Shown in pieces: positions 1 to 64,000 of a stretch of DNA of 64,000 nucleotides (positions are counted from its first letter, which is position 1; every line of letters starts with the position of its first letter). Made by a program: the position numbers and the translations under genes. The stretch comes from Desulfobacteraceae bacterium (GTDB lineage: Bacteria > Desulfobacterota > Desulfobacteria > Desulfobacterales > Desulfosarcinaceae): the NCBI GenBank assembly GCA_024230435.1, contig JAAERL010001107.1, forward strand, positions 1 to 64,000. Direction: 5' to 3'. The notes beneath the pieces are model-generated. The model was not told where the DNA came from. It saw nothing but the letters and a program-made list of their open reading frames with translations, and did no database searches.

Positions 1-46
1 TACCATCTTGTATGTCTTTTTTCCCGTCTTCTGCGTTATGCCAAAG
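1..46. repeat. Intergenic repeat, inverted partner of 54290-54335
   Basis: The reverse complement of these 46 bases matches 54290-54335 at 43 of 46 positions by eye. The copy at 54 kb forms a hairpin with arms around CCCGTCTT and AAGACGGG. Here the second arm is degraded, so only half of the hairpin is recognisable. The copy starts at the window edge, so its full extent is unknown. Confidence 0.7.
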
Positions 47-79
47 CCCGAATACGTTAAGTATGCAAACTTTGGCACG

Positions 80-166
80 CCTTGAATACGAAAAAAAATC
101 CTGCTCAATCTGGTATATTCTTTTCCGCCAATCGCCTTAGCTGTTGCAACTTTCAAGACCCTAAAT
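80..166 (-). repeat. Degenerate copy of a dispersed intergenic repeat
   Basis: Read on the minus strand, this stretch contains TTAGGGTCTTGAAAGTTGCA and, further on, a segment ending in ATTCAAGGCG. These blocks match in order those at 37593-37665 and 57888-57955, but are separated by an insertion that carries the 16-mer at 124-139. The repeat runs into the last codons of motB. Confidence 0.5.
124..139 (+). repeat. Dispersed 16-mer TCCGCCAATCGCCTTA
   Basis: The 16-mer recurs with one difference (final TTA to TAA) at 26410-26425 and, inverted, at 37545-37560. All three copies are intergenic. Shorter matches to its AATCGCCTTA half occur near 37765 and 54350. Confidence 0.7.
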
Positions 167-884
167 CCTCATTACTTAACTCAAATACAATTTCCACGCG
201 CCGGTTTTTGGCTCTGCCAGCCACAGTGTCATTGGCCGATACGGGTTGAAACTGAGCATACCCCACCGCTGATAACCTTGCAGGAACCACCCCGGTTTGA
301 TTGACTAAGTAGCGTAACACGGCAATCGCACGTGCTGTGCTCAGCTCCCAGTTAGAAGCAAATTGTGCGTTAGTGATGGGCCTGTTATCCGTATGCCCCT
401 CAATTTTTATGGGAACCGGAATTTTTTGAACCATTTTTCCAATTTCTTCCAGCAGCCCGTTAGCAGAAGGTGATAACTGCGCACGGCCGCTGGCAAACAG
501 CAAGTTGTCCGATAAAGTCAAAGCGACACCGTTTGGACCTGTGCGCAGATCCAGGTGCTCAAGGCCACTTTTCTGCCTTAAATACAAAACGCTTTCAAAC
601 AACCGGGCCAACTTGTCTTCTTTGTTAACGATGCTGTGTTGCGAATCAATCAACATTTTGCCGGATTCAAGCTGTATTCCCCCGTTAAAAACGCTCACGG
701 CGGTTGAAAATGCGCTGACAAAACGTGTTATTTTTGACTGCTGTAAGGATGAAAACGAGGTCAGCATGATAAAAAATGTCAGCATGATCAGAATAAAGCC
801 CGTATAAATGATTTGCCAGCCGCCCCTGCCGCCGGAATGCGTTGGGTCCTGATCTGTTTTGACGACCTGTCTATCGGTTCTCAT
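153..884 (-). CDS. motB: OmpA-domain flagellar stator protein MotB, lacking the ion-binding Asp
   Basis: This 243-residue protein is the MotB partner of the adjacent MotA. It has a short cytoplasmic N terminus, one membrane segment (about residues 24-46), a linker, and a C-terminal OmpA-like peptidoglycan-binding domain with GHTDNRPI, NWELSTARA and NRRVEI motifs. In normal MotB the membrane helix begins W-x-I-x-Y-A-D-F, and that Asp carries the proton or sodium ion. Here the same stretch reads W-Q-I-I-Y-T-G-F, putting Gly29 in the Asp position, and the helix contains no acidic residue. The start overlaps the end of motA by 14 bases, so the two are co-transcribed and probably translationally coupled. 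The family is certain; the ability to conduct ions is doubtful unless another stator supplies the acid. The last codons lie inside a dispersed repeat. Confidence 0.9.
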   Translation of the reverse strand: MRTDRQVVKTDQDPTHSGGRGGWQIIYTGFILIMLTFFIMLTSFSSLQQSKITRFVSAFSTAVSVFNGGIQLESGKMLIDSQHSIVNKEDKLARLFESVLYLRQKSGLEHLDLRTGPNGVALTLSDNLLFASGRAQLSPSANGLLEEIGKMVQKIPVPIKIEGHTDNRPITNAQFASNWELSTARAIAVLRYLVNQTGVVPARLSAVGYAQFQPVSANDTVAGRAKNRRVEIVFELSNEDLGS

Positions 885-1656
885 ACGTTGCCCCGGAATC
901 CTGTATTTTTTGTGCCGCGGGAGAAATAAAAGCTTTTAGCTTTTGCTCAACGATTCGATAGTTATCACCGGCTTGAATCGACGTAATCCCCCGTACTGCC
1001 ATCTGTTTGTTGAGTATTTCCTGCTTGCTGCGTATTCTTAATTTGCCCGAAATCGGCAAAAACAATAAGTTCGCCACCAAGGTGCCGTAAAACGTGGTCA
1101 GCAGGGCAACCGCCATGGGCGCCCCGATGTCCGTAGGATTTTTCATTTGCATCAGCATTTGCACTAAACCGATAATCGTGCCCAGCATGCCCACTGCCGG
1201 GGCAAAAGTTCCCATGGTGGAATAAATTTCAGCTCCTAGACGATGACGTTCTTCCAACCACAAAATTTCCGTAGACAATACATCTTCAATGTCTTGTGCG
1301 CTCATACCGTCAATGGCCATCTGAATTCCACGAACCATAAACGGGTCATCCATATCTTTTAGCGTGTTCTCAAAAGAAAGAATGCCTTCCCGTCTGGCTT
1401 TTTTGGCCAAATCAACCATAATGGGAACCATGGCCAGGGGGTTATGGGTTTTATGCCGGAAAGCGTTTTTGGTTACCTTGATAACACTGATCAAATCGCT
1501 CAGGGGATAATTGATCAACGTTGCTCCTACGGTTCCTCCAAGCACAATCATTATTGCGGGAAAATTAATAAACCACCCGGCCGAACCTCCCACCAAGATG
1601 GAGCTGACTACCAAAGTCCCGGCAACTACAATTCCGAGCAAGGTTGCGAGATCCAC
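871..1656 (-). CDS. motA: Flagellar motor stator protein MotA
   Basis: The product is a 261-residue MotA/PomA-family stator subunit with four predicted membrane helices: two near the N terminus (about residues 5-50) and two at about 150-205. The cytoplasmic loop keeps the charged RREGILSFE segment that contacts FliG. The third and fourth helices carry the conserved APAVGMLGTIIGL and TTFYGTLVAN blocks with the expected prolines. The gene therefore looks fully functional, in contrast to its MotB partner. A sigma-54-like promoter lies 54 bases upstream of the ATG. The first gene of a two-gene motA-motB unit, separate from the hook-basal body operon that ends at a terminator near 2000. Confidence 0.95.
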   Translation of the reverse strand: MDLATLLGIVVAGTLVVSSILVGGSAGWFINFPAIMIVLGGTVGATLINYPLSDLISVIKVTKNAFRHKTHNPLAMVPIMVDLAKKARREGILSFENTLKDMDDPFMVRGIQMAIDGMSAQDIEDVLSTEILWLEERHRLGAEIYSTMGTFAPAVGMLGTIIGLVQMLMQMKNPTDIGAPMAVALLTTFYGTLVANLLFLPISGKLRIRSKQEILNKQMAVRGITSIQAGDNYRIVEQKLKAFISPAAQKIQDSGATYENR

Positions 1657-1709
1657 ACGATCCTCCGTTTTTGCAGTAAAATTGAAAATTTCTCTGTATT
1701 TTAATGGAT

Positions 1710-1725
1710 AGCATGGAGTGTGCCA
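1710..1725 (-). promoter_or_regulatory. Sigma-54 (-24/-12) promoter for motAB
   Basis: On the minus strand the sequence reads TGGCACACTCCATGCT. The -24 element TGGCACA is perfect; the -12 element is ATGC instead of TTGC, with correct GG-N10-GC spacing. It lies 54 bases upstream of the motA ATG. Near-consensus by eye, not tested. Confidence 0.65.
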
Positions 1726-1974
1726 TTGGCGTTGACGAAGCGGCCTTGGCGGACCGATATCGCCTAAGCGAATTTAACATTTAGAAATATAAAGAAAAAA
1801 AACTCAAAAGGACGTCTTTATGCACCCAAACATATATAAATTGAAACCGGGCGCATAGACAGTTGCACGTCAAACATGGACTCAAGGGTCAAGGCATTGA
1901 CAGGTTTTTAAGCAAACAAAATGAATCACAATAACCCAGGATATATCTACACCACAATCTGCTGGCAAATATAA
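1726..1974. other. Gap upstream of motA with no gene
   Basis: Together with the promoter and terminator, this fills the 436 bases between motA and flgE. No coding signal or RNA gene was recognised. The fragment around 1811-1860 loosely resembles the dispersed intergenic repeats seen elsewhere in the window. Confidence 0.4.
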
Positions 1975-2025
1975 AACAGGGTTGCAGAAAACTGTCAGCA
2001 TTGAGCTTTTCCGCAACCCTGCTTT
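1975..2025 (-). terminator. Hairpin terminator of the flagellar operon after flgE
   Basis: Long arms GGGTTGCaGAAAA (1979-1991) and TTTTCcGCAACCC (2007-2019) enclose a 15-base loop, and the stem extends imperfectly on both sides. On the minus strand the hairpin is followed by a short T-run. It sits about 70 bases past the flgE stop and fits an intrinsic terminator. Confidence 0.7.
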
Positions 2026-2092
2026 GGAAGAATACTTCCTTTAGCCTGTTTTTTGTTGCCCTAATAATTCACATCATCAGGGCCCGTTAATC

Positions 2093-3325
2093 CTATCGCT
2101 TGATATTGATAAGCTCAGTGAGCACTTCGTCGCTTGTGGTGATCACCTTCGAATTTGCCTGAAAAGCCCGCTGGCTTGTAATCAGTTCCACGAACTCCGT
2201 GGCCAGGTCGACGTTGGACATTTCCAGACTACTGGGCGCAATAGCGCCCACGCCCGCCGTGTTGGGCATGGTGATCGACGGTTGCCCCGAAGCCAGGGAG
2301 CTTACGAATAAGTTGCCGCCCTGCTTTGCCAAACCGGTATAGCTGGCAAAATCGGCCAAGGCTACCTGGGCAAAGTTTAACATGGTTCCATTGGAATAAA
2401 GGGCTGTAAAAATACCGTCTTCATCTACTCCAATACCCTGAAGCAACCCGCTGGGATAGCCATTTTGAGTTTGACCGATTTTCACCGAATCGGTGGAATA
2501 GCCAGTAACGGAGCCATCCGTGGCTCCCGCCAAATCCAAAAAATTCCAGGTAAGGGCCAAATCGGCAGCCGGTGTTAACCCGGTAACAGTAATGGCATGA
2601 TTGGCGCTGGCCGGATCATTACTGCCAGGAACCAGTTCCCCATCCGAATTGAATGCCAAGGTGTTAACACCACTAGCGCTCGCTAACGTCGCCGTACCTG
2701 AAGACGATGATACAGCATACGTCCAGCCGGAGGCTGAACTGTCGCGTGTAAAGGTAAAATCCAATTCGACTATATCGCCCAAAGAATCATAGACGCTAAT
2801 GGTTGTTTCGTAGATATCCCCATCACTTGCACCGGAATCAAGATTCAGTTCCATGGTAATGCTATCGGTCGCACTGGACTCGCTGAGCCCACCGGGCATG
2901 GTGATGGCGGCCATGGGTTGTAAAGAGCCTGATTCGATTGGGTAACCTTGTACTTGATATCCATCCGGGTTGACAAGATAACCGTCCTTGTCAAATTCAA
3001 ACTTGCCGGCCCGGGTATAATATTGACTGCTGCCGTCTGAAGAACGCATAATGAACATCCCTTCCCCGTTGATGGCCATATCTGTTACATTGGCGCTTGT
3101 TTCCATAACGCCGGCCTCCCAGTTCGAAGTCATGCCGCTCATTGTAACTCCACGGCCGATCTGCATTCTGCTTTGCCCCAATGAGGAGTTGAACACATTG
3201 GAAAAAGAGACCCGGGTAACTTTAAATCCCGTGGTATTAACATTGGCAATGTTGTCACCGATAACCGCTAAAGCGCTGGTATTGGCTTTTAAACCTGAAA
3301 TTCCTGAATAAAGTGCTCCAATCAT
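2093..3325 (-). CDS. flgE: Flagellar hook protein FlgE
   Basis: This 410-residue protein forms the extracellular hook joining the basal body to the filament. The N terminus (MIGALYSGISGLKANTSALA) and the block ANVNTTGFK are the classic flagellar rod/hook signature. The C terminus ends with SNVDLATEFVELITSQRAF and QANSKVITT, which forms the D0 helix. The middle is rich in Ser, Thr, Gly and Asp, as expected for the surface-exposed D1/D2 domains. The last gene of the minus-strand operon, 40 bases downstream of flgD, followed by a terminator. It depends on FlgD (cap) and FliK (length control), both encoded immediately upstream. Confidence 0.95.
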   Translation of the reverse strand: MIGALYSGISGLKANTSALAVIGDNIANVNTTGFKVTRVSFSNVFNSSLGQSRMQIGRGVTMSGMTSNWEAGVMETSANVTDMAINGEGMFIMRSSDGSSQYYTRAGKFEFDKDGYLVNPDGYQVQGYPIESGSLQPMAAITMPGGLSESSATDSITMELNLDSGASDGDIYETTISVYDSLGDIVELDFTFTRDSSASGWTYAVSSSSGTATLASASGVNTLAFNSDGELVPGSNDPASANHAITVTGLTPAADLALTWNFLDLAGATDGSVTGYSTDSVKIGQTQNGYPSGLLQGIGVDEDGIFTALYSNGTMLNFAQVALADFASYTGLAKQGGNLFVSSLASGQPSITMPNTAGVGAIAPSSLEMSNVDLATEFVELITSQRAFQANSKVITTSDEVLTELINIKR

Positions 3326-3365
3326 AAACGTGCCCCCCTTTTTTTTCTATGTATTTAAAATATTT

Positions 3366-4037
3366 TTATTCCAAGCTGTTATCGAGCACCTGGACAACAT
3401 TTCCCATGGGAATTTCCTGATTCTCGGTCAGCAAATAGGCAATTGCGTTTTTAAAATTAACCCCAGTAACCGTGCCTTGCGTAAAAGAAGTGACTTCCAC
3501 GAATTGGCCGCCATCGCCGATGGCCGAAACTTCATACGTATATTTGCCGTCAGGAGCCTGGCCTCCCAAATAATCCGTGGCGTCCCATTGGTACGTATTT
3601 TGCCCCTCAGGCATCGAGCCGGTTTCAATATCCCGGATAAAATTTCCATTGGCGTCATAAATTTTGATGTAAACGGCTGCAGCGTTCGCGGAAAGGTTAA
3701 TTTGCAAAGGGTCGCTTTCCTGGTCGTTCACGCTAAATTGATTCCCCACGGCCGTAATATCCTTTCCAATAAAATTGACCGCTTGACTATTGGTTAAAAT
3801 TTCCTGAGACGTGCCGACTCCCTGCAACGTGGTGTTCAAGTTCTGCAATTGCTCAAGTGAGCTAAATTGCGCCAACTGGGCCGTATAAGCCGTGCCGTCC
3901 ATTGGATTGAGAGGATCCTGCGCCTGCAACTGGGCCACCATCAAATTGAGAAAGTCATTTTTGCCAAGTGTATTTTTTTCTGACGCAAGGGTTTGCCCCC
4001 CCCTGGATGCAACGCTGTCTAATCCTAAAACTGTCAC
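3366..4037 (-). CDS. flgD: Flagellar hook capping protein FlgD
   Basis: FlgD caps the growing hook and is needed for FlgE polymerisation. The N-terminal FlgD block is clear: LGKNDFLNLMVAQLQAQDPL followed by NPMDGTAYTAQLAQFSSLEQ. The C-terminal half contains the FlgD Ig-like/Tudor region, including IYDANGNFIRDI and YQWDATDYLGG. I place the start at the GTG at 4037, which has a perfect GGAGG 8 bases upstream, giving 223 residues. An in-frame ATG at 4070 would add 11 residues but lacks a good ribosome binding site. It lies between fliK and flgE, the usual neighbours of flgD. Confidence 0.93.
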   Translation of the reverse strand: MTVLGLDSVASRGGQTLASEKNTLGKNDFLNLMVAQLQAQDPLNPMDGTAYTAQLAQFSSLEQLQNLNTTLQGVGTSQEILTNSQAVNFIGKDITAVGNQFSVNDQESDPLQINLSANAAAVYIKIYDANGNFIRDIETGSMPEGQNTYQWDATDYLGGQAPDGKYTYEVSAIGDGGQFVEVTSFTQGTVTGVNFKNAIAYLLTENQEIPMGNVVQVLDNSLE

Positions 4038-4091
4038 TGTAAAATCCTCCTTTGCCGCTTTGCAATGCAAACGCGTTTTATTTTTTCATCC

Positions 4092-5750
4092 CTAAGCAAA
4101 AAAATCGACTTCACCGAATTGCTGACCGACCTTTGGTAAGGTCTGAGCCGGGTGCAGCGATGCGGATGTTTCTTGTTCTGCGTCCGGTTCCACACGATCC
4201 GGTTTGCCGTTCCGGTTGTTTTTAGCCCGACGCAAATGCTGTTGTTGTTGCTGTTTTAAAGAATTGTTGTCGTTGCCCACAAAAACATCAAACTTATCGA
4301 TTTCTAATCCATGCTGACTCAGCTCGGTTTTCAGTATTTGAAGATTTTGCTCAATCATCTCTTTTACAACGTGTGAATCCGCGGTTACCTTCACCATGAC
4401 CTGCTGTTTGGCTGCAGTGACCTGAATATTCAGATCCCCTAAAAATTCGGGTTTCAATTTTATCAGCATCTGAGGCTGCAGCCCGTGTGTTTTCAAAGTC
4501 ATACGCTTGACGACCTGGCGCATGACATCGGATTGGAGATCTTTTGTAAAAGGTTCCGGTTGTGGCGTTTGCTCAGCAGGTGCGGAAGCCGGTTGCCGAT
4601 GCGTGCCTGAATCGCTGATGCGGCTTTGAATCATCTGATGAATAGTATCACGGGCAAACTCTTGATTTTGTATATTTTTTCCACCTTGTACATGTTGCTC
4701 GTTTTCAGTGAACTCAACGGGCTTGTGAAACTGCTCGTTGTCCGCTTTCAATTTTTTAACGTTTTTGGACATGAGGGATTGATCCGCCAATGCGTCTTTT
4801 CCCGTTTGAGCCTGAACCGGTCGTTGTCTAAAATTGGCGGTCTCAAGTGCCGTGTTTTTCTTATCCGTTTGATCCGATTGCTGTTTTGTATTCTTGTTTG
4901 CCGTTTTGTCCGCATCAACTAAAAGTGAAACGTGCTGACTAACGTTTTCATTCCCGGCTTTGCCCAAAAGCGGCGCCTGGCTGTTGAGCGCCCCGTTTTG
5001 CCCTTGCCCGGCAACCTTTGCAGATGGATTCTCAAGTACCGCTGCAGGTTTTGCGTGCGCCGGATCTTTTGACTGGAGCATTTGTGTTTTTTCACTGTTT
5101 GCAGTTTCAACCAAAGTGTTTTTCATCATCTGCGCATTAATTACATCTGTATCGGCTGCCTTTTGCTCAAAAGGCCCCGGACCGGTTTGCTGATGCTGAT
5201 CCGGCCGGACCGGATTGATTTCAAGGCCAGCGGGATTTACAGCAGCTGTGTCCGGCAACCGGATTTGCGGCTGAATCAGATCATTAGCGCCTGGATCTTG
5301 ATGCGTTGCTCGATTTGAAACAGTTTGAAGTAAAAGGTTTAACATTTCTTGCGGATTGGAACCGGAGTTCGCCGAATCTACGGTCCAAGATTGCAGCCCA
5401 AAATCCTGGCGCTCTGGAATAATCGATTGGAGCTGTTTTAATTGCTCTGGAATAATCGATTGGAGCTGTTTCAATTGCTCGGGAATAATCGATTGAAGCT
5501 GTTTCAGGCGCTCGGGAATAATCGATTGAAGCTGTTTCAGGCGCTCGGGAAGTTGATCGGCGGGTACAGACAAAAGACTGCCCATAATGTCCATAAATTC
5601 CGTATCAGCAATGCCGGAATCCGGGTCTTGCGAACTGGAGGTTCTGCCTGCGATCTGCTGAACTGCTTTGCCTGCGATCTGCTGAACTGCTTTGCCGGCG
5701 GCTTTTGTCTCCGGACCGGCGGTCTGAAAAACTTTCAAAACGGCATCCAT
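4092..5750 (-). CDS. fliK: Flagellar hook-length control protein FliK with tandem repeats
   Basis: The 552-residue protein has the layout of FliK: a long low-complexity N-terminal ruler region and a compact C-terminal hook-length domain (about residues 410-490). The C-terminal domain contains LIKLKPEFLGDLNIQVTAA and KVTADSHVVKEMIEQNL, the Flg_hook core that switches export from hook to filament substrates. The N-terminal part carries two in-frame repeats: an 8-residue unit (Q-Q-I-A-G-K-A-V type) at about residues 20-35, and four copies of an 11-residue unit (LKQLQSIIPE plus one) at about 70-113. The C-terminal tail is Gln/Asn rich. It starts 2 bases after fliJ. The C-terminal fold identifies it; the N terminus is too divergent to compare. 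Confidence 0.9.
   Translation of the reverse strand: MDAVLKVFQTAGPETKAAGKAVQQIAGKAVQQIAGRTSSSQDPDSGIADTEFMDIMGSLLSVPADQLPERLKQLQSIIPERLKQLQSIIPEQLKQLQSIIPEQLKQLQSIIPERQDFGLQSWTVDSANSGSNPQEMLNLLLQTVSNRATHQDPGANDLIQPQIRLPDTAAVNPAGLEINPVRPDQHQQTGPGPFEQKAADTDVINAQMMKNTLVETANSEKTQMLQSKDPAHAKPAAVLENPSAKVAGQGQNGALNSQAPLLGKAGNENVSQHVSLLVDADKTANKNTKQQSDQTDKKNTALETANFRQRPVQAQTGKDALADQSLMSKNVKKLKADNEQFHKPVEFTENEQHVQGGKNIQNQEFARDTIHQMIQSRISDSGTHRQPASAPAEQTPQPEPFTKDLQSDVMRQVVKRMTLKTHGLQPQMLIKLKPEFLGDLNIQVTAAKQQVMVKVTADSHVVKEMIEQNLQILKTELSQHGLEIDKFDVFVGNDNNSLKQQQQQHLRRAKNNRNGKPDRVEPDAEQETSASLHPAQTLPKVGQQFGEVDFFA
5412..5543 (-). repeat. Four 33-bp tandem repeats inside fliK
   Basis: Four head-to-tail 33-base units lie at 5412-5444, 5445-5477, 5478-5510 and 5511-5543, with a partial fifth. 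Units 3 and 4 are identical and units 1 and 2 differ by one base. Each encodes 11 residues, so copy-number change would keep the frame and lengthen or shorten the FliK ruler. Confidence 0.95.
5646..5693 (-). repeat. Two 24-bp tandem repeats near the start of fliK
   Basis: Two identical 24-base units (5646-5669 and 5670-5693) duplicate eight residues in the FliK N terminus. This is independent of the 33-bp array and also frame-preserving. Confidence 0.9.
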
Positions 5751-5752
5751 GC

Positions 5753-6205
5753 TTATCTTCCTTGTCTTTGGTTCAAACTAAAACGGTTGATGGCCATTTC
5801 ATTGATGAACTTTTCTTCTTTTTGATCCAGGTTTTTGAAAAAGTTTTTTTGATCCTCGTCTTTTAATTTATCCAGGGTTTTGCGGTTTTTCACAGCTTTT
5901 AACAGGTCCAGACGCGCCAGTTCACACTCTTTTTCCATTTCGGCGATCTTTTGTTTTTGCGCCTCAATATCCTGTGCCAATTTTTCAAGGTAATGATAAT
6001 AAACGGCAAGCTGGCAGCCCTGTGTGCTTTCAGTTTGAATACGCTGCATTTCCTCTTCAATTTTTTCACGTTTGGCAAGATAGGCGGAAAGCTGATTTAA
6101 TGCGTCCTCACAATCGCGTTGGGCCCCGGCCAGCGCCTTTTGCTTGATCTCTTCCTGGTGTTGTCTGAATCCGCGCAGCGCTTCTAATTTAAACTGATAT
6201 TTCAT
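5753..6205 (-). CDS. fliJ: Flagellar export chaperone FliJ
   Basis: This is a 150-residue, highly charged and almost entirely coiled-coil protein (heptads from about residue 5 to 135), of normal FliJ length. FliJ is the stalk that connects the FliI ATPase ring with FlhA and recycles export chaperones. The opening FKLEALRGFRQHQEEIKQKAL is typical of the family. It sits between the ATPase gene and fliK, its usual place. The 80-base gap to the upstream ATPase gene contains a short 12-bp tandem repeat. Confidence 0.88.
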   Translation of the reverse strand: MKYQFKLEALRGFRQHQEEIKQKALAGAQRDCEDALNQLSAYLAKREKIEEEMQRIQTESTQGCQLAVYYHYLEKLAQDIEAQKQKIAEMEKECELARLDLLKAVKNRKTLDKLKDEDQKNFFKNLDQKEEKFINEMAINRFSLNQRQGR

Positions 6206-6248
6206 AGTTCGATTTTTCCTGCCATGTTCCCTGGCCTTTTCTTAGATT

Positions 6249-6296
6249 CTTATTTAAAGCCTTATTTAGAGCCTTATTTCGAATCTTATTTATTCA
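6249..6296. repeat. Four 12-bp tandem repeats at the fliHI stop codon
   Basis: The heptamer CTTATTT recurs exactly every 12 bases at 6249, 6261, 6273 and 6285, with degenerate spacers. The last copy includes the fliHI stop codon. A small satellite in an otherwise tightly packed operon. Confidence 0.8.
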
Positions 6297-8244
6297 TGAT
6301 TTCTTCCAATAGCTTGACACTTTTTTCAAAATCGATACTTTCACTGATTTGCTGGCACAAGTAGCCGTTGATTTGATTGATTTTACTGATAGCCAGATCG
6401 ATATTCGGATTGCTTCCGCCAACATAGGCCCCGATGTTAATCAGGTCTTCAGCTTTGCGGTAGGTTGCCAGCATCTCTTTCATGCGTCCGGCATTGTGCT
6501 TATGGTTCAAAGAAGCGATATCTTCCATGACGCGGCTGACGCTGCGCAGCACATCAATTGCAGGGTAATGGTTTTGATCCGCCAGATCCCGGCTCAACAC
6601 GATATGACCGTCTAAAATGGAACGCGCGGCGTCTGCAATGGGTTCGTTCATGTCATCGCCTTCAACTAAAACGGTATAAAGCCCTGTAATAGACCCGCTG
6701 TGATCGGAGGTTCCGGTTCGTTCCAGCAGTTTGGGCAAAAGGGTGAACACCGATGGCGTGTAGCCCTTGGTGGTGGGGGGCTCACCCAATGCCAGCCCGA
6801 TTTCCCTTTGGGCCATTGCAAAGCGGGTCAGTGAATCCATCATCAGGTTCACGTTCAATCCCTGATCGCGAAAATATTCCGCTATTGCCGTGGCGACAAA
6901 TGCGCCCCGTACCCTGACCAAGGGCAAATGGTCCGATGTGGCAACCACGACCACAGATTTTTTCAGCCCTTCCGGGCCCAGTTCCTTATCAATAAATTCA
7001 TTGAGTTCCCTGCCCCGCTCGCCAATCAGGGCGATGACATTGACATCCGCCTGGCTTTTTCGCGCAATCATACCCATGAGCACGCTTTTTCCGACACCCG
7101 ATCCCGCAAAAATCCCCATTCGCTGACCACAGCCCACAGTTAGCAGGCCATTAATGCATCGTATGCCTAAATCCAGGGGCGTGCTGATTCGTTTGCGCAG
7201 CAAGGGATTTATAGGGCTGGAATAGATAGGATAGGCCGTTTCGGTTAAAATTGGACCGCGATCGTCAATTGGATTGCCCAATCCGTCAATAATACGGCCC
7301 AATAAATTACTCCCAACCGCGATAGCGGCTTTCTCATCCTTTGCAACAACACGGCTGCCCGGTCCGATATCTCTTATCTCTTCTAATGGCATCATAAGAA
7401 CCGTTTGGTCGCGGAAGCCTAAAACTTCGGCGGCTATGGGCTTATCTTTGTCCATTCTATCCATAGCATAGATATCGCACATGCAACCGAGTTGAACGGC
7501 CGGACCATTTGCCTCCAGGACCAAACCGACGACCTTGCTCACCAGGCCGCAGGTTCGAATGGAGGTTATGTTTTTGACTCTATTCCATATTTCCTGAAAA
7601 GCCGGAGCGCAATCGTGCGCATAATGTACCGGTTTTTCACCAGAGTTTACCAAAGCCCTTAACGACCGCATGGTGGTCTTAAGCTGAGTTTCGACCCGCG
7701 CATCAATAACACCGAAATCCGTTTCAACCAGGCAGCCGCCTTGCTGAATGCTTTGATCAGGTTTTACGCAGGTTTTTTCCGCTGTTTCCGAATCCGCTAT
7801 CAATTCACTCAAACTTGCTCGAATAATTTCACAATCGTCCGGATGGGCTTTGATGCACAGGTGCTGATGGTTTCTGACCATTTCAAGGGCTTTGCCAAGA
7901 ACATTTTTAATGACATGATGATTCTTTTTGATCTGCCGGAACACCAATTCGCGCGAGATAGACAGCGCTAACGCTACGGTATCTTTTTCCGCTACGGCGC
8001 GAATATGTTTTTTATGTTCTTTCAGGGCATCGCTGGTGTGCGCCATCAAATCACCAAGGCGGCGCAGTTTTTCTTTTTCGGAAACCAGGTTTTTGTCCCT
8101 TGCCTGGTTCAGCCCGCAAGCGTAACCTTCCTTGTGTGCCTGTTCAGCGGATATTTTGCCGGATTCAGAATCTTTCAGGTGCTCATTTTCAGGGCAATCT
8201 AATACCGGAAAACGAAATGACATGGTTTTATCCTTTTCTTTCAT
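6286..8244 (-). CDS. fliI: Fused FliH-FliI flagellar export regulator/ATPase
   Basis: One uninterrupted 652-residue frame contains two normally separate proteins. Residues 1 to about 205 are FliH: a glycine-rich KEGYACGLNQAR region, a charged coiled coil, then ALALSISRELVFRQ and IKAHPDDCEIIRAS, ending in the FliH dimer tail. From about residue 215 the sequence is FliI: the N-terminal barrel GLVSKVVGLVLEANGP, Walker A AGSGVGKS (about 378-385), MDSLTRFAMAQREI (Walker B and arginine region) and a normal FliI C terminus. FliI energises the flagellar type III export gate, while FliH2 normally binds and inhibits it. Fusion forces a 1:1 ratio. The gene starts 2 bases after fliG, where a separate fliH would stand. 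A lost stop codon through sequencing error is possible, but the frame is open throughout the joint. Confidence 0.92.
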   Translation of the reverse strand: MKEKDKTMSFRFPVLDCPENEHLKDSESGKISAEQAHKEGYACGLNQARDKNLVSEKEKLRRLGDLMAHTSDALKEHKKHIRAVAEKDTVALALSISRELVFRQIKKNHHVIKNVLGKALEMVRNHQHLCIKAHPDDCEIIRASLSELIADSETAEKTCVKPDQSIQQGGCLVETDFGVIDARVETQLKTTMRSLRALVNSGEKPVHYAHDCAPAFQEIWNRVKNITSIRTCGLVSKVVGLVLEANGPAVQLGCMCDIYAMDRMDKDKPIAAEVLGFRDQTVLMMPLEEIRDIGPGSRVVAKDEKAAIAVGSNLLGRIIDGLGNPIDDRGPILTETAYPIYSSPINPLLRKRISTPLDLGIRCINGLLTVGCGQRMGIFAGSGVGKSVLMGMIARKSQADVNVIALIGERGRELNEFIDKELGPEGLKKSVVVVATSDHLPLVRVRGAFVATAIAEYFRDQGLNVNLMMDSLTRFAMAQREIGLALGEPPTTKGYTPSVFTLLPKLLERTGTSDHSGSITGLYTVLVEGDDMNEPIADAARSILDGHIVLSRDLADQNHYPAIDVLRSVSRVMEDIASLNHKHNAGRMKEMLATYRKAEDLINIGAYVGGSNPNIDLAISKINQINGYLCQQISESIDFEKSVKLLEEIMNK

Positions 8245-8246
8245 CG

Positions 8247-9221
8247 CTAAACGTACTCTTCGCCTCCGCGCCCGCTGATGATCAATTCACCTTTGCGTTC
8301 CATTTCCTGGATAATGCGCGTGACCTTTTGCTGAGCATCGGTTACATCCTTCATCCGAACAGCGCCGGAAACTTCTATTTCCTCTTTAAGAATTTCAGAG
8401 GCCCTGTCGGACATATTACGGAAAATCTTTTGTTTTACTTCTTCGGTGGACGCTTTCAAGGCAACTGCCAGCTCATTGGATTCCACACTGCGCAGCACCT
8501 TCTGCAGTCCCTTGTCGTCGACTAGCACGATATCATCAAAAACGAACATCATTTGCTTGATTTCATCTGCCAAGTCAGGGTCATCTTCTTCGATTTCGTC
8601 GATGATCTGTTCTGCGGTCCCACCGTCGATGGCGTTTAAAATATCGGCAAGACGGGCAACACCTCCTGCTTGTTGGGTAGTTGCATGATCTTTATTTTTC
8701 AGGATCTGCTCAAATACCCTGTCAATTTCCTCCACCATTCCGGACAATACCTTGTCCAGACTGGCAATGCGCACAGCAACATCTGATTTGACGGAATCGG
8801 GCAAACTGCTCAGGACATCACTGGCCACATTCGGATTCAGGTGCACAAGGATCAATGCAATGGTTTGAGGGTGTTCATCACGTATCAACTGGTAAAGCTG
8901 TTCGGCTTCAATATCCTGAACAGCTTCGAGGTTTTGTATGTGGGAGATCTTTTTTTTAGTTTCAGCCGTCTCCGGGCTTTCCTCGATTTGCGGTATTTCC
9001 GGTATCGGAATTTGGGATGTAGCCCCTGACTTTTTAAGAAATTCTTTTACAACCCGCTCCTCAAGCTCACTTGGAATCCCCACTAATTTGCTTTGCAGCC
9101 GTTTAATTAACTTGCGCTCGTCTTCGGACATGCGCTCGAAAATGGCCTGCGAGGCCATAGCTCCGATGGCATTGGTCACAATTGCAACTTTTACAGAACC
9201 GGTCAGTTGTTTTACATCCAT
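8247..9221 (-). CDS. fliG: Flagellar motor switch protein FliG
   Basis: FliG forms the rotor ring that contacts MotA and the MS ring. The 324-residue product is of normal length. The middle domain has the EHPQ motif (RDEHPQTIALILVHL, about residues 110-125). The C-terminal domain has FVFDDIVLVDDKGLQKVLR and the charged helix VALKASTEEVKQKIFRNMS that contacts the stator. Spacing to fliF is 15 bases and to fliHI 2 bases, so it is tightly packed in the operon. Confidence 0.95.
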   Translation of the reverse strand: MDVKQLTGSVKVAIVTNAIGAMASQAIFERMSEDERKLIKRLQSKLVGIPSELEERVVKEFLKKSGATSQIPIPEIPQIEESPETAETKKKISHIQNLEAVQDIEAEQLYQLIRDEHPQTIALILVHLNPNVASDVLSSLPDSVKSDVAVRIASLDKVLSGMVEEIDRVFEQILKNKDHATTQQAGGVARLADILNAIDGGTAEQIIDEIEEDDPDLADEIKQMMFVFDDIVLVDDKGLQKVLRSVESNELAVALKASTEEVKQKIFRNMSDRASEILKEEIEVSGAVRMKDVTDAQQKVTRIIQEMERKGELIISGRGGEEYV

Positions 9222-9236
9222 TTTCTATTCTGCCTG

Positions 9237-10844
9237 TTAGCTTTCGTTTAACCACTGTTGCATTAATTTAGCGGAATCTTCCTGCTTGGTGGTAATCAAT
9301 TGCGCCGCCTGATTAACATATTCTTTTCCTGAATCCTCCAAGGAGTACTGTTTTTCAATTTCAGCCAATGATCTGGGCAACTGCTGGAAAAGTTCCACAT
9401 CTTCCCAAGAGGTATCCGTGAGCCATAAAACAAGGGGCCGGACCACATAATTAAACGTAAACAACACAAAAACCGCTGCAATAATATATTTGATCAAACT
9501 GGCGTATTCCTTTAGTCTGTCAAACAATGAGGGGTCTGTGCCGGACAGTTCGGGTATGATTTTTTCCGTGCTGAAGGGCATGTTGGCGACTTTAACCATA
9601 TCGCCCCTTGTATCGTCGAAATTTACCGTCCGTTTGACGATGCTTTCCAGCGTTGCCATTTCTTCAGCCGTACGGGAAACATATTGAATTTCTTCTTGTT
9701 TGTTTTTTCCCTTACCTTTAGTTATAGTTTCATATGTCCCGTCAACAATGACAGCCACGGAAAGGCGCATCAGTTTTCCGGTGGGCAAAACCTGGTGGCT
9801 GGTTCGTTTACCGATTTCAAAATTACGGGTATTATCTCTTTTTTCGTATCCTGTGGGAGTAGTTTGCTCCGTATTTGCCTTTGCTCCGGCAGTGATATTG
9901 GCGGCCATGCCCGGCACGCCCGCAGGACTGCCTTTGACCTGAGAGGCGACTTCTGTGGACACCTGCTCACTGCGTACCACCTGGTTTTCGGGCAAATACG
10001 TTTCTTCAGTTTTTTCCTGCTGAACAAAATCGAGTTCACAAGCGACCCTTACAATCGATTTGTCTTTGCCCAGCACCTTTTCAAGCATCGTTGAAACCTG
10101 TTTTTCCAGCGCTTTTTCCTTGCGCAGTTGAAATTCCAGTTGATCGTTGCTCAGTTTTGCGGATATGGGAGCATTTTTATCTTCCGTTAGCAGATTCCCG
10201 TTATGATCCACGATGGTGACGTTATCAGGCGTCAAGCGCGGCACACTTGAAGAAACAAGATGGATAATGCCCTGGATTTGTTCCTGACTGATCCAGCGTC
10301 CGTGTTTGAGTTTCAGGATTACCGAGGCGCTGGCTTCTTCTTCTTGTTCAATAAACAGAGACTTTTCAGGGATAACAATATGTACACGCGAGCTTTGAAC
10401 TTCTTCCAGCCCATCGATCGTGCGGCTCAACTCTCCTTGCAACGCCCTTTGATAGTTGATGTTCTGAACAAATTCCGTCATTCCCAGCTTGGTATTGTCA
10501 AAGACCTCGAAGCCCATGCTGCCGCCCTTGGGCAGTCCTTCGGCGGCCATATTCAGCCGAACTTCATATACACGGTCCCTGGGAATCAAAATCGTGCCGC
10601 CGTCATGGGAGAGCTTATATTGAATTTTTTCTTCACGTAGCTGGGCCACCACCTGACCGGCATCGTTAGGAGACAAATGTGTGTATAAAGGCATATAATC
10701 GGGCTTGCTCGACCATGTGACGATGGTTATCATAGCCACAATACTGCCGATAACCAAAACACCAAGCGAGATCAGTTTGCCAGCCGTCATGGACTGGAGA
10801 ATACCTTTGAGCTGATTGAAAAATTCAGAACCTATTTGCGCCAT
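9237..10844 (-). CDS. fliF: Flagellar MS-ring protein FliF
   Basis: FliF builds the membrane MS ring on which FliG assembles. The 535-residue protein has an N-terminal membrane helix (about residues 22-44), the YscJ/FliF ring domain with LREEKIQYKLSHDGGTILIP, a second ring-building region with RVACELDFVQQEKTEETYLP, and a second membrane helix near 440-465. The cytoplasmic tail that binds FliG follows at the C terminus. It sits in the standard fliE-fliF-fliG order. Confidence 0.95.
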   Translation of the reverse strand: MAQIGSEFFNQLKGILQSMTAGKLISLGVLVIGSIVAMITIVTWSSKPDYMPLYTHLSPNDAGQVVAQLREEKIQYKLSHDGGTILIPRDRVYEVRLNMAAEGLPKGGSMGFEVFDNTKLGMTEFVQNINYQRALQGELSRTIDGLEEVQSSRVHIVIPEKSLFIEQEEEASASVILKLKHGRWISQEQIQGIIHLVSSSVPRLTPDNVTIVDHNGNLLTEDKNAPISAKLSNDQLEFQLRKEKALEKQVSTMLEKVLGKDKSIVRVACELDFVQQEKTEETYLPENQVVRSEQVSTEVASQVKGSPAGVPGMAANITAGAKANTEQTTPTGYEKRDNTRNFEIGKRTSHQVLPTGKLMRLSVAVIVDGTYETITKGKGKNKQEEIQYVSRTAEEMATLESIVKRTVNFDDTRGDMVKVANMPFSTEKIIPELSGTDPSLFDRLKEYASLIKYIIAAVFVLFTFNYVVRPLVLWLTDTSWEDVELFQQLPRSLAEIEKQYSLEDSGKEYVNQAAQLITTKQEDSAKLMQQWLNES

Positions 10845-10856
10845 AACTTAACTCAC

Positions 10857-11162
10857 CTAAAACTGCATGCGTTTAATTTCATCGTAAGCCGAAATAACTT
10901 TATTTCTTATTTCGAGCATCAGATTCATGGCCACATCGGCTTTTTGGATAGCGATCATGGTCCCGTGGATATCCTTGTTTTTACCGCTCATCAGGTTGGT
11001 CGCCGCATGGCTGGCCTCTTGCTGCATTTCATTAACGGCGGTAAAAGATTTTTCCAGCCAATACCCGAATGATTCTTTATCCAGGGATTTATCCGCATTT
11101 AACCTTTTATCCGCTTGAGCGGGCATCGACGGCGCCGCCTGTTGTATTGCTTTAATATCCAT
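10857..11162 (-). CDS. fliE: Flagellar hook-basal body complex protein FliE
   Basis: FliE is the adaptor between the MS ring and the proximal rod. The product is 101 residues, the normal size. Its C-terminal half carries the family signature: VNEMQQEASHAATNLMSGK followed by TMIAIQKADVAMNLMLEIRN. It lies between flgC (8 bases upstream) and fliF (12 bases downstream), the conserved flgB-flgC-fliE arrangement. Confidence 0.93.
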   Translation of the reverse strand: MDIKAIQQAAPSMPAQADKRLNADKSLDKESFGYWLEKSFTAVNEMQQEASHAATNLMSGKNKDIHGTMIAIQKADVAMNLMLEIRNKVISAYDEIKRMQF

Positions 11163-11170
11163 TTACGTTC

Positions 11171-11608
11171 TTACCTCCCAATATCTAAAGCCTGTGAAGC
11201 CATTTGCTTGGTGGCTTCGATGGCCGTTACATTAGCTTCGTAGCTGCGGGTGGCGGAAATCATATTCACCATTTCTTCAACAACATTAATATTGGGAAGC
11301 GCAAGATATCCTTTTTCATTGGCATCCGGGTGGCTGGGATCATATTTCATAATCGGGGCATTGCTATCGTTTACGATATCGGCCACCCTGACTTCTGAAA
11401 TTGCCGGGTTTAACCTTTCGGCCAGGGTTTTATGAAAATCAACTTGTCCGGCGACCGCCTCAAATATGGCGTCCTTTCTTTTGTAGGGTCCGCCCTGTTC
11501 CGTTTTGGTGGTGTTGACGTTAGCCAGATTGTTTGCGATCAGGTTCATGCGCACTCTTTGCGCGCTAAGACCGCTGGCGCTGGTTTTCAATGCGTCCAAA
11601 AAGTTCAT
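11171..11608 (-). CDS. flgC: Flagellar basal-body rod protein FlgC
   Basis: The 145-residue FlgC forms part of the proximal rod. The N-terminal rod/hook signature SGLSAQRVRMNLIANNLANV is followed by NTTKTEQGGPYKRKDAIF. The C terminus NVVEEMVNMISATRSYEANV is the conserved D0 helix. It begins 2 bases after flgB, so translation is likely coupled. Confidence 0.95.
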   Translation of the reverse strand: MNFLDALKTSASGLSAQRVRMNLIANNLANVNTTKTEQGGPYKRKDAIFEAVAGQVDFHKTLAERLNPAISEVRVADIVNDSNAPIMKYDPSHPDANEKGYLALPNINVVEEMVNMISATRSYEANVTAIEATKQMASQALDIGR

Positions 11609-11610
11609 GT

Positions 11611-12036
11611 TTACTGTTTACCTCCTTTAATGGCATTGACGAGCCCCTGGAATTTTTTGCTCAAAATTTGGGCACAGGCTTTGTACATTATTTGATTTTC
11701 CGTCAGGCTGGACATTTGTCTTTCCATATCCACGGTGTTGCCGTCTCCGCGCAACTGGTCCAACCCTGGGGTTTCATACACAAAGTTGCGGTAATTGAGA
11801 CCAGGGCCGCTTTTTGCGCAAAGGTGAGCGCCATGGGTTCGCGCAACAGCGATAGGAGCGTGATTCTCGCCCGGTTTGGCTTTCAGGGCCTGATCCACCA
11901 TTAGATCGAATGACTTGTAGCCGGGGGTATCGGCATTGGCGATATTTGAAAGAATCAGCTCATGGCGCCGGGCGCGCAGATTAAGTGAATTAGAAGCTAA
12001 TGTGATGGTCTTATCAAACAAATATTGATTGTCCAT
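11611..12036 (-). CDS. flgB: Flagellar basal-body rod protein FlgB
   Basis: First gene of the ten-gene minus-strand flagellar operon. The 141-residue protein has the FlgB hallmark RRHELILSNIANADTPGYKS and a C-terminal helix with MSSLTENQIMYKACAQILSK. It forms the first segment of the proximal rod. An AGGAG lies just upstream of the ATG and a perfect sigma-54 promoter is centred about 40 bases upstream. Confidence 0.95.
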   Translation of the reverse strand: MDNQYLFDKTITLASNSLNLRARRHELILSNIANADTPGYKSFDLMVDQALKAKPGENHAPIAVARTHGAHLCAKSGPGLNYRNFVYETPGLDQLRGDGNTVDMERQMSSLTENQIMYKACAQILSKKFQGLVNAIKGGKQ

Positions 12037-12067
12037 TTTTTAATTCTCCTGTTGGTAATGGTATTTG

Positions 12068-12083
12068 AGCAATTTGCATACCA
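12068..12083 (-). promoter_or_regulatory. Sigma-54 promoter of the flgB operon
   Basis: The minus strand reads TGGTATGCAAATTGCT, matching the -24/-12 consensus TGGYAYRNNNNTTGCW at every defined position. Transcription would start about 12 bases past the GC, giving a leader of about 20 bases before the flgB ATG at 12036. Confidence 0.85.
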
Positions 12084-12268
12084 GCTTTTTCAGCGAGGCC
12101 TTGGTAGATTTCTTGTAGTTGGAATTATTTATTTTTTCTAAGGCGGGTCCTATCGCCAAGAGCGCAAGCGGTAGTCAAAAGATCGACGGCTAGGCAAACT
12201 TTGCCGGCAGGGGGGGGTAAGGGTCTTGCAAACCGGCGGGCAGGCAAAATCATCAACGCTTATAAATT

Positions 12269-13624
12269 TTAAAAACAAGGCATATCTTGTGTTTCACGGT
12301 ATTCGCGCAACTTATTGCGCAAGGTGCGGATGCTGACACCGAGCATTTTGGCGGCCAGGGTTCTGTTTTGATCGGCATGAGAAAGGGTTTGTTCGATAAG
12401 CTTTTTTTCCAGCTCCTTTACGGTATGTCCTACCAGTGTTTTGTCTCCGCGCCCGGAAGGATCGGTCATGTCCTGATCTAGCAAAAGATCTTCCGGTTCG
12501 ATGGTGTGATCACCGCTTATCAGAATCGCACGTTCTATGGCGTTTTCAAGCTCGCGTACATTTCCGGGCCACTTCCATTGGCTTAACGAGCTTAAGGCTT
12601 CCGGGCTCAAGACAGGCTTGGTCGCCCGGCCGGCAGTGCACAGCTTTGAGATGAAATGCTCCACCAAAAGAGGAATATCTTCAATTCGGTCCCGCAGCGG
12701 CGGTATTGTCAAGGGAATGACGCGCAAGCGGTAATATAGATCTTGCCTGAATTGGCCTTGTTTGACCATTTGGGCCAAATCCCGGTTCGTGGTTGCGATG
12801 ACGCGCGTGTCCACCGATACGGCCTGTTTTCCGCCGATCCTGTCCACCTGTTTTTCCTGCAAAACGCGTAGCAGCTTGGCCTGGAGGATAAGGGGCATTT
12901 CGCTGATCTCATCGAGCAAAAGGGTTCCTTTGTCGGCTTGTTCGAACCTGCCGGTTTTGCGTTGAGCCGCACCGGTAAATGCGCCCCGCTCATATCCGAA
13001 AAGCTCGCTTTCGGCCAGACTGTCCGGCAAGGCCGCACAGTTCATGGCCACAAACCGGTCCGTAGGCCGATTGCTGTTTTCATGGATAAACCTTGCCAAC
13101 AGCTCTTTGCCGGTACCGCTTTCTCCCTGGATCAGAACCGTGGCGTTTGAGGGCGCCACCCGCCGGGCTGTATCCAAAAGTTTTAGCAAAGCAGGCGCTT
13201 TAGTCACTATGGACGCGGGGCCAGGCGGGGCCAGGCAGGTTTGTTTTGCATCGCCGTTAAAATTTTGTTTTACCCTTGATATGCAATCTATAAAAAGGTG
13301 TTCAGCAACATCTGACTGAATATAGTCGTAAACTCCCCAGTGCATCACTTCAACCGCTCTTTGTACCGAAGCCTTTTGCGCGACCAGCAAAACAGGCGGG
13401 AGTTGATCAGCGGATTGTAAAAAAGTTTTAAGGTTTTCGCTGCAAATACCGGCAAGCTGATCGTCGAGGATCAGCAAATCGGACAGGCCCCCTTCTGCGA
13501 TGCGTTCAAGTTCGGAAAAAGAAAGCAGTTCAGTGACCCGGTAACCGGCATTGCGCAACCAGCCTGATAGTTGTTTTTGCAGACCTTGACGGGAACACAG
13601 TATGTGGATGGTAAAATCGTCCAT
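12269..13624 (-). CDS. Sigma-54-dependent flagellar regulator (FlrC/FleR type) with degenerate receiver
   Basis: The 451-residue protein has a receiver-like N terminus (1-125), a sigma-54 AAA+ domain (about 135-365) and a Fis-type HTH (about 405-445). Walker A is GESGTGKE, the sigma-54 contact loop is GAFTGA, and the Walker B/sensor region is LLLDEISEMP. The receiver is unusual: the N-terminal acidic pair is missing (ILCSRQ), the conserved Lys is replaced (YIQSDV), and only the ILDD strand retains Asp. Phosphorylation control is therefore uncertain. It sits directly upstream of flgB, on the same strand, 232 bases away, and has its own sigma-54 promoter. I infer that it activates the sigma-54 promoters seen in this window. 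Confidence 0.85.
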   Translation of the reverse strand: MDDFTIHILCSRQGLQKQLSGWLRNAGYRVTELLSFSELERIAEGGLSDLLILDDQLAGICSENLKTFLQSADQLPPVLLVAQKASVQRAVEVMHWGVYDYIQSDVAEHLFIDCISRVKQNFNGDAKQTCLAPPGPASIVTKAPALLKLLDTARRVAPSNATVLIQGESGTGKELLARFIHENSNRPTDRFVAMNCAALPDSLAESELFGYERGAFTGAAQRKTGRFEQADKGTLLLDEISEMPLILQAKLLRVLQEKQVDRIGGKQAVSVDTRVIATTNRDLAQMVKQGQFRQDLYYRLRVIPLTIPPLRDRIEDIPLLVEHFISKLCTAGRATKPVLSPEALSSLSQWKWPGNVRELENAIERAILISGDHTIEPEDLLLDQDMTDPSGRGDKTLVGHTVKELEKKLIEQTLSHADQNRTLAAKMLGVSIRTLRNKLREYRETQDMPCF

Positions 13625-13771
13625 GGCGCCCAGATACTTCTTAATGATATTAACTCTACGAATCAGGAGATTAAGGGTCGTGGAAGACCCTAAACGTTAA
13701 AAAAACGCTTTTGTTTTTTTATATCGAGCCGGTTTTACCGAACTTGACGAACTAATCGAATTTAAGATTAG

Positions 13772-13787
13772 AGCAACAAGTATGCCA
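13772..13787 (-). promoter_or_regulatory. Sigma-54 promoter upstream of the regulator at 12269
   Basis: The minus strand reads TGGCATACTTGTTGCT, a full match to TGGYAYRNNNNTTGCW. It lies 148 bases upstream of the regulator ATG. The leader contains a small GGGTC/GACCC hairpin near 13675-13694 and an A/T-rich run, which might attenuate transcription. Confidence 0.75.
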
Positions 13788-13847
13788 CGTTTGCGTCACG
13801 GGCCTGGAAGATAGGATTGCAGGCTCTGAAGATGTGAGGTTCAGGTT

Positions 13848-14585
13848 TTATTTTGCCTGAACCGGTTTTCTTGCTGAATCTGTTTTGTTGGGGAACTCAC
13901 CGATATGAGATTTTATCAGTTCAAGCGCCTGCTCAACCATCTTATCGTGCGATGCCAGCTCCATGACAATGTTGAGCCCGTCCGGGGGGATATCATCGGC
14001 CCCCTGAATATCGGCGATCTCATAATGCGGCCAATCCATTTGGTTACTGACGGCCAGGTCTTTTAACTGTGAAATGGCGCCGGGATGCATTTTAATAGTG
14101 GTTTGGTAAGCCCTGGTCATATCGTCCAACACGTACGATTGCATTGCCGAGTAGTCTTCAAGCACAGTGCTGTGCGGTGATGCAAGGATTTGACGTGTAA
14201 TATGGATAGCCATTTCAAAAGCATTCCTTGCGCCTTCAGAAATGACACCCTGATGGTATGTCATCGCATCTTCCAGGGACTGAAAAAATTGCTGAAGATT
14301 GGGTTTAAAGGATGCTTTCGCTATTTTAGAAGATTCCCGGCAGCCATCGGAAAAACCTTCCTCGTATCCTTTTTGCCGTATCCGTTCAATCCTTTCGCTA
14401 TATCGTGTTTTTGCACCGGTCTTGCCATCCGGGCCTTGACCATCCGCGTCACAATCGAACATGGGCTGAAAAAGACCACATTGCGCATCTTGGGTTTTAT
14501 CCGGCGGGGCAGCTTTTTCGATGGACGGAAAACAATGGGGCTCAAATTCATCTCCGGCAGATCCGGAAGTTGGCGGCTTATTCAT
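13848..14585 (-). CDS. Stand-alone FliH-like flagellar protein
   Basis: The 245-residue protein resembles FliH rather than any enzyme. After a disordered N terminus it has a glycine-spaced helix start (RQKGYEEGFSDGCRES, about residues 90-105). A long helical region follows, then MAIHITRQILASP and TIKMHPGAISQLKDLAV, which parallels the FliH C-terminal pattern of helix, then basic beta strand, then P-x-x-x-x-x-L. It lies 50 bases downstream of the sigma-54 activator gene and is probably co-transcribed with it. Since another FliH is fused to FliI in the main operon, this is a second FliH-type protein. An alternative is an unrelated export-associated coiled-coil protein. Confidence 0.6.
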   Translation of the reverse strand: MNKPPTSGSAGDEFEPHCFPSIEKAAPPDKTQDAQCGLFQPMFDCDADGQGPDGKTGAKTRYSERIERIRQKGYEEGFSDGCRESSKIAKASFKPNLQQFFQSLEDAMTYHQGVISEGARNAFEMAIHITRQILASPHSTVLEDYSAMQSYVLDDMTRAYQTTIKMHPGAISQLKDLAVSNQMDWPHYEIADIQGADDIPPDGLNIVMELASHDKMVEQALELIKSHIGEFPNKTDSARKPVQAK

Positions 14586-14634
14586 TTTTATCCCCTTAAC
14601 GGGCTATTGGCATGTATGAGTGAAGCCTTTTTCA

Positions 14635-15696
14635 TCAGGCGCATTTATGAAGCTCGTATCGCTTTATTTTTTCAACCAGCGTGGTGCGCTTTACTTGAAG
14701 CAGCTTGGCCGCTTTGTTCTTGACCCAATCGGTTTTTTCCAGGGATTGATAGATCAGATTTTTCTCAAATTCGCTAACTGCGGTGTTCAGGCAGATACCA
14801 TCCGGGCTCAGTTCAATCGAGTGAGCGGATAAGCCGGACTGCGTTTCGGATTTGATTTTCTCCGGTAAGTCGTCCTGGCCTATTTCCCCCTCGCCTTTTA
14901 ACACCACGAGCCGCTCCATAAGGTTTGCCAGTTCCCTGACATTGCCGGGCCAATGATGGTGTATCAGATGATTTAATGCATCTTGAGATACGCCGCTGAT
15001 CCGGGTTCCTTTTTCATGATTGAGTTTTTGGACAAAATACTCGGCTAATAGTCCAATGTCGGTGATGCGGTCTTTAAGACTGGGCAGTTGGATTGGAATC
15101 ACATACAATCGATAAAACAAATCTTCTCTGAAATGGCCCTTTTGGACTTGTTCTTCAAGGTCACGGTGGGTTGCGGCTATAATGCGCACATCCACCTTAA
15201 CGGATTTGCATCCGCCTACCGGTTCAAACTCCCTTTCCTCCAGGACCTTTAAAACTTTGACCTGCAAGTCGGGACTCATATCTCCGATTTCATCCAAGAA
15301 AATCGTGCCGCCATTGGCGATTTCAAATTTCCCGGTTTTTGCCGCCGTGGCTCCGGTAAATGCGCCTTTGACGTGCCCAAAAAGTTCACTTTCCAGTAGA
15401 TTTTCGGGAATTGCGCCGCAATTGATCGAAACGAAAGGTTTATTTGACCGGTAGGAACGTTTATGGATGGCTTTGGCTACCATCCCTTTTCCGGTTCCTG
15501 TTTCACCGTTTATCAAAATCGTGCTGTCACTATCGGCAACCCTTTCGACTAACTGAAAAACCTGATTCATACATCTGCATTTTCCAATAACTCCCATATA
15601 ACCATTTTGTTCCAACATCTGTTCAAGATCATACGACGTTGAACGGACAGGACTATCCGCAGCATTTTCGTTTGCGAGGGCTGCATCATTTTGCAC
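14635..15696 (-). CDS. Sigma-54 activator without receiver domain (FleQ/FlrA-like)
   Basis: The 353-residue protein is an AAA+ activator with only about 38 residues before the ATPase domain, so it lacks a receiver. It carries a Walker A GETGTGKG (the usual final Glu is Gly), [21 protein letters not shown] and a C-terminal Fis-like HTH (AAKLLQVKRTTLVEKIKRYE). Such activators act constitutively or through partner proteins or c-di-GMP in FleQ-like cases, but no ligand site can be assigned here. A perfect sigma-54 promoter lies 58 bases upstream, so the gene is itself sigma-54 controlled. The following gene is the FliH-like protein. Confidence 0.85.
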   Translation of the reverse strand: MQNDAALANENAADSPVRSTSYDLEQMLEQNGYMGVIGKCRCMNQVFQLVERVADSDSTILINGETGTGKGMVAKAIHKRSYRSNKPFVSINCGAIPENLLESELFGHVKGAFTGATAAKTGKFEIANGGTIFLDEIGDMSPDLQVKVLKVLEEREFEPVGGCKSVKVDVRIIAATHRDLEEQVQKGHFREDLFYRLYVIPIQLPSLKDRITDIGLLAEYFVQKLNHEKGTRISGVSQDALNHLIHHHWPGNVRELANLMERLVVLKGEGEIGQDDLPEKIKSETQSGLSAHSIELSPDGICLNTAVSEFEKNLIYQSLEKTDWVKNKAAKLLQVKRTTLVEKIKRYELHKCA

Positions 15697-15753
15697 AATT
15701 ATCCTCCCTTATAGCCGGTTTTGAGATTTTAATTGACGGAGACAAACAAAATT

Positions 15754-15769
15754 AGCAAAGCATGTGCCA
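15754..15769 (-). promoter_or_regulatory. Sigma-54 promoter of the activator at 14635
   Basis: The minus strand reads TGGCACATGCTTTGCT, a full match to the -24/-12 consensus, 58 bases upstream of the ATG at 15696. It suggests a sigma-54 feedback loop among the flagellar activators. Confidence 0.85.
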
Positions 15770-16295
15770 TTAAATCGCCGGGTGGAATTGATATTTGACG
15801 CTTTGCAGCCAATGCAGGCACGATCAATCCCAAAACAAAATAACCTTAGGCCGTTATAAAAAAAACGCTGACCTTGAACAGATACGATTCAAGCAGACAG
15901 GCAACTATGCAGGCTCTTTTCACAACGTTTTTTTTTGCATTATGCAACTGATTCTAACAAAATATAACACTTGTTTTCTTAGAAACCGTAGCCATTCATC
16001 GGCCATCTATTTCAGTAATAGGTTAAGGGTCTTTAAATTACTTAATATAAGTTAGGGCATTTTAATATGACCTGTTTGCTGACAATCCGATATGCAAGTT
16101 GAAAAGGTCTTTGCAATTTGCAATTAGGCGATCCAGGATTGCGGCGATACCGGCATTTCAACGATTTTAGATTCGTTTTCAAATACTTAAAAGCCTTTTA
16201 CAGATACACGGCTGATCAAGGTTTCACCAAAAACGCTCAAGGAAAAATTTTTATTCCATCAATACGGCCCATTATTCTTTTTTTCCGCGGATCGC
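15770..16295. other. Intergenic region between regulator and flagellin
   Basis: No convincing gene or RNA was found in these roughly 525 bases. The region is A/T-rich and contains fragments resembling the dispersed repeats (for example around 16021-16055 and 16160-16185). It separates divergently transcribed units. Confidence 0.5.
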
Positions 16296-16322
16296 CTTAA
16301 GTTTACGCCGCGGCAAACGATA
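16296..16322 (+). promoter_or_regulatory. Sigma-28 (FliA) promoter of the flagellin gene
   Basis: TTAAGTTT, 11 bases, then AACGATAG resembles the FliA consensus TAAAGTTT-N11-GCCGATAA. The expected start near 16330 gives an unusually long leader of about 125 bases before the flagellin ATG. A long leader would suit post-transcriptional control by FlbT. Confidence 0.6.
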
Positions 16323-16455
16323 GTAGTTTTGAAGGCGCAATCTAAGCTGGAAGGGAGGCGATTTGGAAAGGAGCTCCAGCGCCGGAGAACAATTTAGTAA
16401 AATTTTGTCCCAATAGGCCAGAATGGCCGCTAATACCCAGAAAAGGAGAAACACT

Positions 16456-17304
16456 ATGGCCGTAAATGCAATCACCCTAACCTCAGGAATGCGTAAAAAT
16501 CTTTTCAGCCTTCAAAAAACCAATGTTTTGATGGAAACAACCCAAAAACGGCTCGCTACAGGTCAGCGCGTACAATCCGCGATTGATGATCCTGTAAACT
16601 ATTTTACTGCTTTGGGCCATCGCCAACGCGCGGAGGACTTGGCCTCCCGTAAGGACGAAATGGCGGAATCCATCCAGTTGGTGAGCGCTGCAAATGAAGG
16701 CGTGGAATCAGTTACAGCACTGATCGCCTCGGCTAAATCACTGGCGCAAAGTGCATTGTCAGCATCCACAACGGATTCAATTAATACACTTTATAGTCAG
16801 TATGAACAAGTGTTGGACCAAATCGACTTCCTGGCGGAGGATTCGGGATACAAAGGCGTAAACTTGTTAGAAGGCACAGGTGTCACTCACACGGTTTCAT
16901 TTGACGAACAAGGTGACAGCTCCCTGACCATGACAGGTTTTGACTCCAGTGCTGAGGGCGAAACTTTGAGCTTGGCCACCTTTGGCGAAAACGGTTGGGT
17001 CAGCGAAGGGGGAACGGCGAAAAAATTAGCAATCAGCTCCGCTATTACACAACTGGATACGGCGCGCTCGGCATTGCGTACTGAAGCTTCCAAACTGTCA
17101 ACCAACTTGAGTACCATTACAATCCGGCAGGATTTTACCACAGGTATGATCAATACCTTGGAAGACGGTGCGGCGAACCTGACCAATGCCGACATGAATG
17201 AAGAAGGCGCCAACATGCTGATGCTCCAAACACGTCAGTCACTTGGTACGACCTCTTTGAGTCTGGCTTCCCAGGCCGCCCAGTCAGTGATGCGTCTATT
17301 CTAA
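16456..17304 (+). CDS. fliC: Flagellin
   Basis: This is the filament subunit. The start is the ATG at 16456 with AGGAGA 8 bases upstream; an in-frame upstream start at 16423 has no ribosome site. The 282-residue protein is short: it contains the N-terminal D0/D1 helices (MRKNLFSLQKTNVLMETTQK, then RLATGQRV and AIDDPVNYF) and the C-terminal D0/D1 helices (EEGANMLMLQTRQSLGTTSL, ending in SVMRLF), with only about 60 residues of surface-exposed Ser/Thr/Gly-rich loop between. It resembles the small alphaproteobacterial flagellins in layout. The nearby flbT and flaF genes and the glycosyltransferases suggest translational control and possibly glycosylation. It is preceded by a sigma-28-like promoter. 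Confidence 0.93.
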   Translation: MAVNAITLTSGMRKNLFSLQKTNVLMETTQKRLATGQRVQSAIDDPVNYFTALGHRQRAEDLASRKDEMAESIQLVSAANEGVESVTALIASAKSLAQSALSASTTDSINTLYSQYEQVLDQIDFLAEDSGYKGVNLLEGTGVTHTVSFDEQGDSSLTMTGFDSSAEGETLSLATFGENGWVSEGGTAKKLAISSAITQLDTARSALRTEASKLSTNLSTITIRQDFTTGMINTLEDGAANLTNADMNEEGANMLMLQTRQSLGTTSLSLASQAAQSVMRLF

Positions 17305-17354
17305 TCATTATCATAGTGCATCATAGATAAAAATTCTCGGATACATTGATTCAA

Positions 17355-17378
17355 AGGCAGGGGGGTTTCTCCCTGCCT
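17355..17378 (+). terminator. GC-rich hairpin after flagellin
   Basis: Arms AGGCAGGG (17355-17362) and CCCTGCCT (17371-17378) enclose an 8-base loop, 50 bases past the flagellin stop. There is no long T-run, so it may be a weak terminator or an mRNA-stabilising hairpin. Confidence 0.5.
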
Positions 17379-17403
17379 GGTCAATTTCAATGGGAGCACT
17401 GAC

Positions 17404-18093
17404 ATGAAAATTGACGATTCTAAAGCTATACGATTACAAATTCCGGTTTATCGCACTGATCCTTATCTAAATAATAAAAAAAAGGGGCAGGATAACCTTG
17501 TTAAACATCTCCCACATCAAATTAAGCGAAAACACGCTTCAGACAATGTCACGTTATCTTCTCAAGACCGGATTCAACTCAATAAATTAAATGGCGCCAA
17601 CTCAAAGGCCAACACTTTGGCGCAGCAGCTGCGCTCTGTGGATAAAAACATAGATAAGATTGAACATAATTTGCGCCAGATGATGGGCGCCTTGGATAAA
17701 GTGGTCAAACACTACCCGCCGTTTACCGTTGACAGCAAAGAGCGGTCGGAATACCTGCGGCAATTTAATTCATTGCGTAAAATGATTGACCAGCTGACTG
17801 TTCCTGCTCCGGAAAAATCTCCGGAGAAGATTTCAGGAGCCGATAACGGCACACCCAGTGGCGGGGATTGGTCTTACCGGGCAGATGAATCATCGCCTGC
17901 GATGGTTATCCGCCACCAGCGCTTACATACCGGTCCCGAAGGTCTGAACATTGAATCTTTGCCCGAAGATGCTTCCGATAAAATCATCAACCGGGCATTT
18001 GCCCGGCTGGCAGAGGCGGAAAAAACCATACATGAACGCCGGAACGCTTTTGCCGCGGAAGCCAATAAGCTTATGACATCCATCACAACTTAA
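17404..18093 (+). CDS. Unknown flagellin-locus protein
   Basis: I do not recognise this 229-residue protein. It is lysine-rich and mostly helical, with no signal peptide or membrane segment. Residues about 45-110 look like a coiled coil (LAQQLRSVDKNIDKIEHNLR). The middle is Pro/Ser/Gly-rich, and a second helix lies at the C terminus (NRAFARLAEAEKTIHERRNA). The stretch SDNVTLSSQDR near residue 45 is reminiscent of small flagellar regulators and FlaG-type proteins, but that is only a resemblance. It lies between flagellin and flbT on the same strand, 99 bases after flagellin, so a role in filament export, chaperoning or regulation is inferred from position. Confidence 0.6.
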   Translation: MKIDDSKAIRLQIPVYRTDPYLNNKKKGQDNLVKHLPHQIKRKHASDNVTLSSQDRIQLNKLNGANSKANTLAQQLRSVDKNIDKIEHNLRQMMGALDKVVKHYPPFTVDSKERSEYLRQFNSLRKMIDQLTVPAPEKSPEKISGADNGTPSGGDWSYRADESSPAMVIRHQRLHTGPEGLNIESLPEDASDKIINRAFARLAEAEKTIHERRNAFAAEANKLMTSITT

Positions 18094-18109
18094 TGGCATA
18101 AAAACTGCA
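18094..18109 (+). promoter_or_regulatory. Sigma-54 promoter upstream of flbT
   Basis: TGGCATAAAAACTGCA matches TGGYAYRNNNNTTGCW except for one base in the -12 element (CTGC for TTGC). It begins immediately after the upstream stop codon and 74 bases before the flbT ATG. Confidence 0.7.
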
Positions 18110-18167
18110 AACTTCATTTATATATAAAGATGATTTTACCGACACAATTGATTCACAGAGAAACGCC

Positions 18168-18566
18168 ATGGCGCTGAAGATTACCCTAAAACCTCGAGAA
18201 CGTGTCATTTTAGGCGGGGCCGTAATCACTAACGGACCGTCGAAAACCGAATTCTCAGTCGAAAACGAAGTGCCGGTTCTGCGTCAAAAAAACATCCTTG
18301 GCGCCGAAGAAGCAATTTCACCGGCACGCCGAATTTATTTCGTCATCCAGTTGATGTATGTAGACAATCAAAATCTTAAAGCTCATCACGAACTGTATTG
18401 GGAATTGGTCCAGGATTTTTTATCGGCCGCACCACGATCAATTGAACTGATTGACCGGCTGAATGACCAGATATTTCAGATGAACTATTACCAGGCGCTT
18501 AAATTAGCAAAAAAACTGATTGATTTTGAACAGGAGGTAATTAAACGTGCAACCCAATGCAGTTAA
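18168..18566 (+). CDS. flbT: FlbT, post-transcriptional regulator of flagellin synthesis
   Basis: The 132-residue product matches the FlbT family from end to end: MALKITLKPRERVILGGAVI, then an ENEVPVLRQKNIL segment and ARRIYFVIQLMYVDNQNL. In Caulobacter, FlbT binds the 5' leader of flagellin mRNA and promotes its decay until the hook is complete. Here the flagellin transcript has a long predicted leader, which fits that role. The gene overlaps flaF by 20 bases, so the two are translationally coupled. Outside the alphaproteobacteria the pair is less often noted. Confidence 0.9.
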   Translation: MALKITLKPRERVILGGAVITNGPSKTEFSVENEVPVLRQKNILGAEEAISPARRIYFVIQLMYVDNQNLKAHHELYWELVQDFLSAAPRSIELIDRLNDQIFQMNYYQALKLAKKLIDFEQEVIKRATQCS

Positions 18567-18933
18567 AGCATATCAAAGCGTAGACAAAACAACCATGTCC
18601 GGGCGGGAAACCGAAGCACGCGTACTTACACAAGCGGCGCTAAAGTTGCTCGATTGTCAAAGAACCTGGGACGACCCCGATCGAAATAAACGGCTGGATG
18701 AAGCCTTGCGGTATAATCAGCGGATATGGAATATTTTTCAGATGGAAATCGCTAGCAAGGACAATCCTTTGCCCGCCAATTTAAAACGGGATCTGCTTCT
18801 GCTCAGCCGTTTTATTGATAAGCGAATTTTTGACACCATGGCCTTTCCGGCCACGGAAAAACTGAATATTCTTATTAAAATAAATCAAAATATCGCTGCC
18901 GGCCTGCGCGGGTCACCCTCGGGTCCGATTTAA
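18547..18933 (+). CDS. flaF: FlaF, flagellin biosynthesis regulator
   Basis: The 128-residue protein is FlaF-like: the opening NAVKAYQSVDKTTMSGRETE, then ALKLLDCQRTWDDPDRNKRL and ALRYNQRIWNIFQMEI, match the family pattern. In alphaproteobacteria FlaF is needed for flagellin translation or secretion and opposes FlbT. The start is GTG at 18547 with AGGAGGT 9 bases upstream, inside the end of flbT. It is followed 25 bases later by a TPR-glycosyltransferase gene on the same strand, which may belong to the same transcript. Confidence 0.85.
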   Translation: MQPNAVKAYQSVDKTTMSGRETEARVLTQAALKLLDCQRTWDDPDRNKRLDEALRYNQRIWNIFQMEIASKDNPLPANLKRDLLLLSRFIDKRIFDTMAFPATEKLNILIKINQNIAAGLRGSPSGPI

Positions 18934-18958
18934 GCATATAGTTTTGTTTTTTACCTTT

Positions 18959-20878
18959 ATGAATACGGATGAACAAACACAGACCTGCTTTGATCATGGC
19001 AACAACTATCTTTGCCAGGGAAATTACGAACAAGCGATCACGTGTTATCAAAAGGCTTTGGATTTAAACAGTGATTGCGCACAAATCCTCTATAATTTAG
19101 CTGTAGCCTTTCACAAGCAAAATCGAATCCATGAGGCCATTGAGCACTATTGGCTTGCGTTGCGTAAAAATCCGGACCTGGCCCAGGCTCATTTTAACCT
19201 TGCAGACGCTTATGCGAAACTGAACCGGACGAAAGAGGCTTGCGATGCTTACCTTGAAGCTCTGCGCATAGAACCGCATAATGCCCAAGCCGCCTATAAC
19301 CTTGGCAATGAATACCAGTCACAAAAAGAGAATCCAAAAGCATTAAGGGCCTACCAGTACGTATTGTCGATAAATCCTGCCCATGTTCAGGCCTTAAATA
19401 ACATGGGGATGATCCTGCGCGAGACTCACCCTGAACAGGCCTTAAACATCTTAAGGCAAGCTTGCCGCCTGGAACCTGACTTTGCAAATGCCTGGTATAA
19501 TCTTGCCGAAACCTGCCTGGTTCTAAAAAATCCGGACGAGGCGGAAAGATATTATAAAAAAGCAATAGCGTTAGCTCCAACTATGGAAATTTTCCACAAC
19601 AACCTGGGCAATGCTTACCGCAATCAAAAACGCTACAATGAAGCCATTGACTGTTACCGGAAAGTCATTGAGCTGAAACCGGAACTGGCTGAAGGCTATT
19701 ATAACCTGGGCAGCGTTTTTCAATTAAATGAGGATTTCGGACAAGCCCTGAAGTATCTCAAATATGCAATTGAACTGCGCTCCGATTACACCGAGGCCTG
19801 GAACAATATGGGGCTGGCATGTAAAAACATCGGAGAACTGGACCGGGCGATGACCTGTTTTACCAGAGCCCTGAGCATTGATCCGAATTTTGCAACGGCG
19901 TATTGGAACCGCTCTTTTGTTTACTTATTGAAGCGATCCTACCGGCAAGGCTGGAAAGACTTTGAATGGCGATTTAAGATCCCTATCGCCAATACACTCT
20001 ACCCTTTTCGGTTAAAAGGAAAGCGCTGGCAAGGCCAGGATGCGCCGGGAACACGCATTTTGGTTCACGATGAGCAGGGAATCGGCGATACGCTTCAATT
20101 TGTCCGCTATTTGCCGTTAGTTAAAAGACGGTGTGAATCCGTCATTTTTGAAACCCGCCCTGAACTTATCGATCTTTTCAAATGCCTGATCGGCGTCGAT
20201 AAAATCGTTCCCAGACCCAAGCAAAAACCAACGAGCCAGCCTTACGATTATTATGTGCCGCTGTTGAGTTTACCCAAAATTTTCGCCACTACGCCAGAAA
20301 CTATTCCGGGTGTTGTGCCCTATATTTTTGCCGATCCTGAAAAAATAGAAGCATGGCGCAGTCAATTACCCGGCTCGGGCTATAAAATCGGATTGGTTTG
20401 GGCCGGACGCCCGGAACATACCAATGATCACAACCGCTCCTGCCCGTTGAAAACGTTGCTGCCTTTACTGAAAATGAAAAACGTTGCTTTTGTGTCCTTG
20501 CAAACAGGACCGGCGGTTAAACAAATCCGTACCCTGCCGGAAAGTATCCGGCCTATTGAAATTGGAACCCGGTTAAAAGATTTTGCAGACACTGCCGGTG
20601 TTGTCCATCAGTTGGATTTGCTCATTTCAGTGGATACCGCTGTGGCTCACCTGGCCGGTGCGATGGGCAAGTTAGTGTGGATGCTGGTGCCTTTTATACC
20701 GGATTGGCGTTGGACAATGAGGGGTAAAAACACTATCTGGTATCCGGGAATGCGGCTTTTCCGTCAAAACACACCCAAGCTTTGGGATGATGTTATTTTA
20801 AGTATCATTTCCAACTTGTCTGTAACTCAAGGCTCACATCAACTGCAAAATACATTGCAATTAGAAAGAGATAATTAA
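18959..20878 (+). CDS. TPR protein with C-terminal GT9-like glycosyltransferase domain (copy 1)
   Basis: The 639-residue protein has about nine TPR repeats (residues 5-330) followed by a heptosyltransferase-like (GT9-type) domain (about 355-610). The catalytic half shows DEQGIGDTLQFVRYLPLVK, then KIGLVWAGRPEH and ISVDTAVAHLAGAMGKLVW, the nucleotide-sugar binding region. I prefer the ATG at 18959 to the TTG at 18944. No signal peptide is visible, so it acts in the cytoplasm. It directly follows flbT-flaF and overlaps the next methyltransferase gene by one base. Two paralogues lie at 40923 and 45759. A role in flagellin glycosylation is inferred from position; sugar and acceptor are unknown. 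Confidence 0.8.
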   Translation: MNTDEQTQTCFDHGNNYLCQGNYEQAITCYQKALDLNSDCAQILYNLAVAFHKQNRIHEAIEHYWLALRKNPDLAQAHFNLADAYAKLNRTKEACDAYLEALRIEPHNAQAAYNLGNEYQSQKENPKALRAYQYVLSINPAHVQALNNMGMILRETHPEQALNILRQACRLEPDFANAWYNLAETCLVLKNPDEAERYYKKAIALAPTMEIFHNNLGNAYRNQKRYNEAIDCYRKVIELKPELAEGYYNLGSVFQLNEDFGQALKYLKYAIELRSDYTEAWNNMGLACKNIGELDRAMTCFTRALSIDPNFATAYWNRSFVYLLKRSYRQGWKDFEWRFKIPIANTLYPFRLKGKRWQGQDAPGTRILVHDEQGIGDTLQFVRYLPLVKRRCESVIFETRPELIDLFKCLIGVDKIVPRPKQKPTSQPYDYYVPLLSLPKIFATTPETIPGVVPYIFADPEKIEAWRSQLPGSGYKIGLVWAGRPEHTNDHNRSCPLKTLLPLLKMKNVAFVSLQTGPAVKQIRTLPESIRPIEIGTRLKDFADTAGVVHQLDLLISVDTAVAHLAGAMGKLVWMLVPFIPDWRWTMRGKNTIWYPGMRLFRQNTPKLWDDVILSIISNLSVTQGSHQLQNTLQLERDN

Positions 20879-21483
20879 TGCCAACCAGTCCATTTTCGCA
20901 TATCCCAATCTTTATTAACTACTTGGCAGTAACCAGGCCCGATTCGATTCTGGATATCGGCCTTGGTAATGGCAAACTGGGATTTTTAGCCAGAGATCTT
21001 CTGGATGTCATGATGGGCGAACGCTACCGCAAAGAACAATGGCAAGTGCGTATCGATGGTATTGAAGTGTTTGAAAATTACATTCAAACATTTCAGCGGG
21101 AAATTTACGATCATATCTACATTGGCGATGCCTTTGATATCATTGAACAAATGGACAGCTATGACATGGTGATATTAGGAGATATTCTGGAGCATTTCGA
21201 GAAACAAAAAGCATGGGAATTTTTAGATCGCTGCATGGTTAAGGCGGAAAAATATATAATTCTGAATATCCCTTTGGGCGAAGCATGGACACAACCGGAA
21301 ATTTATGAAAATCCTTACGAAAAACATTTGTCCTTCTGGTCAAGAGAGGAGTTGAATCCGTTTATCTGGAAATTTAAGCTGTTTGATTTCCCTCCGGGAA
21401 AATACGGTTCTTTCCTGATTCGCAAAAAAGATTATACAACCTACCGCTATAATCAGTTCATGGATCATTATCATCAACCATGA
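20878..21483 (+). CDS. SAM-dependent class I methyltransferase
   Basis: The 201-residue protein has the SAM-binding motif I SILDIGLGNGKLGFLAR (about residues 23-39) and motif IV-like YDMVILGDILEHFEKQ (about 98-113). The substrate is unknown. Its start codon shares one base with the stop of the preceding TPR-glycosyltransferase, so it is co-translated. Methylation of a sugar or of the modified protein is plausible from this coupling, but not shown. Confidence 0.8.
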   Translation: MPTSPFSHIPIFINYLAVTRPDSILDIGLGNGKLGFLARDLLDVMMGERYRKEQWQVRIDGIEVFENYIQTFQREIYDHIYIGDAFDIIEQMDSYDMVILGDILEHFEKQKAWEFLDRCMVKAEKYIILNIPLGEAWTQPEIYENPYEKHLSFWSREELNPFIWKFKLFDFPPGKYGSFLIRKKDYTTYRYNQFMDHYHQP

Positions 21484-21924
21484 ACCGGGCAAGATCAGAT
21501 TTCTTGTCAGAATTCTCAGCAGACTGCCATGAACTCTTTCATGACACAAAAACCTGCTGATAGTAGAAAATTTTTCCAATGCCAGCGTATGCGAATACGG
21601 CAAATCGATGTTGGTCTGGTTTTTCCAAATTTCGCCATAAAATCTGATAATGTTCTCCTATAGCTTCCGGGATGGCCAGTTGCCCGGATTTTAATCGGGA
21701 AGATCTTCAGGACGCCAAAGCTCAGCTTTTTTTCTTTTGATAAGAAGTCAAACCAGAGATTGATAAGCAAATTGGGTTTGGGGTCCCCAATATCCGTCAA
21801 GTTTTCCTGTATCAATGTCATTTTCACATAATTTTAAATAGTTAAAAATATATAAACAAGCTCTGGTGTAAAAGTTGAGCGGACAACGGCAGAACATTGA
21901 CTGTTTGCAGAATCTTATCCGCCC
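21484..21924. other. Intergenic region with possible minus-strand coding relic
   Basis: No intact gene was recognised. On the minus strand a frame starting near 21827 (MTLIQENLTDIGDPKPNLLI) reads sensibly for about 50 codons. Alternative frames over 21530-21700 look more protein-like further on (for example RFAVFAYAGIGKIFYYQQVF), which suggests a frameshifted relic. I cannot name a family. Confidence 0.3.
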
Positions 21925-22797
21925 TTACGATTCAAAGCACGTATTGACTAGTTTGAGGAGTTTTTCCATTTGAATAGGCTTTTTGACATAGCCTTTGACC
22001 TTATATGATGCGGCGGTTACCACCTCTTGTTTTTTAGATGACGATGTAAATACGATAATATTTATTTCGGGATATATATCTCTTATTAATCGAATAGCTT
22101 CCAGACCTCCCATTTTCGGCATGATAAGATCCATGAAAATCAGGTCGGGCTTATCGGCCTGCACATGCTTTACACCATCGAGCCCATTTTCGGCCTGACT
22201 GACTTGACAGCCGTACTTTTCAAACTCGCTTGCCAATAAATGGCGGATCATTTTGGAGTCATCCACCACAAGTATTTTTTTACCTTCCAACGGATTCAGA
22301 CTCGATTCTTCAAAATAGACCAGTATCGTAATTGGATCAGTGTCCAGCCCGAGTGTTATGGCATGAATTGATACATCCTTGTTGCTGATATCATCTAAAT
22401 TAAAATCTTCAACAAACTCAGGGGGTGAAAAATCAGCGGTCAAGCCAAGTTCATCCCATCCGGTAATAACTTCCCCGACGACTGTATTCATGAACTCAAA
22501 AAGAAAATCCCTGGCCATATCGTCCAATTCATCCACATCGGGCATTCCCACATTGCGCGAAATGGCCGAAGCCAGCTTAACGGCCATGGCATTGTCATTG
22601 AAGCCCAATACGAACTTGCCTTTGAATTTTTCGTCTTGATTTTCGTAAGGGATAATTATGGCATTTTTATAGTTTATATGAGAGGAAGATGATTTTATTG
22701 TTTTAATATTTTCCATTGATACAAGAGCCTGTGTCATCTGTCCGCACACATTGTAGCACTTGTTGCCCAGTAATTTTATATATTCATCTATAGCCAT
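21925..22797 (-). CDS. CheX-like phosphatase fused to a CheY-type receiver
   Basis: The 290-residue protein joins two chemotaxis modules. Residues 1 to about 165 look like CheX/CheC: the segment FEFMNTVVGEVITGW has the E-x-x-N motif that hydrolyses CheY-P. Residues about 178-290 are a complete receiver with VVDDSKMIRHLL, the phospho-acceptor strand IFMDLIMPKMGG, the Thr/Ser strand VFTSSSKK and the KKPI lysine. I choose the ATG at 22797; the longer TTG start at 22833 falls inside an intergenic palindrome. Such a protein could dephosphorylate its own receiver or another CheY. It stands alone between two glycosyltransferase blocks. Confidence 0.85.
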   Translation of the reverse strand: MAIDEYIKLLGNKCYNVCGQMTQALVSMENIKTIKSSSSHINYKNAIIIPYENQDEKFKGKFVLGFNDNAMAVKLASAISRNVGMPDVDELDDMARDFLFEFMNTVVGEVITGWDELGLTADFSPPEFVEDFNLDDISNKDVSIHAITLGLDTDPITILVYFEESSLNPLEGKKILVVDDSKMIRHLLASEFEKYGCQVSQAENGLDGVKHVQADKPDLIFMDLIMPKMGGLEAIRLIRDIYPEINIIVFTSSSKKQEVVTAASYKVKGYVKKPIQMEKLLKLVNTCFES

Positions 22798-22818
22798 TGT
22801 TGATAATTCTTTGTTTTG

Positions 22819-22850
22819 TGACTGCCCCGGCAATTAATTGCCGGGAATTG
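22819..22850. repeat. REP-like palindrome (copy 1)
   Basis: GTGACTGC precedes the perfect 20-base palindrome CCCGGCAATTAATTGCCGGG (22826-22845), followed by AATT. Related copies occur at 40680-40712 and 48882-48919, also intergenic. Confidence 0.75.
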
Positions 22851-23115
22851 TCGGTTGATAGTCTTAAAAATTCCATTGCCGGATAAAACTTTTTGATGCA
22901 TGCCGTGCAAATACTATGGCCCAACTGAGCCTCAAAATGCTCTTGAATATAAATTTCAATTTGATTCCAAGGCCCTAATATCAAACAAAAGTCCGGTCAG
23001 CCGAACGGTTGGCCCCGGCCGTTATGCAAGCAATGGCAATAGCCCGGATGCCTTGAAACAGTAAGATTTTTTTTAAGCAAGGAGCGATTTTGCATTTGCG
23101 CATACCCTACTCTCC
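22851..23115. other. Gap with no recognised feature
   Basis: These 265 bases lie between the CheX-CheY gene and the end of the large glycosyltransferase gene. No gene was seen. A weak AACGG/CCGTT hairpin near 23002-23021 and a T-run near 23070 might help terminate transcription. Confidence 0.3.
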
Positions 23116-26100
23116 TTAATGGATAATTTTCGGCGCGGTTTCATAATCGCCGTAGACATAGACACCCCATTTTTCATGAGCCTTGGTAAATCCCATCTGA
23201 CGCACATCCACGAGGTACTGTTTAAAAAGCGGCTCTTCTATTCCAAAGGCTGTTCCACGCAGGTTGGACGATACGCGGCATAGGGGATCTTTAAAACAAA
23301 TGGGCAACCAGGTATCTTTGAAAACGTCAGTGCGTCTGATAGATGGATTGTTGGAGTGACAGACAGTTTGTATTAATTTAGCCTGAGGCCATCGGGTTTC
23401 CCTTTTCATAAGCACATCATAGCCTGCGATTATATTGTTTCTTTTGTTGAAACGGATGTAATTGATTTGCCGCCGGCTTTCAAACAGCGCCAGTAACAGA
23501 TTTATGTCAACGAACGGCAGCATGAACTGCCAATCGTGTTCGATCAGCATAAAATAAGGCGTAGTTATTTTTTCAAGCATTGTTTTAATAACAAACTGAA
23601 GACCGCTATACTCAAAAGCATAAAATGAAAAACCGTGCCGGCAGGCAAAACGGGCAAGGTTTGTTTTGTATTTTTTTTCTTCCTCTGCCGGTTCCATGGA
23701 CAGATCCAGGGCTAAAAATTTGGGACATTGACCGGCTAATCCTTTCCCGGCGACCTGTAAAAGTGATGACCAGGTTTTTTCCAGTAATCCAAGGCCGGGA
23801 GGAGACAGATGACGATTGTGTTTGAGCTTTTTTGTAAAATTTGTCACCACTAAAAGTGTCAATTTATTCAGCAGGTTTACCGGAGCTTGGATAGATGCGG
23901 CACTTTGCTCCAATAGCGGCTTACTTTGCATTGGCTCATACTTGCAAGCTTGATTCACTATTTGGTGATAATAATCCGCGGCCTGACGGTGACATGGTTC
24001 AAAGCGCAAAGCTGCTTTGCAAGATTGAAGGCTGTCCTCTAAACGGTCGAGCTTTGCCTGGCTTTGGGCCAAATCAACATAAATTTGGGCGATAAAACCA
24101 GGCTGATAGTCTACCGGGCCGTTTCCGTTCAGCAAATATTTTTGAAACCAGGGATTTACGCCAAGATGATTCGGAATCCACGCAATGGCTTTTTCAAAAG
24201 ATATCAGCGCATCTCCATATTTGCCCTCATTAAGCAACTCAAGGCCTTGTCCATGGTGATATTTTGCCGGATCATCAGATTTTGTATAAACTTTGTTTTT
24301 AGGCAAACAGTATTGGACGTATTCCTTTTTCAAAAAGGCTTCCAGGCTTTTGATGACACTGCCGTCATTGAATAACAGATGCTTTTTATTTTGAATATGT
24401 TCTCGAATTTTGCATTGAAAATTCCGATCCAATCCTATTTGAGCTGCAATTCGAATATAATCGTTTTTGTCTTCAGCAATTGTTTCCGGTAAATCGATAC
24501 GTTTTAAAAATGCATAGGCATGACGGCCGCGCATAAATTCACCCGGCAAGGTCACTAAGGGCAATCCGCACCACAATGCTTCCAAACAGGTTTTGCCCCC
24601 AGACCAGTCCAAAGTGTCCAGCAATACATCCGCAGCCAGGTTCAAGCTTAAAAAATCAGGGTGATTAAGCCTGTCCGCAAACCGGCAATATGTTCGGGCA
24701 TCGAGTCCCTCGCGATGAAAGGCGTTCGCCAGCCGTTGTTTGAACAGCCCGGTGGCATAATCACTGCTGTGTGCGATGAATACAAACAGCGCATTTGGAA
24801 CCTGTTTTGCAATTTGCGGGTAAATATCATCGTGTTGGGGCAGATATTTGAACAAGGACTGAGTAGACAGGTAGATGATTCGGTTTTCTGGAAAGCCGAA
24901 AAAATCCCTGCCGCGAGGCCGGGCAGGCAGTCGAGGCGCTGAATGCGATAAGGCCAGGTTGGGCAGACGTATCGTTTTTTCTGTATAATGGGAAGCCTCA
25001 TTTTCAGGCTCCATTAATTCACTGGTTAAATAATAATCGATTGTAGGCAAGCCGGTTGTGACAGGATGCCCCCAGCCTTTGCATTGAACCGGGGCCAGGC
25101 GTAGACCTGCCAAAAGCAGAGTAACCGGATTCATTCCGATATCGGTATGAATCAAAAAATGAAGATCGTCACCATAGATTTGATTGGCGGCGATCTCGAA
25201 ACTGCCGGGCAAATGATAAAAATGATCAACCTGCCCTTTGATCCAACCGGTAAGCGCATCGGTACGATTACCCACATGATAACAATAAATTTCAAAGCTT
25301 TGACGGTCGTGATGTGTCAGCCATCCCAATAGAAAAGCACCAATGGTGTGGCTGTACATCAGCGAAGAGACATAGCCTATTCGAATTTTCGAGTTTTGCC
25401 CCACCGGCGGCATAGGTCTGCGCAATGACCATTCGGGAAAATTTGCCGCCAGGATTATGGCCGCAAAATCGCCATATTTTTTTTGCAAATCCCGGTCATT
25501 CTTGCCCTGGTATTGCAGGTAAAAATTGGCCGTAGTGGCAATTGCTTCCAGCGCCAGGCGTTTTTGCTCTGCGGTATCCACAAAAGTATTTGCGATAAGC
25601 CGATCCAGGTTTGTGGTAAAGCGCTTTCGTGCCTGCCAGATTTGTTCTTTGTCACTGTAAAGCATTGGCAGGCTTAAAGCGTGAAGCCAGCGGGCGCAGG
25701 GGTACTCCGGGTTGATGGAAAGCGCTTTGGCATAATAGTCAAGACCGGCTTCGAAACGGCCTTGTTTTTGACAAACAATCCCAAGATTGTAGTATGCCTC
25801 ATGCATTTCCGGTTGACTGATCAGGGCCTGCCGGAAACAAAGTTCGGCTTGCTTTAACTGATCCCAGGCCAGGTGAATAACGCCCAGGTTGTTCCATGCT
25901 CTTGTGTAGTTGACATTGATCCGAATGACGTTTTCATAGGCCTTGAGGGCCTGATCCAAAAGCCCCGCGCCTTGGTACAGGTTTGCCAAATTGTAGGCAG
26001 CCTCAACATGGCCGGGATTATGGGCCAGTACGGATCGGTACAACCTTGCTGCAAGATCCGTTTGATTCAGATCCGAAAATGCGTGGGCAAGATTAAAATG

Positions 26101-26346
26101 AGCCTGGGTTAATCCAGGATTAAAACGGATGGCCTGCTTGTAATGCGATACGGCTTTGTCCAGGTTTCCTTTATGGTGATAAACAACACCGCTGTTAAAA
26201 TGGCATTCGGACATCCGGAAATTGAGCTTGAGCGCCTGGCTATAGGCGCTAATAGCCCTGTCAAACTCATCAGCCGCGAGAAAAACGTTTCCCTGCTCAA
26301 AGAATTGATTCGCTCTGTTTTGTTTTTTTGCTTTTAATCCAGGCAT
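23116..26346 (-). CDS. TPR / GT41 (SPINDLY-like) glycosyltransferase with extra C-terminal GT-like domain
   Basis: The 1076-residue protein has TPR repeats at about 8-240 and a GT41 O-GlcNAc-transferase-like catalytic region at about 318-690 (KIRIGYVSSLMYSHTIGAF, GWGHPVTTGLPTIDYYL, SGGKTCLEALWCGLPLVTL). A second short TPR stretch lies at about 705-830, followed by a further domain from about 855. The last domain contains FMLIEHDWQFMLPFVDINLL and a YIRFNKRNN segment, reminiscent of a GT2/GT-A fold with a possible acidic metal site, but this is tentative. It is probably a cytoplasmic enzyme modifying Ser/Thr of a protein. A sigma-54 promoter lies 35 bases upstream of the ATG, placing it in the same regulon type as the flagellar genes. 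Flagellin is the obvious candidate acceptor. Confidence 0.8.
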   Translation of the reverse strand: MPGLKAKKQNRANQFFEQGNVFLAADEFDRAISAYSQALKLNFRMSECHFNSGVVYHHKGNLDKAVSHYKQAIRFNPGLTQAHFNLAHAFSDLNQTDLAARLYRSVLAHNPGHVEAAYNLANLYQGAGLLDQALKAYENVIRINVNYTRAWNNLGVIHLAWDQLKQAELCFRQALISQPEMHEAYYNLGIVCQKQGRFEAGLDYYAKALSINPEYPCARWLHALSLPMLYSDKEQIWQARKRFTTNLDRLIANTFVDTAEQKRLALEAIATTANFYLQYQGKNDRDLQKKYGDFAAIILAANFPEWSLRRPMPPVGQNSKIRIGYVSSLMYSHTIGAFLLGWLTHHDRQSFEIYCYHVGNRTDALTGWIKGQVDHFYHLPGSFEIAANQIYGDDLHFLIHTDIGMNPVTLLLAGLRLAPVQCKGWGHPVTTGLPTIDYYLTSELMEPENEASHYTEKTIRLPNLALSHSAPRLPARPRGRDFFGFPENRIIYLSTQSLFKYLPQHDDIYPQIAKQVPNALFVFIAHSSDYATGLFKQRLANAFHREGLDARTYCRFADRLNHPDFLSLNLAADVLLDTLDWSGGKTCLEALWCGLPLVTLPGEFMRGRHAYAFLKRIDLPETIAEDKNDYIRIAAQIGLDRNFQCKIREHIQNKKHLLFNDGSVIKSLEAFLKKEYVQYCLPKNKVYTKSDDPAKYHHGQGLELLNEGKYGDALISFEKAIAWIPNHLGVNPWFQKYLLNGNGPVDYQPGFIAQIYVDLAQSQAKLDRLEDSLQSCKAALRFEPCHRQAADYYHQIVNQACKYEPMQSKPLLEQSAASIQAPVNLLNKLTLLVVTNFTKKLKHNRHLSPPGLGLLEKTWSSLLQVAGKGLAGQCPKFLALDLSMEPAEEEKKYKTNLARFACRHGFSFYAFEYSGLQFVIKTMLEKITTPYFMLIEHDWQFMLPFVDINLLLALFESRRQINYIRFNKRNNIIAGYDVLMKRETRWPQAKLIQTVCHSNNPSIRRTDVFKDTWLPICFKDPLCRVSSNLRGTAFGIEEPLFKQYLVDVRQMGFTKAHEKWGVYVYGDYETAPKIIH

Positions 26347-26380
26347 TCGCGCATTCGCTCCCGCTTAGGCGAGTAAAAAA

Positions 26381-26396
26381 AGCAAAAACAGTGCCA
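26381..26396 (-). promoter_or_regulatory. Sigma-54 promoter of the large TPR-GT41 gene
   Basis: The minus strand reads TGGCACTGTTTTTGCT: a perfect TGGCAC and TTGCT with correct spacing, 35 bases upstream of the ATG at 26346. The short leader contains GGGAG about 12 bases before the ATG. Confidence 0.8.
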
Positions 26397-26409
26397 CCTG
26401 CGGCAACTG

Positions 26410-26425
26410 TCCGCCAATCGCCTAA
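26410..26425 (+). repeat. Dispersed 16-mer TCCGCCAATCGCCTAA
   Basis: Identical (inverted) to 37545-37560, and one base different from 124-139. Intergenic, between two glycosyltransferase genes. Confidence 0.75.
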
Positions 26426-26450
26426 TTTTTTATATTTATAACATTTTGCT

Positions 26451-29400
26451 TTAATCAATTATCTCCAGCAAACGGTGTGCGCTGCGCTCCCATGTAAACT
26501 GTTTCAGATCTTTTCCTGCCTGCCTGGCCAACGGTTTGAGCGCATCCCTGTGATGATATGCTTTTTCCAGCAGGGCCACAATTTCATCCAGCGATGGATT
26601 GCTCCATTGGGCGATGAGTTGACCGCTGGCCCCTGTAATCTTTAAAGGTTCGAGGTTGTGAAGCAAAAGAGAGTTCTGCGAATTCAGGATATCCCGGTGA
26701 CCGCTTGTGTAGGATGCAATTACAGGTTTGCCGCAGGCCATGTACTCCATGAGCACCAGATTGGTTCCGCCTTCGCATCTATTGGGAAACAAACCAATAT
26801 CGGTTTGGGCATAAAGCTCTCTTTGGTCTTCCTGGGCAACAAGGTCATATGTAATAATTCTATCAGGATCCAAACCATTTTGAATATAAGTGCGCTGCAT
26901 GGTTTGTATCCAGGGCTCATTTTCTTTGTATTCGAACCGGATATCTTTAGAATAGCTCATCAGTTTTACGGACCCCGGCCACAGATTGCGCCAGCAATTA
27001 AGCAGCCATACATCCGGGTATTTTTCCTGGAGTATTTTAACGGCCCGCAGAACCAGATCCTGGCCTTTACGCAATTCGAATTTACCTCCTGAAAAAATAA
27101 CGAACCTGTCTTGTTCCTTTTCCTTTAAAATAGGATAGAATATCCGGGTGTCAATTCCCTGAATCAGGATATCACAATGCGTGATGCCTTTTTCCAGCAT
27201 TTGGTCCCTGCACCAGGCCGAACCTGCCAGCACCAAGTCGAAACGTTTCGCGTTTTCCAGAGAAGTTTCGGTCAGCTCGTTTTCAAAAAAGGTATAACCG
27301 TAATTTTTTCTACCGTGCGCCTGTTCAAACATGGGTGCAAAATTAATATCCGTCAGAGCCTGAAACAATCTGCCCTCCAAGCCGGAATTAAACGCAGAGC
27401 CATCGTCTTCATTGATCACGCAAACCGGACGCAGCCTTGATAATTCTTTAATGAGATAGCGGCTGCATACACCCCAGCCATAGCCGTTTCCCTTGACCAA
27501 TCCCAGATACAGACACTCGTTACCAGGTTCGTTCAAAGACGGTTTCGGCTCATTTACCATTGAAAGGGGTAACCCGTTTGGCTCAGCAACCCAAGGCTGG
27601 TCAGCGGCAACACTGCGCGGCACACTTTTGAGCAACCCCATTTGCTCCATCCGGCCCAGCATCTGGCGCGCTCTGGCCACGGATGTGTGATAACGCCGGT
27701 AATGCTCATAACCTGCCCGGGCAATTTGGCTGATGCGTTTGGGATTTGCCTGATAGGTGCGTATGGTTTCCTGAAGCTGGGCCAAATCGTCAAAAAACAC
27801 CGCTGATTCATGATCAACAAAATCAAATGGAATTCGAATTGGCGGCCGTTCGGCCAGCAACATAACTCCGTTGGCCGGAAGTTCCCAATAACGAACTGTG
27901 TCAAACCCGCATCCAAAAAAGCTTATACCGATTCCGCTTTTCCTTAATTTTTCCAAGTATTCGGTTTGATTGTAAAGCCGGTCCAGTGAGCATCCCAATT
28001 GATTTTCAAGGGCTGGGATATACACGGGCCTTAATCCATATTCGCATTTTCCAGCCCAAAATATATTGCTCTCACGGCTTTGGGAAAAGTCAGGCCGATG
28101 CTGGCCTTGCGGATAACCAAACGGCAGGGGAAAAGTTATTGGTCCATAATCCACACCCGCCAGCATTTCACGCTTGAATATAAGATCGAATTGATCCCGC
28201 TCAAAATACTTAAGCACGATATGCAAAGGAGTATAGCAATCGTCCCAGGTATCATAACAAACGATGGGTAAACCGGATGCAGCCCCGGCAAGGCGGCGCA
28301 CTTCGCTGGTATAGGCCATCTGGACCACGTCAGCATATATGATGACATCAAATTTTCCCAGTTGCAGTTCATTGACAAGACTTGCCACCGATTGCACCTT
28401 ACCTGGAAAATCAAAAAAACAAGGATAATTTTCAGCAGCTTGCCTGTTTTGACCATGTAATGTAGGCTTCCAGGGAAACTCCACAACGTTTTCGGGGCCG
28501 AGAAGATGACATAAGCCATGGTACAGGGTATCCATGCCATAATCAGAATGATCATGGGTAATTATCAAAATTCGCGGGCAACGCCCTTTTGCCTCCCACA
28601 TCGGAGCAGTTTCGTGTTCGTCCCGGGAACAGGAGATTTTTCCGTTCAACTTTTGCAGGCGGCGCTTGTTTTCCGGGTCCGGCAGGCTCTGATCAAGAGA
28701 TCGAAGGACGCGGGCCGCCATATCCGGTCTTCCCATGTATGCCCAATAATCGGCATGCAAACGATAGCTTTCCGGAAAATGCGGGTTAAGCGCCGTTACC
28801 TGGGCAAATTCCCTCCTGGCTTTACTGAACAATGCATGAACCGGTTCGATTTCATGCCTTAATTGCTGCCAGTGAAAGTAAAACCGCTGTTTTTCAAGGG
28901 ACAGCCGGGCCAGTGTTTGGGTATTGGGAATTAAATCCATTGGAATCGCATCCATTATTGCAATGGAACAGTCCGGCCGTGCGTTGTGGCTCAGCTCGCG
29001 GGCATGTGCCACCGGGTTATAATCCGTTTTAACCAGAATTAATACCCAGAGGGTATTTGCATCCGGGCCATGGGATAAAACGCCATGCCGGTAACGCATT
29101 AGCTTGAAGGGCAATAACCTTTGATCAAGATCTTCCGGTTGATAGGGCGCCTGAACATGACCTGTGAACAGTATAGTTATTTGACCATAATCAGCCAGCA
29201 AACCGGTTAGCGGTTCCAAAAGATTTTCTATCCGGCTCAATTCACGGCCAGCCATGCCAATAAGAACGCAGTCAAAACTTTTAACAGGTATTTGTTGTCC
29301 CAAATTAAGTCTCAAATTGAGTTGACCGTCTTGCGAATCGATTCGCAAGATCCGTTGAACACCTTGGCTGAAACATTCTTCAGGTAGCGCTGGTAATTCA

Positions 29401-29465
29401 TCTACCTGCAAAATGCTGCGGCTAAAGCATGGAATAATGTCTTTTGATTTAATTTTCATCTGCAA
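26451..29465 (-). CDS. Double glycosyltransferase: CgeB-like domain plus GT4 domain
   Basis: This 1004-residue protein contains two glycosyltransferase modules. After an N-terminal region of about 290 residues with one or two TPR-like helices, residues about 300-625 resemble CgeB/GT1-type enzymes (ILIITHDHSDYGMDTLYHGL, GISFFGCGFDTVRYWELPAN). Residues about 645-1004 are a standard GT4 domain with FSGGKFELRKGQDLVLRAVK, the phosphate-binding LFPNRCEGGTNLVLMEYMAC and GKPVIAS. The CgeB-like part is clearly homologous to the separate gene at 38763. Two active sites could add two sugars in sequence. It is preceded 45 bases upstream by a small truncated receiver gene. Sugar and acceptor are unknown. 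Confidence 0.8.
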   Translation of the reverse strand: MQMKIKSKDIIPCFSRSILQVDELPALPEECFSQGVQRILRIDSQDGQLNLRLNLGQQIPVKSFDCVLIGMAGRELSRIENLLEPLTGLLADYGQITILFTGHVQAPYQPEDLDQRLLPFKLMRYRHGVLSHGPDANTLWVLILVKTDYNPVAHARELSHNARPDCSIAIMDAIPMDLIPNTQTLARLSLEKQRFYFHWQQLRHEIEPVHALFSKARREFAQVTALNPHFPESYRLHADYWAYMGRPDMAARVLRSLDQSLPDPENKRRLQKLNGKISCSRDEHETAPMWEAKGRCPRILIITHDHSDYGMDTLYHGLCHLLGPENVVEFPWKPTLHGQNRQAAENYPCFFDFPGKVQSVASLVNELQLGKFDVIIYADVVQMAYTSEVRRLAGAASGLPIVCYDTWDDCYTPLHIVLKYFERDQFDLIFKREMLAGVDYGPITFPLPFGYPQGQHRPDFSQSRESNIFWAGKCEYGLRPVYIPALENQLGCSLDRLYNQTEYLEKLRKSGIGISFFGCGFDTVRYWELPANGVMLLAERPPIRIPFDFVDHESAVFFDDLAQLQETIRTYQANPKRISQIARAGYEHYRRYHTSVARARQMLGRMEQMGLLKSVPRSVAADQPWVAEPNGLPLSMVNEPKPSLNEPGNECLYLGLVKGNGYGWGVCSRYLIKELSRLRPVCVINEDDGSAFNSGLEGRLFQALTDINFAPMFEQAHGRKNYGYTFFENELTETSLENAKRFDLVLAGSAWCRDQMLEKGITHCDILIQGIDTRIFYPILKEKEQDRFVIFSGGKFELRKGQDLVLRAVKILQEKYPDVWLLNCWRNLWPGSVKLMSYSKDIRFEYKENEPWIQTMQRTYIQNGLDPDRIITYDLVAQEDQRELYAQTDIGLFPNRCEGGTNLVLMEYMACGKPVIASYTSGHRDILNSQNSLLLHNLEPLKITGASGQLIAQWSNPSLDEIVALLEKAYHHRDALKPLARQAGKDLKQFTWERSAHRLLEIID

Positions 29466-29510
29466 AACTTTTGTTTTCAGATAAATACCTGCTCGAGTAA
29501 AAGCTGCAAG

Positions 29511-29879
29511 TCAGCAGCATTTTTTCTTCCTGCTTTCATTGAAAAGATTGTCAAGCCTGTCTCTATCATCTTGATCAAACTCATCAAGTTTATCAAAAAC
29601 CGGACCTTGAATTAAACAATTCTGTACTGCTGATAAAAATTGTTTTTTTATGTCCTCGTCATCAGCGCTATTTGGCCTTGCATGATTCAAACGAGCCAAA
29701 ACATCGGCCGATATTACATTAAAACAAAGCCGGAATATGCTATCTAAACCTTCAGATAATGTACCGGCCACTTCAAGTTCAAAATGCCCATAAGGCCCTT
29801 TTAAGTTATCGGCAATATACCGGACATCATCCGGATCGTTCTCGATATGCAACACGTGAACTGTTTTTTCCGTTTTCAT
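29511..29879 (-). CDS. Truncated response-regulator-like protein
   Basis: The 122-residue product starts like a receiver (VHVLHIENDPDDVRYIADNL, then a GTLSEGLDSIF helix). After about 50 residues it loses the pattern: where the phospho-acceptor strand should be it reads CFNVISADVLARLNHAR, and the rest is a charged helix ending in KKKCC. I place the start at the ATG at 29879, preceded by AAAGAGA, rather than at 29924. It could be a decayed receiver or a protein that uses only the first half of the fold. No function can be assigned. Confidence 0.5.
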   Translation of the reverse strand: MKTEKTVHVLHIENDPDDVRYIADNLKGPYGHFELEVAGTLSEGLDSIFRLCFNVISADVLARLNHARPNSADDEDIKKQFLSAVQNCLIQGPVFDKLDEFDQDDRDRLDNLFNESRKKKCC

Positions 29880-29924
29880 GTGAATTGTCTCTTTGCAACT
29901 AATGCCCATTGCGAACTGCTGCAA

Positions 29925-30294
29925 CTATTTTTTCTCAAGCAGAAAATTGCAGACCTGAAACTTACATTTTCCAAACCGGCTCTATGCTCCTAAAAAAAGC
30001 GCTACTGATATGTGTCAATGTCAAGGATCTGACGCAAAAGATGCCCAACCGCCTACAGCTCATATAAAATATGTGCTATATTCAGTGTTTTCTTGATAAC
30101 GTTATCAAAACAATAGATCTTCAAGATAAAATACACCCGGTTAGTTGATACCGAATGCCTTTGCTGAAGTTCTGGTTTTGAATCACAAAGTCAATGAATT
30201 TAAAAAGTCTGCAAGTATAAGGCCAAAAAGATAATGAACTAAAAAAACATACCTGATGCCCATCGGCAAAACAGGCGTATTTGGCTGATTGGCC
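29925..30294. other. Intergenic region without recognised gene
   Basis: About 370 bases with no convincing coding signal. A 94-codon minus-strand open frame at 30121-30405 overlaps a dispersed repeat, has no ribosome site and an implausible composition, and is not counted as a gene. Confidence 0.4.
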
Positions 30295-30420
30295 GAAATC
30301 AAGGCGTGCGAAAAATTTTACTGCAGGCCACTGATTAATAAGCATAAAGTTGATATTCCGATGATAAAACTTCAGCACAGCGAAGATATCGAGCAAATTG
30401 GCCATTCACGGATGGACATT
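30295..30420 (+). repeat. Imperfect dispersed repeat (partner of 59543-59672)
   Basis: Blocks AAATCAAGGC, AATTTTAC, TTGATATTC, ATAAAA, GCCATTCA-GGAT and CATTAT occur in the same order and spacing at 59543-59672. By eye roughly two thirds of bases agree over about 130 bases. Both copies precede response-regulator genes on the same strand. Confidence 0.65.
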
Positions 30421-30526
30421 ATCTCTAATTCGGGCATACTTTTTGCTGCATTTTCCAGATATTCATAGAGTCATTGCCGGTTCCGGATAATCTTAACTTT
30501 TGTCTATCTTTTGAAGGATGATTGGT

Positions 30527-30806
30527 ATGGAAAAAAATCGCTTAACATTGATCATTGGGGGGCAATACAGACAAATCAAGATATACGGTGACCAATTTGC
30601 AAAAAATCTGCCACAACGAGCTCAAAGGCCGGTATGAGCTAAAGATCGTTGATGTGCTCGATTGTTGGCAAATGATTGAATAAGAGGACTTATTTGCCAC
30701 ACCCGTTCTAATTAAAAAAACACCGCTTCCGGAAAGGCGCATTGTCGGAGATTCGTCCGATAAACAACAGTTGATGATCAATCTGGGAGTATGGCCAAAT
30801 TCTTAA
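30527..30806 (+). pseudogene. kaiB: Broken kaiB-like gene
   Basis: Translation in two frames recovers a KaiB-like protein: NRLTLIIGG in the first frame, then TVTNLQKICHNELKGRYELK, IVDVLDCWQMIE, and FATPVLIKKTPLPERRIVGD in the next. KaiB is a thioredoxin-fold clock protein; bacterial homologues often accompany KaiC or histidine kinases. The gene carries two lesions: a frameshift at a run of six G (30550s) and an in-frame TAA between MIE and EDLFATP. A GAAGGA-like ribosome site precedes the ATG at 30527. It lies 57 bases upstream of the hybrid kinase gene on the same strand. If either lesion were a sequencing error the other would still inactivate it. Confidence 0.8.
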
Positions 30807-30862
30807 GTGATAATGCGTTGCGAAATTAAAAATCAAGCATAAAAAATCAGGTAAAATTCACA

Positions 30863-33262
30863 ATGAAAAAAGCTCTTATCATCGACAACGATCCGATCAG
30901 CGTAAAAAGCATCGCCCATATTATCGAAAGCCTTGCAATTTCCGTAAAAACTGCTGGTGACGGCATTGAAGCTTTGGACATTTTGAAAAACTACACACCT
31001 GACATCATAACGGTCGATCTGGTGATGCCTTACCTGTCGGGCTTTGAATTATGCGATATTATTCGTCAAATGCAAGCACTCAAGCATGTCCGCCTGATCA
31101 TTATTAGTGCTACGACAACGGCAGCGGATGTCAATCCGGCCGAATACGGCGCTGACGCTTGCCTGGTCAAAGGCTCACCCGATTTCGTCCAAAATTTAAT
31201 TGATATTATTAAAAAAACTTCAAAAACAGATAATTACCATCCCCCTGCCGATATCGTTATTGAAGAATATGATAATGTGCGTCAGCTAAGCAAGGAGCTG
31301 CTTGGATTGCAGTACCGCATGGGAACTATTTTAAAAAATATCGTCGAACCGCTATTTGAATTCACTACTGATGGCAAAATTATCTATGTCAATGAAAGCG
31401 CCGTGGATCTGGTTGGCGAGCCCGAACATAGAATCCTGACTTCGAGTTTTTTCAGTTTGTTTTCCAAAGAACATGCCAGCCGGATCCGATCGTTGATAGA
31501 AGCAATTGGAGACGATCCTGTTCATATCGATGAAAATCAACCGGTTATGCTCAACTCGTACATTGTCGTGGGCCGTATAGTACCGTTTAAAATGGATACG
31601 AAACATACCTTCATTGCCATGCTTACCGATATTACCCTGCGAAAACTGGCCGAAGAAGCTCTCATCCAAAACAGGGCCAGTTCAAACGCCATCGTTGAAA
31701 AAAGCTCGGAGGGTATCATCGTAGTAGATCAAGAGGGAATTGTCTTGTTTATCAATCCAGCCGTTGAGATACTTTTTGATCGAGAGGCTGAAGAAATTGT
31801 GGGCAGCCAGTTCGACTTTCCGATTATTGTATCTGATAAATTTACCGAAATAGATATCTATCGTAAAAACATGGGACAAGGTGTCGCGGTAATGCGGTCA
31901 GCTCAAATCGTATGGGAAAATCGGCCGGCCCGGCTGATTACATTGACCGATGTCACATTGCGAAGACAATATGAGAAGAAATTACAGGCGGCTAAAATTG
32001 CCGCCGATACAGCAAACAAAGCCAAAAGCGAATTTTTAGCCAATATGTCCCACGAATTGCGCAGTCCCCTCAACGCCATGTTATTGTTGGCAAATGAGCT
32101 TTGCCAAAACAAGCACGACAACCTTACCCAGGACCAGCTTGAATCCATCCAGGTAATTGATCGGGCAGGCAATAGCCTGCTTTTATTAATTAATGATATT
32201 CTGGACCTTGAAAAAATAGAATCAGGTCATATGATTGCGTATATTTCAGATATGGCGCTTTGCGATCTGGCCGGCCAGATTAATTCCTATCTTGGGCCTA
32301 TCGCCCGGGAAAAGAAACTTGAATTTGAAATTATCATAGATAAAGACTTGCCTCCAACTATTCGCACCGATCCGCAAAAACTGGAACAGATTATACAAAA
32401 TCTGGTATTCAATGCAGTAAAATTTACTTCCTCAGGCAAGGTTATCGTTAAATTTTTCAAGCCTGACGAAAGACACATTCCTTTTTACAATATACATCAA
32501 TTGGAAAAAAACATTGCTATTTCTGTGACTGATACGGGTATTGGCATTCCGGAATCCTTGCAAAAATATATTTTTGAGGCGTTCGAACAAGGCGATGGCA
32601 GTATTTCACGCCAATACGGCGGTACCGGATTGGGTCTTTCAATTTCCAAAAAACTGGCCGATCTTCTCGGCGGCCATATCAAAGTAAAAAGCACACAAGA
32701 AAAAGGCTCGATATTTACTCTTTATATTCCTGAAGAGCTTGAACAATCAGATAGGGTGAAAAACAGCCGCAGAATGAAATCACGCCCCAAACCGGAATTC
32801 AAAACCGCAATGGGCAATCAGAATTCAAAACCTGACATTGATGAGGACTGGAAAATTTTATCCGGCTTGAAAGCCCTGGTTGTGGATGAAGATGTGCGCA
32901 GTCTTTTCACTACAGCCAATATGCTGGAAAGCTACGGTATAAACGTTAAAAAAGTCAATAGCGAAGATAAGGCGCTGATCTGTTTGGAGCAAAATCAAAT
33001 GATTAATTTTATGCTAATTAATGTCAAATTCGATAATCTAAGGTGGATAGATTTAATTCGTAAAATCCGGATACTGCAAAGAGCAAAAAAACTATTAATC
33101 ATAACGCTGAGCCAGGAGGTCAAGGACGAAACCCGGGAAGAATTTTTAGCTGCCGGAGCAGACCTTTACATTACCAGCCCCCTGTTGATTGAGCAGTTAA
33201 TCTCTGCTTTGCAGACCAATTATAATTATAAAGATAATGATGTTTACGATGAAAAGCGATGA
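30863..33262 (+). CDS. Hybrid histidine kinase REC-PAS-PAS-HisKA-HATPase-REC
   Basis: The 799-residue cytoplasmic kinase has an intact N-terminal receiver (1-120; IIDNDPISV, ITVDLVMPYLSGFE), two PAS domains (about 145-260 and 270-370), and HisKA with FLANMSHELRSPLNAM (phospho-acceptor His397). The HATPase follows with NLVFNAVKFT, DTGIGIP and GGTGLGLSI, and then a C-terminal receiver-like domain (about 670-790). The last domain is degenerate: its acceptor strand reads FMLINVKFD, so Asn720 replaces Asp, and the Lys is also missing. No membrane segment is seen, so it senses a cytoplasmic signal. Its stop overlaps the start of the next gene by 4 bases (ATGA). A dead kaiB precedes it. Confidence 0.9.
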   Translation: MKKALIIDNDPISVKSIAHIIESLAISVKTAGDGIEALDILKNYTPDIITVDLVMPYLSGFELCDIIRQMQALKHVRLIIISATTTAADVNPAEYGADACLVKGSPDFVQNLIDIIKKTSKTDNYHPPADIVIEEYDNVRQLSKELLGLQYRMGTILKNIVEPLFEFTTDGKIIYVNESAVDLVGEPEHRILTSSFFSLFSKEHASRIRSLIEAIGDDPVHIDENQPVMLNSYIVVGRIVPFKMDTKHTFIAMLTDITLRKLAEEALIQNRASSNAIVEKSSEGIIVVDQEGIVLFINPAVEILFDREAEEIVGSQFDFPIIVSDKFTEIDIYRKNMGQGVAVMRSAQIVWENRPARLITLTDVTLRRQYEKKLQAAKIAADTANKAKSEFLANMSHELRSPLNAMLLLANELCQNKHDNLTQDQLESIQVIDRAGNSLLLLINDILDLEKIESGHMIAYISDMALCDLAGQINSYLGPIAREKKLEFEIIIDKDLPPTIRTDPQKLEQIIQNLVFNAVKFTSSGKVIVKFFKPDERHIPFYNIHQLEKNIAISVTDTGIGIPESLQKYIFEAFEQGDGSISRQYGGTGLGLSISKKLADLLGGHIKVKSTQEKGSIFTLYIPEELEQSDRVKNSRRMKSRPKPEFKTAMGNQNSKPDIDEDWKILSGLKALVVDEDVRSLFTTANMLESYGINVKKVNSEDKALICLEQNQMINFMLINVKFDNLRWIDLIRKIRILQRAKKLLIITLSQEVKDETREEFLAAGADLYITSPLLIEQLISALQTNYNYKDNDVYDEKR

Positions 33263-35604
33263 CATCTTTACAAAAAACAAAGATACTGATCGTAGACGAT
33301 AGGCTGGAAAACCTTATCGCTCTGGAAAAAGTGCTTTCCAGTTTGGACGCGAAATTTATACGCGCCACATCCGGTGTAGAAGCCCTTACCCAAGTGCTTG
33401 AAAATGATTTTTCCTTGATTTTGCTCGATGTTCAAATGCCTGTGATGAATGGATTTGAAACTGCCGAATTGATACGGGGCAACGAGGATACTAAACATAT
33501 TCCGATAATTTTTATTACGGCCATCAGCAAAGAACAAAAGCATGTTTTCAAAGGATATTACTCAGGAGCGGTTGATTACCTTTTCAAGCCTCTGGAGCCG
33601 GAAATATTAAAAAGTAAAGTCGGTGTTTTTATAGAATTAAGCAAACAAAAAGCCATTATCGAAAAAAACAGCGCTGATTTAAGTGAAGCCAATCTTAAAA
33701 TCCTGGAACAACAAAAATCGATAATCCAGCAAGAGCGTCTCAAGGTAATGATGCAAATGTCCGGAAATTCCTGCAATGAGCTTAATCAGCCGCTTATGAC
33801 ATTAATGGGCAGCGTTGAAATTATGCGCCTGGAAAACAATCTGCCTGTGCAATGGGAAAGGCACATTAACCGGATTGGAGAAGCTGTAAACAGGATATCC
33901 GGCATCGTCAAAAAGATGAACAATATCTATCACTTTGACACGGCAATGGCGTCAGAAAAAAACATGGGATTTGTTCTAAACGAACAAATCAACATTTTAT
34001 TAGTAGATGATTCGGAACGTGATCTTCAATTAATCAGTTCCTATTTGTCCAATCAAAAGCATATTACACTGGCTAATGCTCCAAATTCCGCCAAAGCAAT
34101 GCAGGCGCTGACCGAGGGTGCTTTTGACCTCATCCTTATGGAATACAAACTTGTCGGCGCAAACGGTATTGATTTTTTGCAATGGATAAGAGCCAAGGGG
34201 ATTACAATTCCGGCCATCGTTATCACAAGACATGGCGATGAAAATATCGCCAGACGAATTATCAAGGCAGGCGCATGTGATTATCTGTCAAAAACCAGTC
34301 TTAACCCGAAACAGCTTTTAGAGAGTATCGGCTGCTGTATCGAAGCATACCGGTTCAAGCGGGAGATAGCCCAGGCCACAACAAAAATCCAACATATGGC
34401 TATCCGTGATGATTTGACAGGACTCTACAACCGCCGCCATATGAATGAAGTGTTGAAACAGGAATTTAAACGCGCAAAACGATACGGCACCGAACTCGCC
34501 TGCCTGTTATTGGATCTTGATTATTTCAAGGAAGTCAACGATACCTACGGACACGGATTCGGCGATTTTGTATTGCAGCGGTTCAGCGCCAGGCTGTCCA
34601 GAAATATAAGAGGAGCTGACTTTTGCTTTAGGTACGGTGGAGAAGAATTTCTGGTTCTACTGCCTCATACCAACATTGATGGAGCCAAAAATGTCGCTAA
34701 AAAAATAAGACAACTTTGCGAAAACAAACCTTACAATAATGGTTTTCAGGAAACGACCATTACAGTAAGCATCGGTATTACTTCTATAAAACACCGCATG
34801 CCGGCCCGGGTGGAAAATCTTTTGACCCATGCGGACCGGGCGCTGTACCAGGCCAAAGCCCAGGGCCGGAACCGGTATAAAGTTTACCTGGAAAATTTTT
34901 CCGCATCGCCCGATGAAAACAGCCGGGAAATCAATTATTCATATTTAAAAAAAATCTTGAAACAAGTTTTGGAAAAAACCGCAAACGCCGCCTTAGATAG
35001 CCTTAGGCCTTTGTTGAACGATATGGGGGGCGATTTTTTCAAGGAACATAACGCGCGTGTTTTGGAATATATAGCAATGATAGGCTCAAAACTTGATCTA
35101 AATCCCATGGATATTGAAACGGTTCAATGTGCAGCGGTTATTCACGATTTTACAAAAATACTGCTACCCAAAACTTTGTATAAAAATAAACAGTTAACCG
35201 CTGCTGAAATAGCACAAGTAAAGGAACATCCACTTCTTTTGGCTGATATCTCTGAACAGTTTGACTTGCTTGCAAACGAAAAAAAAGTTCTGATGCACCA
35301 CCATGAAAGATATGACGGCACAGGTTACCCCGATGGATTGAAGGGTGAACAAATCCCTTTCTGCGCCAGGATTCTTGCCATCGCAGACGCCGTTGTGGCC
35401 ATGACGTCCGAGCGGCCTTATCGTGAAATATTATCCGGCCAGCAGGTGATTGATGAGCTTGTCAATAACGCCGGCAAACAGTTTGACCCCAAGCTTACAA
35501 TGCTTTTTCTTGACCTTATCAAAGAAAAAAATTTATTCGGTATATCAGACCGGGTTATTGCTCAAGGCAAAGCAAGATTAACCGATACTGCTGATTTTTC
35601 CTGA
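33259..35604 (+). CDS. REC-REC-GGDEF-HD-GYP cyclic-di-GMP signalling protein
   Basis: The 781-residue protein has an intact receiver (1-125; LIVDDRLEN, LILLDVQMP, FKPLEP) and a HisKA-like helix pair (about 150-225) where NELNQPLMTLMG has Asn in the histidine position. A second receiver (about 245-365) has Glu295 in place of the acceptor Asp (LILMEYKL). A GGDEF domain (about 385-550) has an active-type GGEEF and an upstream RGAD inhibitory-site motif. The HD-GYP domain (about 575-760) has IHDFTK, HHERYDGTGYPDGL and IADAVVAM. It therefore combines predicted c-di-GMP synthesis and hydrolysis. It is translationally coupled to the hybrid kinase, its likely phospho-donor. Confidence 0.9.
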   Translation: MTSLQKTKILIVDDRLENLIALEKVLSSLDAKFIRATSGVEALTQVLENDFSLILLDVQMPVMNGFETAELIRGNEDTKHIPIIFITAISKEQKHVFKGYYSGAVDYLFKPLEPEILKSKVGVFIELSKQKAIIEKNSADLSEANLKILEQQKSIIQQERLKVMMQMSGNSCNELNQPLMTLMGSVEIMRLENNLPVQWERHINRIGEAVNRISGIVKKMNNIYHFDTAMASEKNMGFVLNEQINILLVDDSERDLQLISSYLSNQKHITLANAPNSAKAMQALTEGAFDLILMEYKLVGANGIDFLQWIRAKGITIPAIVITRHGDENIARRIIKAGACDYLSKTSLNPKQLLESIGCCIEAYRFKREIAQATTKIQHMAIRDDLTGLYNRRHMNEVLKQEFKRAKRYGTELACLLLDLDYFKEVNDTYGHGFGDFVLQRFSARLSRNIRGADFCFRYGGEEFLVLLPHTNIDGAKNVAKKIRQLCENKPYNNGFQETTITVSIGITSIKHRMPARVENLLTHADRALYQAKAQGRNRYKVYLENFSASPDENSREINYSYLKKILKQVLEKTANAALDSLRPLLNDMGGDFFKEHNARVLEYIAMIGSKLDLNPMDIETVQCAAVIHDFTKILLPKTLYKNKQLTAAEIAQVKEHPLLLADISEQFDLLANEKKVLMHHHERYDGTGYPDGLKGEQIPFCARILAIADAVVAMTSERPYREILSGQQVIDELVNNAGKQFDPKLTMLFLDLIKEKNLFGISDRVIAQGKARLTDTADFS

Positions 35605-35690
35605 TTGGATTTTCATTCCGCCAAATCCGGCCTTGCGCTTGAGTCAATCAGTGCCAATATATATGAATATTAGGTTTTTGGAGGATCCAG

Positions 35691-37505
35691 ATGGCGATGG
35701 AAAAAGTAAAACATAAGCACAAACAAGATCAAAACAGGCTTTCGATTGAACAGATCCTATCCTGGATAAACCTATTTCCAGCCCGCTACGCGCTTAAATC
35801 TCAAACGGCAGTCAATTGGAAAAGCGAATTTGCCGGTTTTGCCGTCAGACAGCTCTTTGTTGGAAAGCATTACCTGGACACTTTAAGTCTCTATTGGCCA
35901 TTTTGGCCTCCGGCGTTTAGCCTAGCCATCGGCTTTCAGCGCCAAGCGTTGAAAAAGCTCTTAATCGACCCGATTAAAACAACAGCTCGCATCTCTGTAC
36001 GCACCGGACGCCATCCGGATATTTTTGCCGAACAAAACGACTGGACCAAAAGCACCTATGCAAAATTGATTTATGACTTGTGCGGACAATGTATCAGCGA
36101 TGGCGCCTTCGATATGGACAAAACGCTGCGGCTGACCACCACAGAGCAGGGAAAAAACTACCTAAAAAAAGCCGTGGCCGAATTCTCCTGGCTCGAACAT
36201 AACTACAATTCATGGGGGCGCACGGGCTTAGAAGCTCTCAAAGATCTGCTCAAGTGCTTTTTCATGCTAATTACCGAACAACCTATCCATAATAACGGCG
36301 AGCTTCCCTATTGCTTGAAAGATGAACACGCCAAAACTGATCAGGCCTTTAAACACTACTTAAAGAGTATGCGCCGGCGCTTTGAGAATCTGTATGCGGA
36401 AAAGGCTTTTGACGTTTACCATTACGCTGAGATCGCCACCCAGAACAAAATTGGGTGTTCAGCTTATAACGTTGTGCCGGGATCGAAGCTGCAAGCATCG
36501 ACATTGCGCCATTACCCTTTGCCCGCAAATGTCACCGCCAACGGCAAGATCCTTTACCTGGCTTCGCCCTTAATAAATAAGCCGGAAATTTTTGACCTGG
36601 CGCCAGGTAAATCTGTCATTGAAGGCCTTTTACAAAAAGGGTTTGAAGTTTACCTGTTAGACAACGGTGAGCCCGGTGCGTTCGACACCGGTCTGAGTCT
36701 GTCATTTTACGGCCAAACCCTGCATGACGCCTACCTTGATCTTATCGCCAAGCGGCATCAAAACCGGGAAATCATGGTTATGGCTTACTGCATGGCAGGC
36801 ACACTTATGGTGCCCTACCTAGCCCGCAGGGCCCAGGAGCGTTTGGCCCGCAATGAAAAAATGGATATCTGCAAGGTGGTTTTGATGGCCACTCCCATCA
36901 GGTTCGATGATGATAGCAGCGGCCAAGGGCCCATGCGGCAAGTAATCCGCAAATACTACGATGCACACCTGATGGATGAGCTGTTCGGCGATGTCAATGT
37001 ACCGCCGATTATTATCGACCTTGGCATGCACGCGATTCAGCCCGGGGTGCGCTACAACAATATGTACGGCTTTTTCCGCCGGGCCTTTGACCGGGAGGCC
37101 ATTAGGGATTCTGCGCCGTTCATCTATTGGCTGACCCACGGCACAAATTTCCCGGCCCGGGCCCACAAGCAGTGGATTCAAAAAATCTACATGGAAAACC
37201 AGATCGAAAACCGCACCTATTGCCTGCCTTCAAAGATACCGCACCTCGATGGACGTCCGGTGGATATCGACAGTTTGCCCAAAGCCGGTGTGCGTTTTCT
37301 TGACTATGGGGGTGCGCGGGACCCGATATCGCCGGCCGGGTCTTGCCTGAGCAGCATCATGGGCTGCGAAAAGTTCTGCGAAAAGACTGAATTTCGAACC
37401 GGCATGCACCGCCATATCGAAAAAAACGCCGGACACATTTTCGTGGTCAGCGAAAAGTTGCTATCAGAATTTATCGATTTGGTTACGGATTTTTACTTGA
37501 ACTAG
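35691..37505 (+). CDS. phaC: Polyhydroxyalkanoate synthase-like protein
   Basis: The 604-residue protein matches PhaC-type alpha/beta hydrolases. It polymerises hydroxyacyl-CoA into storage polyester at granule surfaces in this family. The nucleophile Cys367 sits in AYCMAGTL, a variant of the G-x-C-x-G lipase box in which both flanking glycines are Ala. The charge relay is completed by Asp544 (ARDPISPAG) and His582 (NAGHIFVV). The N-terminal 240 residues are less conserved, as usual. GGAGG lies 6 bases before the ATG at 35691. No phaA, phaB, phaE or phasin gene is intact nearby. The family is clear; the class and product are not. Confidence 0.85.
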   Translation: MAMEKVKHKHKQDQNRLSIEQILSWINLFPARYALKSQTAVNWKSEFAGFAVRQLFVGKHYLDTLSLYWPFWPPAFSLAIGFQRQALKKLLIDPIKTTARISVRTGRHPDIFAEQNDWTKSTYAKLIYDLCGQCISDGAFDMDKTLRLTTTEQGKNYLKKAVAEFSWLEHNYNSWGRTGLEALKDLLKCFFMLITEQPIHNNGELPYCLKDEHAKTDQAFKHYLKSMRRRFENLYAEKAFDVYHYAEIATQNKIGCSAYNVVPGSKLQASTLRHYPLPANVTANGKILYLASPLINKPEIFDLAPGKSVIEGLLQKGFEVYLLDNGEPGAFDTGLSLSFYGQTLHDAYLDLIAKRHQNREIMVMAYCMAGTLMVPYLARRAQERLARNEKMDICKVVLMATPIRFDDDSSGQGPMRQVIRKYYDAHLMDELFGDVNVPPIIIDLGMHAIQPGVRYNNMYGFFRRAFDREAIRDSAPFIYWLTHGTNFPARAHKQWIQKIYMENQIENRTYCLPSKIPHLDGRPVDIDSLPKAGVRFLDYGGARDPISPAGSCLSSIMGCEKFCEKTEFRTGMHRHIEKNAGHIFVVSEKLLSEFIDLVTDFYLN

Positions 37506-37544
37506 GTCTACTTTTTTAGCTTTATATAGCCAAGGGCATACGAT

Positions 37545-37560
37545 TTAGGCGATTGGCGGA
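37545..37560 (-). repeat. Dispersed 16-mer (inverted copy)
   Basis: The reverse complement is TCCGCCAATCGCCTAA, identical to 26410-26425. Intergenic, 40 bases after the phaC stop. Confidence 0.75.
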
Positions 37561-37592
37561 AAAAAATATAGCATCTTAACAGATACCATATT

Positions 37593-37775
37593 GGGCTTAG
37601 GGTCGTGGAAAATGCCAATGTACCATTATTGCGCAAGATTTGGATTCGTTTTCAAGGCGCGCCAATGGGTGCATACTGATTATATACTAATTGTCTGTGC
37701 ACATTGACGCAACATAGCGAAACCGAATTCAAGGACAAGCAAGATAATATATTATTTAACACAAATCGCCTTAGC
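37593..37775 (+). repeat. Dispersed intergenic repeat (copy 1)
   Basis: The core block ATTGCGC then GATTTGGATTCGTTTTCAAG matches 57929-57950 with few changes. Flanking blocks (TGGAA-TGC-AAT, GGGTG-AT-C, ACGAATT-like and TATATTA) follow in the same order through to about 58080. A shorter inverted relative lies at 80-166. Confidence 0.65.
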
Positions 37776-37915
37776 TCCAGACTGCTCCTGGTAATTTACT
37801 TTAGTATGAAATTTTGCTCCTTTGCAGGGCATTTTACCTAATACGCCTTTTTTATCGCTGGAACTTTTAATTGGTCCATGCTAAAAAATTTCAATTTAAT
37901 ACTTGGAGACATTTT

Positions 37916-38158
37916 GTGGTAATTACGCCGCTTGAGTTACTATTCGCCTTATCGCCGCTAATCGTATTAAGCATACCGTTAATCTTTATTTGCCGCCGCC
38001 TGGCGCAAAATAAAGGCAAAGATGTTACTAAATATACACTGCTTAGCTGCATCCCCCTTGTTAATATCTATGCGCTGCTTTATTTGATTGGAACGCCTAA
38101 CAAAAAATCAGAAAACAAAGCCGATCAGCTTTTAACGAATTTAGAAGAAAAAGATTAA
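37916..38158 (+). CDS. Small two-helix membrane protein, unknown
   Basis: I choose the GTG at 37916, preceded by TTGGAGA, giving 80 residues. The product has two hydrophobic segments (LLFALSPLIVLSIPLIFICR and YTLLSCIPLVNIYALLYLIG) and a charged, soluble C-terminal tail. No family is recognised. The composition and ribosome site support a real gene. It follows phaC by about 400 bases on the same strand and may be transcribed separately. Confidence 0.55.
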   Translation: MVITPLELLFALSPLIVLSIPLIFICRRLAQNKGKDVTKYTLLSCIPLVNIYALLYLIGTPNKKSENKADQLLTNLEEKD

Positions 38159-38208
38159 TTTTTTAACGCCATCGAACACTTTGTTCCATTCCGATCCAGT
38201 TAACGCCC

Positions 38209-38346
38209 ATGTATTGGCAAGCCGCCGCCGGGGTTCCGGCGCCCTTAAAACTGCCATACGCCAGATTGCAGGTTGCCCATAATATAAATACCGGGGCCGC
38301 CCGATTTGAGCGGCCAGGTATTTTTATGATGGGGGGCGGGGAATAA
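38209..38346 (+). pseudogene. Possible 3' relic of a thiolase-type gene
   Basis: A 45-codon frame reads MYWQAAAGVPAPLKLPYARL, then QVAHNINTGAARFERPG and MMGGGE. The hydrophobic/basic pattern followed by VAHNINTGA faintly recalls the C terminus of acetyl-CoA acetyltransferases and thiolases, which would be logical partners of PhaC. There is no ribosome site, and a terminator-like hairpin lies within it. The identification is weak. Confidence 0.2.
38286..38325 (+). terminator. Hairpin terminator after phaC region
   Basis: The arm AAATACCGGGGCCGC (38286-38300) pairs with GCGGCCAGGTATTT (38310-38323) around a 9-base loop and ends in a T-run. It would terminate plus-strand transcription from phaC and the small membrane protein. 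Confidence 0.65.
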
Positions 38347-38762
38347 ATTGGCAGGACGGTTCATATAAGATTTAGTGAGAAAGGAGCTAAAATGTATTAC
38401 TTTGATAAAGAGCAACTAAGGTAAATACATTATTATCACTTTAATCTAACAATAAAATGACAGAAAAATGACAAATTTGTAATCATCAAAATATGAACAC
38501 ATGGCAAATGCATACTTGACTACTTTTACTCTTTTGGCCAATGGGTTTAATTTGCCGTTTTGCTGTAATGCTGGATTTTCATTCCACGGCATCCAACCTG
38601 GATGCCCCACAGGCCATAATGATTAAATGCCTGGTAAAATGCAAAGGCAAGCCGTTCATTGTGAGCGGTGCCAATCAGGTTCGGGAGTAAAGGCATTTTT
38701 TGCAAAATTGGTATAGGATCGAAAAAAAACCTGACTGTTCGATGATTAAATCAGCCCTTGAT
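38347..38762. other. Gap with two small uncertain plus-strand frames
   Basis: At 38392-38424 an 11-codon frame (MYYFDKEQLR) has a good GGAG 5 bases upstream and may be the stump of a truncated gene. At 38541-38690 a 49-codon frame ends VKCKGKPFIVSGANQVRE, slightly like the end of a STAS domain, but has no ribosome site. Neither is called as a gene. Confidence 0.25.
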
Positions 38763-39749
38763 TCATAAGGCTGCATTTTTGACGCGCAAGTGGCCGAAAG
38801 CGCCCATGATTCTATCCAGAAAATAGACAGCCCGTTGTGTTGTCAAGTGTGAGTCAACCAGCTTTTTCCGGCCCTGGGAAATCAGGGATGAGCAAATTTC
38901 GGATTTTTCTAGAATGCCATCAAGGATGGGGCGCAAGTCATCAAAGTTGTAAAAACGCACAATTTCAATGCCGTGGTAAAAATCGTTGGGGATAAACAAT
39001 GGAAATCGAGGCGATACATGCACAGCGTTGCACGCGGCGTTTTCCCAGAAGCGGAACGTGTCATAACCCGCTCCGGCCAAAGTTAAAACGATACGGCATT
39101 GCTGCAATTTTTGGTAATACTGATCCCGGCCCAGGCGCCCCTGCGGCTGGGGGGATTGCATGGAAGGCAGCGCCGTAACCTGGAAAAGGGTGTCCGGGTA
39201 ATGCGACGCCAAGGTTTCAATAAATTGCCTGCGCCGCCCGTCATGGGTGCTTCCAAGAAAACCAATCGTGTAGGTTTTAGACAAATTATCGTACCGGCTG
39301 ATCCAGCGCAACAGTTCCTCGGGTAAAGCCATGGGCAAAGGAATGCTATACCCCGATCCATCAGTTTCCCGCCGGCACACGACATACGGGCCGGGCTTGA
39401 CTTGTAGCTGGGGCATATCTTCACCATCAATAATCACACAATGACCCGGCCAGTTATCAAGTTGATTTTTCAGCAAAGGGATTGCCCTGATGTCACATAA
39501 AACATAATCAAAGTATCCTGTGGCCGCTTTAGCCCAGATATCGGTCCGGTCTATTTGTCCGTTGTCACCGGGAAACCAGCCAGGGAAGCGCTGATCGTCA
39601 GGGCAAATGATGCCACCGAGGATGCCTTCGTAAAGGCAATTCTTTCGCGGATAATCCACGACATCGGGGCCCATTAATTTACGAAGACCGTGCAAGAGAA
39701 GATCCGGCACATAATTGGAATATTCATGGGTGATAAACAATATTTTCAT
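38763..39749 (-). CDS. CgeB-like glycosyltransferase
   Basis: The 328-residue protein starts at the ATG at 39749, which overlaps the stop of the upstream gene as ATGA; the longer start at 39767 is less likely. It begins MKILFITHEYSNYVPDLLLH and ends with the CgeB/GT1-type block GAGYDTFRFWENAACNAVHV. The same arrangement is found in the middle domain of the 1004-residue protein at 26451, so the two are paralogues. The donor sugar and acceptor are unknown. It forms a two-gene unit with the GT2-like gene upstream. Confidence 0.75.
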   Translation of the reverse strand: MKILFITHEYSNYVPDLLLHGLRKLMGPDVVDYPRKNCLYEGILGGIICPDDQRFPGWFPGDNGQIDRTDIWAKAATGYFDYVLCDIRAIPLLKNQLDNWPGHCVIIDGEDMPQLQVKPGPYVVCRRETDGSGYSIPLPMALPEELLRWISRYDNLSKTYTIGFLGSTHDGRRRQFIETLASHYPDTLFQVTALPSMQSPQPQGRLGRDQYYQKLQQCRIVLTLAGAGYDTFRFWENAACNAVHVSPRFPLFIPNDFYHGIEIVRFYNFDDLRPILDGILEKSEICSSLISQGRKKLVDSHLTTQRAVYFLDRIMGAFGHLRVKNAAL

Positions 39750-40522
39750 TGCTCGGTTCCAAACCATTTCATACGGAATTTTTCTCGATTGGAGCGGATG
39801 ATCCCGTTACGGTAAATCGTGCGCCCGAAGTAGTTTATAGGCCGGTCGTCTTTTTCCGATGAGATACCCCATTCATGTTCAAATCCATGCACGGGAACAG
39901 CGTAACAGGCAAGTCCGGCTTCAATAACCTGCATTCCCATATCCCATTCTTCCATAAAACAAGGGCTGTAACGCACATCGAAACAAAGCTTGTACTTGAG
40001 AAAACGCTCCAAATGCAAGGCAAAGAAAAAACCGGAAACATCATGGGTGCGTATCGGCTTATCAAAACCGCCTTTTTCAAAATACTGAACAATGCGCAGA
40101 TTCCGAAAATCAAGGTGCGTGCCCTGAGGGCCCACCATAACGGCATTGGGCAATTCATACAGGTAGGACTCAAGTTGCTCTATTGCCAAGGGCAATACAT
40201 GCAGATCCGCGTTCATGATAAACACTGATCGCGCCTCGGCCATGTTAATCCCGATATTCCAGGATCGGCTAACCCCGGCGTTGAGCTTATTGTAACAATA
40301 TTTATCAATACGGGGATGGTCTTTTAATTGCGTAAACGTTTCATTGCTGTTGAAAATGCAAATCACTTCGCCCTGAATCCGGCTTAGATCGTTGAGCAGG
40401 GTTTGAATACTATAAGGACTATGCGGCGACATGTCCAATACGGGAATCACAAAACTGCGGCTTGGAGCCGGCGCTTGCTCTGCAGGACCATTATTAGCCG
40501 GGTGAAAAACGTTTTTTTCCAT
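39746..40522 (-). CDS. GT2-like glycosyltransferase
   Basis: The 258-residue protein (start at the ATG at 40522; a longer frame begins at 40573) has a GT-A fold pattern. It starts with FVIPVLDMSPHSPYSIQTLL, then NKLNAGVSRSWNIGI, and the metal-binding-like FIMNADLHVLPL, where the DxD is represented by NADLH. The segment EEWDMGMQVIEAG resembles the acidic catalytic loop. It is coupled by a 4-base overlap to the CgeB-like gene downstream. Part of the glycosyltransferase island; acceptor unknown. Confidence 0.75.
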   Translation of the reverse strand: MEKNVFHPANNGPAEQAPAPSRSFVIPVLDMSPHSPYSIQTLLNDLSRIQGEVICIFNSNETFTQLKDHPRIDKYCYNKLNAGVSRSWNIGINMAEARSVFIMNADLHVLPLAIEQLESYLYELPNAVMVGPQGTHLDFRNLRIVQYFEKGGFDKPIRTHDVSGFFFALHLERFLKYKLCFDVRYSPCFMEEWDMGMQVIEAGLACYAVPVHGFEHEWGISSEKDDRPINYFGRTIYRNGIIRSNREKFRMKWFGTEQ

Positions 40523-40573
40523 AATATCAGTATGAGGCAAAAGATATGCCAACGTGACAAACGTACGCAACAA

Positions 40574-40922
40574 TTCATAATTGTTGATTAAGTAAAAATG
40601 TTACGCCAATATTTTGACAAAATAATCCGCAAAAATGAAGCCGCTGTTCAGCCAAAGCGTCAAATCAATACTATCAAAGTGACTTCTCCCGGCAATAAAT
40701 TACCGGGAATTCTTGCTGGATAATCTTAAATCCTGCTTCCTAAACAACCGGAATCGAAAAAAACAAAGGGCACAGATATTGCAAATTTTTTCCTGCGGCG
40801 CATTGGCAATAAGGCCGCTTAATTTTATTATTCATAGTTCGGGCCATTGTCCCGAGTCCATCCGAAAAAAGACATTTTCGTATGGGCGCTGATTAACATC
40901 TCCTGGGGCAAAAACTTACACG
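40574..40922. other. Divergent intergenic region with REP-like element
   Basis: About 350 bases between divergent glycosyltransferase units. It contains the REP-like palindrome at 40680-40712. No confident promoter was seen; a GG-N10-GC pair near 40806 fits sigma-54 spacing but not its flanks. Confidence 0.4.
40680..40712. repeat. REP-like palindrome (copy 2)
   Basis: GTGACTTCT precedes CCCGGCAATAAATTACCGGG (40688-40707), followed by AATT. This is the same layout as the copies at 22819 and 48882. The stem has one G-U type mismatch. Confidence 0.7.
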
Positions 40923-42617
40923 ATGGAATGCAACCTTGAATACGAGGATGCGGCAAAGCGTTATCTATCCGGTGACTTGACCGGTTCACAACGCATCTGC
41001 GAACGCATTCTTGAGAAAAATCCCGGTCATTTGCGTGCATTGCATTTGCAGGCTATGGCGTACTATGGGCAAAGCGATTACCCAAAAGCCAGGGATTTAT
41101 TGCATAAACTGATATCGTGTAACAATTCAACGGCGGACTACCATAACGACCTGGGATTGGTTTTGATGGCGCAAAAACACTATGCTCAGGCTTTGGAGGC
41201 ATTTGAGCAAGCCTTATCCCTGTCGCCGGGGGTGGCCCCGTTTCACATCAACGCAGGTTTAGCCTATACGGGGCTCGGTGATGACAAAGCAGCGCGAACA
41301 TCGTTTGAAAAAGCCATTACCTGTGATCCCGGCTATGCCAAAGGGCATTTTTTCCTGGCCAAATTGCACGAAACTAAAAAAGAATTTGAATCTGCAATTT
41401 TTCATTATCATCAGGCGGTGCGCTCAAAGCCCGATTTTCTTGGCGCACTGAATAATCTTGCAACCTGCCTGATGAAAACCGGAGACTTTGGACAAGCCCA
41501 AAGGCTTTTAAAGCAAGCGCTTGCCCTGCACCCTGATTCTGCTGAATCAGCATGTAATTTGGGCAACCTGTTACGGCTAACCTTTCGTTTTCAGGACGCA
41601 GTCAGGATGTATGAGCGGGCGATTGCGCTGAAACCTGATTATTCAGAGGCGCATTTTAACCTGGCGCTTGTTTTGCTGCTCCTGGGCAGGTATGCCCGCG
41701 GCTGGAGCGAGTACGAATGGCGTCTTTGTAAGTATCCCGACGGCAGCGGCTATCCTAATCGCCATGGTTTGCCTTTATGGCGAGGTGAAGACATCAGCGG
41801 GAAAACACTTTTGGTTTATGATGAGCAGGGTTTTGGCGACACATTCATGCTCGCCCGTTACCTTACCATGGCCAAACAATCAGGAGCCCGTATTATTTTT
41901 GAAATCCGGCCCGGCTTGCATCAACTGTTTTCCGGTCAAAACCTGGCCGATGAACTGGTAATCCGCGAAAAACCGGGCAAGCCTCCTAAAAATTGCGACT
42001 ATTGTACACCCTTGCCCAGCTTGCCTGGGATAATGGGAACTTTGCCGGAAACCATTCCCAATACAATTCCCTACCTGGCTGCTGATCCAGAAAAAATAAA
42101 ACACTGGCATATGAGAATAAAAAGCAAGGGCCTCAAGATTGGCATAGTCTGGTCCGGATCGGATGCCGATCCTGCCCGGCGCTGTCCTCTTTCAGAGTTT
42201 GAATCCCTCTCACGCCATAACTGCCTGACTTTTTACGGCTTGCAAAAACATGATCCTGACAAACAGGCCAGGGCATATGAATGGCTGACAAACTTTGGGC
42301 CTGAGCTGAATGATTTTTCCGACACCGCAGCCGTTTTAGCCAATATGGATCTTTTAATTTCCATCGATACCTCCGTAGCTCATCTGGCAGGCGCCATGGG
42401 ACGCCCGGCCTGGGTCCTTTTACCCTATATTCCGGACTGGCGCTGGATGCCCAAAGGAGAAAAATCACCCTGGTATCCGGGCATACGTCTTTTTCGCCAG
42501 GATGAACACCGCAGCTGGCGCTCCCCCATAGAACGCATTGCACGGGAGCTGGTTGCCCAGATCGAAAAATTCAAACACATTGAGAGTCTGCGAACCAAGG
42601 TGCAACATGAGGGATAA
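40923..42617 (+). CDS. TPR protein with GT9-like glycosyltransferase domain (copy 2)
   Basis: The 564-residue protein has about seven TPR units (residues 5-270) and a heptosyltransferase-like C-terminal domain (about 290-545) with YDEQGFGDTFMLARYLTMAK, LKIGIVWSGSDADPARRCPL and ISIDTSVAHLAGAMGRPAW. The domain is clearly paralogous to the C-terminal halves of the genes at 18959 and 45759. It is first in a plus-strand run of five overlapping or closely spaced genes (40923-47460), overlapping the next start by 11 bases. Confidence 0.8.
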   Translation: MECNLEYEDAAKRYLSGDLTGSQRICERILEKNPGHLRALHLQAMAYYGQSDYPKARDLLHKLISCNNSTADYHNDLGLVLMAQKHYAQALEAFEQALSLSPGVAPFHINAGLAYTGLGDDKAARTSFEKAITCDPGYAKGHFFLAKLHETKKEFESAIFHYHQAVRSKPDFLGALNNLATCLMKTGDFGQAQRLLKQALALHPDSAESACNLGNLLRLTFRFQDAVRMYERAIALKPDYSEAHFNLALVLLLLGRYARGWSEYEWRLCKYPDGSGYPNRHGLPLWRGEDISGKTLLVYDEQGFGDTFMLARYLTMAKQSGARIIFEIRPGLHQLFSGQNLADELVIREKPGKPPKNCDYCTPLPSLPGIMGTLPETIPNTIPYLAADPEKIKHWHMRIKSKGLKIGIVWSGSDADPARRCPLSEFESLSRHNCLTFYGLQKHDPDKQARAYEWLTNFGPELNDFSDTAAVLANMDLLISIDTSVAHLAGAMGRPAWVLLPYIPDWRWMPKGEKSPWYPGIRLFRQDEHRSWRSPIERIARELVAQIEKFKHIESLRTKVQHEG

Positions 42618-43329
42618 AACTATCATTTGCTACTGTGCTGGAGGATTAGGCAATCGTTTAAAACCTATGGCATCATGCTGGGCGATTTCCCGGCTTACCG
42701 GAAGGCGTTTAAAAATTTTATGGCGCAAAGATGACTTGCGGCGCCAGGTGGGATTTGCACTGGTTGGCAAACTGGTCTCCTGGTCCATGAACCTGGATCA
42801 TCATCTAATCAGCACAAGCATCGATCCGAATTTGTATTATTCGCCCGAAAAAAAAGAACGCTCCATCGTCTATATCCAACGCAAGGCTGCATGTATTAAA
42901 CCTTTGCGCCGGCTGCTGGGCGCTCACAACAAAGCTTATCTGCAACAACTCCAATGGCAACCGCTTTTTAATCTGCCCCAGGCAGTTTATGCTGAAAATA
43001 TCCGTAACGCATCAGTATTTTTAAATCTTTCCCCGGCAGAAGGCTTTCCCTCAAGCTGCGTTGAAGCCATGCAATGCGAAACTCTTGTTGCCGGTTTTGA
43101 CGCTGTGGGCGGGCAACAAATTCTGCAAAACGGCAATAACAGTTTGCTGGCCCCCAATGCGGACTATCCCGCCCTGGCTTATGCATTGTCACCTGTATTG
43201 TCAGATTTGCTGACCGGAAGTTTTGACACTTGGCAACCCCTATTGGAAAACGCTAAAAACTTAACCGCTTCATATACTCTTGAAGCTGAAGCCGAATCTT
43301 TGATTCGGTTCTGGCAAAGTGTTCTATGA
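42607..43329 (+). CDS. Chimeric or shortened glycosyltransferase
   Basis: The 240-residue product starts at the ATG at 42607. Its first 40 residues (ICYCAGGLGNRLKPMASCWA) have the GG-LGNRL loop of fucosyltransferase-like enzymes. From about residue 75 it resembles the C-terminal half of a GT4 enzyme, with ASVFLNLSPAEGFPSSCVEA and MQCETLVAGFDAVGGQQIL. A GT4 enzyme needs an N-terminal Rossmann domain, which is missing, and the fucosyltransferase part is too short to be complete. The gene therefore looks like an in-frame fusion after deletion. It remains in frame and overlaps both neighbours, so it may still be expressed. Confidence 0.6.
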   Translation: MRDKTIICYCAGGLGNRLKPMASCWAISRLTGRRLKILWRKDDLRRQVGFALVGKLVSWSMNLDHHLISTSIDPNLYYSPEKKERSIVYIQRKAACIKPLRRLLGAHNKAYLQQLQWQPLFNLPQAVYAENIRNASVFLNLSPAEGFPSSCVEAMQCETLVAGFDAVGGQQILQNGNNSLLAPNADYPALAYALSPVLSDLLTGSFDTWQPLLENAKNLTASYTLEAEAESLIRFWQSVL

Positions 43330-45743
43330 CCGAAAAAAAAATGCATACCTTTGTTCTTGAACACAAAACAGGATCAGGCAACCTTGAATCCAAAAAGCAC
43401 GGTGAAACCGGCTCCAACAGCGAATCGGAGATGCTTTACAAGCTGGCCCTATTAGCTGTCGAACGTGACGAAACCTGCTACGCCATCGGCCTGATAAAGC
43501 GAGCCCTTGTGATTTGCCCCGGCAACGCGCTATATCTGCGCGCCCTGGCAGAGTTGCTCATCATGGAATCGTGTTACGCAGAAGCGTTATCGGCTTTAGA
43601 AAATGCCCTTGCCATTGAACCGGATGTTGAGCAAATCTATTTCCTCATGGGTATTGCCACGGACCATTGCGGCGATATCACCAAATCCGTTGAATCTTAT
43701 CAAAAGGCCGTTGAATTGGACCCCGATTGGCATGAGGCCAGATACAACCTGGCAATAGCCCGCCATCGCGCCGGTGACATAGCGGGGGCAATCGTGGATC
43801 TGAATCATATTTTAACTCGTAAACCGGATTGGGCGGCCGCCTGGTTAAACCTGGGAAGAGTTTATTCCGACATAGGTGATCATCCTCAGGCAATGCAATG
43901 CTGGCAAAAAGCGCTCTTGCTGGAACCGGATAATTACAAGGCCCTTTTTAATATGGCTACTTGCCTGTACGCCCAGGCAAAATTCGATGAAGCCATAGGA
44001 AAATTTAACTCTACCCTGAAACGCGAACCACAAATGGCCAAAGCCTGGTATGGCAAGGGGAAATGTTATTATGACCTGAAAAAAACGGATAAAGCCGCAC
44101 AATGTTACCACATGGCCATAACTATTGAACCGGATTATGCCATGGCCTGGTTTGCTTTAGCCGCCACATTTCAGATCCCTGAACAACTCGAGGACGTGGT
44201 GGCCTGTTATCGTAAAGTCATTGACCTGGAGCCGAAAAATGACGCGGCCCAACTGAACTTTGCCATGGCTTTACGCAAGCAGGGGCAGATACAAGGAGCC
44301 ATGATCCATTGCCGCAAGGCATTGGCCATCACGCCCCGGTTCACCAAGGCTCTGATTTTTCTGTTTCAGTTGGCCCAGCATGCCTGCGACTGGCGATTGA
44401 TTCAAGCAATGACTGCCCAATTGGATGAACTGCTTGAGGATCAACTGGCAAAAAAAATCACACCCGATGAATCGCCCATGTTGAATCTGCGCCGTAAAAG
44501 TGATCCGCGCTGGAACCTTGAAGTGGCCAGGGCCTGGAGCCGGGCAGCCGAAAAATCTGTAAAACAAACTCCGGCGCCTTTGATGAAACCGGCTCGCAAA
44601 GGGGCTTGCGCCAATCTTTTGAGAATCGGGTATATTTCAAGTGACTTAAAAGAGCATGCAGTGGCTCACCCCCTGCGGGGGCTTTTCAGATGCCATGACC
44701 GCACACGCTTTGAGATCACCGCCTTTGCATGCAATGCCCCGGATCGCAGCCATTACCAAAAGGAAATGAAAAAAGTAAGCGATCATTTTTTTCATATCCA
44801 CCACCTGACGAATACCAAAGCCGCCGGTTTTATTTGCGAACACGGCATCGATATTCTTGTGGATCTGACGGGCCATTCCCAAGGCCGGCGCATGGAAATT
44901 CTTGCCAGGCGCCCGGCCCCCATACTGGTTTCCTACCTTGGCTTTTTGGGAACCAGCGGTGCTGATTTTATCGACTACCTGATTACTGACGCAATTGTAA
45001 CACCGCCTGATCACGCTGATTTTTACACCGAAAAACTGGTTTACATGCCCCAGTGCTACCAGGTCAATGACAATACGATGCCCTTGCCCAAGCCCATTTT
45101 CCGGCGGGGCGATTTTGGTTTGGATGAGAACTCGATTGTATTTTGCAGCTTTAATCAACCTTATAAGTTGGATCAAGCCACATTTGAATGCTGGCTGGCG
45201 ATTCTATCGAAAACCAGCGAAAGCGTTTTGTGGCTGCTGTATCAAAACGCCTCGGCCCGCGACAATATGCGAAAGGCTGCGCAAAATGCCGGTATCGATC
45301 CTGACCGCTTGAAATTCGGCGATCCCCTGCGAATCGACAAACATATTTGCCGGTTGACATTGGCAGATATCGCGCTGGACCCTTTTGCATACAATGGAGG
45401 TGCTACTACTTCCAATGCCCTCTGGGCTGGTATTCCCGTCGTAACAAAAACAGGAGGCCATTTCGTCTCCCGCATGTCAGCCAGCGCTTTAAATGCTGTA
45501 GGTTTAAATTCGCTGATTGCCCAAAATGCCGAAGACTATCAGCACCTGGCAGTGGAATTGGCAGCCAATGCATCAAAGCGGACTGAAATTCGTCGGCATC
45601 TTTGCCAAAACCGCCACACTTTACCGCTTTTTGATACATCATTATTTACCGTGCAATTGGAAAAAGCGTTCACATACATGTATCATAGGCATGCCAATCA
45701 GTTACCTCCGGTTTCATTTAAAGTTGAACCGGATAAAGTATAG
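43326..45743 (+). CDS. TPR / GT41 O-GlcNAc-transferase-like protein
   Basis: The 805-residue protein has roughly ten TPR repeats (about 30-360) and a GT41 catalytic region (about 430-790). Family blocks are well kept: LLRIGYISSDLKEHAVAHPL with the active-site-region His, RPAPILVSYLGFLGTSGADF, and DPFAYNGGATTSNALWAGIP. GT41 enzymes transfer N-acetylglucosamine or other sugars to Ser/Thr of proteins in the cytoplasm. It overlaps the preceding gene by 4 bases (ATGA). It is a closer match to canonical OGT than the 1076-residue protein at 23116. Acceptor unknown; flagellin is a candidate. Confidence 0.85.
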   Translation: MTEKKMHTFVLEHKTGSGNLESKKHGETGSNSESEMLYKLALLAVERDETCYAIGLIKRALVICPGNALYLRALAELLIMESCYAEALSALENALAIEPDVEQIYFLMGIATDHCGDITKSVESYQKAVELDPDWHEARYNLAIARHRAGDIAGAIVDLNHILTRKPDWAAAWLNLGRVYSDIGDHPQAMQCWQKALLLEPDNYKALFNMATCLYAQAKFDEAIGKFNSTLKREPQMAKAWYGKGKCYYDLKKTDKAAQCYHMAITIEPDYAMAWFALAATFQIPEQLEDVVACYRKVIDLEPKNDAAQLNFAMALRKQGQIQGAMIHCRKALAITPRFTKALIFLFQLAQHACDWRLIQAMTAQLDELLEDQLAKKITPDESPMLNLRRKSDPRWNLEVARAWSRAAEKSVKQTPAPLMKPARKGACANLLRIGYISSDLKEHAVAHPLRGLFRCHDRTRFEITAFACNAPDRSHYQKEMKKVSDHFFHIHHLTNTKAAGFICEHGIDILVDLTGHSQGRRMEILARRPAPILVSYLGFLGTSGADFIDYLITDAIVTPPDHADFYTEKLVYMPQCYQVNDNTMPLPKPIFRRGDFGLDENSIVFCSFNQPYKLDQATFECWLAILSKTSESVLWLLYQNASARDNMRKAAQNAGIDPDRLKFGDPLRIDKHICRLTLADIALDPFAYNGGATTSNALWAGIPVVTKTGGHFVSRMSASALNAVGLNSLIAQNAEDYQHLAVELAANASKRTEIRRHLCQNRHTLPLFDTSLFTVQLEKAFTYMYHRHANQLPPVSFKVEPDKV

Positions 45744-45758
45744 GAATGGAGATCTTCA

Positions 45759-47270
45759 ATGGATTCGGTTATTGATCTGGCAGCGCAAGCCCAAGAGTAT
45801 ATTGAATCGGGAAATCTGGATGATGCTGAACGCATTTACCGCAAAATGCTGACATCCGGACCCGCCAATGCGCACATACATCATGTGCTCGGACTCATTT
45901 ACTACGAACAAAAACGGTATGAACAAGCACGCCGCCAGGTCTGCAGAGCCATAGAGATAAATCCTGAGCAAGGCGTTTATTGGCGCAGCCTTGGCGATAT
46001 TATCCAAGCCTTAGGAAATGTGTCTTCAGCCATTGAAAATTATGAAAAATCCCTTCTGCTTGCGCCCCATGACCCGGATACCTTGTTGAATTTAGGCAAT
46101 GCCCTGCATAAAACGGGTAACAGCCGGCGGGCCATAGAACACTTCCGGCACGTTTTCAATCAACATCCCGATCATTTCCAGGCAGCCAACAATATTGGAA
46201 AAATATATTATGACCAGGGCGATATCAAAGAATCGCTAACTTGGTACGGCAAAGCCCTGACCATCTGTCCCGATTATGCCGAAGCGCACTTTAACCGGGC
46301 GGCCGCATTGTTAGCCTCCGGAGATTATGCTTGCGGCTGGCCAGCGTATGAATGGCGTTTTAAACGCACCGAAGCCGCCCGGGTTTACCCTCACCGGCTC
46401 AACGCAGCGCGCTGGGACGGCGCAAGTTTCAAAGACAAACGTTTATTGGTGCATTGCGAACAGGGCATGGGCGATGTGCTCCAGTTTTGCCGGTATTTGC
46501 CCATGGTAAAAACGATGGGCGGGCATCTGATCGCTGAAGTTCAACGCCCATTACAATCGTTGATAGAACGCATGGAAGCAATTGACGAAGTTATTGCTTA
46601 CAGTCAAAGCCAGACGCCTCAAATGCACTACCGGTATTATTATCCTCTGTTAAGTCTGCCCCTGATCTTTAAAACCACACTGGACACCATCCCCGATACG
46701 GTTCCCTATTTGTTTGCCTCGCCCGAAAAAATAGCTCGCTGGAAAACGATTCTAAACAGCAAAGGCCTGCGAGCCGGCCTGGTTTGGTCAGGAAGCGATG
46801 TGGAACCCAACCGCTCATGCAGCTTGTCTGACCTGGCGCCGTTGTGGCAAATAGAGCATGTTCAGCTTTACAGCCTGCAGACAGGACCTGTCGCCGATGA
46901 AATAGAGCCTCTGGAAAAACAGCAGAAAATCATCAGCCTGGGTTCCCATTTTAAAGATTTTGATGATACCGCTGCTGCTATCGCAAACCTTGACCTGGTG
47001 ATTTCCATCGACACCGCGGCGGCCCATCTTGCCGGGGCCATGGGAAAACCCGTATGGATACTGCTGCCAAAAATACCTGATTGGCGCTGGATGCAAGACG
47101 GTTCAAAAAGTCCATGGTATCCAACGGCGCGTTTGTTTCGCCAAAAGCAAACCGGGCAGTGGCCGTGTGTAATCCGGGAGGCTGCCCAGGCATTGCGCAG
47201 CCAAACCGCTATCGAAATCAATACTGAGTTCAAACCAATCTGCTGCCGTGGATCAAAATCAGCTCCTTAA
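45759..47270 (+). CDS. TPR protein with GT9-like glycosyltransferase domain (copy 3)
   Basis: The 503-residue protein has five or so TPR units (residues 5-190) and a GT9-like C-terminal domain (about 215-480) with VHCEQGMGDVLQFCRYLPMV, RAGLVWSGSDVEPNRSCSL and VISIDTAAAHLAGAMGKPVW. GGAG lies 10 bases before the ATG. It is the third paralogue of this architecture in the window, with fewer TPR units than the others. It starts 15 bases after the GT41 gene and overlaps a truncated TPR gene at its end. Confidence 0.8.
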   Translation: MDSVIDLAAQAQEYIESGNLDDAERIYRKMLTSGPANAHIHHVLGLIYYEQKRYEQARRQVCRAIEINPEQGVYWRSLGDIIQALGNVSSAIENYEKSLLLAPHDPDTLLNLGNALHKTGNSRRAIEHFRHVFNQHPDHFQAANNIGKIYYDQGDIKESLTWYGKALTICPDYAEAHFNRAAALLASGDYACGWPAYEWRFKRTEAARVYPHRLNAARWDGASFKDKRLLVHCEQGMGDVLQFCRYLPMVKTMGGHLIAEVQRPLQSLIERMEAIDEVIAYSQSQTPQMHYRYYYPLLSLPLIFKTTLDTIPDTVPYLFASPEKIARWKTILNSKGLRAGLVWSGSDVEPNRSCSLSDLAPLWQIEHVQLYSLQTGPVADEIEPLEKQQKIISLGSHFKDFDDTAAAIANLDLVISIDTAAAHLAGAMGKPVWILLPKIPDWRWMQDGSKSPWYPTARLFRQKQTGQWPCVIREAAQALRSQTAIEINTEFKPICCRGSKSAP

Positions 47271-47460
47271 CGCCGGTCTTGAAAAAGCCCAGGAGTTGAT
47301 TCAGGCCGGTAAAATCGACACAGCCATTCAAACGTATGAAAACCTGATCGCCATGCATACGGATTTATCATTCGCGCAGAATCGCTTCGCGATATCTATT
47401 TTATTTTTTTTAAGGCATGGGTTAAAAGCTTGTGTCAGGCTTATTTCGTCTATCAAGTAA
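47248..47460 (+). pseudogene. Truncated TPR gene
   Basis: A GTG start at 47248, inside the end of the preceding gene, opens a frame reading QLLNAGLEKAQELIQAGKID, TAIQTYENLIAMHTDLSFAQ, which is one clean TPR unit. After about 50 residues the sequence turns hydrophobic and stops. The start resembles the N termini of the TPR-glycosyltransferases, so this is probably the stump of another family member cut off by the convergent YeeE genes. Confidence 0.6.
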
Positions 47461-47464
47461 ATTC

Positions 47465-47989
47465 CTAAAGCTTTTTTCTTTCTAAAAAGAAAAATAACAG
47501 TATTGAAGCGACAGCCAGCAGCGCAATGACAATCCAATGACTGATGCCAAGCACCTGGGGCAAGGTAATTTTTCCATATTCTCCGATATTGATGATATGT
47601 GCTTTTACAATGGGATAAACCGTTGCGAAAAGCGCTGCGCCGCATAGCATGCCAAAAATTCCCCAAAGACCATCAATTCTTCCTTCTCCCAATGCACCTG
47701 CCGCCGTACCCGGGCAATAGCCAAGCAAACCCCAGCCAATACCGAACAGTGTCCCGCCAAAGAGTTGAGCCCCTGTAGAGGCCGGTTTTACGCTTAATTT
47801 TATCAGGCCAATGTCTTTGAAAAGATAAATGCCGATGGATGCCACAACAATTGCACTCAACATGAATTTGATAATGGTCATATCTATCAATCTCAAAGCG
47901 CCGATCTGCTTATCGTATCGGAGTATCTGCGCTTTTTGCAACAGCACTCCAAAGACGATTCCCGTTACAAGCCCGTATAGTAAGCTCAT
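47465..47989 (-). CDS. YeeE/YedE-family membrane transporter, C-terminal-type half
   Basis: The 174-residue membrane protein has about four or five hydrophobic segments and the signature FGIGWGLLGYCPGTAAGALG (about residues 80-100) with a conserved Cys. YeeE/YedE proteins import sulfur compounds (thiosulfate in YeeE) and are related to selenium-linked YedE. It lies 3 bases downstream of the partner gene at 47993-48520, which encodes the other half with the GG-C-x-SGHG motif, so the two probably form one transporter. It ends convergently against the truncated TPR gene. Confidence 0.85.
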   Translation of the reverse strand: MSLLYGLVTGIVFGVLLQKAQILRYDKQIGALRLIDMTIIKFMLSAIVVASIGIYLFKDIGLIKLSVKPASTGAQLFGGTLFGIGWGLLGYCPGTAAGALGEGRIDGLWGIFGMLCGAALFATVYPIVKAHIINIGEYGKITLPQVLGISHWIVIALLAVASILLFFFLERKKL

Positions 47990-47992
47990 ATG

Positions 47993-48520
47993 CTATTTCC
48001 TTTGCATGCTGTAAATTATATTAGCACAAATAAGCCCGCCGATAAAAAAGGCAATCAGTGCAAGAAAACCACTGATAGAAAGCTGAGCAAGACCGCTCAG
48101 TCCATGACCGCTGGGTCACCCGCCTGCCATCCTGGCGCCAAACAAAGCAATGGCTCCGCCCAAGAATGCTACCACTGCTCTTTTTACCGGATTGGCCCCG
48201 AACCTTTTCTTCCACATATCGGGAACCGTCTGAATCTTAAAATCACCTGATAGCGTTGATGCTAAAAATCCACCTATAAAAATGCCGGTGACAAAGATCA
48301 ACTGCCAGTTGGGCAATGATGATGGCCCGTATTTGCCTTTTTTGGTGGTAAAATACTCAATAGCCGATGTGTCGATACCGACAGCTTGTTCGATTACCGA
48401 TGCACTGCGGACAAAGGTCGTCGACACACCAAAAAATTTTCCGCTGATCAATACCGACAAGACTAGCAAAACACCTGCAAGGCTGCCGGCAAAGTAGGGA
48501 TTCCAAGGCTTTTTAAGCAT
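47993..48520 (-). CDS. YeeE/YedE-family membrane protein, probable selenoprotein
   Basis: Reading stops at a TGA at 48116-48118 after 134 residues, but the frame continues for 40 more codons of perfect family sequence to a TAG at 47993. Before the TGA it reads IALFGARMAGG; after it PSGHGLSGLAQLSISGF and FFIGGLICANIIYSMQRK. The family motif is GG-C-T-SGHG, so the TGA occupies exactly the conserved Cys. A hairpin fitting a bacterial SECIS follows. I therefore call one 175-residue selenoprotein with Sec at residue 135. It has about four hydrophobic segments and a GGAGG-rich leader. The alternative is a nonsense mutation in a dying gene, which would not explain the hairpin. selA, selB, selC and selD are not in this window. 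Confidence 0.8.
48083..48100 (-). promoter_or_regulatory. SECIS-like hairpin after the in-frame UGA
   Basis: On the minus strand CTGAGCGGTCTTGCTCAG forms a perfect 6-bp stem with the apical loop GGUCUU. Its first base is 16 bases past the UGA and its loop begins 21 bases past it, within the range known for bacterial SECIS elements. The E. coli fdhF SECIS likewise depends on GGUCU in its loop for SelB binding. Confidence 0.8.
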
Positions 48521-48881
48521 ATCCTCCCCCCTCCGTATAAGCTTGTATTTTTTAGTGGTTTTCTAAATTTTTGTCGGATGTTGTAATTAAAATGATATTA
48601 AAAAGATATGTCCGCAATGTCAATTCATTCCTAAATTCTAATCTGCAGTACAGGAAACAACGATGTCCCCAAAAAAAAAGACAAATTTTTAACGTTCTAC
48701 TACACACCAACTATTAAAAGCTGCCAACAGGACGCAAAAATCTGTTATATATTTTAATAACAATGAGTTACCCCCCCCTCTAACGATACGCGCTCACCCA
48801 CTTTTTTTAACGGGTCATTTTTGAGGATTTCTTAACATATATCGATTTGCAACATTGAATATGGTTGACTCGGAAATAAGT
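48521..48881. other. Intergenic region without recognised gene
   Basis: About 360 bases upstream of the selenoprotein gene; it must contain the promoter, but no clear consensus was found. A/T-rich, with a run of C near 48771-48780. Confidence 0.4.
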
Positions 48882-48919
48882 GTGACTGCTCCCGGCAATT
48901 TATTGCCGGCAGCAGTCAC
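48882..48919. repeat. REP-like hairpin (copy 3, longest stem)
   Basis: Two 18-base arms, GTGACTGCTCCCGGCAAT and ATTGCCGGCAGCAGTCAC, pair with one mismatch around a 2-base TT loop. The left arm matches the other two copies at 22819 and 40680. Intergenic. Confidence 0.85.
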
Positions 48920-49002
48920 TGAATTATCTGCGCTCAAGCGAAAATAGGCGGTCAGCTTTTCGCAAAACACTATCCCTTAACACTATTGTATTTTAAGCCC
49001 AT

Positions 49003-49043
49003 AAAAAAAAGACCGGGAGTAACGTACTCCCGGCCTTTTTTTA
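49003..49043 (-). terminator. Strong bidirectional terminator
   Basis: The stem CCGGGAGTA / TACTCCCGG (49013-49033, short loop) is flanked by eight A on one side and a T-run on the other. It lies 57 bases past the stop of the gene at 49100 on the minus strand and would end that two-gene transcript. Confidence 0.9.
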
Positions 49044-49099
49044 AAATGTTAAGATTTGATTAAAACATCGGCCAGCGTGAATCAAGTCCGTGCTTTATA

Positions 49100-50458
49100 T
49101 TAATTGTGTTCTGTCAAAATTGATGCATAGTGCTCAAAACCGCTCTGATGGAACCTTTGGGCCAAATCCTCAATTGCCAGGGAAATGGCCTTTGACGCCG
49201 ATGACTTTTCCAGAATGTCAAACAACGCCGCACTTTGGCTTTGATTGCCAAGAATTTTATATCCGGCCGCCAACATGAAAAACGCCGCCAAATATCCTTC
49301 ATGCTTGATCACCAACTTGTGCAAAATTTCGCAGGCTTCATCAATCCGGTCCAGCAACAGCAGGCTGAGTGCAAAATTATATCGGGCCTCTTTTGAATCA
49401 GGGGCTAATTCTATGGCTTTGCCGGCGTATTCAAGGGCATTTTCATACCGGCCCGTCTGCCAGTAGGCTCCTGCTAAGTTGATATAGGTTTCGGGATAAT
49501 CGGGATTGAGCTCTCTGAGCCTTTGCCAAAGCTCAAGCGCCTGGGGCCAATATTCGAGTTCACCGGCCTGAACTGCCAATTCGCGCACAGCCTCCAAATC
49601 ATCGCCCAATTGGTCAAGTTTTTCATATCCCAATTTAAAATAGTGCATCGCCTTTTGCCGGTTTTTGACTTCATTCAAATGCCCGTAATGATGAACAGGG
49701 ATCGGGCAGTGTTCAATTTTCATCTTCGCATGACGAATACTGGGCTCAAGCCGCTCATGAACCGGATAACTGAAATAAATGTCATTGTTCCGGGAAAACA
49801 GCCTTACTTTCCGGCTCGGGAACCAACCCAGCCCGGCTTCATGTTGAGGATAGCTGTTATCGTTGGCCTGCCAGTTCAGAACATTGGCCAGGTTGGTATA
49901 ATTGCGGGTTTCAATGGAAAAGCAAATCGGGTAATCATAGCGTCTGCTGATCAGATACCGCAGCTTTTTAAAATCAGCGGGTGCAATGACTTCATCGGCG
50001 TCAAGGATCAAGATCCAATCTCCGCGGGCTTTTTCAATGGAAAAATTCCTGGCTGTGCTAAAGTTCTCGTCCCAGCCGTAATAAAACGTCCTGGCTCCGA
50101 AAATTGCAGCCACATCCGCCGTACGGTCCATTGATCCGGTATCGATTACGATGATTTCGTCCACTAATTTCTTGACCGCGTGCAGGCAGGCGCCCAAAAA
50201 GCCGATTTCGTTTTTGACAATCATGCATAGCGATATGGCCGGAGCACCCCCTTTTAAACCGTCAAGGCTCAGGGGACCGATTTTCGAACGAATATTTAAA
50301 GCAGCGTCAATGAGCTGATCATCGGGCTGACATGCCGCCGCCATTTCTTCAATGTCCGCCATGGCTGCGACATAATTTTTTTTCTGCAAGTTCAAAGCGA
50401 TATTCAGACTGCGCATCCGCTGATTCCGGTGCAGCAGGTTTTCCCGGGTATCTTTCAT
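49100..50458 (-). CDS. GT2 glycosyltransferase with C-terminal TPR repeats
   Basis: The 452-residue protein has a GT2 domain at about 74-200 (ISLCMIVKNEIGFLGACLHA, DEIIVIDTGSMDRTADVA, ILILDADEVI with the DxD metal site), then a linker and TPR units at about 290-410. The domain order is the reverse of the other TPR-glycosyltransferases in the window. It is cytoplasmic. It begins 15 bases downstream of the TPR gene at 50474 and is followed by a strong terminator, so the two form an operon. The acceptor is unknown. Confidence 0.85.
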   Translation of the reverse strand: MKDTRENLLHRNQRMRSLNIALNLQKKNYVAAMADIEEMAAACQPDDQLIDAALNIRSKIGPLSLDGLKGGAPAISLCMIVKNEIGFLGACLHAVKKLVDEIIVIDTGSMDRTADVAAIFGARTFYYGWDENFSTARNFSIEKARGDWILILDADEVIAPADFKKLRYLISRRYDYPICFSIETRNYTNLANVLNWQANDNSYPQHEAGLGWFPSRKVRLFSRNNDIYFSYPVHERLEPSIRHAKMKIEHCPIPVHHYGHLNEVKNRQKAMHYFKLGYEKLDQLGDDLEAVRELAVQAGELEYWPQALELWQRLRELNPDYPETYINLAGAYWQTGRYENALEYAGKAIELAPDSKEARYNFALSLLLLDRIDEACEILHKLVIKHEGYLAAFFMLAAGYKILGNQSQSAALFDILEKSSASKAISLAIEDLAQRFHQSGFEHYASILTEHN

Positions 50459-50473
50459 TTTGTCCTACACTCT

Positions 50474-51985
50474 TTATTTTGCATTAGCCTGCCGTTTGTT
50501 TTCTTTTTCTACAATAGTTGCCGAATTTTCCAGGCCCTCCAAGGCATGTCTCGCATCATTATTCCAGGGCTCAATTTCTAAAGCGAGCTGGTAAAAATAG
50601 CGTGCTTCATCAAAATTCTTTAAATTCAAACAAATCGAACCGGTCGCCAGCAAACAATCCACGTCCTTGGGATTGCTCTTAAGAACTTTAACATAAAGTT
50701 TCATGGCGTCTTCGGTCTTTTGCAACTCCATCAGATAAAAATCCGCCAGGTTTTTCAAAAAAGTGATGTTGTCCGGAGATAGACGAACCGCCTGTTCGTA
50801 ATAGGTTTGAGCCGACGCTTTGTCACCCCGATCGTAACAAATAACCCCCAGATCATTGTAAGCCAGCGCATGGTTAGGATCTTGGGTGATCAATTGCCGC
50901 AAAAAGTTCATCGCTGCTTCGCTATCGCCGTTTTCGGATTTTGAAAGAGCACGCTCGTAAAGCTCCTGGCCGGTTAGGGACACATGATGTTCGGATAAAG
51001 ATTTTTCATCAAGCTGTTCCAAAAGCTGCCTGGCTTGCAGGTTCGTCATATCAATTTCAACCACGCGGTTTAAAAAAAAGCGTGCATCGGTTTCGTGGCC
51101 AAGCGCCATACAGATATGCCCGATGGCCAACATAGATTCGGTATCTGCCGGGCTGATGGTTAAAACCTGAACATAGAGCTCCATGGCTTTTTTCAGTTCA
51201 GCTTTTTCAATACAATAAAAGTCAGCCAAATTTTTCAGGAAAACTAAGTTATCCGGTTCTAATTGAACCGCTGTTTGATAATGTTTCAGGCAGTTATCCT
51301 TATCTCCGGTTTCAAAATAAAGTATTGCCAAATCGTTGTGAACCGCTGGCCGTTCAGGTGTTTTGGACAACAGACGATTGCAGGTTTCAATGGCTGCGGT
51401 GGTATTGCCTGCTTGTATTTGCTCCCGGGCGGTTTGCCAAAGATCATCCGGCGCCAGATTCGTCTGTTGATGCGCTGCCTGATGTTGAGCCGGTTGCCGG
51501 AAAACAGGTTGCTGTTGAGTGCCGGATTGTTTTTTTATCCTGTCCAGCAGCACAATTGCTTCTTTTTCAGAAGGATCAAGTTGAATAACCTTTTCATAAT
51601 ATTCACAGGCTTTATCAAATTCGCGTTGCACAACGAACAGGTGAGCCATTATCATCAGCGTCTGTGTATCACCGGGACGCAGCTCTATAACTTTCAGATA
51701 TCGATCCAGCGCGGCAGAGGCATCATTGCCGATGACATGATAAAAATCGCCTAGAGCTTTCTGATAATCCGGATTTTCCGGCTCAAGCCCGGCTGCTTGT
51801 TCGAAATGGTTCAAAACACCATCCCGGTTGCCTGATTCATGACCCAGCAAAGCTTTTTGGTAGTGCCAGAAAGCCACTTTCGGATGTTCGGCAAGCAGCT
51901 TATCCAACATCCAGTGGGCGGCTTGGGTATGCCCGTGATCGAGCAGACATGAAATGGCGTTATTCATTTGATCTGCGAAATTCAT
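50474..51985 (-). CDS. TPR protein, no catalytic domain
   Basis: The 503-residue protein starts at the ATG at 51985, which has GGAGG 8 bases upstream; the longer frame from 52051 is less likely. It consists of about twelve TPR-like helix pairs in three internal repeats: the blocks NRDGVLNHFEQAAGLEPENP, KDNCLKHYQTAVQLEPDNLV and KASAQTYYEQAVRLSPDNIT occur about 150 residues apart. No enzyme domain, signal peptide or membrane segment is present. It probably acts as a scaffold for the glycosyltransferase encoded immediately downstream. Confidence 0.75.
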   Translation of the reverse strand: MNFADQMNNAISCLLDHGHTQAAHWMLDKLLAEHPKVAFWHYQKALLGHESGNRDGVLNHFEQAAGLEPENPDYQKALGDFYHVIGNDASAALDRYLKVIELRPGDTQTLMIMAHLFVVQREFDKACEYYEKVIQLDPSEKEAIVLLDRIKKQSGTQQQPVFRQPAQHQAAHQQTNLAPDDLWQTAREQIQAGNTTAAIETCNRLLSKTPERPAVHNDLAILYFETGDKDNCLKHYQTAVQLEPDNLVFLKNLADFYCIEKAELKKAMELYVQVLTISPADTESMLAIGHICMALGHETDARFFLNRVVEIDMTNLQARQLLEQLDEKSLSEHHVSLTGQELYERALSKSENGDSEAAMNFLRQLITQDPNHALAYNDLGVICYDRGDKASAQTYYEQAVRLSPDNITFLKNLADFYLMELQKTEDAMKLYVKVLKSNPKDVDCLLATGSICLNLKNFDEARYFYQLALEIEPWNNDARHALEGLENSATIVEKENKRQANAK

Positions 51986-52459
51986 TTTACTGCCTCCTTG
52001 AGCAGGTATTGGATCGCTTTGGACGATAGTAGAGTGTAAATGCGATTCCATAGGATTAGTGCTCTGAATAATGTTGCACCCTGCCAGTTTTGCCCGACAG
52101 GCCGCGAGTTAATAAATCAGCGGTTAGTTCTATAATTTCATAGCTTCATGAAAAATATAGACGTCATAAAAATGACGATCATCTTAATTGACTTTGGCAA
52201 TATATTTATCACCTGTATATCCGCAAATGGCATGCGTGCGGTTCTGATCTGCAGCCTACTGCGCCGTAAGACTATGCCGGCACTGGCGCTTTGATCTGAT
52301 ACGTACCTGCTAATTCCGGATAAAATTCTTCGTGCAAATCTTATACCGCCATTATCTAAACGATAAAAAGATTCATTTTGGCAGGACTCTTGGCAAATGA
52401 TTCTTGGAATATAAAGTGTGACTAAGGAAGGGAATTTTTAAGGAAGGTTGCTAAAAAGC
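51986..52459. other. Intergenic region without recognised gene
   Basis: About 470 bases with no convincing gene. A possible leader of the TPR gene lies next to 51985. A GTGTGACT sequence near 52418 resembles the edge of the REP-like repeat but without its palindrome. Confidence 0.35.
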
Positions 52460-52639
52460 TTACCTTTTTTGGATAAACGCTTTGATGGCATCCATCGTAT
52501 AATCAATCTGGTTTTGATCGATTCCGGGGAAAGTTCCTAAGAAGAAGGTGTTGTTCATGATTCGATCGGTATGTTCCAATGTACCGATCTTGCGGTGGCT
52601 GATGTTTAAATAGGCGGGTTGACGCAGCAGGTTGCCGGA
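52460..52639 (-). pseudogene. rfbH: 3' relic of rfbH-type aminotransferase/dehydrase gene
   Basis: The minus strand encodes 59 codons and a stop: SGNLLRQPAYLNISHRKIG, then LEHTDRIMNNTFFLGTFPGI and a short C terminus. This is the end of an RfbH/E1-like (CDP-6-deoxy-hexulose 3-dehydrase, DegT family) protein. No start or catalytic part remains. It stops abruptly at 52639, where an IS-like sequence begins. Confidence 0.75.
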
Positions 52640-52846
52640 CTATAACCAAAAGTTGTGTCTATACAGTTAGGTGGCGTATCCAACGGTTGATTGTTTACAG
52701 ACAGTTGACCGGTTTAAAAAAGAAAAGATACACACACCATGAGTAAAGATAACGTAATTGATCTGAAAAAAGCAGACACTTTTATTGACGCCCCAATTGC
52801 CGAGGTCTTGCGGCAAGGACTAAAAGCTTTTTATGCCCCTTGCTAA
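52640..52846 (+). mobile_element. Truncated IS256-type transposase relic
   Basis: From 52640 the sequence changes abruptly. An ATG at 52739 begins a 35-codon frame, MSKDNVIDLKKADTFIDAPI followed by AEVLRQG, typical of an IS256-family transposase N terminus, and then ends. The rest of the transposase is missing. The roughly 100 bases before it may be the insertion-sequence left end. The 260 bases after it (52847-53106) show no gene. Confidence 0.6.
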
Positions 52847-53106
52847 AACACAGCAGATCTTGATGATAATGACGGGCAGCAGACGAATCGTAATTTTCCA
52901 ATCGGAAAAAAAATCAATTCATCATTATTTGATATGGTTGAATACCTTTATTTAAAGTATTGATTGCACTATTGGCGTATTGTACTTGATTTGTTCATAG
53001 GGCATACGCCCCGCTTGAACCTATTTGAGCGATGTACTTGTCCCGGCTACGGCGAATGGCGAAATTTTGTACAACCGGAATGGGAAAGGTGTTCAACTTG
53101 AACGCC

Positions 53107-54039
53107 CTATATGTTCTTCATCGCATGCCGCGGATACATGGCATAACATTTAATCAACTCGCCGATCCCATCTTCTAAAAATCTTCGGGCTTCAAAACCG
53201 GCCTTTTTGAGACGCTGATTGGAAACGATATAATTTCGCTTATCAGAATCAGTGCCAACTTCCGCAAAATGAATATAAAATTGCGGCAAATATCGTTTGA
53301 TGGTCAACGCCAGCTCTTGCTTGGAAAGGTTGGTGTCATCCAAACCGGCATTGTACGGCTTGCCGGTCATTGCATCCGCGTTTTTAATGCAGTGCAAAAA
53401 ACAGTCGGCCACGTCACGGATATGAATGTAGTTGCGGTTGAAATCTTTTTCGAAAATCACGATATAGCCGTCTGTCACTGCGGCATAAACAAAATGGTTT
53501 ACCAGAAGATCAATACGCATGCGCGGCGAGACTCCGAATACCGTAGCCAAACGCAACGTAATGGTATTGTCGGCCTCAAGAAGTTCCTTTTCAGCATCCA
53601 CTTTGGTACGGCCATAAAGCGAAATGGGCTCTAAGGGCGTTTGCTCAGTGCAGTGCGCAACGCCGCTTTGGGTGCCGTAAATGCTGTTGGTGGTTGGATA
53701 AATGACCAGTTGTTGAGATGATCGAAGACGGTTAAGCTCCCGGATAGAATCAAAATTGATAGCGGTGGCTGCCGATGGGTCACGGTCACAGGCTCCAGCG
53801 CCTGCAAGTGCGGCAAGGGGAATGATGATGTCGGCATTTGACATTAAACGGGTCATCGTGCCGGTATCACGCACATCAGCCCGGACGAAATTAAATCGAG
53901 GATTGGCGCATAAATGAAACAAGGATGTCTGGCCGAATAAAAGGTTGTCCACGGCCGTTACAAAAAAGCCCGTATTCAGCAAATGCTCACATAAAATCGA
54001 ACCTAAATAACCTGCTGCGCCGGTAACGAGGATATTCAT
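53107..54039 (-). CDS. NAD-dependent epimerase/dehydratase (extended SDR)
   Basis: The 310-residue protein has the N-terminal NAD-binding motif MNILVTGAAGYLGSILCEHL, LAALAGAGACDRDP, and the active-site pair Y-x-x-x-K in SLYGRTKVDAEKE. The central FNRNYIHIRDVADCFLHCI segment is typical of nucleotide-sugar epimerases. It is normal length and intact. Most likely it acts on an NDP-sugar in the surface or flagellar glycan pathway, but the substrate cannot be told. A good AAAGGAG precedes its ATG. Confidence 0.85.
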   Translation of the reverse strand: MNILVTGAAGYLGSILCEHLLNTGFFVTAVDNLLFGQTSLFHLCANPRFNFVRADVRDTGTMTRLMSNADIIIPLAALAGAGACDRDPSAATAINFDSIRELNRLRSSQQLVIYPTTNSIYGTQSGVAHCTEQTPLEPISLYGRTKVDAEKELLEADNTITLRLATVFGVSPRMRIDLLVNHFVYAAVTDGYIVIFEKDFNRNYIHIRDVADCFLHCIKNADAMTGKPYNAGLDDTNLSKQELALTIKRYLPQFYIHFAEVGTDSDKRNYIVSNQRLKKAGFEARRFLEDGIGELIKCYAMYPRHAMKNI

Positions 54040-54054
54040 GGAAATAACACTCCT

Positions 54055-54166
54055 TTATAATTGGTTCGCCAGATCCATTGCCAGCTCAATGGCGCCTCCG
54101 ATACCCACCGTATTGGCGTAGCAACCTTTTGCCCCATCCAGCGTCAATGATTAAAGCTTGCGTCAT
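54055..54166 (-). pseudogene. Frameshifted fragment upstream of the epimerase gene
   Basis: On the minus strand an ATG at 54166 with GGAG upstream begins MTQALIIDAGWGKR. After a one-base shift the other frame continues KGCYANTVGIGGAIELAMDL and stops at 54055, just before the ribosome site of the epimerase gene. It is too short to be a complete enzyme and looks like the fused 5' and 3' ends of a deleted gene. The family is not recognised. Confidence 0.35.
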
Positions 54167-54278
54167 TTTTTTTCTCCATTTTTGTACATTACGCTAACAC
54201 CATCGCCCAGCGGCAAAATGGCCTGACAGTATCAAGCTGTTTTGGCCGGTTGTTATAGAAAGCGCTCTGCGCCCCGCC

Positions 54279-54335
54279 CTTTTTCCCGTCTTTGGCATAA
54301 CGCACAAGACGGGAAAAAAGACATACGAGATGGGA
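54279..54335. repeat. Hairpin repeat, inverted partner of 1-46
   Basis: The arm CTTTTTCCCGTCTT (54279-54292) pairs with AAGACGGGAAAAAAG (54306-54320) around 13 bases. The part from 54290 matches the reverse complement of 1-46 at 43 of 46 positions. Downstream, GATATTC and AATCGCCTTA also recur near the other copy. Confidence 0.75.
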
Positions 54336-54357
54336 TATTCTTTAACTGCAAATCGCC

Positions 54358-55599
54358 TTAATATTCCATAATCTGCGGCCAGGGCACAATAAAGCGCCCT
54401 CCCCGAGCAATATAATCCTGATGTTTTGCTATAATGGCTTCGCTACGCCGCCAGGCCAAAATCACCACATAATCCGGATTTCTAGTATAAAGGGCGCTGG
54501 AGGACATCACGGGAATGTGAAGGCCGGGACTAAAAAGTTCACGTTTGGCGGGGTTGTCATCGACAATAAATTCAAGCCGGTCGCCCAAATCGAATTGATA
54601 AACAAAAGTGGTCGTTGCTGCCGAAGCGCCGTATCCGGCCACCTTTTTTCCCTGCGCGTCAAGCGCCTTTAACCTTTCATTTAACTGCCACCGGTTTTGG
54701 GCAATACAGCTTGCAAGGGTTTGATAGGTTTGCCGGTTATAGATTCCGGCGCTTTCTTCGCGGCAGATCTTCTTCTGCACCAAATCAGATGCGCAAAATC
54801 CGCCCCCGGCCTTGTGCGCCAACACACGCAATGAGCCGTCCTTTGTCTTAATATGCATCGCATCAATCAACTCCAAACCGTACCGTTGAAAAACGACTTT
54901 CAGCGGCTTGACGGCAAAATAACTCACGTGTTCATGATAAATGTTATCGAAAATACCGTTTTCCACCAAATCCAATAGATAGCCGGTTTCCACTACAAAA
55001 ACCCCTTCCGGGGCCAGCAGTGAGCAGGTCCCCTCCAGCATATCGGACAAATCATCAATATTGGCGAAGGTGTTATTGGAAGTGACAATGGCGGCCGGAC
55101 CAAATTTTTTTTTGATTTTTTCAGCCAGTTTTGCAGTAAAAAAATCGTTTATCGTATCAATGCCAGATGCGATGGCTTTTTTTGCGATTTTATTTGCCGG
55201 TTCCACCCCCAACACCCGCATGCCGTGCTGTTTGAAAAACCGGAGCAAGGCGCCGTCATTGCTTCCGATATCAATAACAAGGGAATTTTGTTCCGGTTTG
55301 ATACGATCTAAAACTTCTTTGGCATATTTTTGGAAGTGATCTGTCAGGCCAAGGGAAATGGAAGTCTCATAAATAAAATTTTCATAAAGAATTTCCGGCG
55401 CAATTACGTCCCGCAACTGAACCAAGCCGCAATTTTCGCATAGAAAAAGATCAAGGGGATAGACTTTTTGAATCTGTCCCACACACTCACCTGGTATATA
55501 GGCATCGCCTATGGGAGTGGGTTCTAAGTTTAAAACCAATTTTAGCTGGTCCGATCGGCAAAGGCGGCAATCATGGCGGCGGTGATGGATTGGCTTCAT
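54358..55599 (-). CDS. C-methyltransferase of a nucleotide sugar (TylC3-like)
   Basis: The 413-residue protein has an N-terminal zinc-binding domain (CRLCRSD at about residues 11-17 and FLCENCGLVQL at about 52-62), a SAM-binding core (VIDIGSNDGALLRFFKQHG, about 103-121), and a C-terminal hexose C-methyltransferase domain with YHEHVSYFA and KDGSLRVLAHK. Enzymes of this family add a methyl branch at C3 of a keto-sugar. It is intact and lies 318 bases upstream of the epimerase gene, separated by a relic and a hairpin repeat. A methyl-branched sugar in the glycan is likely. Confidence 0.85.
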   Translation of the reverse strand: MKPIHHRRHDCRLCRSDQLKLVLNLEPTPIGDAYIPGECVGQIQKVYPLDLFLCENCGLVQLRDVIAPEILYENFIYETSISLGLTDHFQKYAKEVLDRIKPEQNSLVIDIGSNDGALLRFFKQHGMRVLGVEPANKIAKKAIASGIDTINDFFTAKLAEKIKKKFGPAAIVTSNNTFANIDDLSDMLEGTCSLLAPEGVFVVETGYLLDLVENGIFDNIYHEHVSYFAVKPLKVVFQRYGLELIDAMHIKTKDGSLRVLAHKAGGGFCASDLVQKKICREESAGIYNRQTYQTLASCIAQNRWQLNERLKALDAQGKKVAGYGASAATTTFVYQFDLGDRLEFIVDDNPAKRELFSPGLHIPVMSSSALYTRNPDYVVILAWRRSEAIIAKHQDYIARGGRFIVPWPQIMEY

Positions 55600-55680
55600 A
55601 TGATCATCCTATTTTTAAATACTTAAGGAAGGCAGTGCAGCGGATAGATCAGCCGTTATTACGCTTGCACTTGCCAGGTC

Positions 55681-55971
55681 TTAAGCCTGCCGCGTAACTG
55701 TTGCATCTTTCAAAGGCGTCAATTGCCTGGCCTGTGATTCATGCCATTGCAACGAGATACCACCATCAGCCAAAATTGTTTGTCCGGTAATAAAAGAAGT
55801 TTCAGAACCGCATAAAAAAACTATAATTATAGAGACTTGATCTGTAGTTCCCAAACGTTTTAGGGGTGTAATATGTTTATATAAATCGAGCAGGGCTTTG
55901 TTATCAAGATAATATTTGAGGGATTGCTCTTTAAAACAGTTCAGTGGCAATGCGATCCGTGTGTTTTGCAT
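55681..55971 (-). pseudogene. 5'-truncated short-chain dehydrogenase
   Basis: The 96-codon frame contains only the C-terminal end of an SDR of the 3-oxoacyl-ACP reductase type: HITPLKRLGTTDQVSIIIVF, then FITGQTILADGGISLQWHES. The Rossmann NAD-binding and catalytic parts are missing upstream. It is a relic beside the C-methyltransferase gene. Confidence 0.65.
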
Positions 55972-56744
55972 TCAGCTAACATTTTAACCTATTATGGTAA
56001 TTGCCGGCAATGCCGTTAATTGAGAAACAGGCTTCAGAAAGTAGCGGCAGCACAATGGCCCCCAGTTTTGATTTTATCTCATCTAAATGGGTTAGGAAGA
56101 GGACGGCCCGGTCTATATCCGTCCCTTCCACGCGTGCGGCAGATGCACATGGCCCATAAATTTATTCATATATTGCAAGATTGTTTTGGCGCCCGGCGGC
56201 CATTACAGTACTGCCGGGATTCATCATCAAGCCGCCATACACTTTTCCACCGTGCATAGCACAGGAAATAAGAGTAGTTTGTGGCGCCGTACGCGGCGCC
56301 ACAACAGTTTGGTAACTCAAACACGATATCGTACCCGATACCAATATGTAATATCGCGGGGATATACAGCCGATAGGCTTCTGCCAAGAGGCTGATGTTT
56401 TGTTAGGATTCAATAGCGGCAAGACTCAATAGCCCTGCTCCTTGGGGGGTGGGGGCCCCTGTTTTCCCTATGAAAGGATTATTCAAATCCTAACCCTTTT
56501 GGGTCAAAATTTTTACTTTCTTCAGAAAACAACGAAAGGCAATGGTTGATCAGGCTGGTTGAAAAAAATACGGCATATCTTGCGCAAAGGCGATACTGCC
56601 ATTGATTTCGTGCACCACTTGCTGGTCCTCGATAATTTTCCCCGGGCGGGATCTTCGGACAGTTCCTTGAACTGGGCCCCTTTGACATAATTATGCGCAC
56701 GGAGCAACTTTATGCTTTTTTCGGATGCGTGCCGGCATGAAGCT
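55972..56744. other. Decayed region with frameshifted coding traces
   Basis: No intact gene was found. On the minus strand around 56510-56710 two frames combine to LLRAHNYVKGAQFKELSEDP followed by IIEDQQVVHEINGSIAFAQD, a frameshifted relic of unknown family. Overlapping minus-strand frames at 56162-56422 also look like decayed coding DNA. It borders the truncated SDR relic. Confidence 0.35.
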
Positions 56745-57125
56745 CTAATTTCCCTGCTTGGGAATGTGGCGTTCCTTAAAAAAGTGTATTATTTCTTTGT
56801 GAACTGCGCCGGCGATATGATCCGCCAGTTGCTTTATGACTTTGACGGACAGATCGTTATCCGGGATATTATGTTCAACCAATCGGCCCAGGATATCTGA
56901 AAGGGATAGGCCCAGGTGCTTGTATTGATTAATTTTTGATATTATTTCAATATCTTTTTCGATGTAACGGCGCTGGCCGCCTGCGGTTCTCACAGGAGCA
57001 AGGTACTCGGAGAATTCTTTTTCCCAAAATCGAATTGTTGACTTGGGCAGCCCTAACTTTGAACTGACATCCTGAATCGTCCAGTGCTTATTTATGGCTT
57101 TATTTATATTTTGTGTCTTTTTCAT
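56745..57125 (-). CDS. MerR-family transcriptional regulator
   Basis: The 126-residue protein has a typical MerR winged HTH: HWTIQDVSSKLGLPKSTIRF and WEKEF, followed by GGQRRYIEKDIEIISKI. After it comes a short helical part (KHLGLSLSDILGRL) without Cys motifs, so it does not look like a metal sensor of the classic type. It stands alone at the edge of the decayed sugar region. Its targets are unknown. Confidence 0.85.
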   Translation of the reverse strand: MKKTQNINKAINKHWTIQDVSSKLGLPKSTIRFWEKEFSEYLAPVRTAGGQRRYIEKDIEIISKINQYKHLGLSLSDILGRLVEHNIPDNDLSVKVIKQLADHIAGAVHKEIIHFFKERHIPKQGN

Positions 57126-58145
57126 GGATGCAATATAGCTCCGCCTGGCGGTTTACTTTTTCAAGGGGGTATAAAAAAAACAGAGCTTAAAGTAGCGTGT
57201 AAAAAGTTAACCAACTTTTACTTTAACTTCATTTCAGCAAATACCGTACCAAATCTTCCAATTATTAATTTTGTTATTCGTTATAGAAATTTATGACACC
57301 GCGAAAAATACTGTGTTAAATCACGGTCAATTAATTGACGACTGAAAATTAAAGTTGACTTTAGCATTAGAGCTCAATGGCCTGCGGCGCTCTTTGCAGT
57401 TATTTTGGCAGACAGGGGTTAATTCGTCAGTCAAGAGTGCAGTATCTTTCAATGAGAATTAAAAACGCGGCATTAATTAACAGGATGCGCAATCTGAATG
57501 ATTGCTTGCCCGGTGCGGTCAATGATTTGACACTATTGAACTTTTTCTTTTTTTAAACACCTGCAAAGACGTGGCGGATTGACTTGGTGCGGCGGTTTGT
57601 TTTTTTGCGAAATGCAAATCCTTGACACCTAAAAGGCCTGTGTGCCATAAATAACAATAATAATAAGAATAATCGGTCTGCTGGCGGTATATTACTTCTC
57701 ACCAATTGCTCTGTTACATCGCCTTTAAAAGACCTATGCTATGCTAAATATTGTACGGATAAGATATATTGCAGATGCAGCGGCGGTCTTTCGTTAATTA
57801 ATTGAGCGATATCACAATTACAAACTACTTTGACACGTTCACCATGAAAAATCGGCCAAGGTTGGTCTAACTGAATTTTTCGTTAGATCTTAGGATTTTG
57901 GAAGTTGCAAATAAACCGGTATTGCGCTTAGATTTGGATTCATTTTCAAGGCGCTGCCGGGTGTATGCACTCTGCCTGGACTCCATAGAGCAACGAGCAA
58001 AAACGAATTTAATCGGCATATGGTTCAAGACAAGCAACAGTAGTAGTATATTAGCAGCTTTCAAAACCCTTAATGCAAATTGAACCCAAATAGCCCTGCC
58101 GGGCAGATGGTCAATGAGCCATCAAGGGTATTGAGCCGATAAGCT
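57126..58145. other. Long intergenic region, about 1 kb
   Basis: No gene or structured RNA was recognised. TTGACA-like boxes near 57530 and 57620 have poor partners. From about 57883 to 58082 it carries a copy of the dispersed repeat described separately. The region directly upstream of 58146 has no obvious Shine-Dalgarno. Confidence 0.45.
57883..58082 (+). repeat. Dispersed intergenic repeat (copy 2)
   Basis: Shares ordered blocks with 37593-37775: TTAGG-T-TGGAA-TGC-AAT, TATTGCGC, GATTTGGATTC-TTTTCAAGG, GGGTG-AT, a CGAATT region and TATATTA. The first 75 bases are about 75 percent alike by eye; the rest is looser. Confidence 0.65.
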
Positions 58146-59504
58146 ATGAACGAATTTCCAATTCTGTTTGTTGATGACGATCAGCAAATACTCGAAGTGG
58201 TTGCCTTGTTTCTAGAACGAAACAGCATCCTGTTTGATACTGCACCTAGCGGACAACAAGCTCTTGAAAAGATACAACAAAAAGAATACTCGGCGGTCTT
58301 TACCGATTTAATCATGCCTGGCATCAGCGGTTTGGATCTGCTAAAAGATATCAGATACAATAATCCTGAAACAGACGTGGTTATCGTCACTGGTTATGGT
58401 ACAATTGAATCAGCTATAGAAACGCTAAAGTGCGGAGCATATGACTATCTTCAAAAACCCATAAACTTTGAACGGTTGAAAGCGCTGATCAACCGGATCA
58501 TTGAAAAAAGAAAACTGCAACTTGAAAACACGCTGATAAAACGCCGTTTAAAAGACCGGTTCAATTATGGTCAACTTGTTGGCAAAAGCCCAAAAATGCA
58601 ACAGATCTATGAAGTTATCGATCTTATCAGCTCAGGAAGCCCGACGGTGCTCATTCAAGGCGGCAGCGGTACGGGTAAAGAACTGGTCGCCAATGTCATT
58701 CATCAAAACAGCATCCGCAAAAACCGGCCGTTTATCCCGGTAAATTGCGGCGCCATTGCCGAGGGTCTGCTCGAAAGCGAGCTGTTTGGACATATAAAAG
58801 GTGCTTTTACCGGGGCAATTAAAGATAGCATGGGATTGTTCAAGGCAGCCGATGGCGGAACCATATTCCTCGATGAAATAGCCGAAGTTCCTCCGTCACT
58901 GCAAGTTAAGCTGCTCAGAGCACTTCAGGAAAAAAAGATAAGACCGGTGGGCGATGCTCATGAAAATGAAGTTGATGTCCGTGTCATTGCGGCCACAAAC
59001 AGGAACCTTGAAAAAGCAATATCCAACAAATCTTTCAGGCAGGACTTGTTTTATCGTTTGAATGTCATTTCCCTGCATATGCCGTCATTGCGGGAAATAA
59101 AAGAAGACATTCCGCATCTGGTGATACATTTTATGAAAAAGTTCAGCCGTGAAGGACATCGCAAGGTCGAACACATTTCGCCAAAAGCCGTTGATTTTCT
59201 AATGCGTTATGATTGGCCCGGAAATGTCCGGCAGCTGGAAAACACAATTGAAAGAGCGTTTGCCCTTGGAACCGGAAATACCATCGTTGCAAGGGATTTG
59301 CCGCCTGAGATATGCAATGGAAGCCAAAATGATGGGTTTTTAAAAACGAGCTTAAATCTTATGGAGAATGAAAAAATACTCATCAAAAGGGCGCTGGAAC
59401 AAACAAAAGGCAATAAGGCTGAAGCAGCCAAATTGCTTGGAATAAACATTACAACTGTTTACCGGAAAATGCAAAAATATGACATGGAAGAACATACGCC
59501 ATGA
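58146..59504 (+). CDS. NtrC-family sigma-54 response regulator
   Basis: The 452-residue protein has an intact receiver (1-120; [26 protein letters not shown]), a sigma-54 AAA+ domain (about 140-370) with Walker A GGSGTGKE, the loop GAFTGA and [12 protein letters not shown], and a C-terminal Fis-type HTH ([19 protein letters not shown]). In contrast to the regulator at 12269, all phosphorylation residues are present. No cognate kinase is adjacent; the hybrid kinase at 30863 is distant. It could act on any sigma-54 promoter, so its regulon is not known. Confidence 0.92.
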
Positions 59505-59542
59505 TAGTTAATTTCCATCTACGGAATAGAAAAATTTGTTTG

Positions 59543-59672
59543 AAATCAAGGCATGTAATAAATTTTACCACAGGCATTTGAATGATATGCCCAAGGGTTG
59601 ATATTCAGAGCATAAAATTTTTCACACGCAACGAAAATTTCGGTTATATTAGCCATTCATGGATTGGCATTA
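59543..59672 (+). repeat. Imperfect dispersed repeat (partner of 30295-30420)
   Basis: Carries the same ordered blocks as 30295-30420, ending in GCCATTCATGGATTGGCATT. It lies 40 bases before the response-regulator gene at 59712. The other copy lies upstream of kaiB and the hybrid kinase. Confidence 0.65.
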
Positions 59673-59711
59673 TATAGAACAAAAATGATGCTATAGGGAG
59701 GGAAAGAAAAA

Positions 59712-60161
59712 ATGTCAGAGGGATTAGATGTTATAATTGTGGATGATGATCCAAGTGTTTGCGAGCTCATAGAAACCATTGTAAAACGTTTCTATACATG
59801 GGGTGAAGTATTGGCCTTCAACAAAACAAATGAAGCTACGGATTACTGCCTGAGCCGGGAAATAGGAGTGGCCATTTTCGTAGTGGATGTTTTCTTAGGC
59901 GGGGTCAGCGGATTTTATTTCCTCGATACCATTGAGGCAAAATTTCCCACGGCTCATTCTGATGCTATCATCATTACCGGAAACGCCAGCGACGATATTG
60001 TTAATATGTGTATTGCCTCTGATGTCAATCATTTATTAGAAAAACCGGTCAAACCTTATGCCATGCAACTAGCGGTCAGAGCCATTGCGGAAAAATATTT
60101 AAAATTTGCAAAAAAACTATTTCAAGACCCCGATTTTGCTAAAAATGTATCAGGTATTTAA
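59712..60161 (+). CDS. Single-domain response regulator
   Basis: The 149-residue protein is a receiver with a short C-terminal tail: VIIVDDDPSVCELIE, the acceptor strand IFVVDVFLGGVSGF, IITGNAS and LEKPVKP. No output domain is present. AGGGAGG lies 10 bases upstream of the ATG. It may act as a CheY-like messenger or a phosphate sink. An imperfect repeat shared with the kaiB/hybrid kinase region precedes it. Confidence 0.88.
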   Translation: MSEGLDVIIVDDDPSVCELIETIVKRFYTWGEVLAFNKTNEATDYCLSREIGVAIFVVDVFLGGVSGFYFLDTIEAKFPTAHSDAIIITGNASDDIVNMCIASDVNHLLEKPVKPYAMQLAVRAIAEKYLKFAKKLFQDPDFAKNVSGI

Positions 60162-60297
60162 AAATGAGACTTTTTTTCAAAACCTCAAACCGTCCCACCC
60201 GCTCTTAAGCTTACCGGATACCGGTCCATAGGGCCGGATGAAGCAAAAACTATTTTGTTGCATGGCGTTAAGGCGTTTGCAGTTTTATACCTTAAAA

Positions 60298-60747
60298 TTA
60301 ACGGCTGGTATATTCTCCTAGTTCAAAACGTATCGTCTCTTTTGACGCAACCATCAACACCTCGTCTATGATTGCCTTGAGCGGGTCTTGCTCCGGCATT
60401 TTTGACATCAAGGCTTGAAGCTCTTGGCTTTTGTGTTTTACCTTTTGCACTGCAGGCTCAATGGATCGCAAATTTGCATTTGTGTCTGACAGACGATGCT
60501 GATAATCTTCCAGCAGGTTCAACATTTGTTCCAGGCCCTGGTGCACCTTAATTTGATTTTCAAATTGCATATTTATGGCGGCAGGCATCATTGTTTTTGC
60601 CGGCGCGCTTACCGCAGGCTTTTCAGATGCTGCCTTTTGAGAGGTTTGTGTAAGGATTTTCCCAAAATCAGACTGTCCGGCAGATTTTTTTGGCGCTGTT
60701 TTTGGGGATTTAAGCAGCTGTTGTTTATCTAGTGGATTGATCTTCAT
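60298..60747 (-). CDS. Unknown coiled-coil protein
   Basis: I choose the ATG at 60747 with GGAG 10 bases upstream, giving 149 residues. The N terminus is basic and Pro/Lys/Ala-rich; the C-terminal half (about residues 65-140) is a coiled coil with MLNLLEDYQHRLSDTNANLR and VKHKSQELQALMSKMPEQDP. There is no signal peptide. The disordered-then-helical layout resembles small flagellar proteins and the unknown gene at 17404, but no family is recognised. Confidence 0.6.
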   Translation of the reverse strand: MKINPLDKQQLLKSPKTAPKKSAGQSDFGKILTQTSQKAASEKPAVSAPAKTMMPAAINMQFENQIKVHQGLEQMLNLLEDYQHRLSDTNANLRSIEPAVQKVKHKSQELQALMSKMPEQDPLKAIIDEVLMVASKETIRFELGEYTSR

Positions 60748-60810
60748 AGTACATCTCCGGAAAAAATATCGATAATATCCTGCACACACCATTATGCAAA
60801 GGCTGTGCAA

Positions 60811-61033
60811 ACTTAGCCAATTTTTTTTATTTTTCTTTAATTACATAAAATCCGATTTGTCTTAACGGATTATGTTTTTAAATATGAGCAAGTTGTGGCA
60901 ATTTTCGATAATAAGCAAATAAGCGCAAGATTAAAATTAAATCACAAAATTCTTATCCGGTATCTAACTCATTAGGCAATCTTTACCTAGTCCTATCCAA
61001 AAACGGCCCAATTGCACAATGAACACTGCACCA
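60811..61033. other. Short intergenic region
   Basis: A/T-rich, with no gene recognised. It lies between the unknown coiled-coil gene and the end of the MBL gene. No clear sigma-54 or sigma-28 site on the minus strand. Confidence 0.35.
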
Positions 61034-61948
61034 TCAAAGCGAAATCTTCATGCCCTCACTGGCAAAAAAAATCTCCGTTGCGTTTGTTCCGGATGTACAG
61101 TACTCATCCTTCATCCGATCCAATTGATCGTCATCGCGCTGAATATCATGGTGAAAAAGCGCCAGGCGCTTTACTTTATTTCTCAATGCGGTTTCAATGG
61201 CGTGCTCAATTGCCGTATGTCCCCATCCGATTCGGCTGTTCCGGTACTCGGCCAAAGTATATTGGGCATCATAAACCAGCAAATCCGCATTTTCCACAAA
61301 CGCCTCAATCCGTTGGTTTTCAGCAGCGGCGGCTTGCTCGCCTTCTGCAGCCATAAGCTCATCATAGGCAGGATCTTGTGGCTCCGTGATAAAAACGTTT
61401 GAGAACGGCTCAGTATCGAATAACGTACAAAACACCTTTCCCTCAAACTCAAAACGATATCCAAGACAAAGAAGAGGATGATTTAGAAATTTGGTTCTTA
61501 CGCTGATCCCCTGTCCTAAATCGTAATCGCCTTCTTTTAAATCCACGTAGGAAATTTGGGAAGCCAATTCTTCATGCCGAACAGGAAAATAGCGATATGT
61601 CCACTGGCCGCCAAGCACATCTTTCAGAGTTTCTTCTTCGTAGGTCACCGGACCGTGAATCCTGAGCTGTGTTGTAGGAAGATAAATAGGAGTAAAAAAA
61701 GGAAAACCCATAATATGGTCCCAATGGGTATGGGTAAGGAAAATATCCGCAGTAATGGATTTACCCGGCTGCCTGTAATGCATCAATGCATTGCCCAGTT
61801 CACGGATACCGGTGCCTGCATCAATGATGATTCGCCTGTTATTTTTTTTAATCATTAATTCAATACAGGCTGTGTTGCCCCCATACCGGACAGTAGTTGG
61901 CCCCGGACAGGGGATAGATCCTCGAACCCCCCAAAACTTTACCCACAT
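61034..61948 (-). CDS. MBL-fold metal-dependent hydrolase
   Basis: The 304-residue protein has the metallo-beta-lactamase fold: the opening GVRGSIPCPGPTTVRYGGN, the metal-binding THTHWDHIMGFPFF (HxHxDH, about residues 92-105), a DTEP metal ligand region and GWGHTAIEHAI near the end. This subfamily is common in Desulfobacterota; its substrate is not established, although PhnP- and RNase Z-like relatives hydrolyse phosphodiesters. It begins 1 base after the HDOD gene, so the two form an operon. Confidence 0.85.
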   Translation of the reverse strand: MWVKFWGVRGSIPCPGPTTVRYGGNTACIELMIKKNNRRIIIDAGTGIRELGNALMHYRQPGKSITADIFLTHTHWDHIMGFPFFTPIYLPTTQLRIHGPVTYEEETLKDVLGGQWTYRYFPVRHEELASQISYVDLKEGDYDLGQGISVRTKFLNHPLLCLGYRFEFEGKVFCTLFDTEPFSNVFITEPQDPAYDELMAAEGEQAAAAENQRIEAFVENADLLVYDAQYTLAEYRNSRIGWGHTAIEHAIETALRNKVKRLALFHHDIQRDDDQLDRMKDEYCTSGTNATEIFFASEGMKISL

Positions 61949-61949
61949 C

Positions 61950-62825
61950 TTATTTTCCTTTCCCTGTCAAATTTAAAAAGACCTTTGCCTTTTCAAGTTG
62001 CTCTGCAATCGGAGATTGGAGTTCGGTGATATCCGCAAGATCAAGTTTGCCGTAATTTTTTAAAATTTTAAGCAAGTTTTCTTTTGCAACCTGATTATCA
62101 TCAGAGCAGTCAGAAAAATAGTGTATTGCAATGTTAGCCATACTCGTGCACAGAACCAGCCGGACAGGTTCGCAATCACCTTCAAAAGGGGTATGATGGT
62201 TGATAATGGCGCTGCCTATTTGTTGATTTAATTTCCACTTTGTAATTATCAGGCGATTGATGTGACAATGATCAAATCCAAATACCTGTCGCTCCTTTTC
62301 TATAGAATTAACGCAAGCACCTAAAACTGTTTGATAAAGTTCTGTGTAGCACGCCATAATCGGCAGTTTGCCTAAATCGTGCAGTAAACCTGCCAAAAAA
62401 TATTCTTCACGTTCCTGTACAGGAACCCCCAAATGACTTGCCAAGATCTTGCCAGCAACTGCCACTCTAAGACAATGTTCCCAAAATTCTTCAATTAGTT
62501 GGCCTTTCAATCCACCGCTTGATTTAAAACTGCCAACGATAGAAGTGGCCAATACTAGATTTTTGACTGTATTGATACCAAGCATAATAATGGCCCGGAC
62601 AAGAGATGTAATCCGGACAGGCAAGCCGTAATAGGCTGAATTAATAAGTTTTAACATTCGGCCCGTCAATACTGGGTCAAGGGATATGACACGATTCAAA
62701 TCATTAGGTGATGCCGCCGGATCGTTACAGATTTGCAATACCTTGCTTACTGTGGTTGAAAGGCTCGGCATACGCACGATAAATTTTTGAATCTGCCTTA
62801 ATTTTTCTTGTGGCGTTGTGTCCAT
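61950..62825 (-). CDS. HDOD-domain signalling protein
   Basis: The 291-residue protein has an HDOD domain (about residues 15-215): LSTTVSKVLQICNDPAASPN, INSAYYGLPVRITSLVRAII, and LAGLLHDLGKLPIM. HDOD proteins are HD-GYP relatives, usually without catalytic activity, and are linked to motility and c-di-GMP signalling. Here the HD pair is partly kept (LLHDLGK). It is transcribed together with the MBL gene downstream. Confidence 0.87.
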   Translation of the reverse strand: MDTTPQEKLRQIQKFIVRMPSLSTTVSKVLQICNDPAASPNDLNRVISLDPVLTGRMLKLINSAYYGLPVRITSLVRAIIMLGINTVKNLVLATSIVGSFKSSGGLKGQLIEEFWEHCLRVAVAGKILASHLGVPVQEREEYFLAGLLHDLGKLPIMACYTELYQTVLGACVNSIEKERQVFGFDHCHINRLIITKWKLNQQIGSAIINHHTPFEGDCEPVRLVLCTSMANIAIHYFSDCSDDNQVAKENLLKILKNYGKLDLADITELQSPIAEQLEKAKVFLNLTGKGK

Positions 62826-62851
62826 ACAAAACAGCCGGCATTAAGCTGAAA

Positions 62852-64000
62852 TTAAAGTGAATAAGATGCTGCTAAAAAAAGCGTAAACGTCTTAATATCA
62901 GTATCCTGAATCGCACTGCCGCCGGATATGACTTGCGCTTCGCCGCTTCCGAAAACATAGGCTGTACCCAAAGTAATACTTGATTGACGATGAAAAAGGC
63001 TCACGCTCAAATTCACTCCATAAACATCGATGTGTTCGGGTTGATTTGTCTGTCCCTGCTTCAATGACGGCGTATTTGAAAAATCCGTATAAAAGCCGCA
63101 GCGAAAGGCCAGATTGTCCTTTAAATAATATTCTGTCCCCAAAGCAACGTTCACAACAGTCTCTTTATCATCCGTTTCGCCATAATATGAAATATCCATT
63201 GATAACAATAGTTTTTCTGTAGTAAAATAGGCTATTCCCAAGGTTGTGTTCAATGCAAAGTCATCTTCTGAATCATTTTTTTCGGAAATGAAAGACAGTG
63301 CATTTGTGTCTGCAAAATCAGGTGATGTCGAATCTCTGAAAGTGGTCTGTGTTTCAGTATCACTGGAGAACAAATACGTTCGCGCAATAGTCAGACCCAA
63401 AGCCAATTTTTCATGGGGCTCCCAGATTATCCCCAATTTCGGTAATAGGCCCCAATCCTCCTTGGTTTCGTAATAATTAATCCAAAAGTGCTGTCCCTGG
63501 TTAAACTGCAATACCTGGTTACGAATAATTTCTTTGTCCCGGAAATAAGCATACAAAGTGCCGCCGATGGTCAGATTTGGCCTTAATTCCAGAGCATAAC
63601 TGGGACCGAAAAGGTAGGTGCGGTCTGAATCGTTGATATTAATTGTAAGCGTGTCAATGGGATTGCCGCTAATAACAGATTGAATATTTAGAAATGACTG
63701 TTTCTGCCGTCTTTCAATCGAATCGGGAACGGCATAGGAAATTCCTGCAACGTTATTTCCAATTCGTTTTATAACGCCAAAATAATTGGGAAGTAAATTA
63801 GAACTTTCTTGCTCCCAATCCATTTTTTTTCCATCGGTCCCGGTCAGAGTATTCTTATAAACTTTGATGGATCGAACATATGCGTTCATGCTTGCCGAGA
63901 TGCCGTCTGAAGCCGACAAGGCAATACCTGCCGGATTATGAAAGCATCCTGACGAATCATCAGCCAGGGCCGCATATGCGCCACCTAAACCTGCCGCCCG
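62852..64000 (-). CDS. FadL/OmpP1-type outer-membrane protein, 5' end outside the window
   Basis: An open minus-strand frame runs from the stop at 62852 to the window edge. The part just past 63919 continues in frame as AAGLGGAYAALADDSSGCFH and NPAGIAL, the N-terminal motif of FadL/OmpP1 porins, so the ATG at 63919 is internal and the real start is beyond 64000. The remaining sequence has alternating beta-strand patterns and ends YSL with a C-terminal aromatic/hydrophobic residue as for outer-membrane barrels. At least 380 residues are encoded here. It likely carries hydrophobic compounds across the outer membrane. Confidence 0.8.
   Translation of the reverse strand, partial: RAAGLGGAYAALADDSSGCFHNPAGIALSASDGISASMNAYVRSIKVYKNTLTGTDGKKMDWEQESSNLLPNYFGVIKRIGNNVAGISYAVPDSIERRQKQSFLNIQSVISGNPIDTLTININDSDRTYLFGPSYALELRPNLTIGGTLYAYFRDKEIIRNQVLQFNQGQHFWINYYETKEDWGLLPKLGIIWEPHEKLALGLTIARTYLFSSDTETQTTFRDSTSPDFADTNALSFISEKNDSEDDFALNTTLGIAYFTTEKLLLSMDISYYGETDDKETVVNVALGTEYYLKDNLAFRCGFYTDFSNTPSLKQGQTNQPEHIDVYGVNLSVSLFHRQSSITLGTAYVFGSGEAQVISGGSAIQDTDIKTFTLFLAASYSL

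Follow-up and report, generated by a model that had tools for sequence, protein, structure and literature searches.

A split transporter gene pair with an in-frame UGA

Within the window (the whole stretch of 64,000 nucleotides that was analysed), which comes from a sulfate-reducer-like bacterium, two short adjacent genes on the minus strand encode the halves of a transporter of the YeeE/YedE family (Table 1). The first of them, PmpA-like, starts with an ATG at 48520, immediately 3′ of a GGAGG-rich stretch resembling a ribosome-binding site, and runs for 175 codons to a TAG at codon 176 (47995-47993). The only in-frame stop before that TAG is a TGA at 48118-48116, which constitutes codon 135 in the motif AGG-U-PSGHG and leaves 40 codons to be read. 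The initial annotation, in which the strand was not given, had proposed that this UGA replaces the Cys of a GG-C-x-SGHG signature, and that 40 further codons continue the family to its normal end. Indeed, codon 135 falls on the invariant family Cys, the frame is intact afterwards, and the 40 codons counted up to the TAG carry the mark of purifying selection. The Cys-containing partner half that had been placed at 47465 is also present, at 47989-47465 of the minus strand, with its Cys in GYCPGT.

Table 1. Features of the PmpA/PmpB-like locus, with their positions in the window
Feature	Position	Strand	Basis
PmpA-like C-terminal half of YeeE/YedE (PF04143) transporter	47993..48520	-	Pfam Sulf_transp match, E 5e-27, profile positions 173-309; single TGA, then TAG
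UGA codon predicted to be read as selenocysteine, codon 135	48116..48118	-	Alignment to 8j4c/6leo; only TGA or Cys in 134 distinct relatives
Ribosome-binding-site-like GGAGGGGGGAGGAT stretch 5′ of start codon	48521..48534	-	Direct sequence reading
bSECIS-like hairpin CUGAGC-GGUCUU-GCUCAG	48083..48100	-	Complete in 31/33 TGA, 0/101 Cys copies; compensatory changes; -8.4 kcal/mol
PmpB-like N-terminal half, 174 aa, conserved Cys92 in GYCPGT	47465..47989	-	PF04143 profile positions 18-149, E 3.6e-15; Cys92 = TsuA Cys91 by 6leo alignment

Family membership and likely substrate

The two halves score 95.7 and 56.7 bits against PF04143, both above the 27-bit cut-off, and as adjacent short genes matching separate parts of the profile they show the PmpAB type of split. 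The pore Cys of the YeeE/YedE family is represented by Cys92 in the PmpB half and, with selenocysteine (Sec) predicted in place of Cys, by residue 135 in the PmpA half. Beyond these two, no PF04143 place was found in the genome, and therefore no ordinary Cys copy accompanies them. Among relatives, a PmpB-type partner follows the PmpA half in 32 of the 32 readable Sec loci, always retaining the Cys of GYCP(G/A)T. Scores against the TsuA models stayed far under the cut-offs, with 47.8 bits for NF052577 (cut-off 400) and 38.5 bits for NF041049 (cut-off 645), each half corresponding to only a part of the model.

When aligned to TsuA of Spirochaeta thermophila (6leo, 8j4c, 8k1r), residue 135 matches Cys293 and Cys92 of the partner matches Cys91, two residues that are indispensable in TsuA and have counterparts in PmpA/PmpB (PMC11582611; PMC11073785). 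The suggestion that the Sec would lie in the substrate path or in a sensing site is thus supported for the substrate path by the alignment with Cys293, while nothing was found in favor of a sensor. The likeness to TsuA resides in these pore positions; unlike the present two genes, TsuA is a single fused protein that has Cys22 as a third Cys and TsuB as a TusA-like partner, whereas here Cys is missing from the PmpB half where Cys22 would be (QKAQILRY) and the pair has no TsuB gene next to it. The PmpA and PmpB proteins of Serratia sp. ATCC 39006 are likewise adjacent short C- and N-terminal halves with one conserved Cys position each (PMC11582611), but the PmpA Cys corresponds to the predicted Sec here, and the halves have about 130 residues there and about 175 here. 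An AlphaFold model of the PmpA half alone, built with 24 homologues, was of low confidence (pLDDT 61.6, pTM 0.39), perhaps because this half needs its partner.

Thiosulfate or sulfane sulfur is the likely substrate of such a PmpAB-like pair. It is also conceivable, though unlikely, that the transporter carries a selenium compound instead of, or besides, a sulfur compound, as has been suggested for the YedE of selenium operons; this alternative concerns the substrate and not the Sec itself. The top-scoring NCBIfam model is in fact selen_YedE_FdhT, and elsewhere a role in selenium transport has been predicted for, or linked to, YedE-like proteins (PMC5322559), among them that of M. maripaludis, as cited in PMC11582611. 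Nevertheless, the score for the selenium-operon YedE (NF033796, TIGR04112) is 57.7 bits, far below the cut-off of 350, and no selenium-metabolism neighbours were recognised in the window. Moreover, neither selD nor yedF nor any other selenium-trafficking gene was recognised beside the pair in the window and the neighbourhoods that were read, and the recognisable neighbours in relatives are peroxiredoxin and rhodanese genes.

Codon 135 in relatives and selection past the UGA

Relatives were drawn from public genomes and from genomes of the same family, order and class, and 134 distinct copies were readable at codon 135; a search of plasmids for relatives gave two distant matches only. The codon is TGA in 33 copies, spanning many genera, and TGC or TGT in the other 101, every readable copy thus having either TGA or Cys, the pattern of an in-frame UGA with Cys in homologues that characterizes bacterial selenoproteins.

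Over the 40 codons past the UGA, comparison of the window gene with four close Sec relatives yielded a dN of 0.11-0.17 and a dS of 0.69-0.86; since dN is well below dS, those codons are translated. In addition, dS is lower there than upstream of the UGA, which fits an RNA element overlapping the coding sequence. Other loss-of-function changes, which the initial annotation had named as a sign against its own reading, are absent from the window copy.

These data bear directly on the possibility that the UGA is a true stop, giving a truncated PmpA of 134 residues whose remainder would be untranslated or would serve only for coupling to PmpB. Standard-code ORF calling does terminate the gene at 48116, but the 40 codons that follow show conservation at the protein level and include the invariant SGHG segment, and TAA or TAG never appears at codon 135 of the homologues, so truncation is highly improbable.

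A hairpin linked to the UGA codon

Immediately downstream of the UGA, a perfect 6-bp stem with a GGUCUU loop had been noted as spaced like SECIS elements of the E. coli type. The stem was confirmed: it begins 15 nt past the UGA, and when the segment is folded alone it reaches -8.4 kcal/mol. With a loop of 6 nt, 6 bp and 21 nt from UGA to loop, it lies within the limits published for bSECIS elements, i.e., a loop of 3-9 nt with G in its first two positions, a stem of 4-16 bp, a distance of 16-37 nt from the UGA and a minimum free energy of at most -7.5 kcal/mol (PMC13188914). A complete stem would arise in just 2.1% of the synonymous codon sets for the peptide LSGLAQ. An Rfam scan of the window returned no matches, hairpin included.

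Across the copies, two hairpin designs occupy the same position 3′ of the TGA: type A, (Y)UGAGC-GGUCUK-GCUCA(R), to which that of the window belongs, and type B, (Y)UGAGCG-GUU-CGCU-bulge-CA(R). A complete stem of either type is present in 31 of the 33 TGA copies (the exceptions by strict count being L143 and L153) and in none of the 101 Cys copies; for the 71 sequences in the tree described below, the corresponding counts are 31/33 and 0/38. The combination of TGA at codon 135 with a complete hairpin is far beyond chance. Furthermore, the stem covaries: its outer pairs are contributed by a Leu and a Gln codon, which are CTG with CAG in 16 TGA copies, TTG with CAA in 14, TTG with CAG in one and CTG with CAA in none, the pair switching from CG to UA in step, which is compensatory change. 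In an alignment of 17 sequences the outer cells pair in 100% of cases, compared with 92.6% in shuffles, and none of 500 shuffles reaches this value, a figure that kinship can inflate. The Cys copy L026 has the identical peptide LSGLAQ with a broken stem, and copies that reverted to Cys, such as L159, are without the complete hairpin. The phylogenetic independence of the association is limited, as a test of independent pairs found only two that are well supported, too few for significance alone.

A pseudogene or a sequencing error, that is, a nonsense mutation or wrong base hitting the Cys codon in an otherwise ordinary Cys transporter, could be invoked in a draft genome of 1238 contigs, all the more as two other TGA copies contain extra stops. 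As a general explanation it is refuted because 33 distinct copies share the TGA codon, and with purifying selection past the UGA and a hairpin tied to the TGA also against it, its probability is close to nil.

Selenocysteine machinery and the decoding of the UGA

The host encodes the whole set that a bacterial selenoprotein calls for: all the sel genes named for checking in the initial annotation were found, namely selA, selB, a tRNA-Sec with a TCA anticodon, and selD, the latter as two different genes (L020 and L021). Both carry an in-frame TGA of their own within the N-terminal region, where SelD is known to have Sec or Cys, and because of this the genome appears to use Sec in other genes as well.

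Near-cognate read-through of UGA exists in general, but decoding of codon 135 as Trp, as Cys or by such read-through, rather than as Sec, is scarcely credible given the complete Sec machinery, the absence of Trp at this codon in any homologue and a SelB-type hairpin maintained only where the codon is TGA. All three rivals (a pseudogene, a true stop and decoding as a residue other than Sec) were accordingly rejected on the sharing of the TGA, purifying selection, the Sec machinery and the TGA-linked hairpin. Insertion of Sec at the UGA of a YeeE/YedE half-transporter is, on this comparative evidence, very probable. The structure of the gene, the conservation of the codon, the hairpin and the covariation of its stem, the presence of Sec machinery and the match to Cys293 and Cys91 are established computationally.

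There is precedent for such a protein. A “YeeE/YedE thiosulfate transporter family, GUxSG” is already catalogued as a selenoprotein family in reviews (PMC13188914); compared by its listing, it shares with the present gene the Pfam family, the motif (here G-U-P-S-G) and Sec at the family Cys. Sec forms of the family were thus known before, and this locus is a further member, to which the placement in a split half, the covariation of the hairpin and the adjacent Sec peroxiredoxin of close relatives are added here. No functional study of Sec-containing YeeE/YedE turned up in the literature that was searched, and the main texts of the two primary papers cited by the reviews do not name the family.

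Evolutionary history of the Sec codon

In a tree of 71 proteins, all 33 Sec copies fall inside one group of 46 rows, and four changes of label are needed, most simply one gain of Sec and three reversions to Cys. The apparent reversions concern L159, the long-branched L035 and a group of 11 rows. How many changes there were, and in which direction, is provisional, because this is a quick tree with a support of 86 for the 46-row group, and starred branches force only two of the changes.

Two Sec copies contain further stops, L027 an extra in-frame TGA at codon 100 and L160 a TAG and a TAA at codons 48 and 88; these are probably draft errors or decaying genes.

A possible mechanism and its significance

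The two genes would constitute the PmpA- and PmpB-type halves of a small membrane importer of the YeeE/YedE family, whose cargo is probably thiosulfate, sulfane sulfur or another reduced sulfur species. Within PmpA, the outermost chalcogen residue of the pore, at the position of TsuA Cys293, would be Sec, put in at the UGA by SelA, SelB, SelD and tRNA-Sec under the guidance of the hairpin in the coding sequence. We infer a PmpA-PmpB heterodimer in which Sec acts as the first relay residue: the selenol, more acidic and more polarizable, would be the first to meet the sulfur compound as it arrives on the outer side, this being the presumed benefit of Sec, and the compound might then be passed from Sec135 to Cys92 of PmpB and on to the cytoplasm.

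The selenoproteins catalogued so far are mostly regarded as redox enzymes. Sec lying in the conduction path of a membrane transporter, one whose homologue has been solved, would offer a testable case of the contribution of selenium to transport, and the natural Sec and Cys versions of this clade, together with the three apparent reversions, lend themselves to comparing transport rate and substrate range directly. From a practical perspective, annotation under the standard code will shorten such genes or label them as pseudogenes.

Gene neighbourhoods in the window and in Sec relatives

In the window the pair stands alone between long TPR-repeat and glycosyltransferase-like genes (42538-47270 and 49100-52051); no sulfur-metabolism neighbours were seen there, and the flanking genes have no obvious link to sulfur. 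Among the closest Sec relatives, four loci (L106, L107, L141 and L143) have a peroxiredoxin gene about 0.9-1.3 kb past the Sec codon, itself with a TGA at the peroxidatic active-site Cys (FTFVUATE); in L158 the peroxiredoxin lies on the opposite side. This neighbour is absent from the window itself, and a search of its genome, run without a positive control, found no relative of it. In L036 the transporter pair is directly followed by a rhodanese gene (about 5097-5558) with a TGA at the active-site Cys (IPYUAVGGRS), and in G028 (L136) a rhodanese-rubrerythrin fusion with Cys is encoded near the pair.

By association, the peroxiredoxin and rhodanese neighbours suggest the handling of reactive sulfur or peroxide. 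A bolder and rather doubtful idea is that the Sec form in close relatives and the adjacent Sec peroxiredoxin, joined in one locus by the Sec rhodanese, make up a selenium-based module in which Sec would be more than a better Cys, moving sulfane sulfur across the membrane and detoxifying reactive sulfur or oxygen species, with chalcogen exchange taking place at the transport pore.

Two genomes, G017 and G028 (L110, L135, L136 and L137), each hold the PmpA half in a Sec as well as a Cys version, which possibly serve selenium-rich and selenium-poor conditions.
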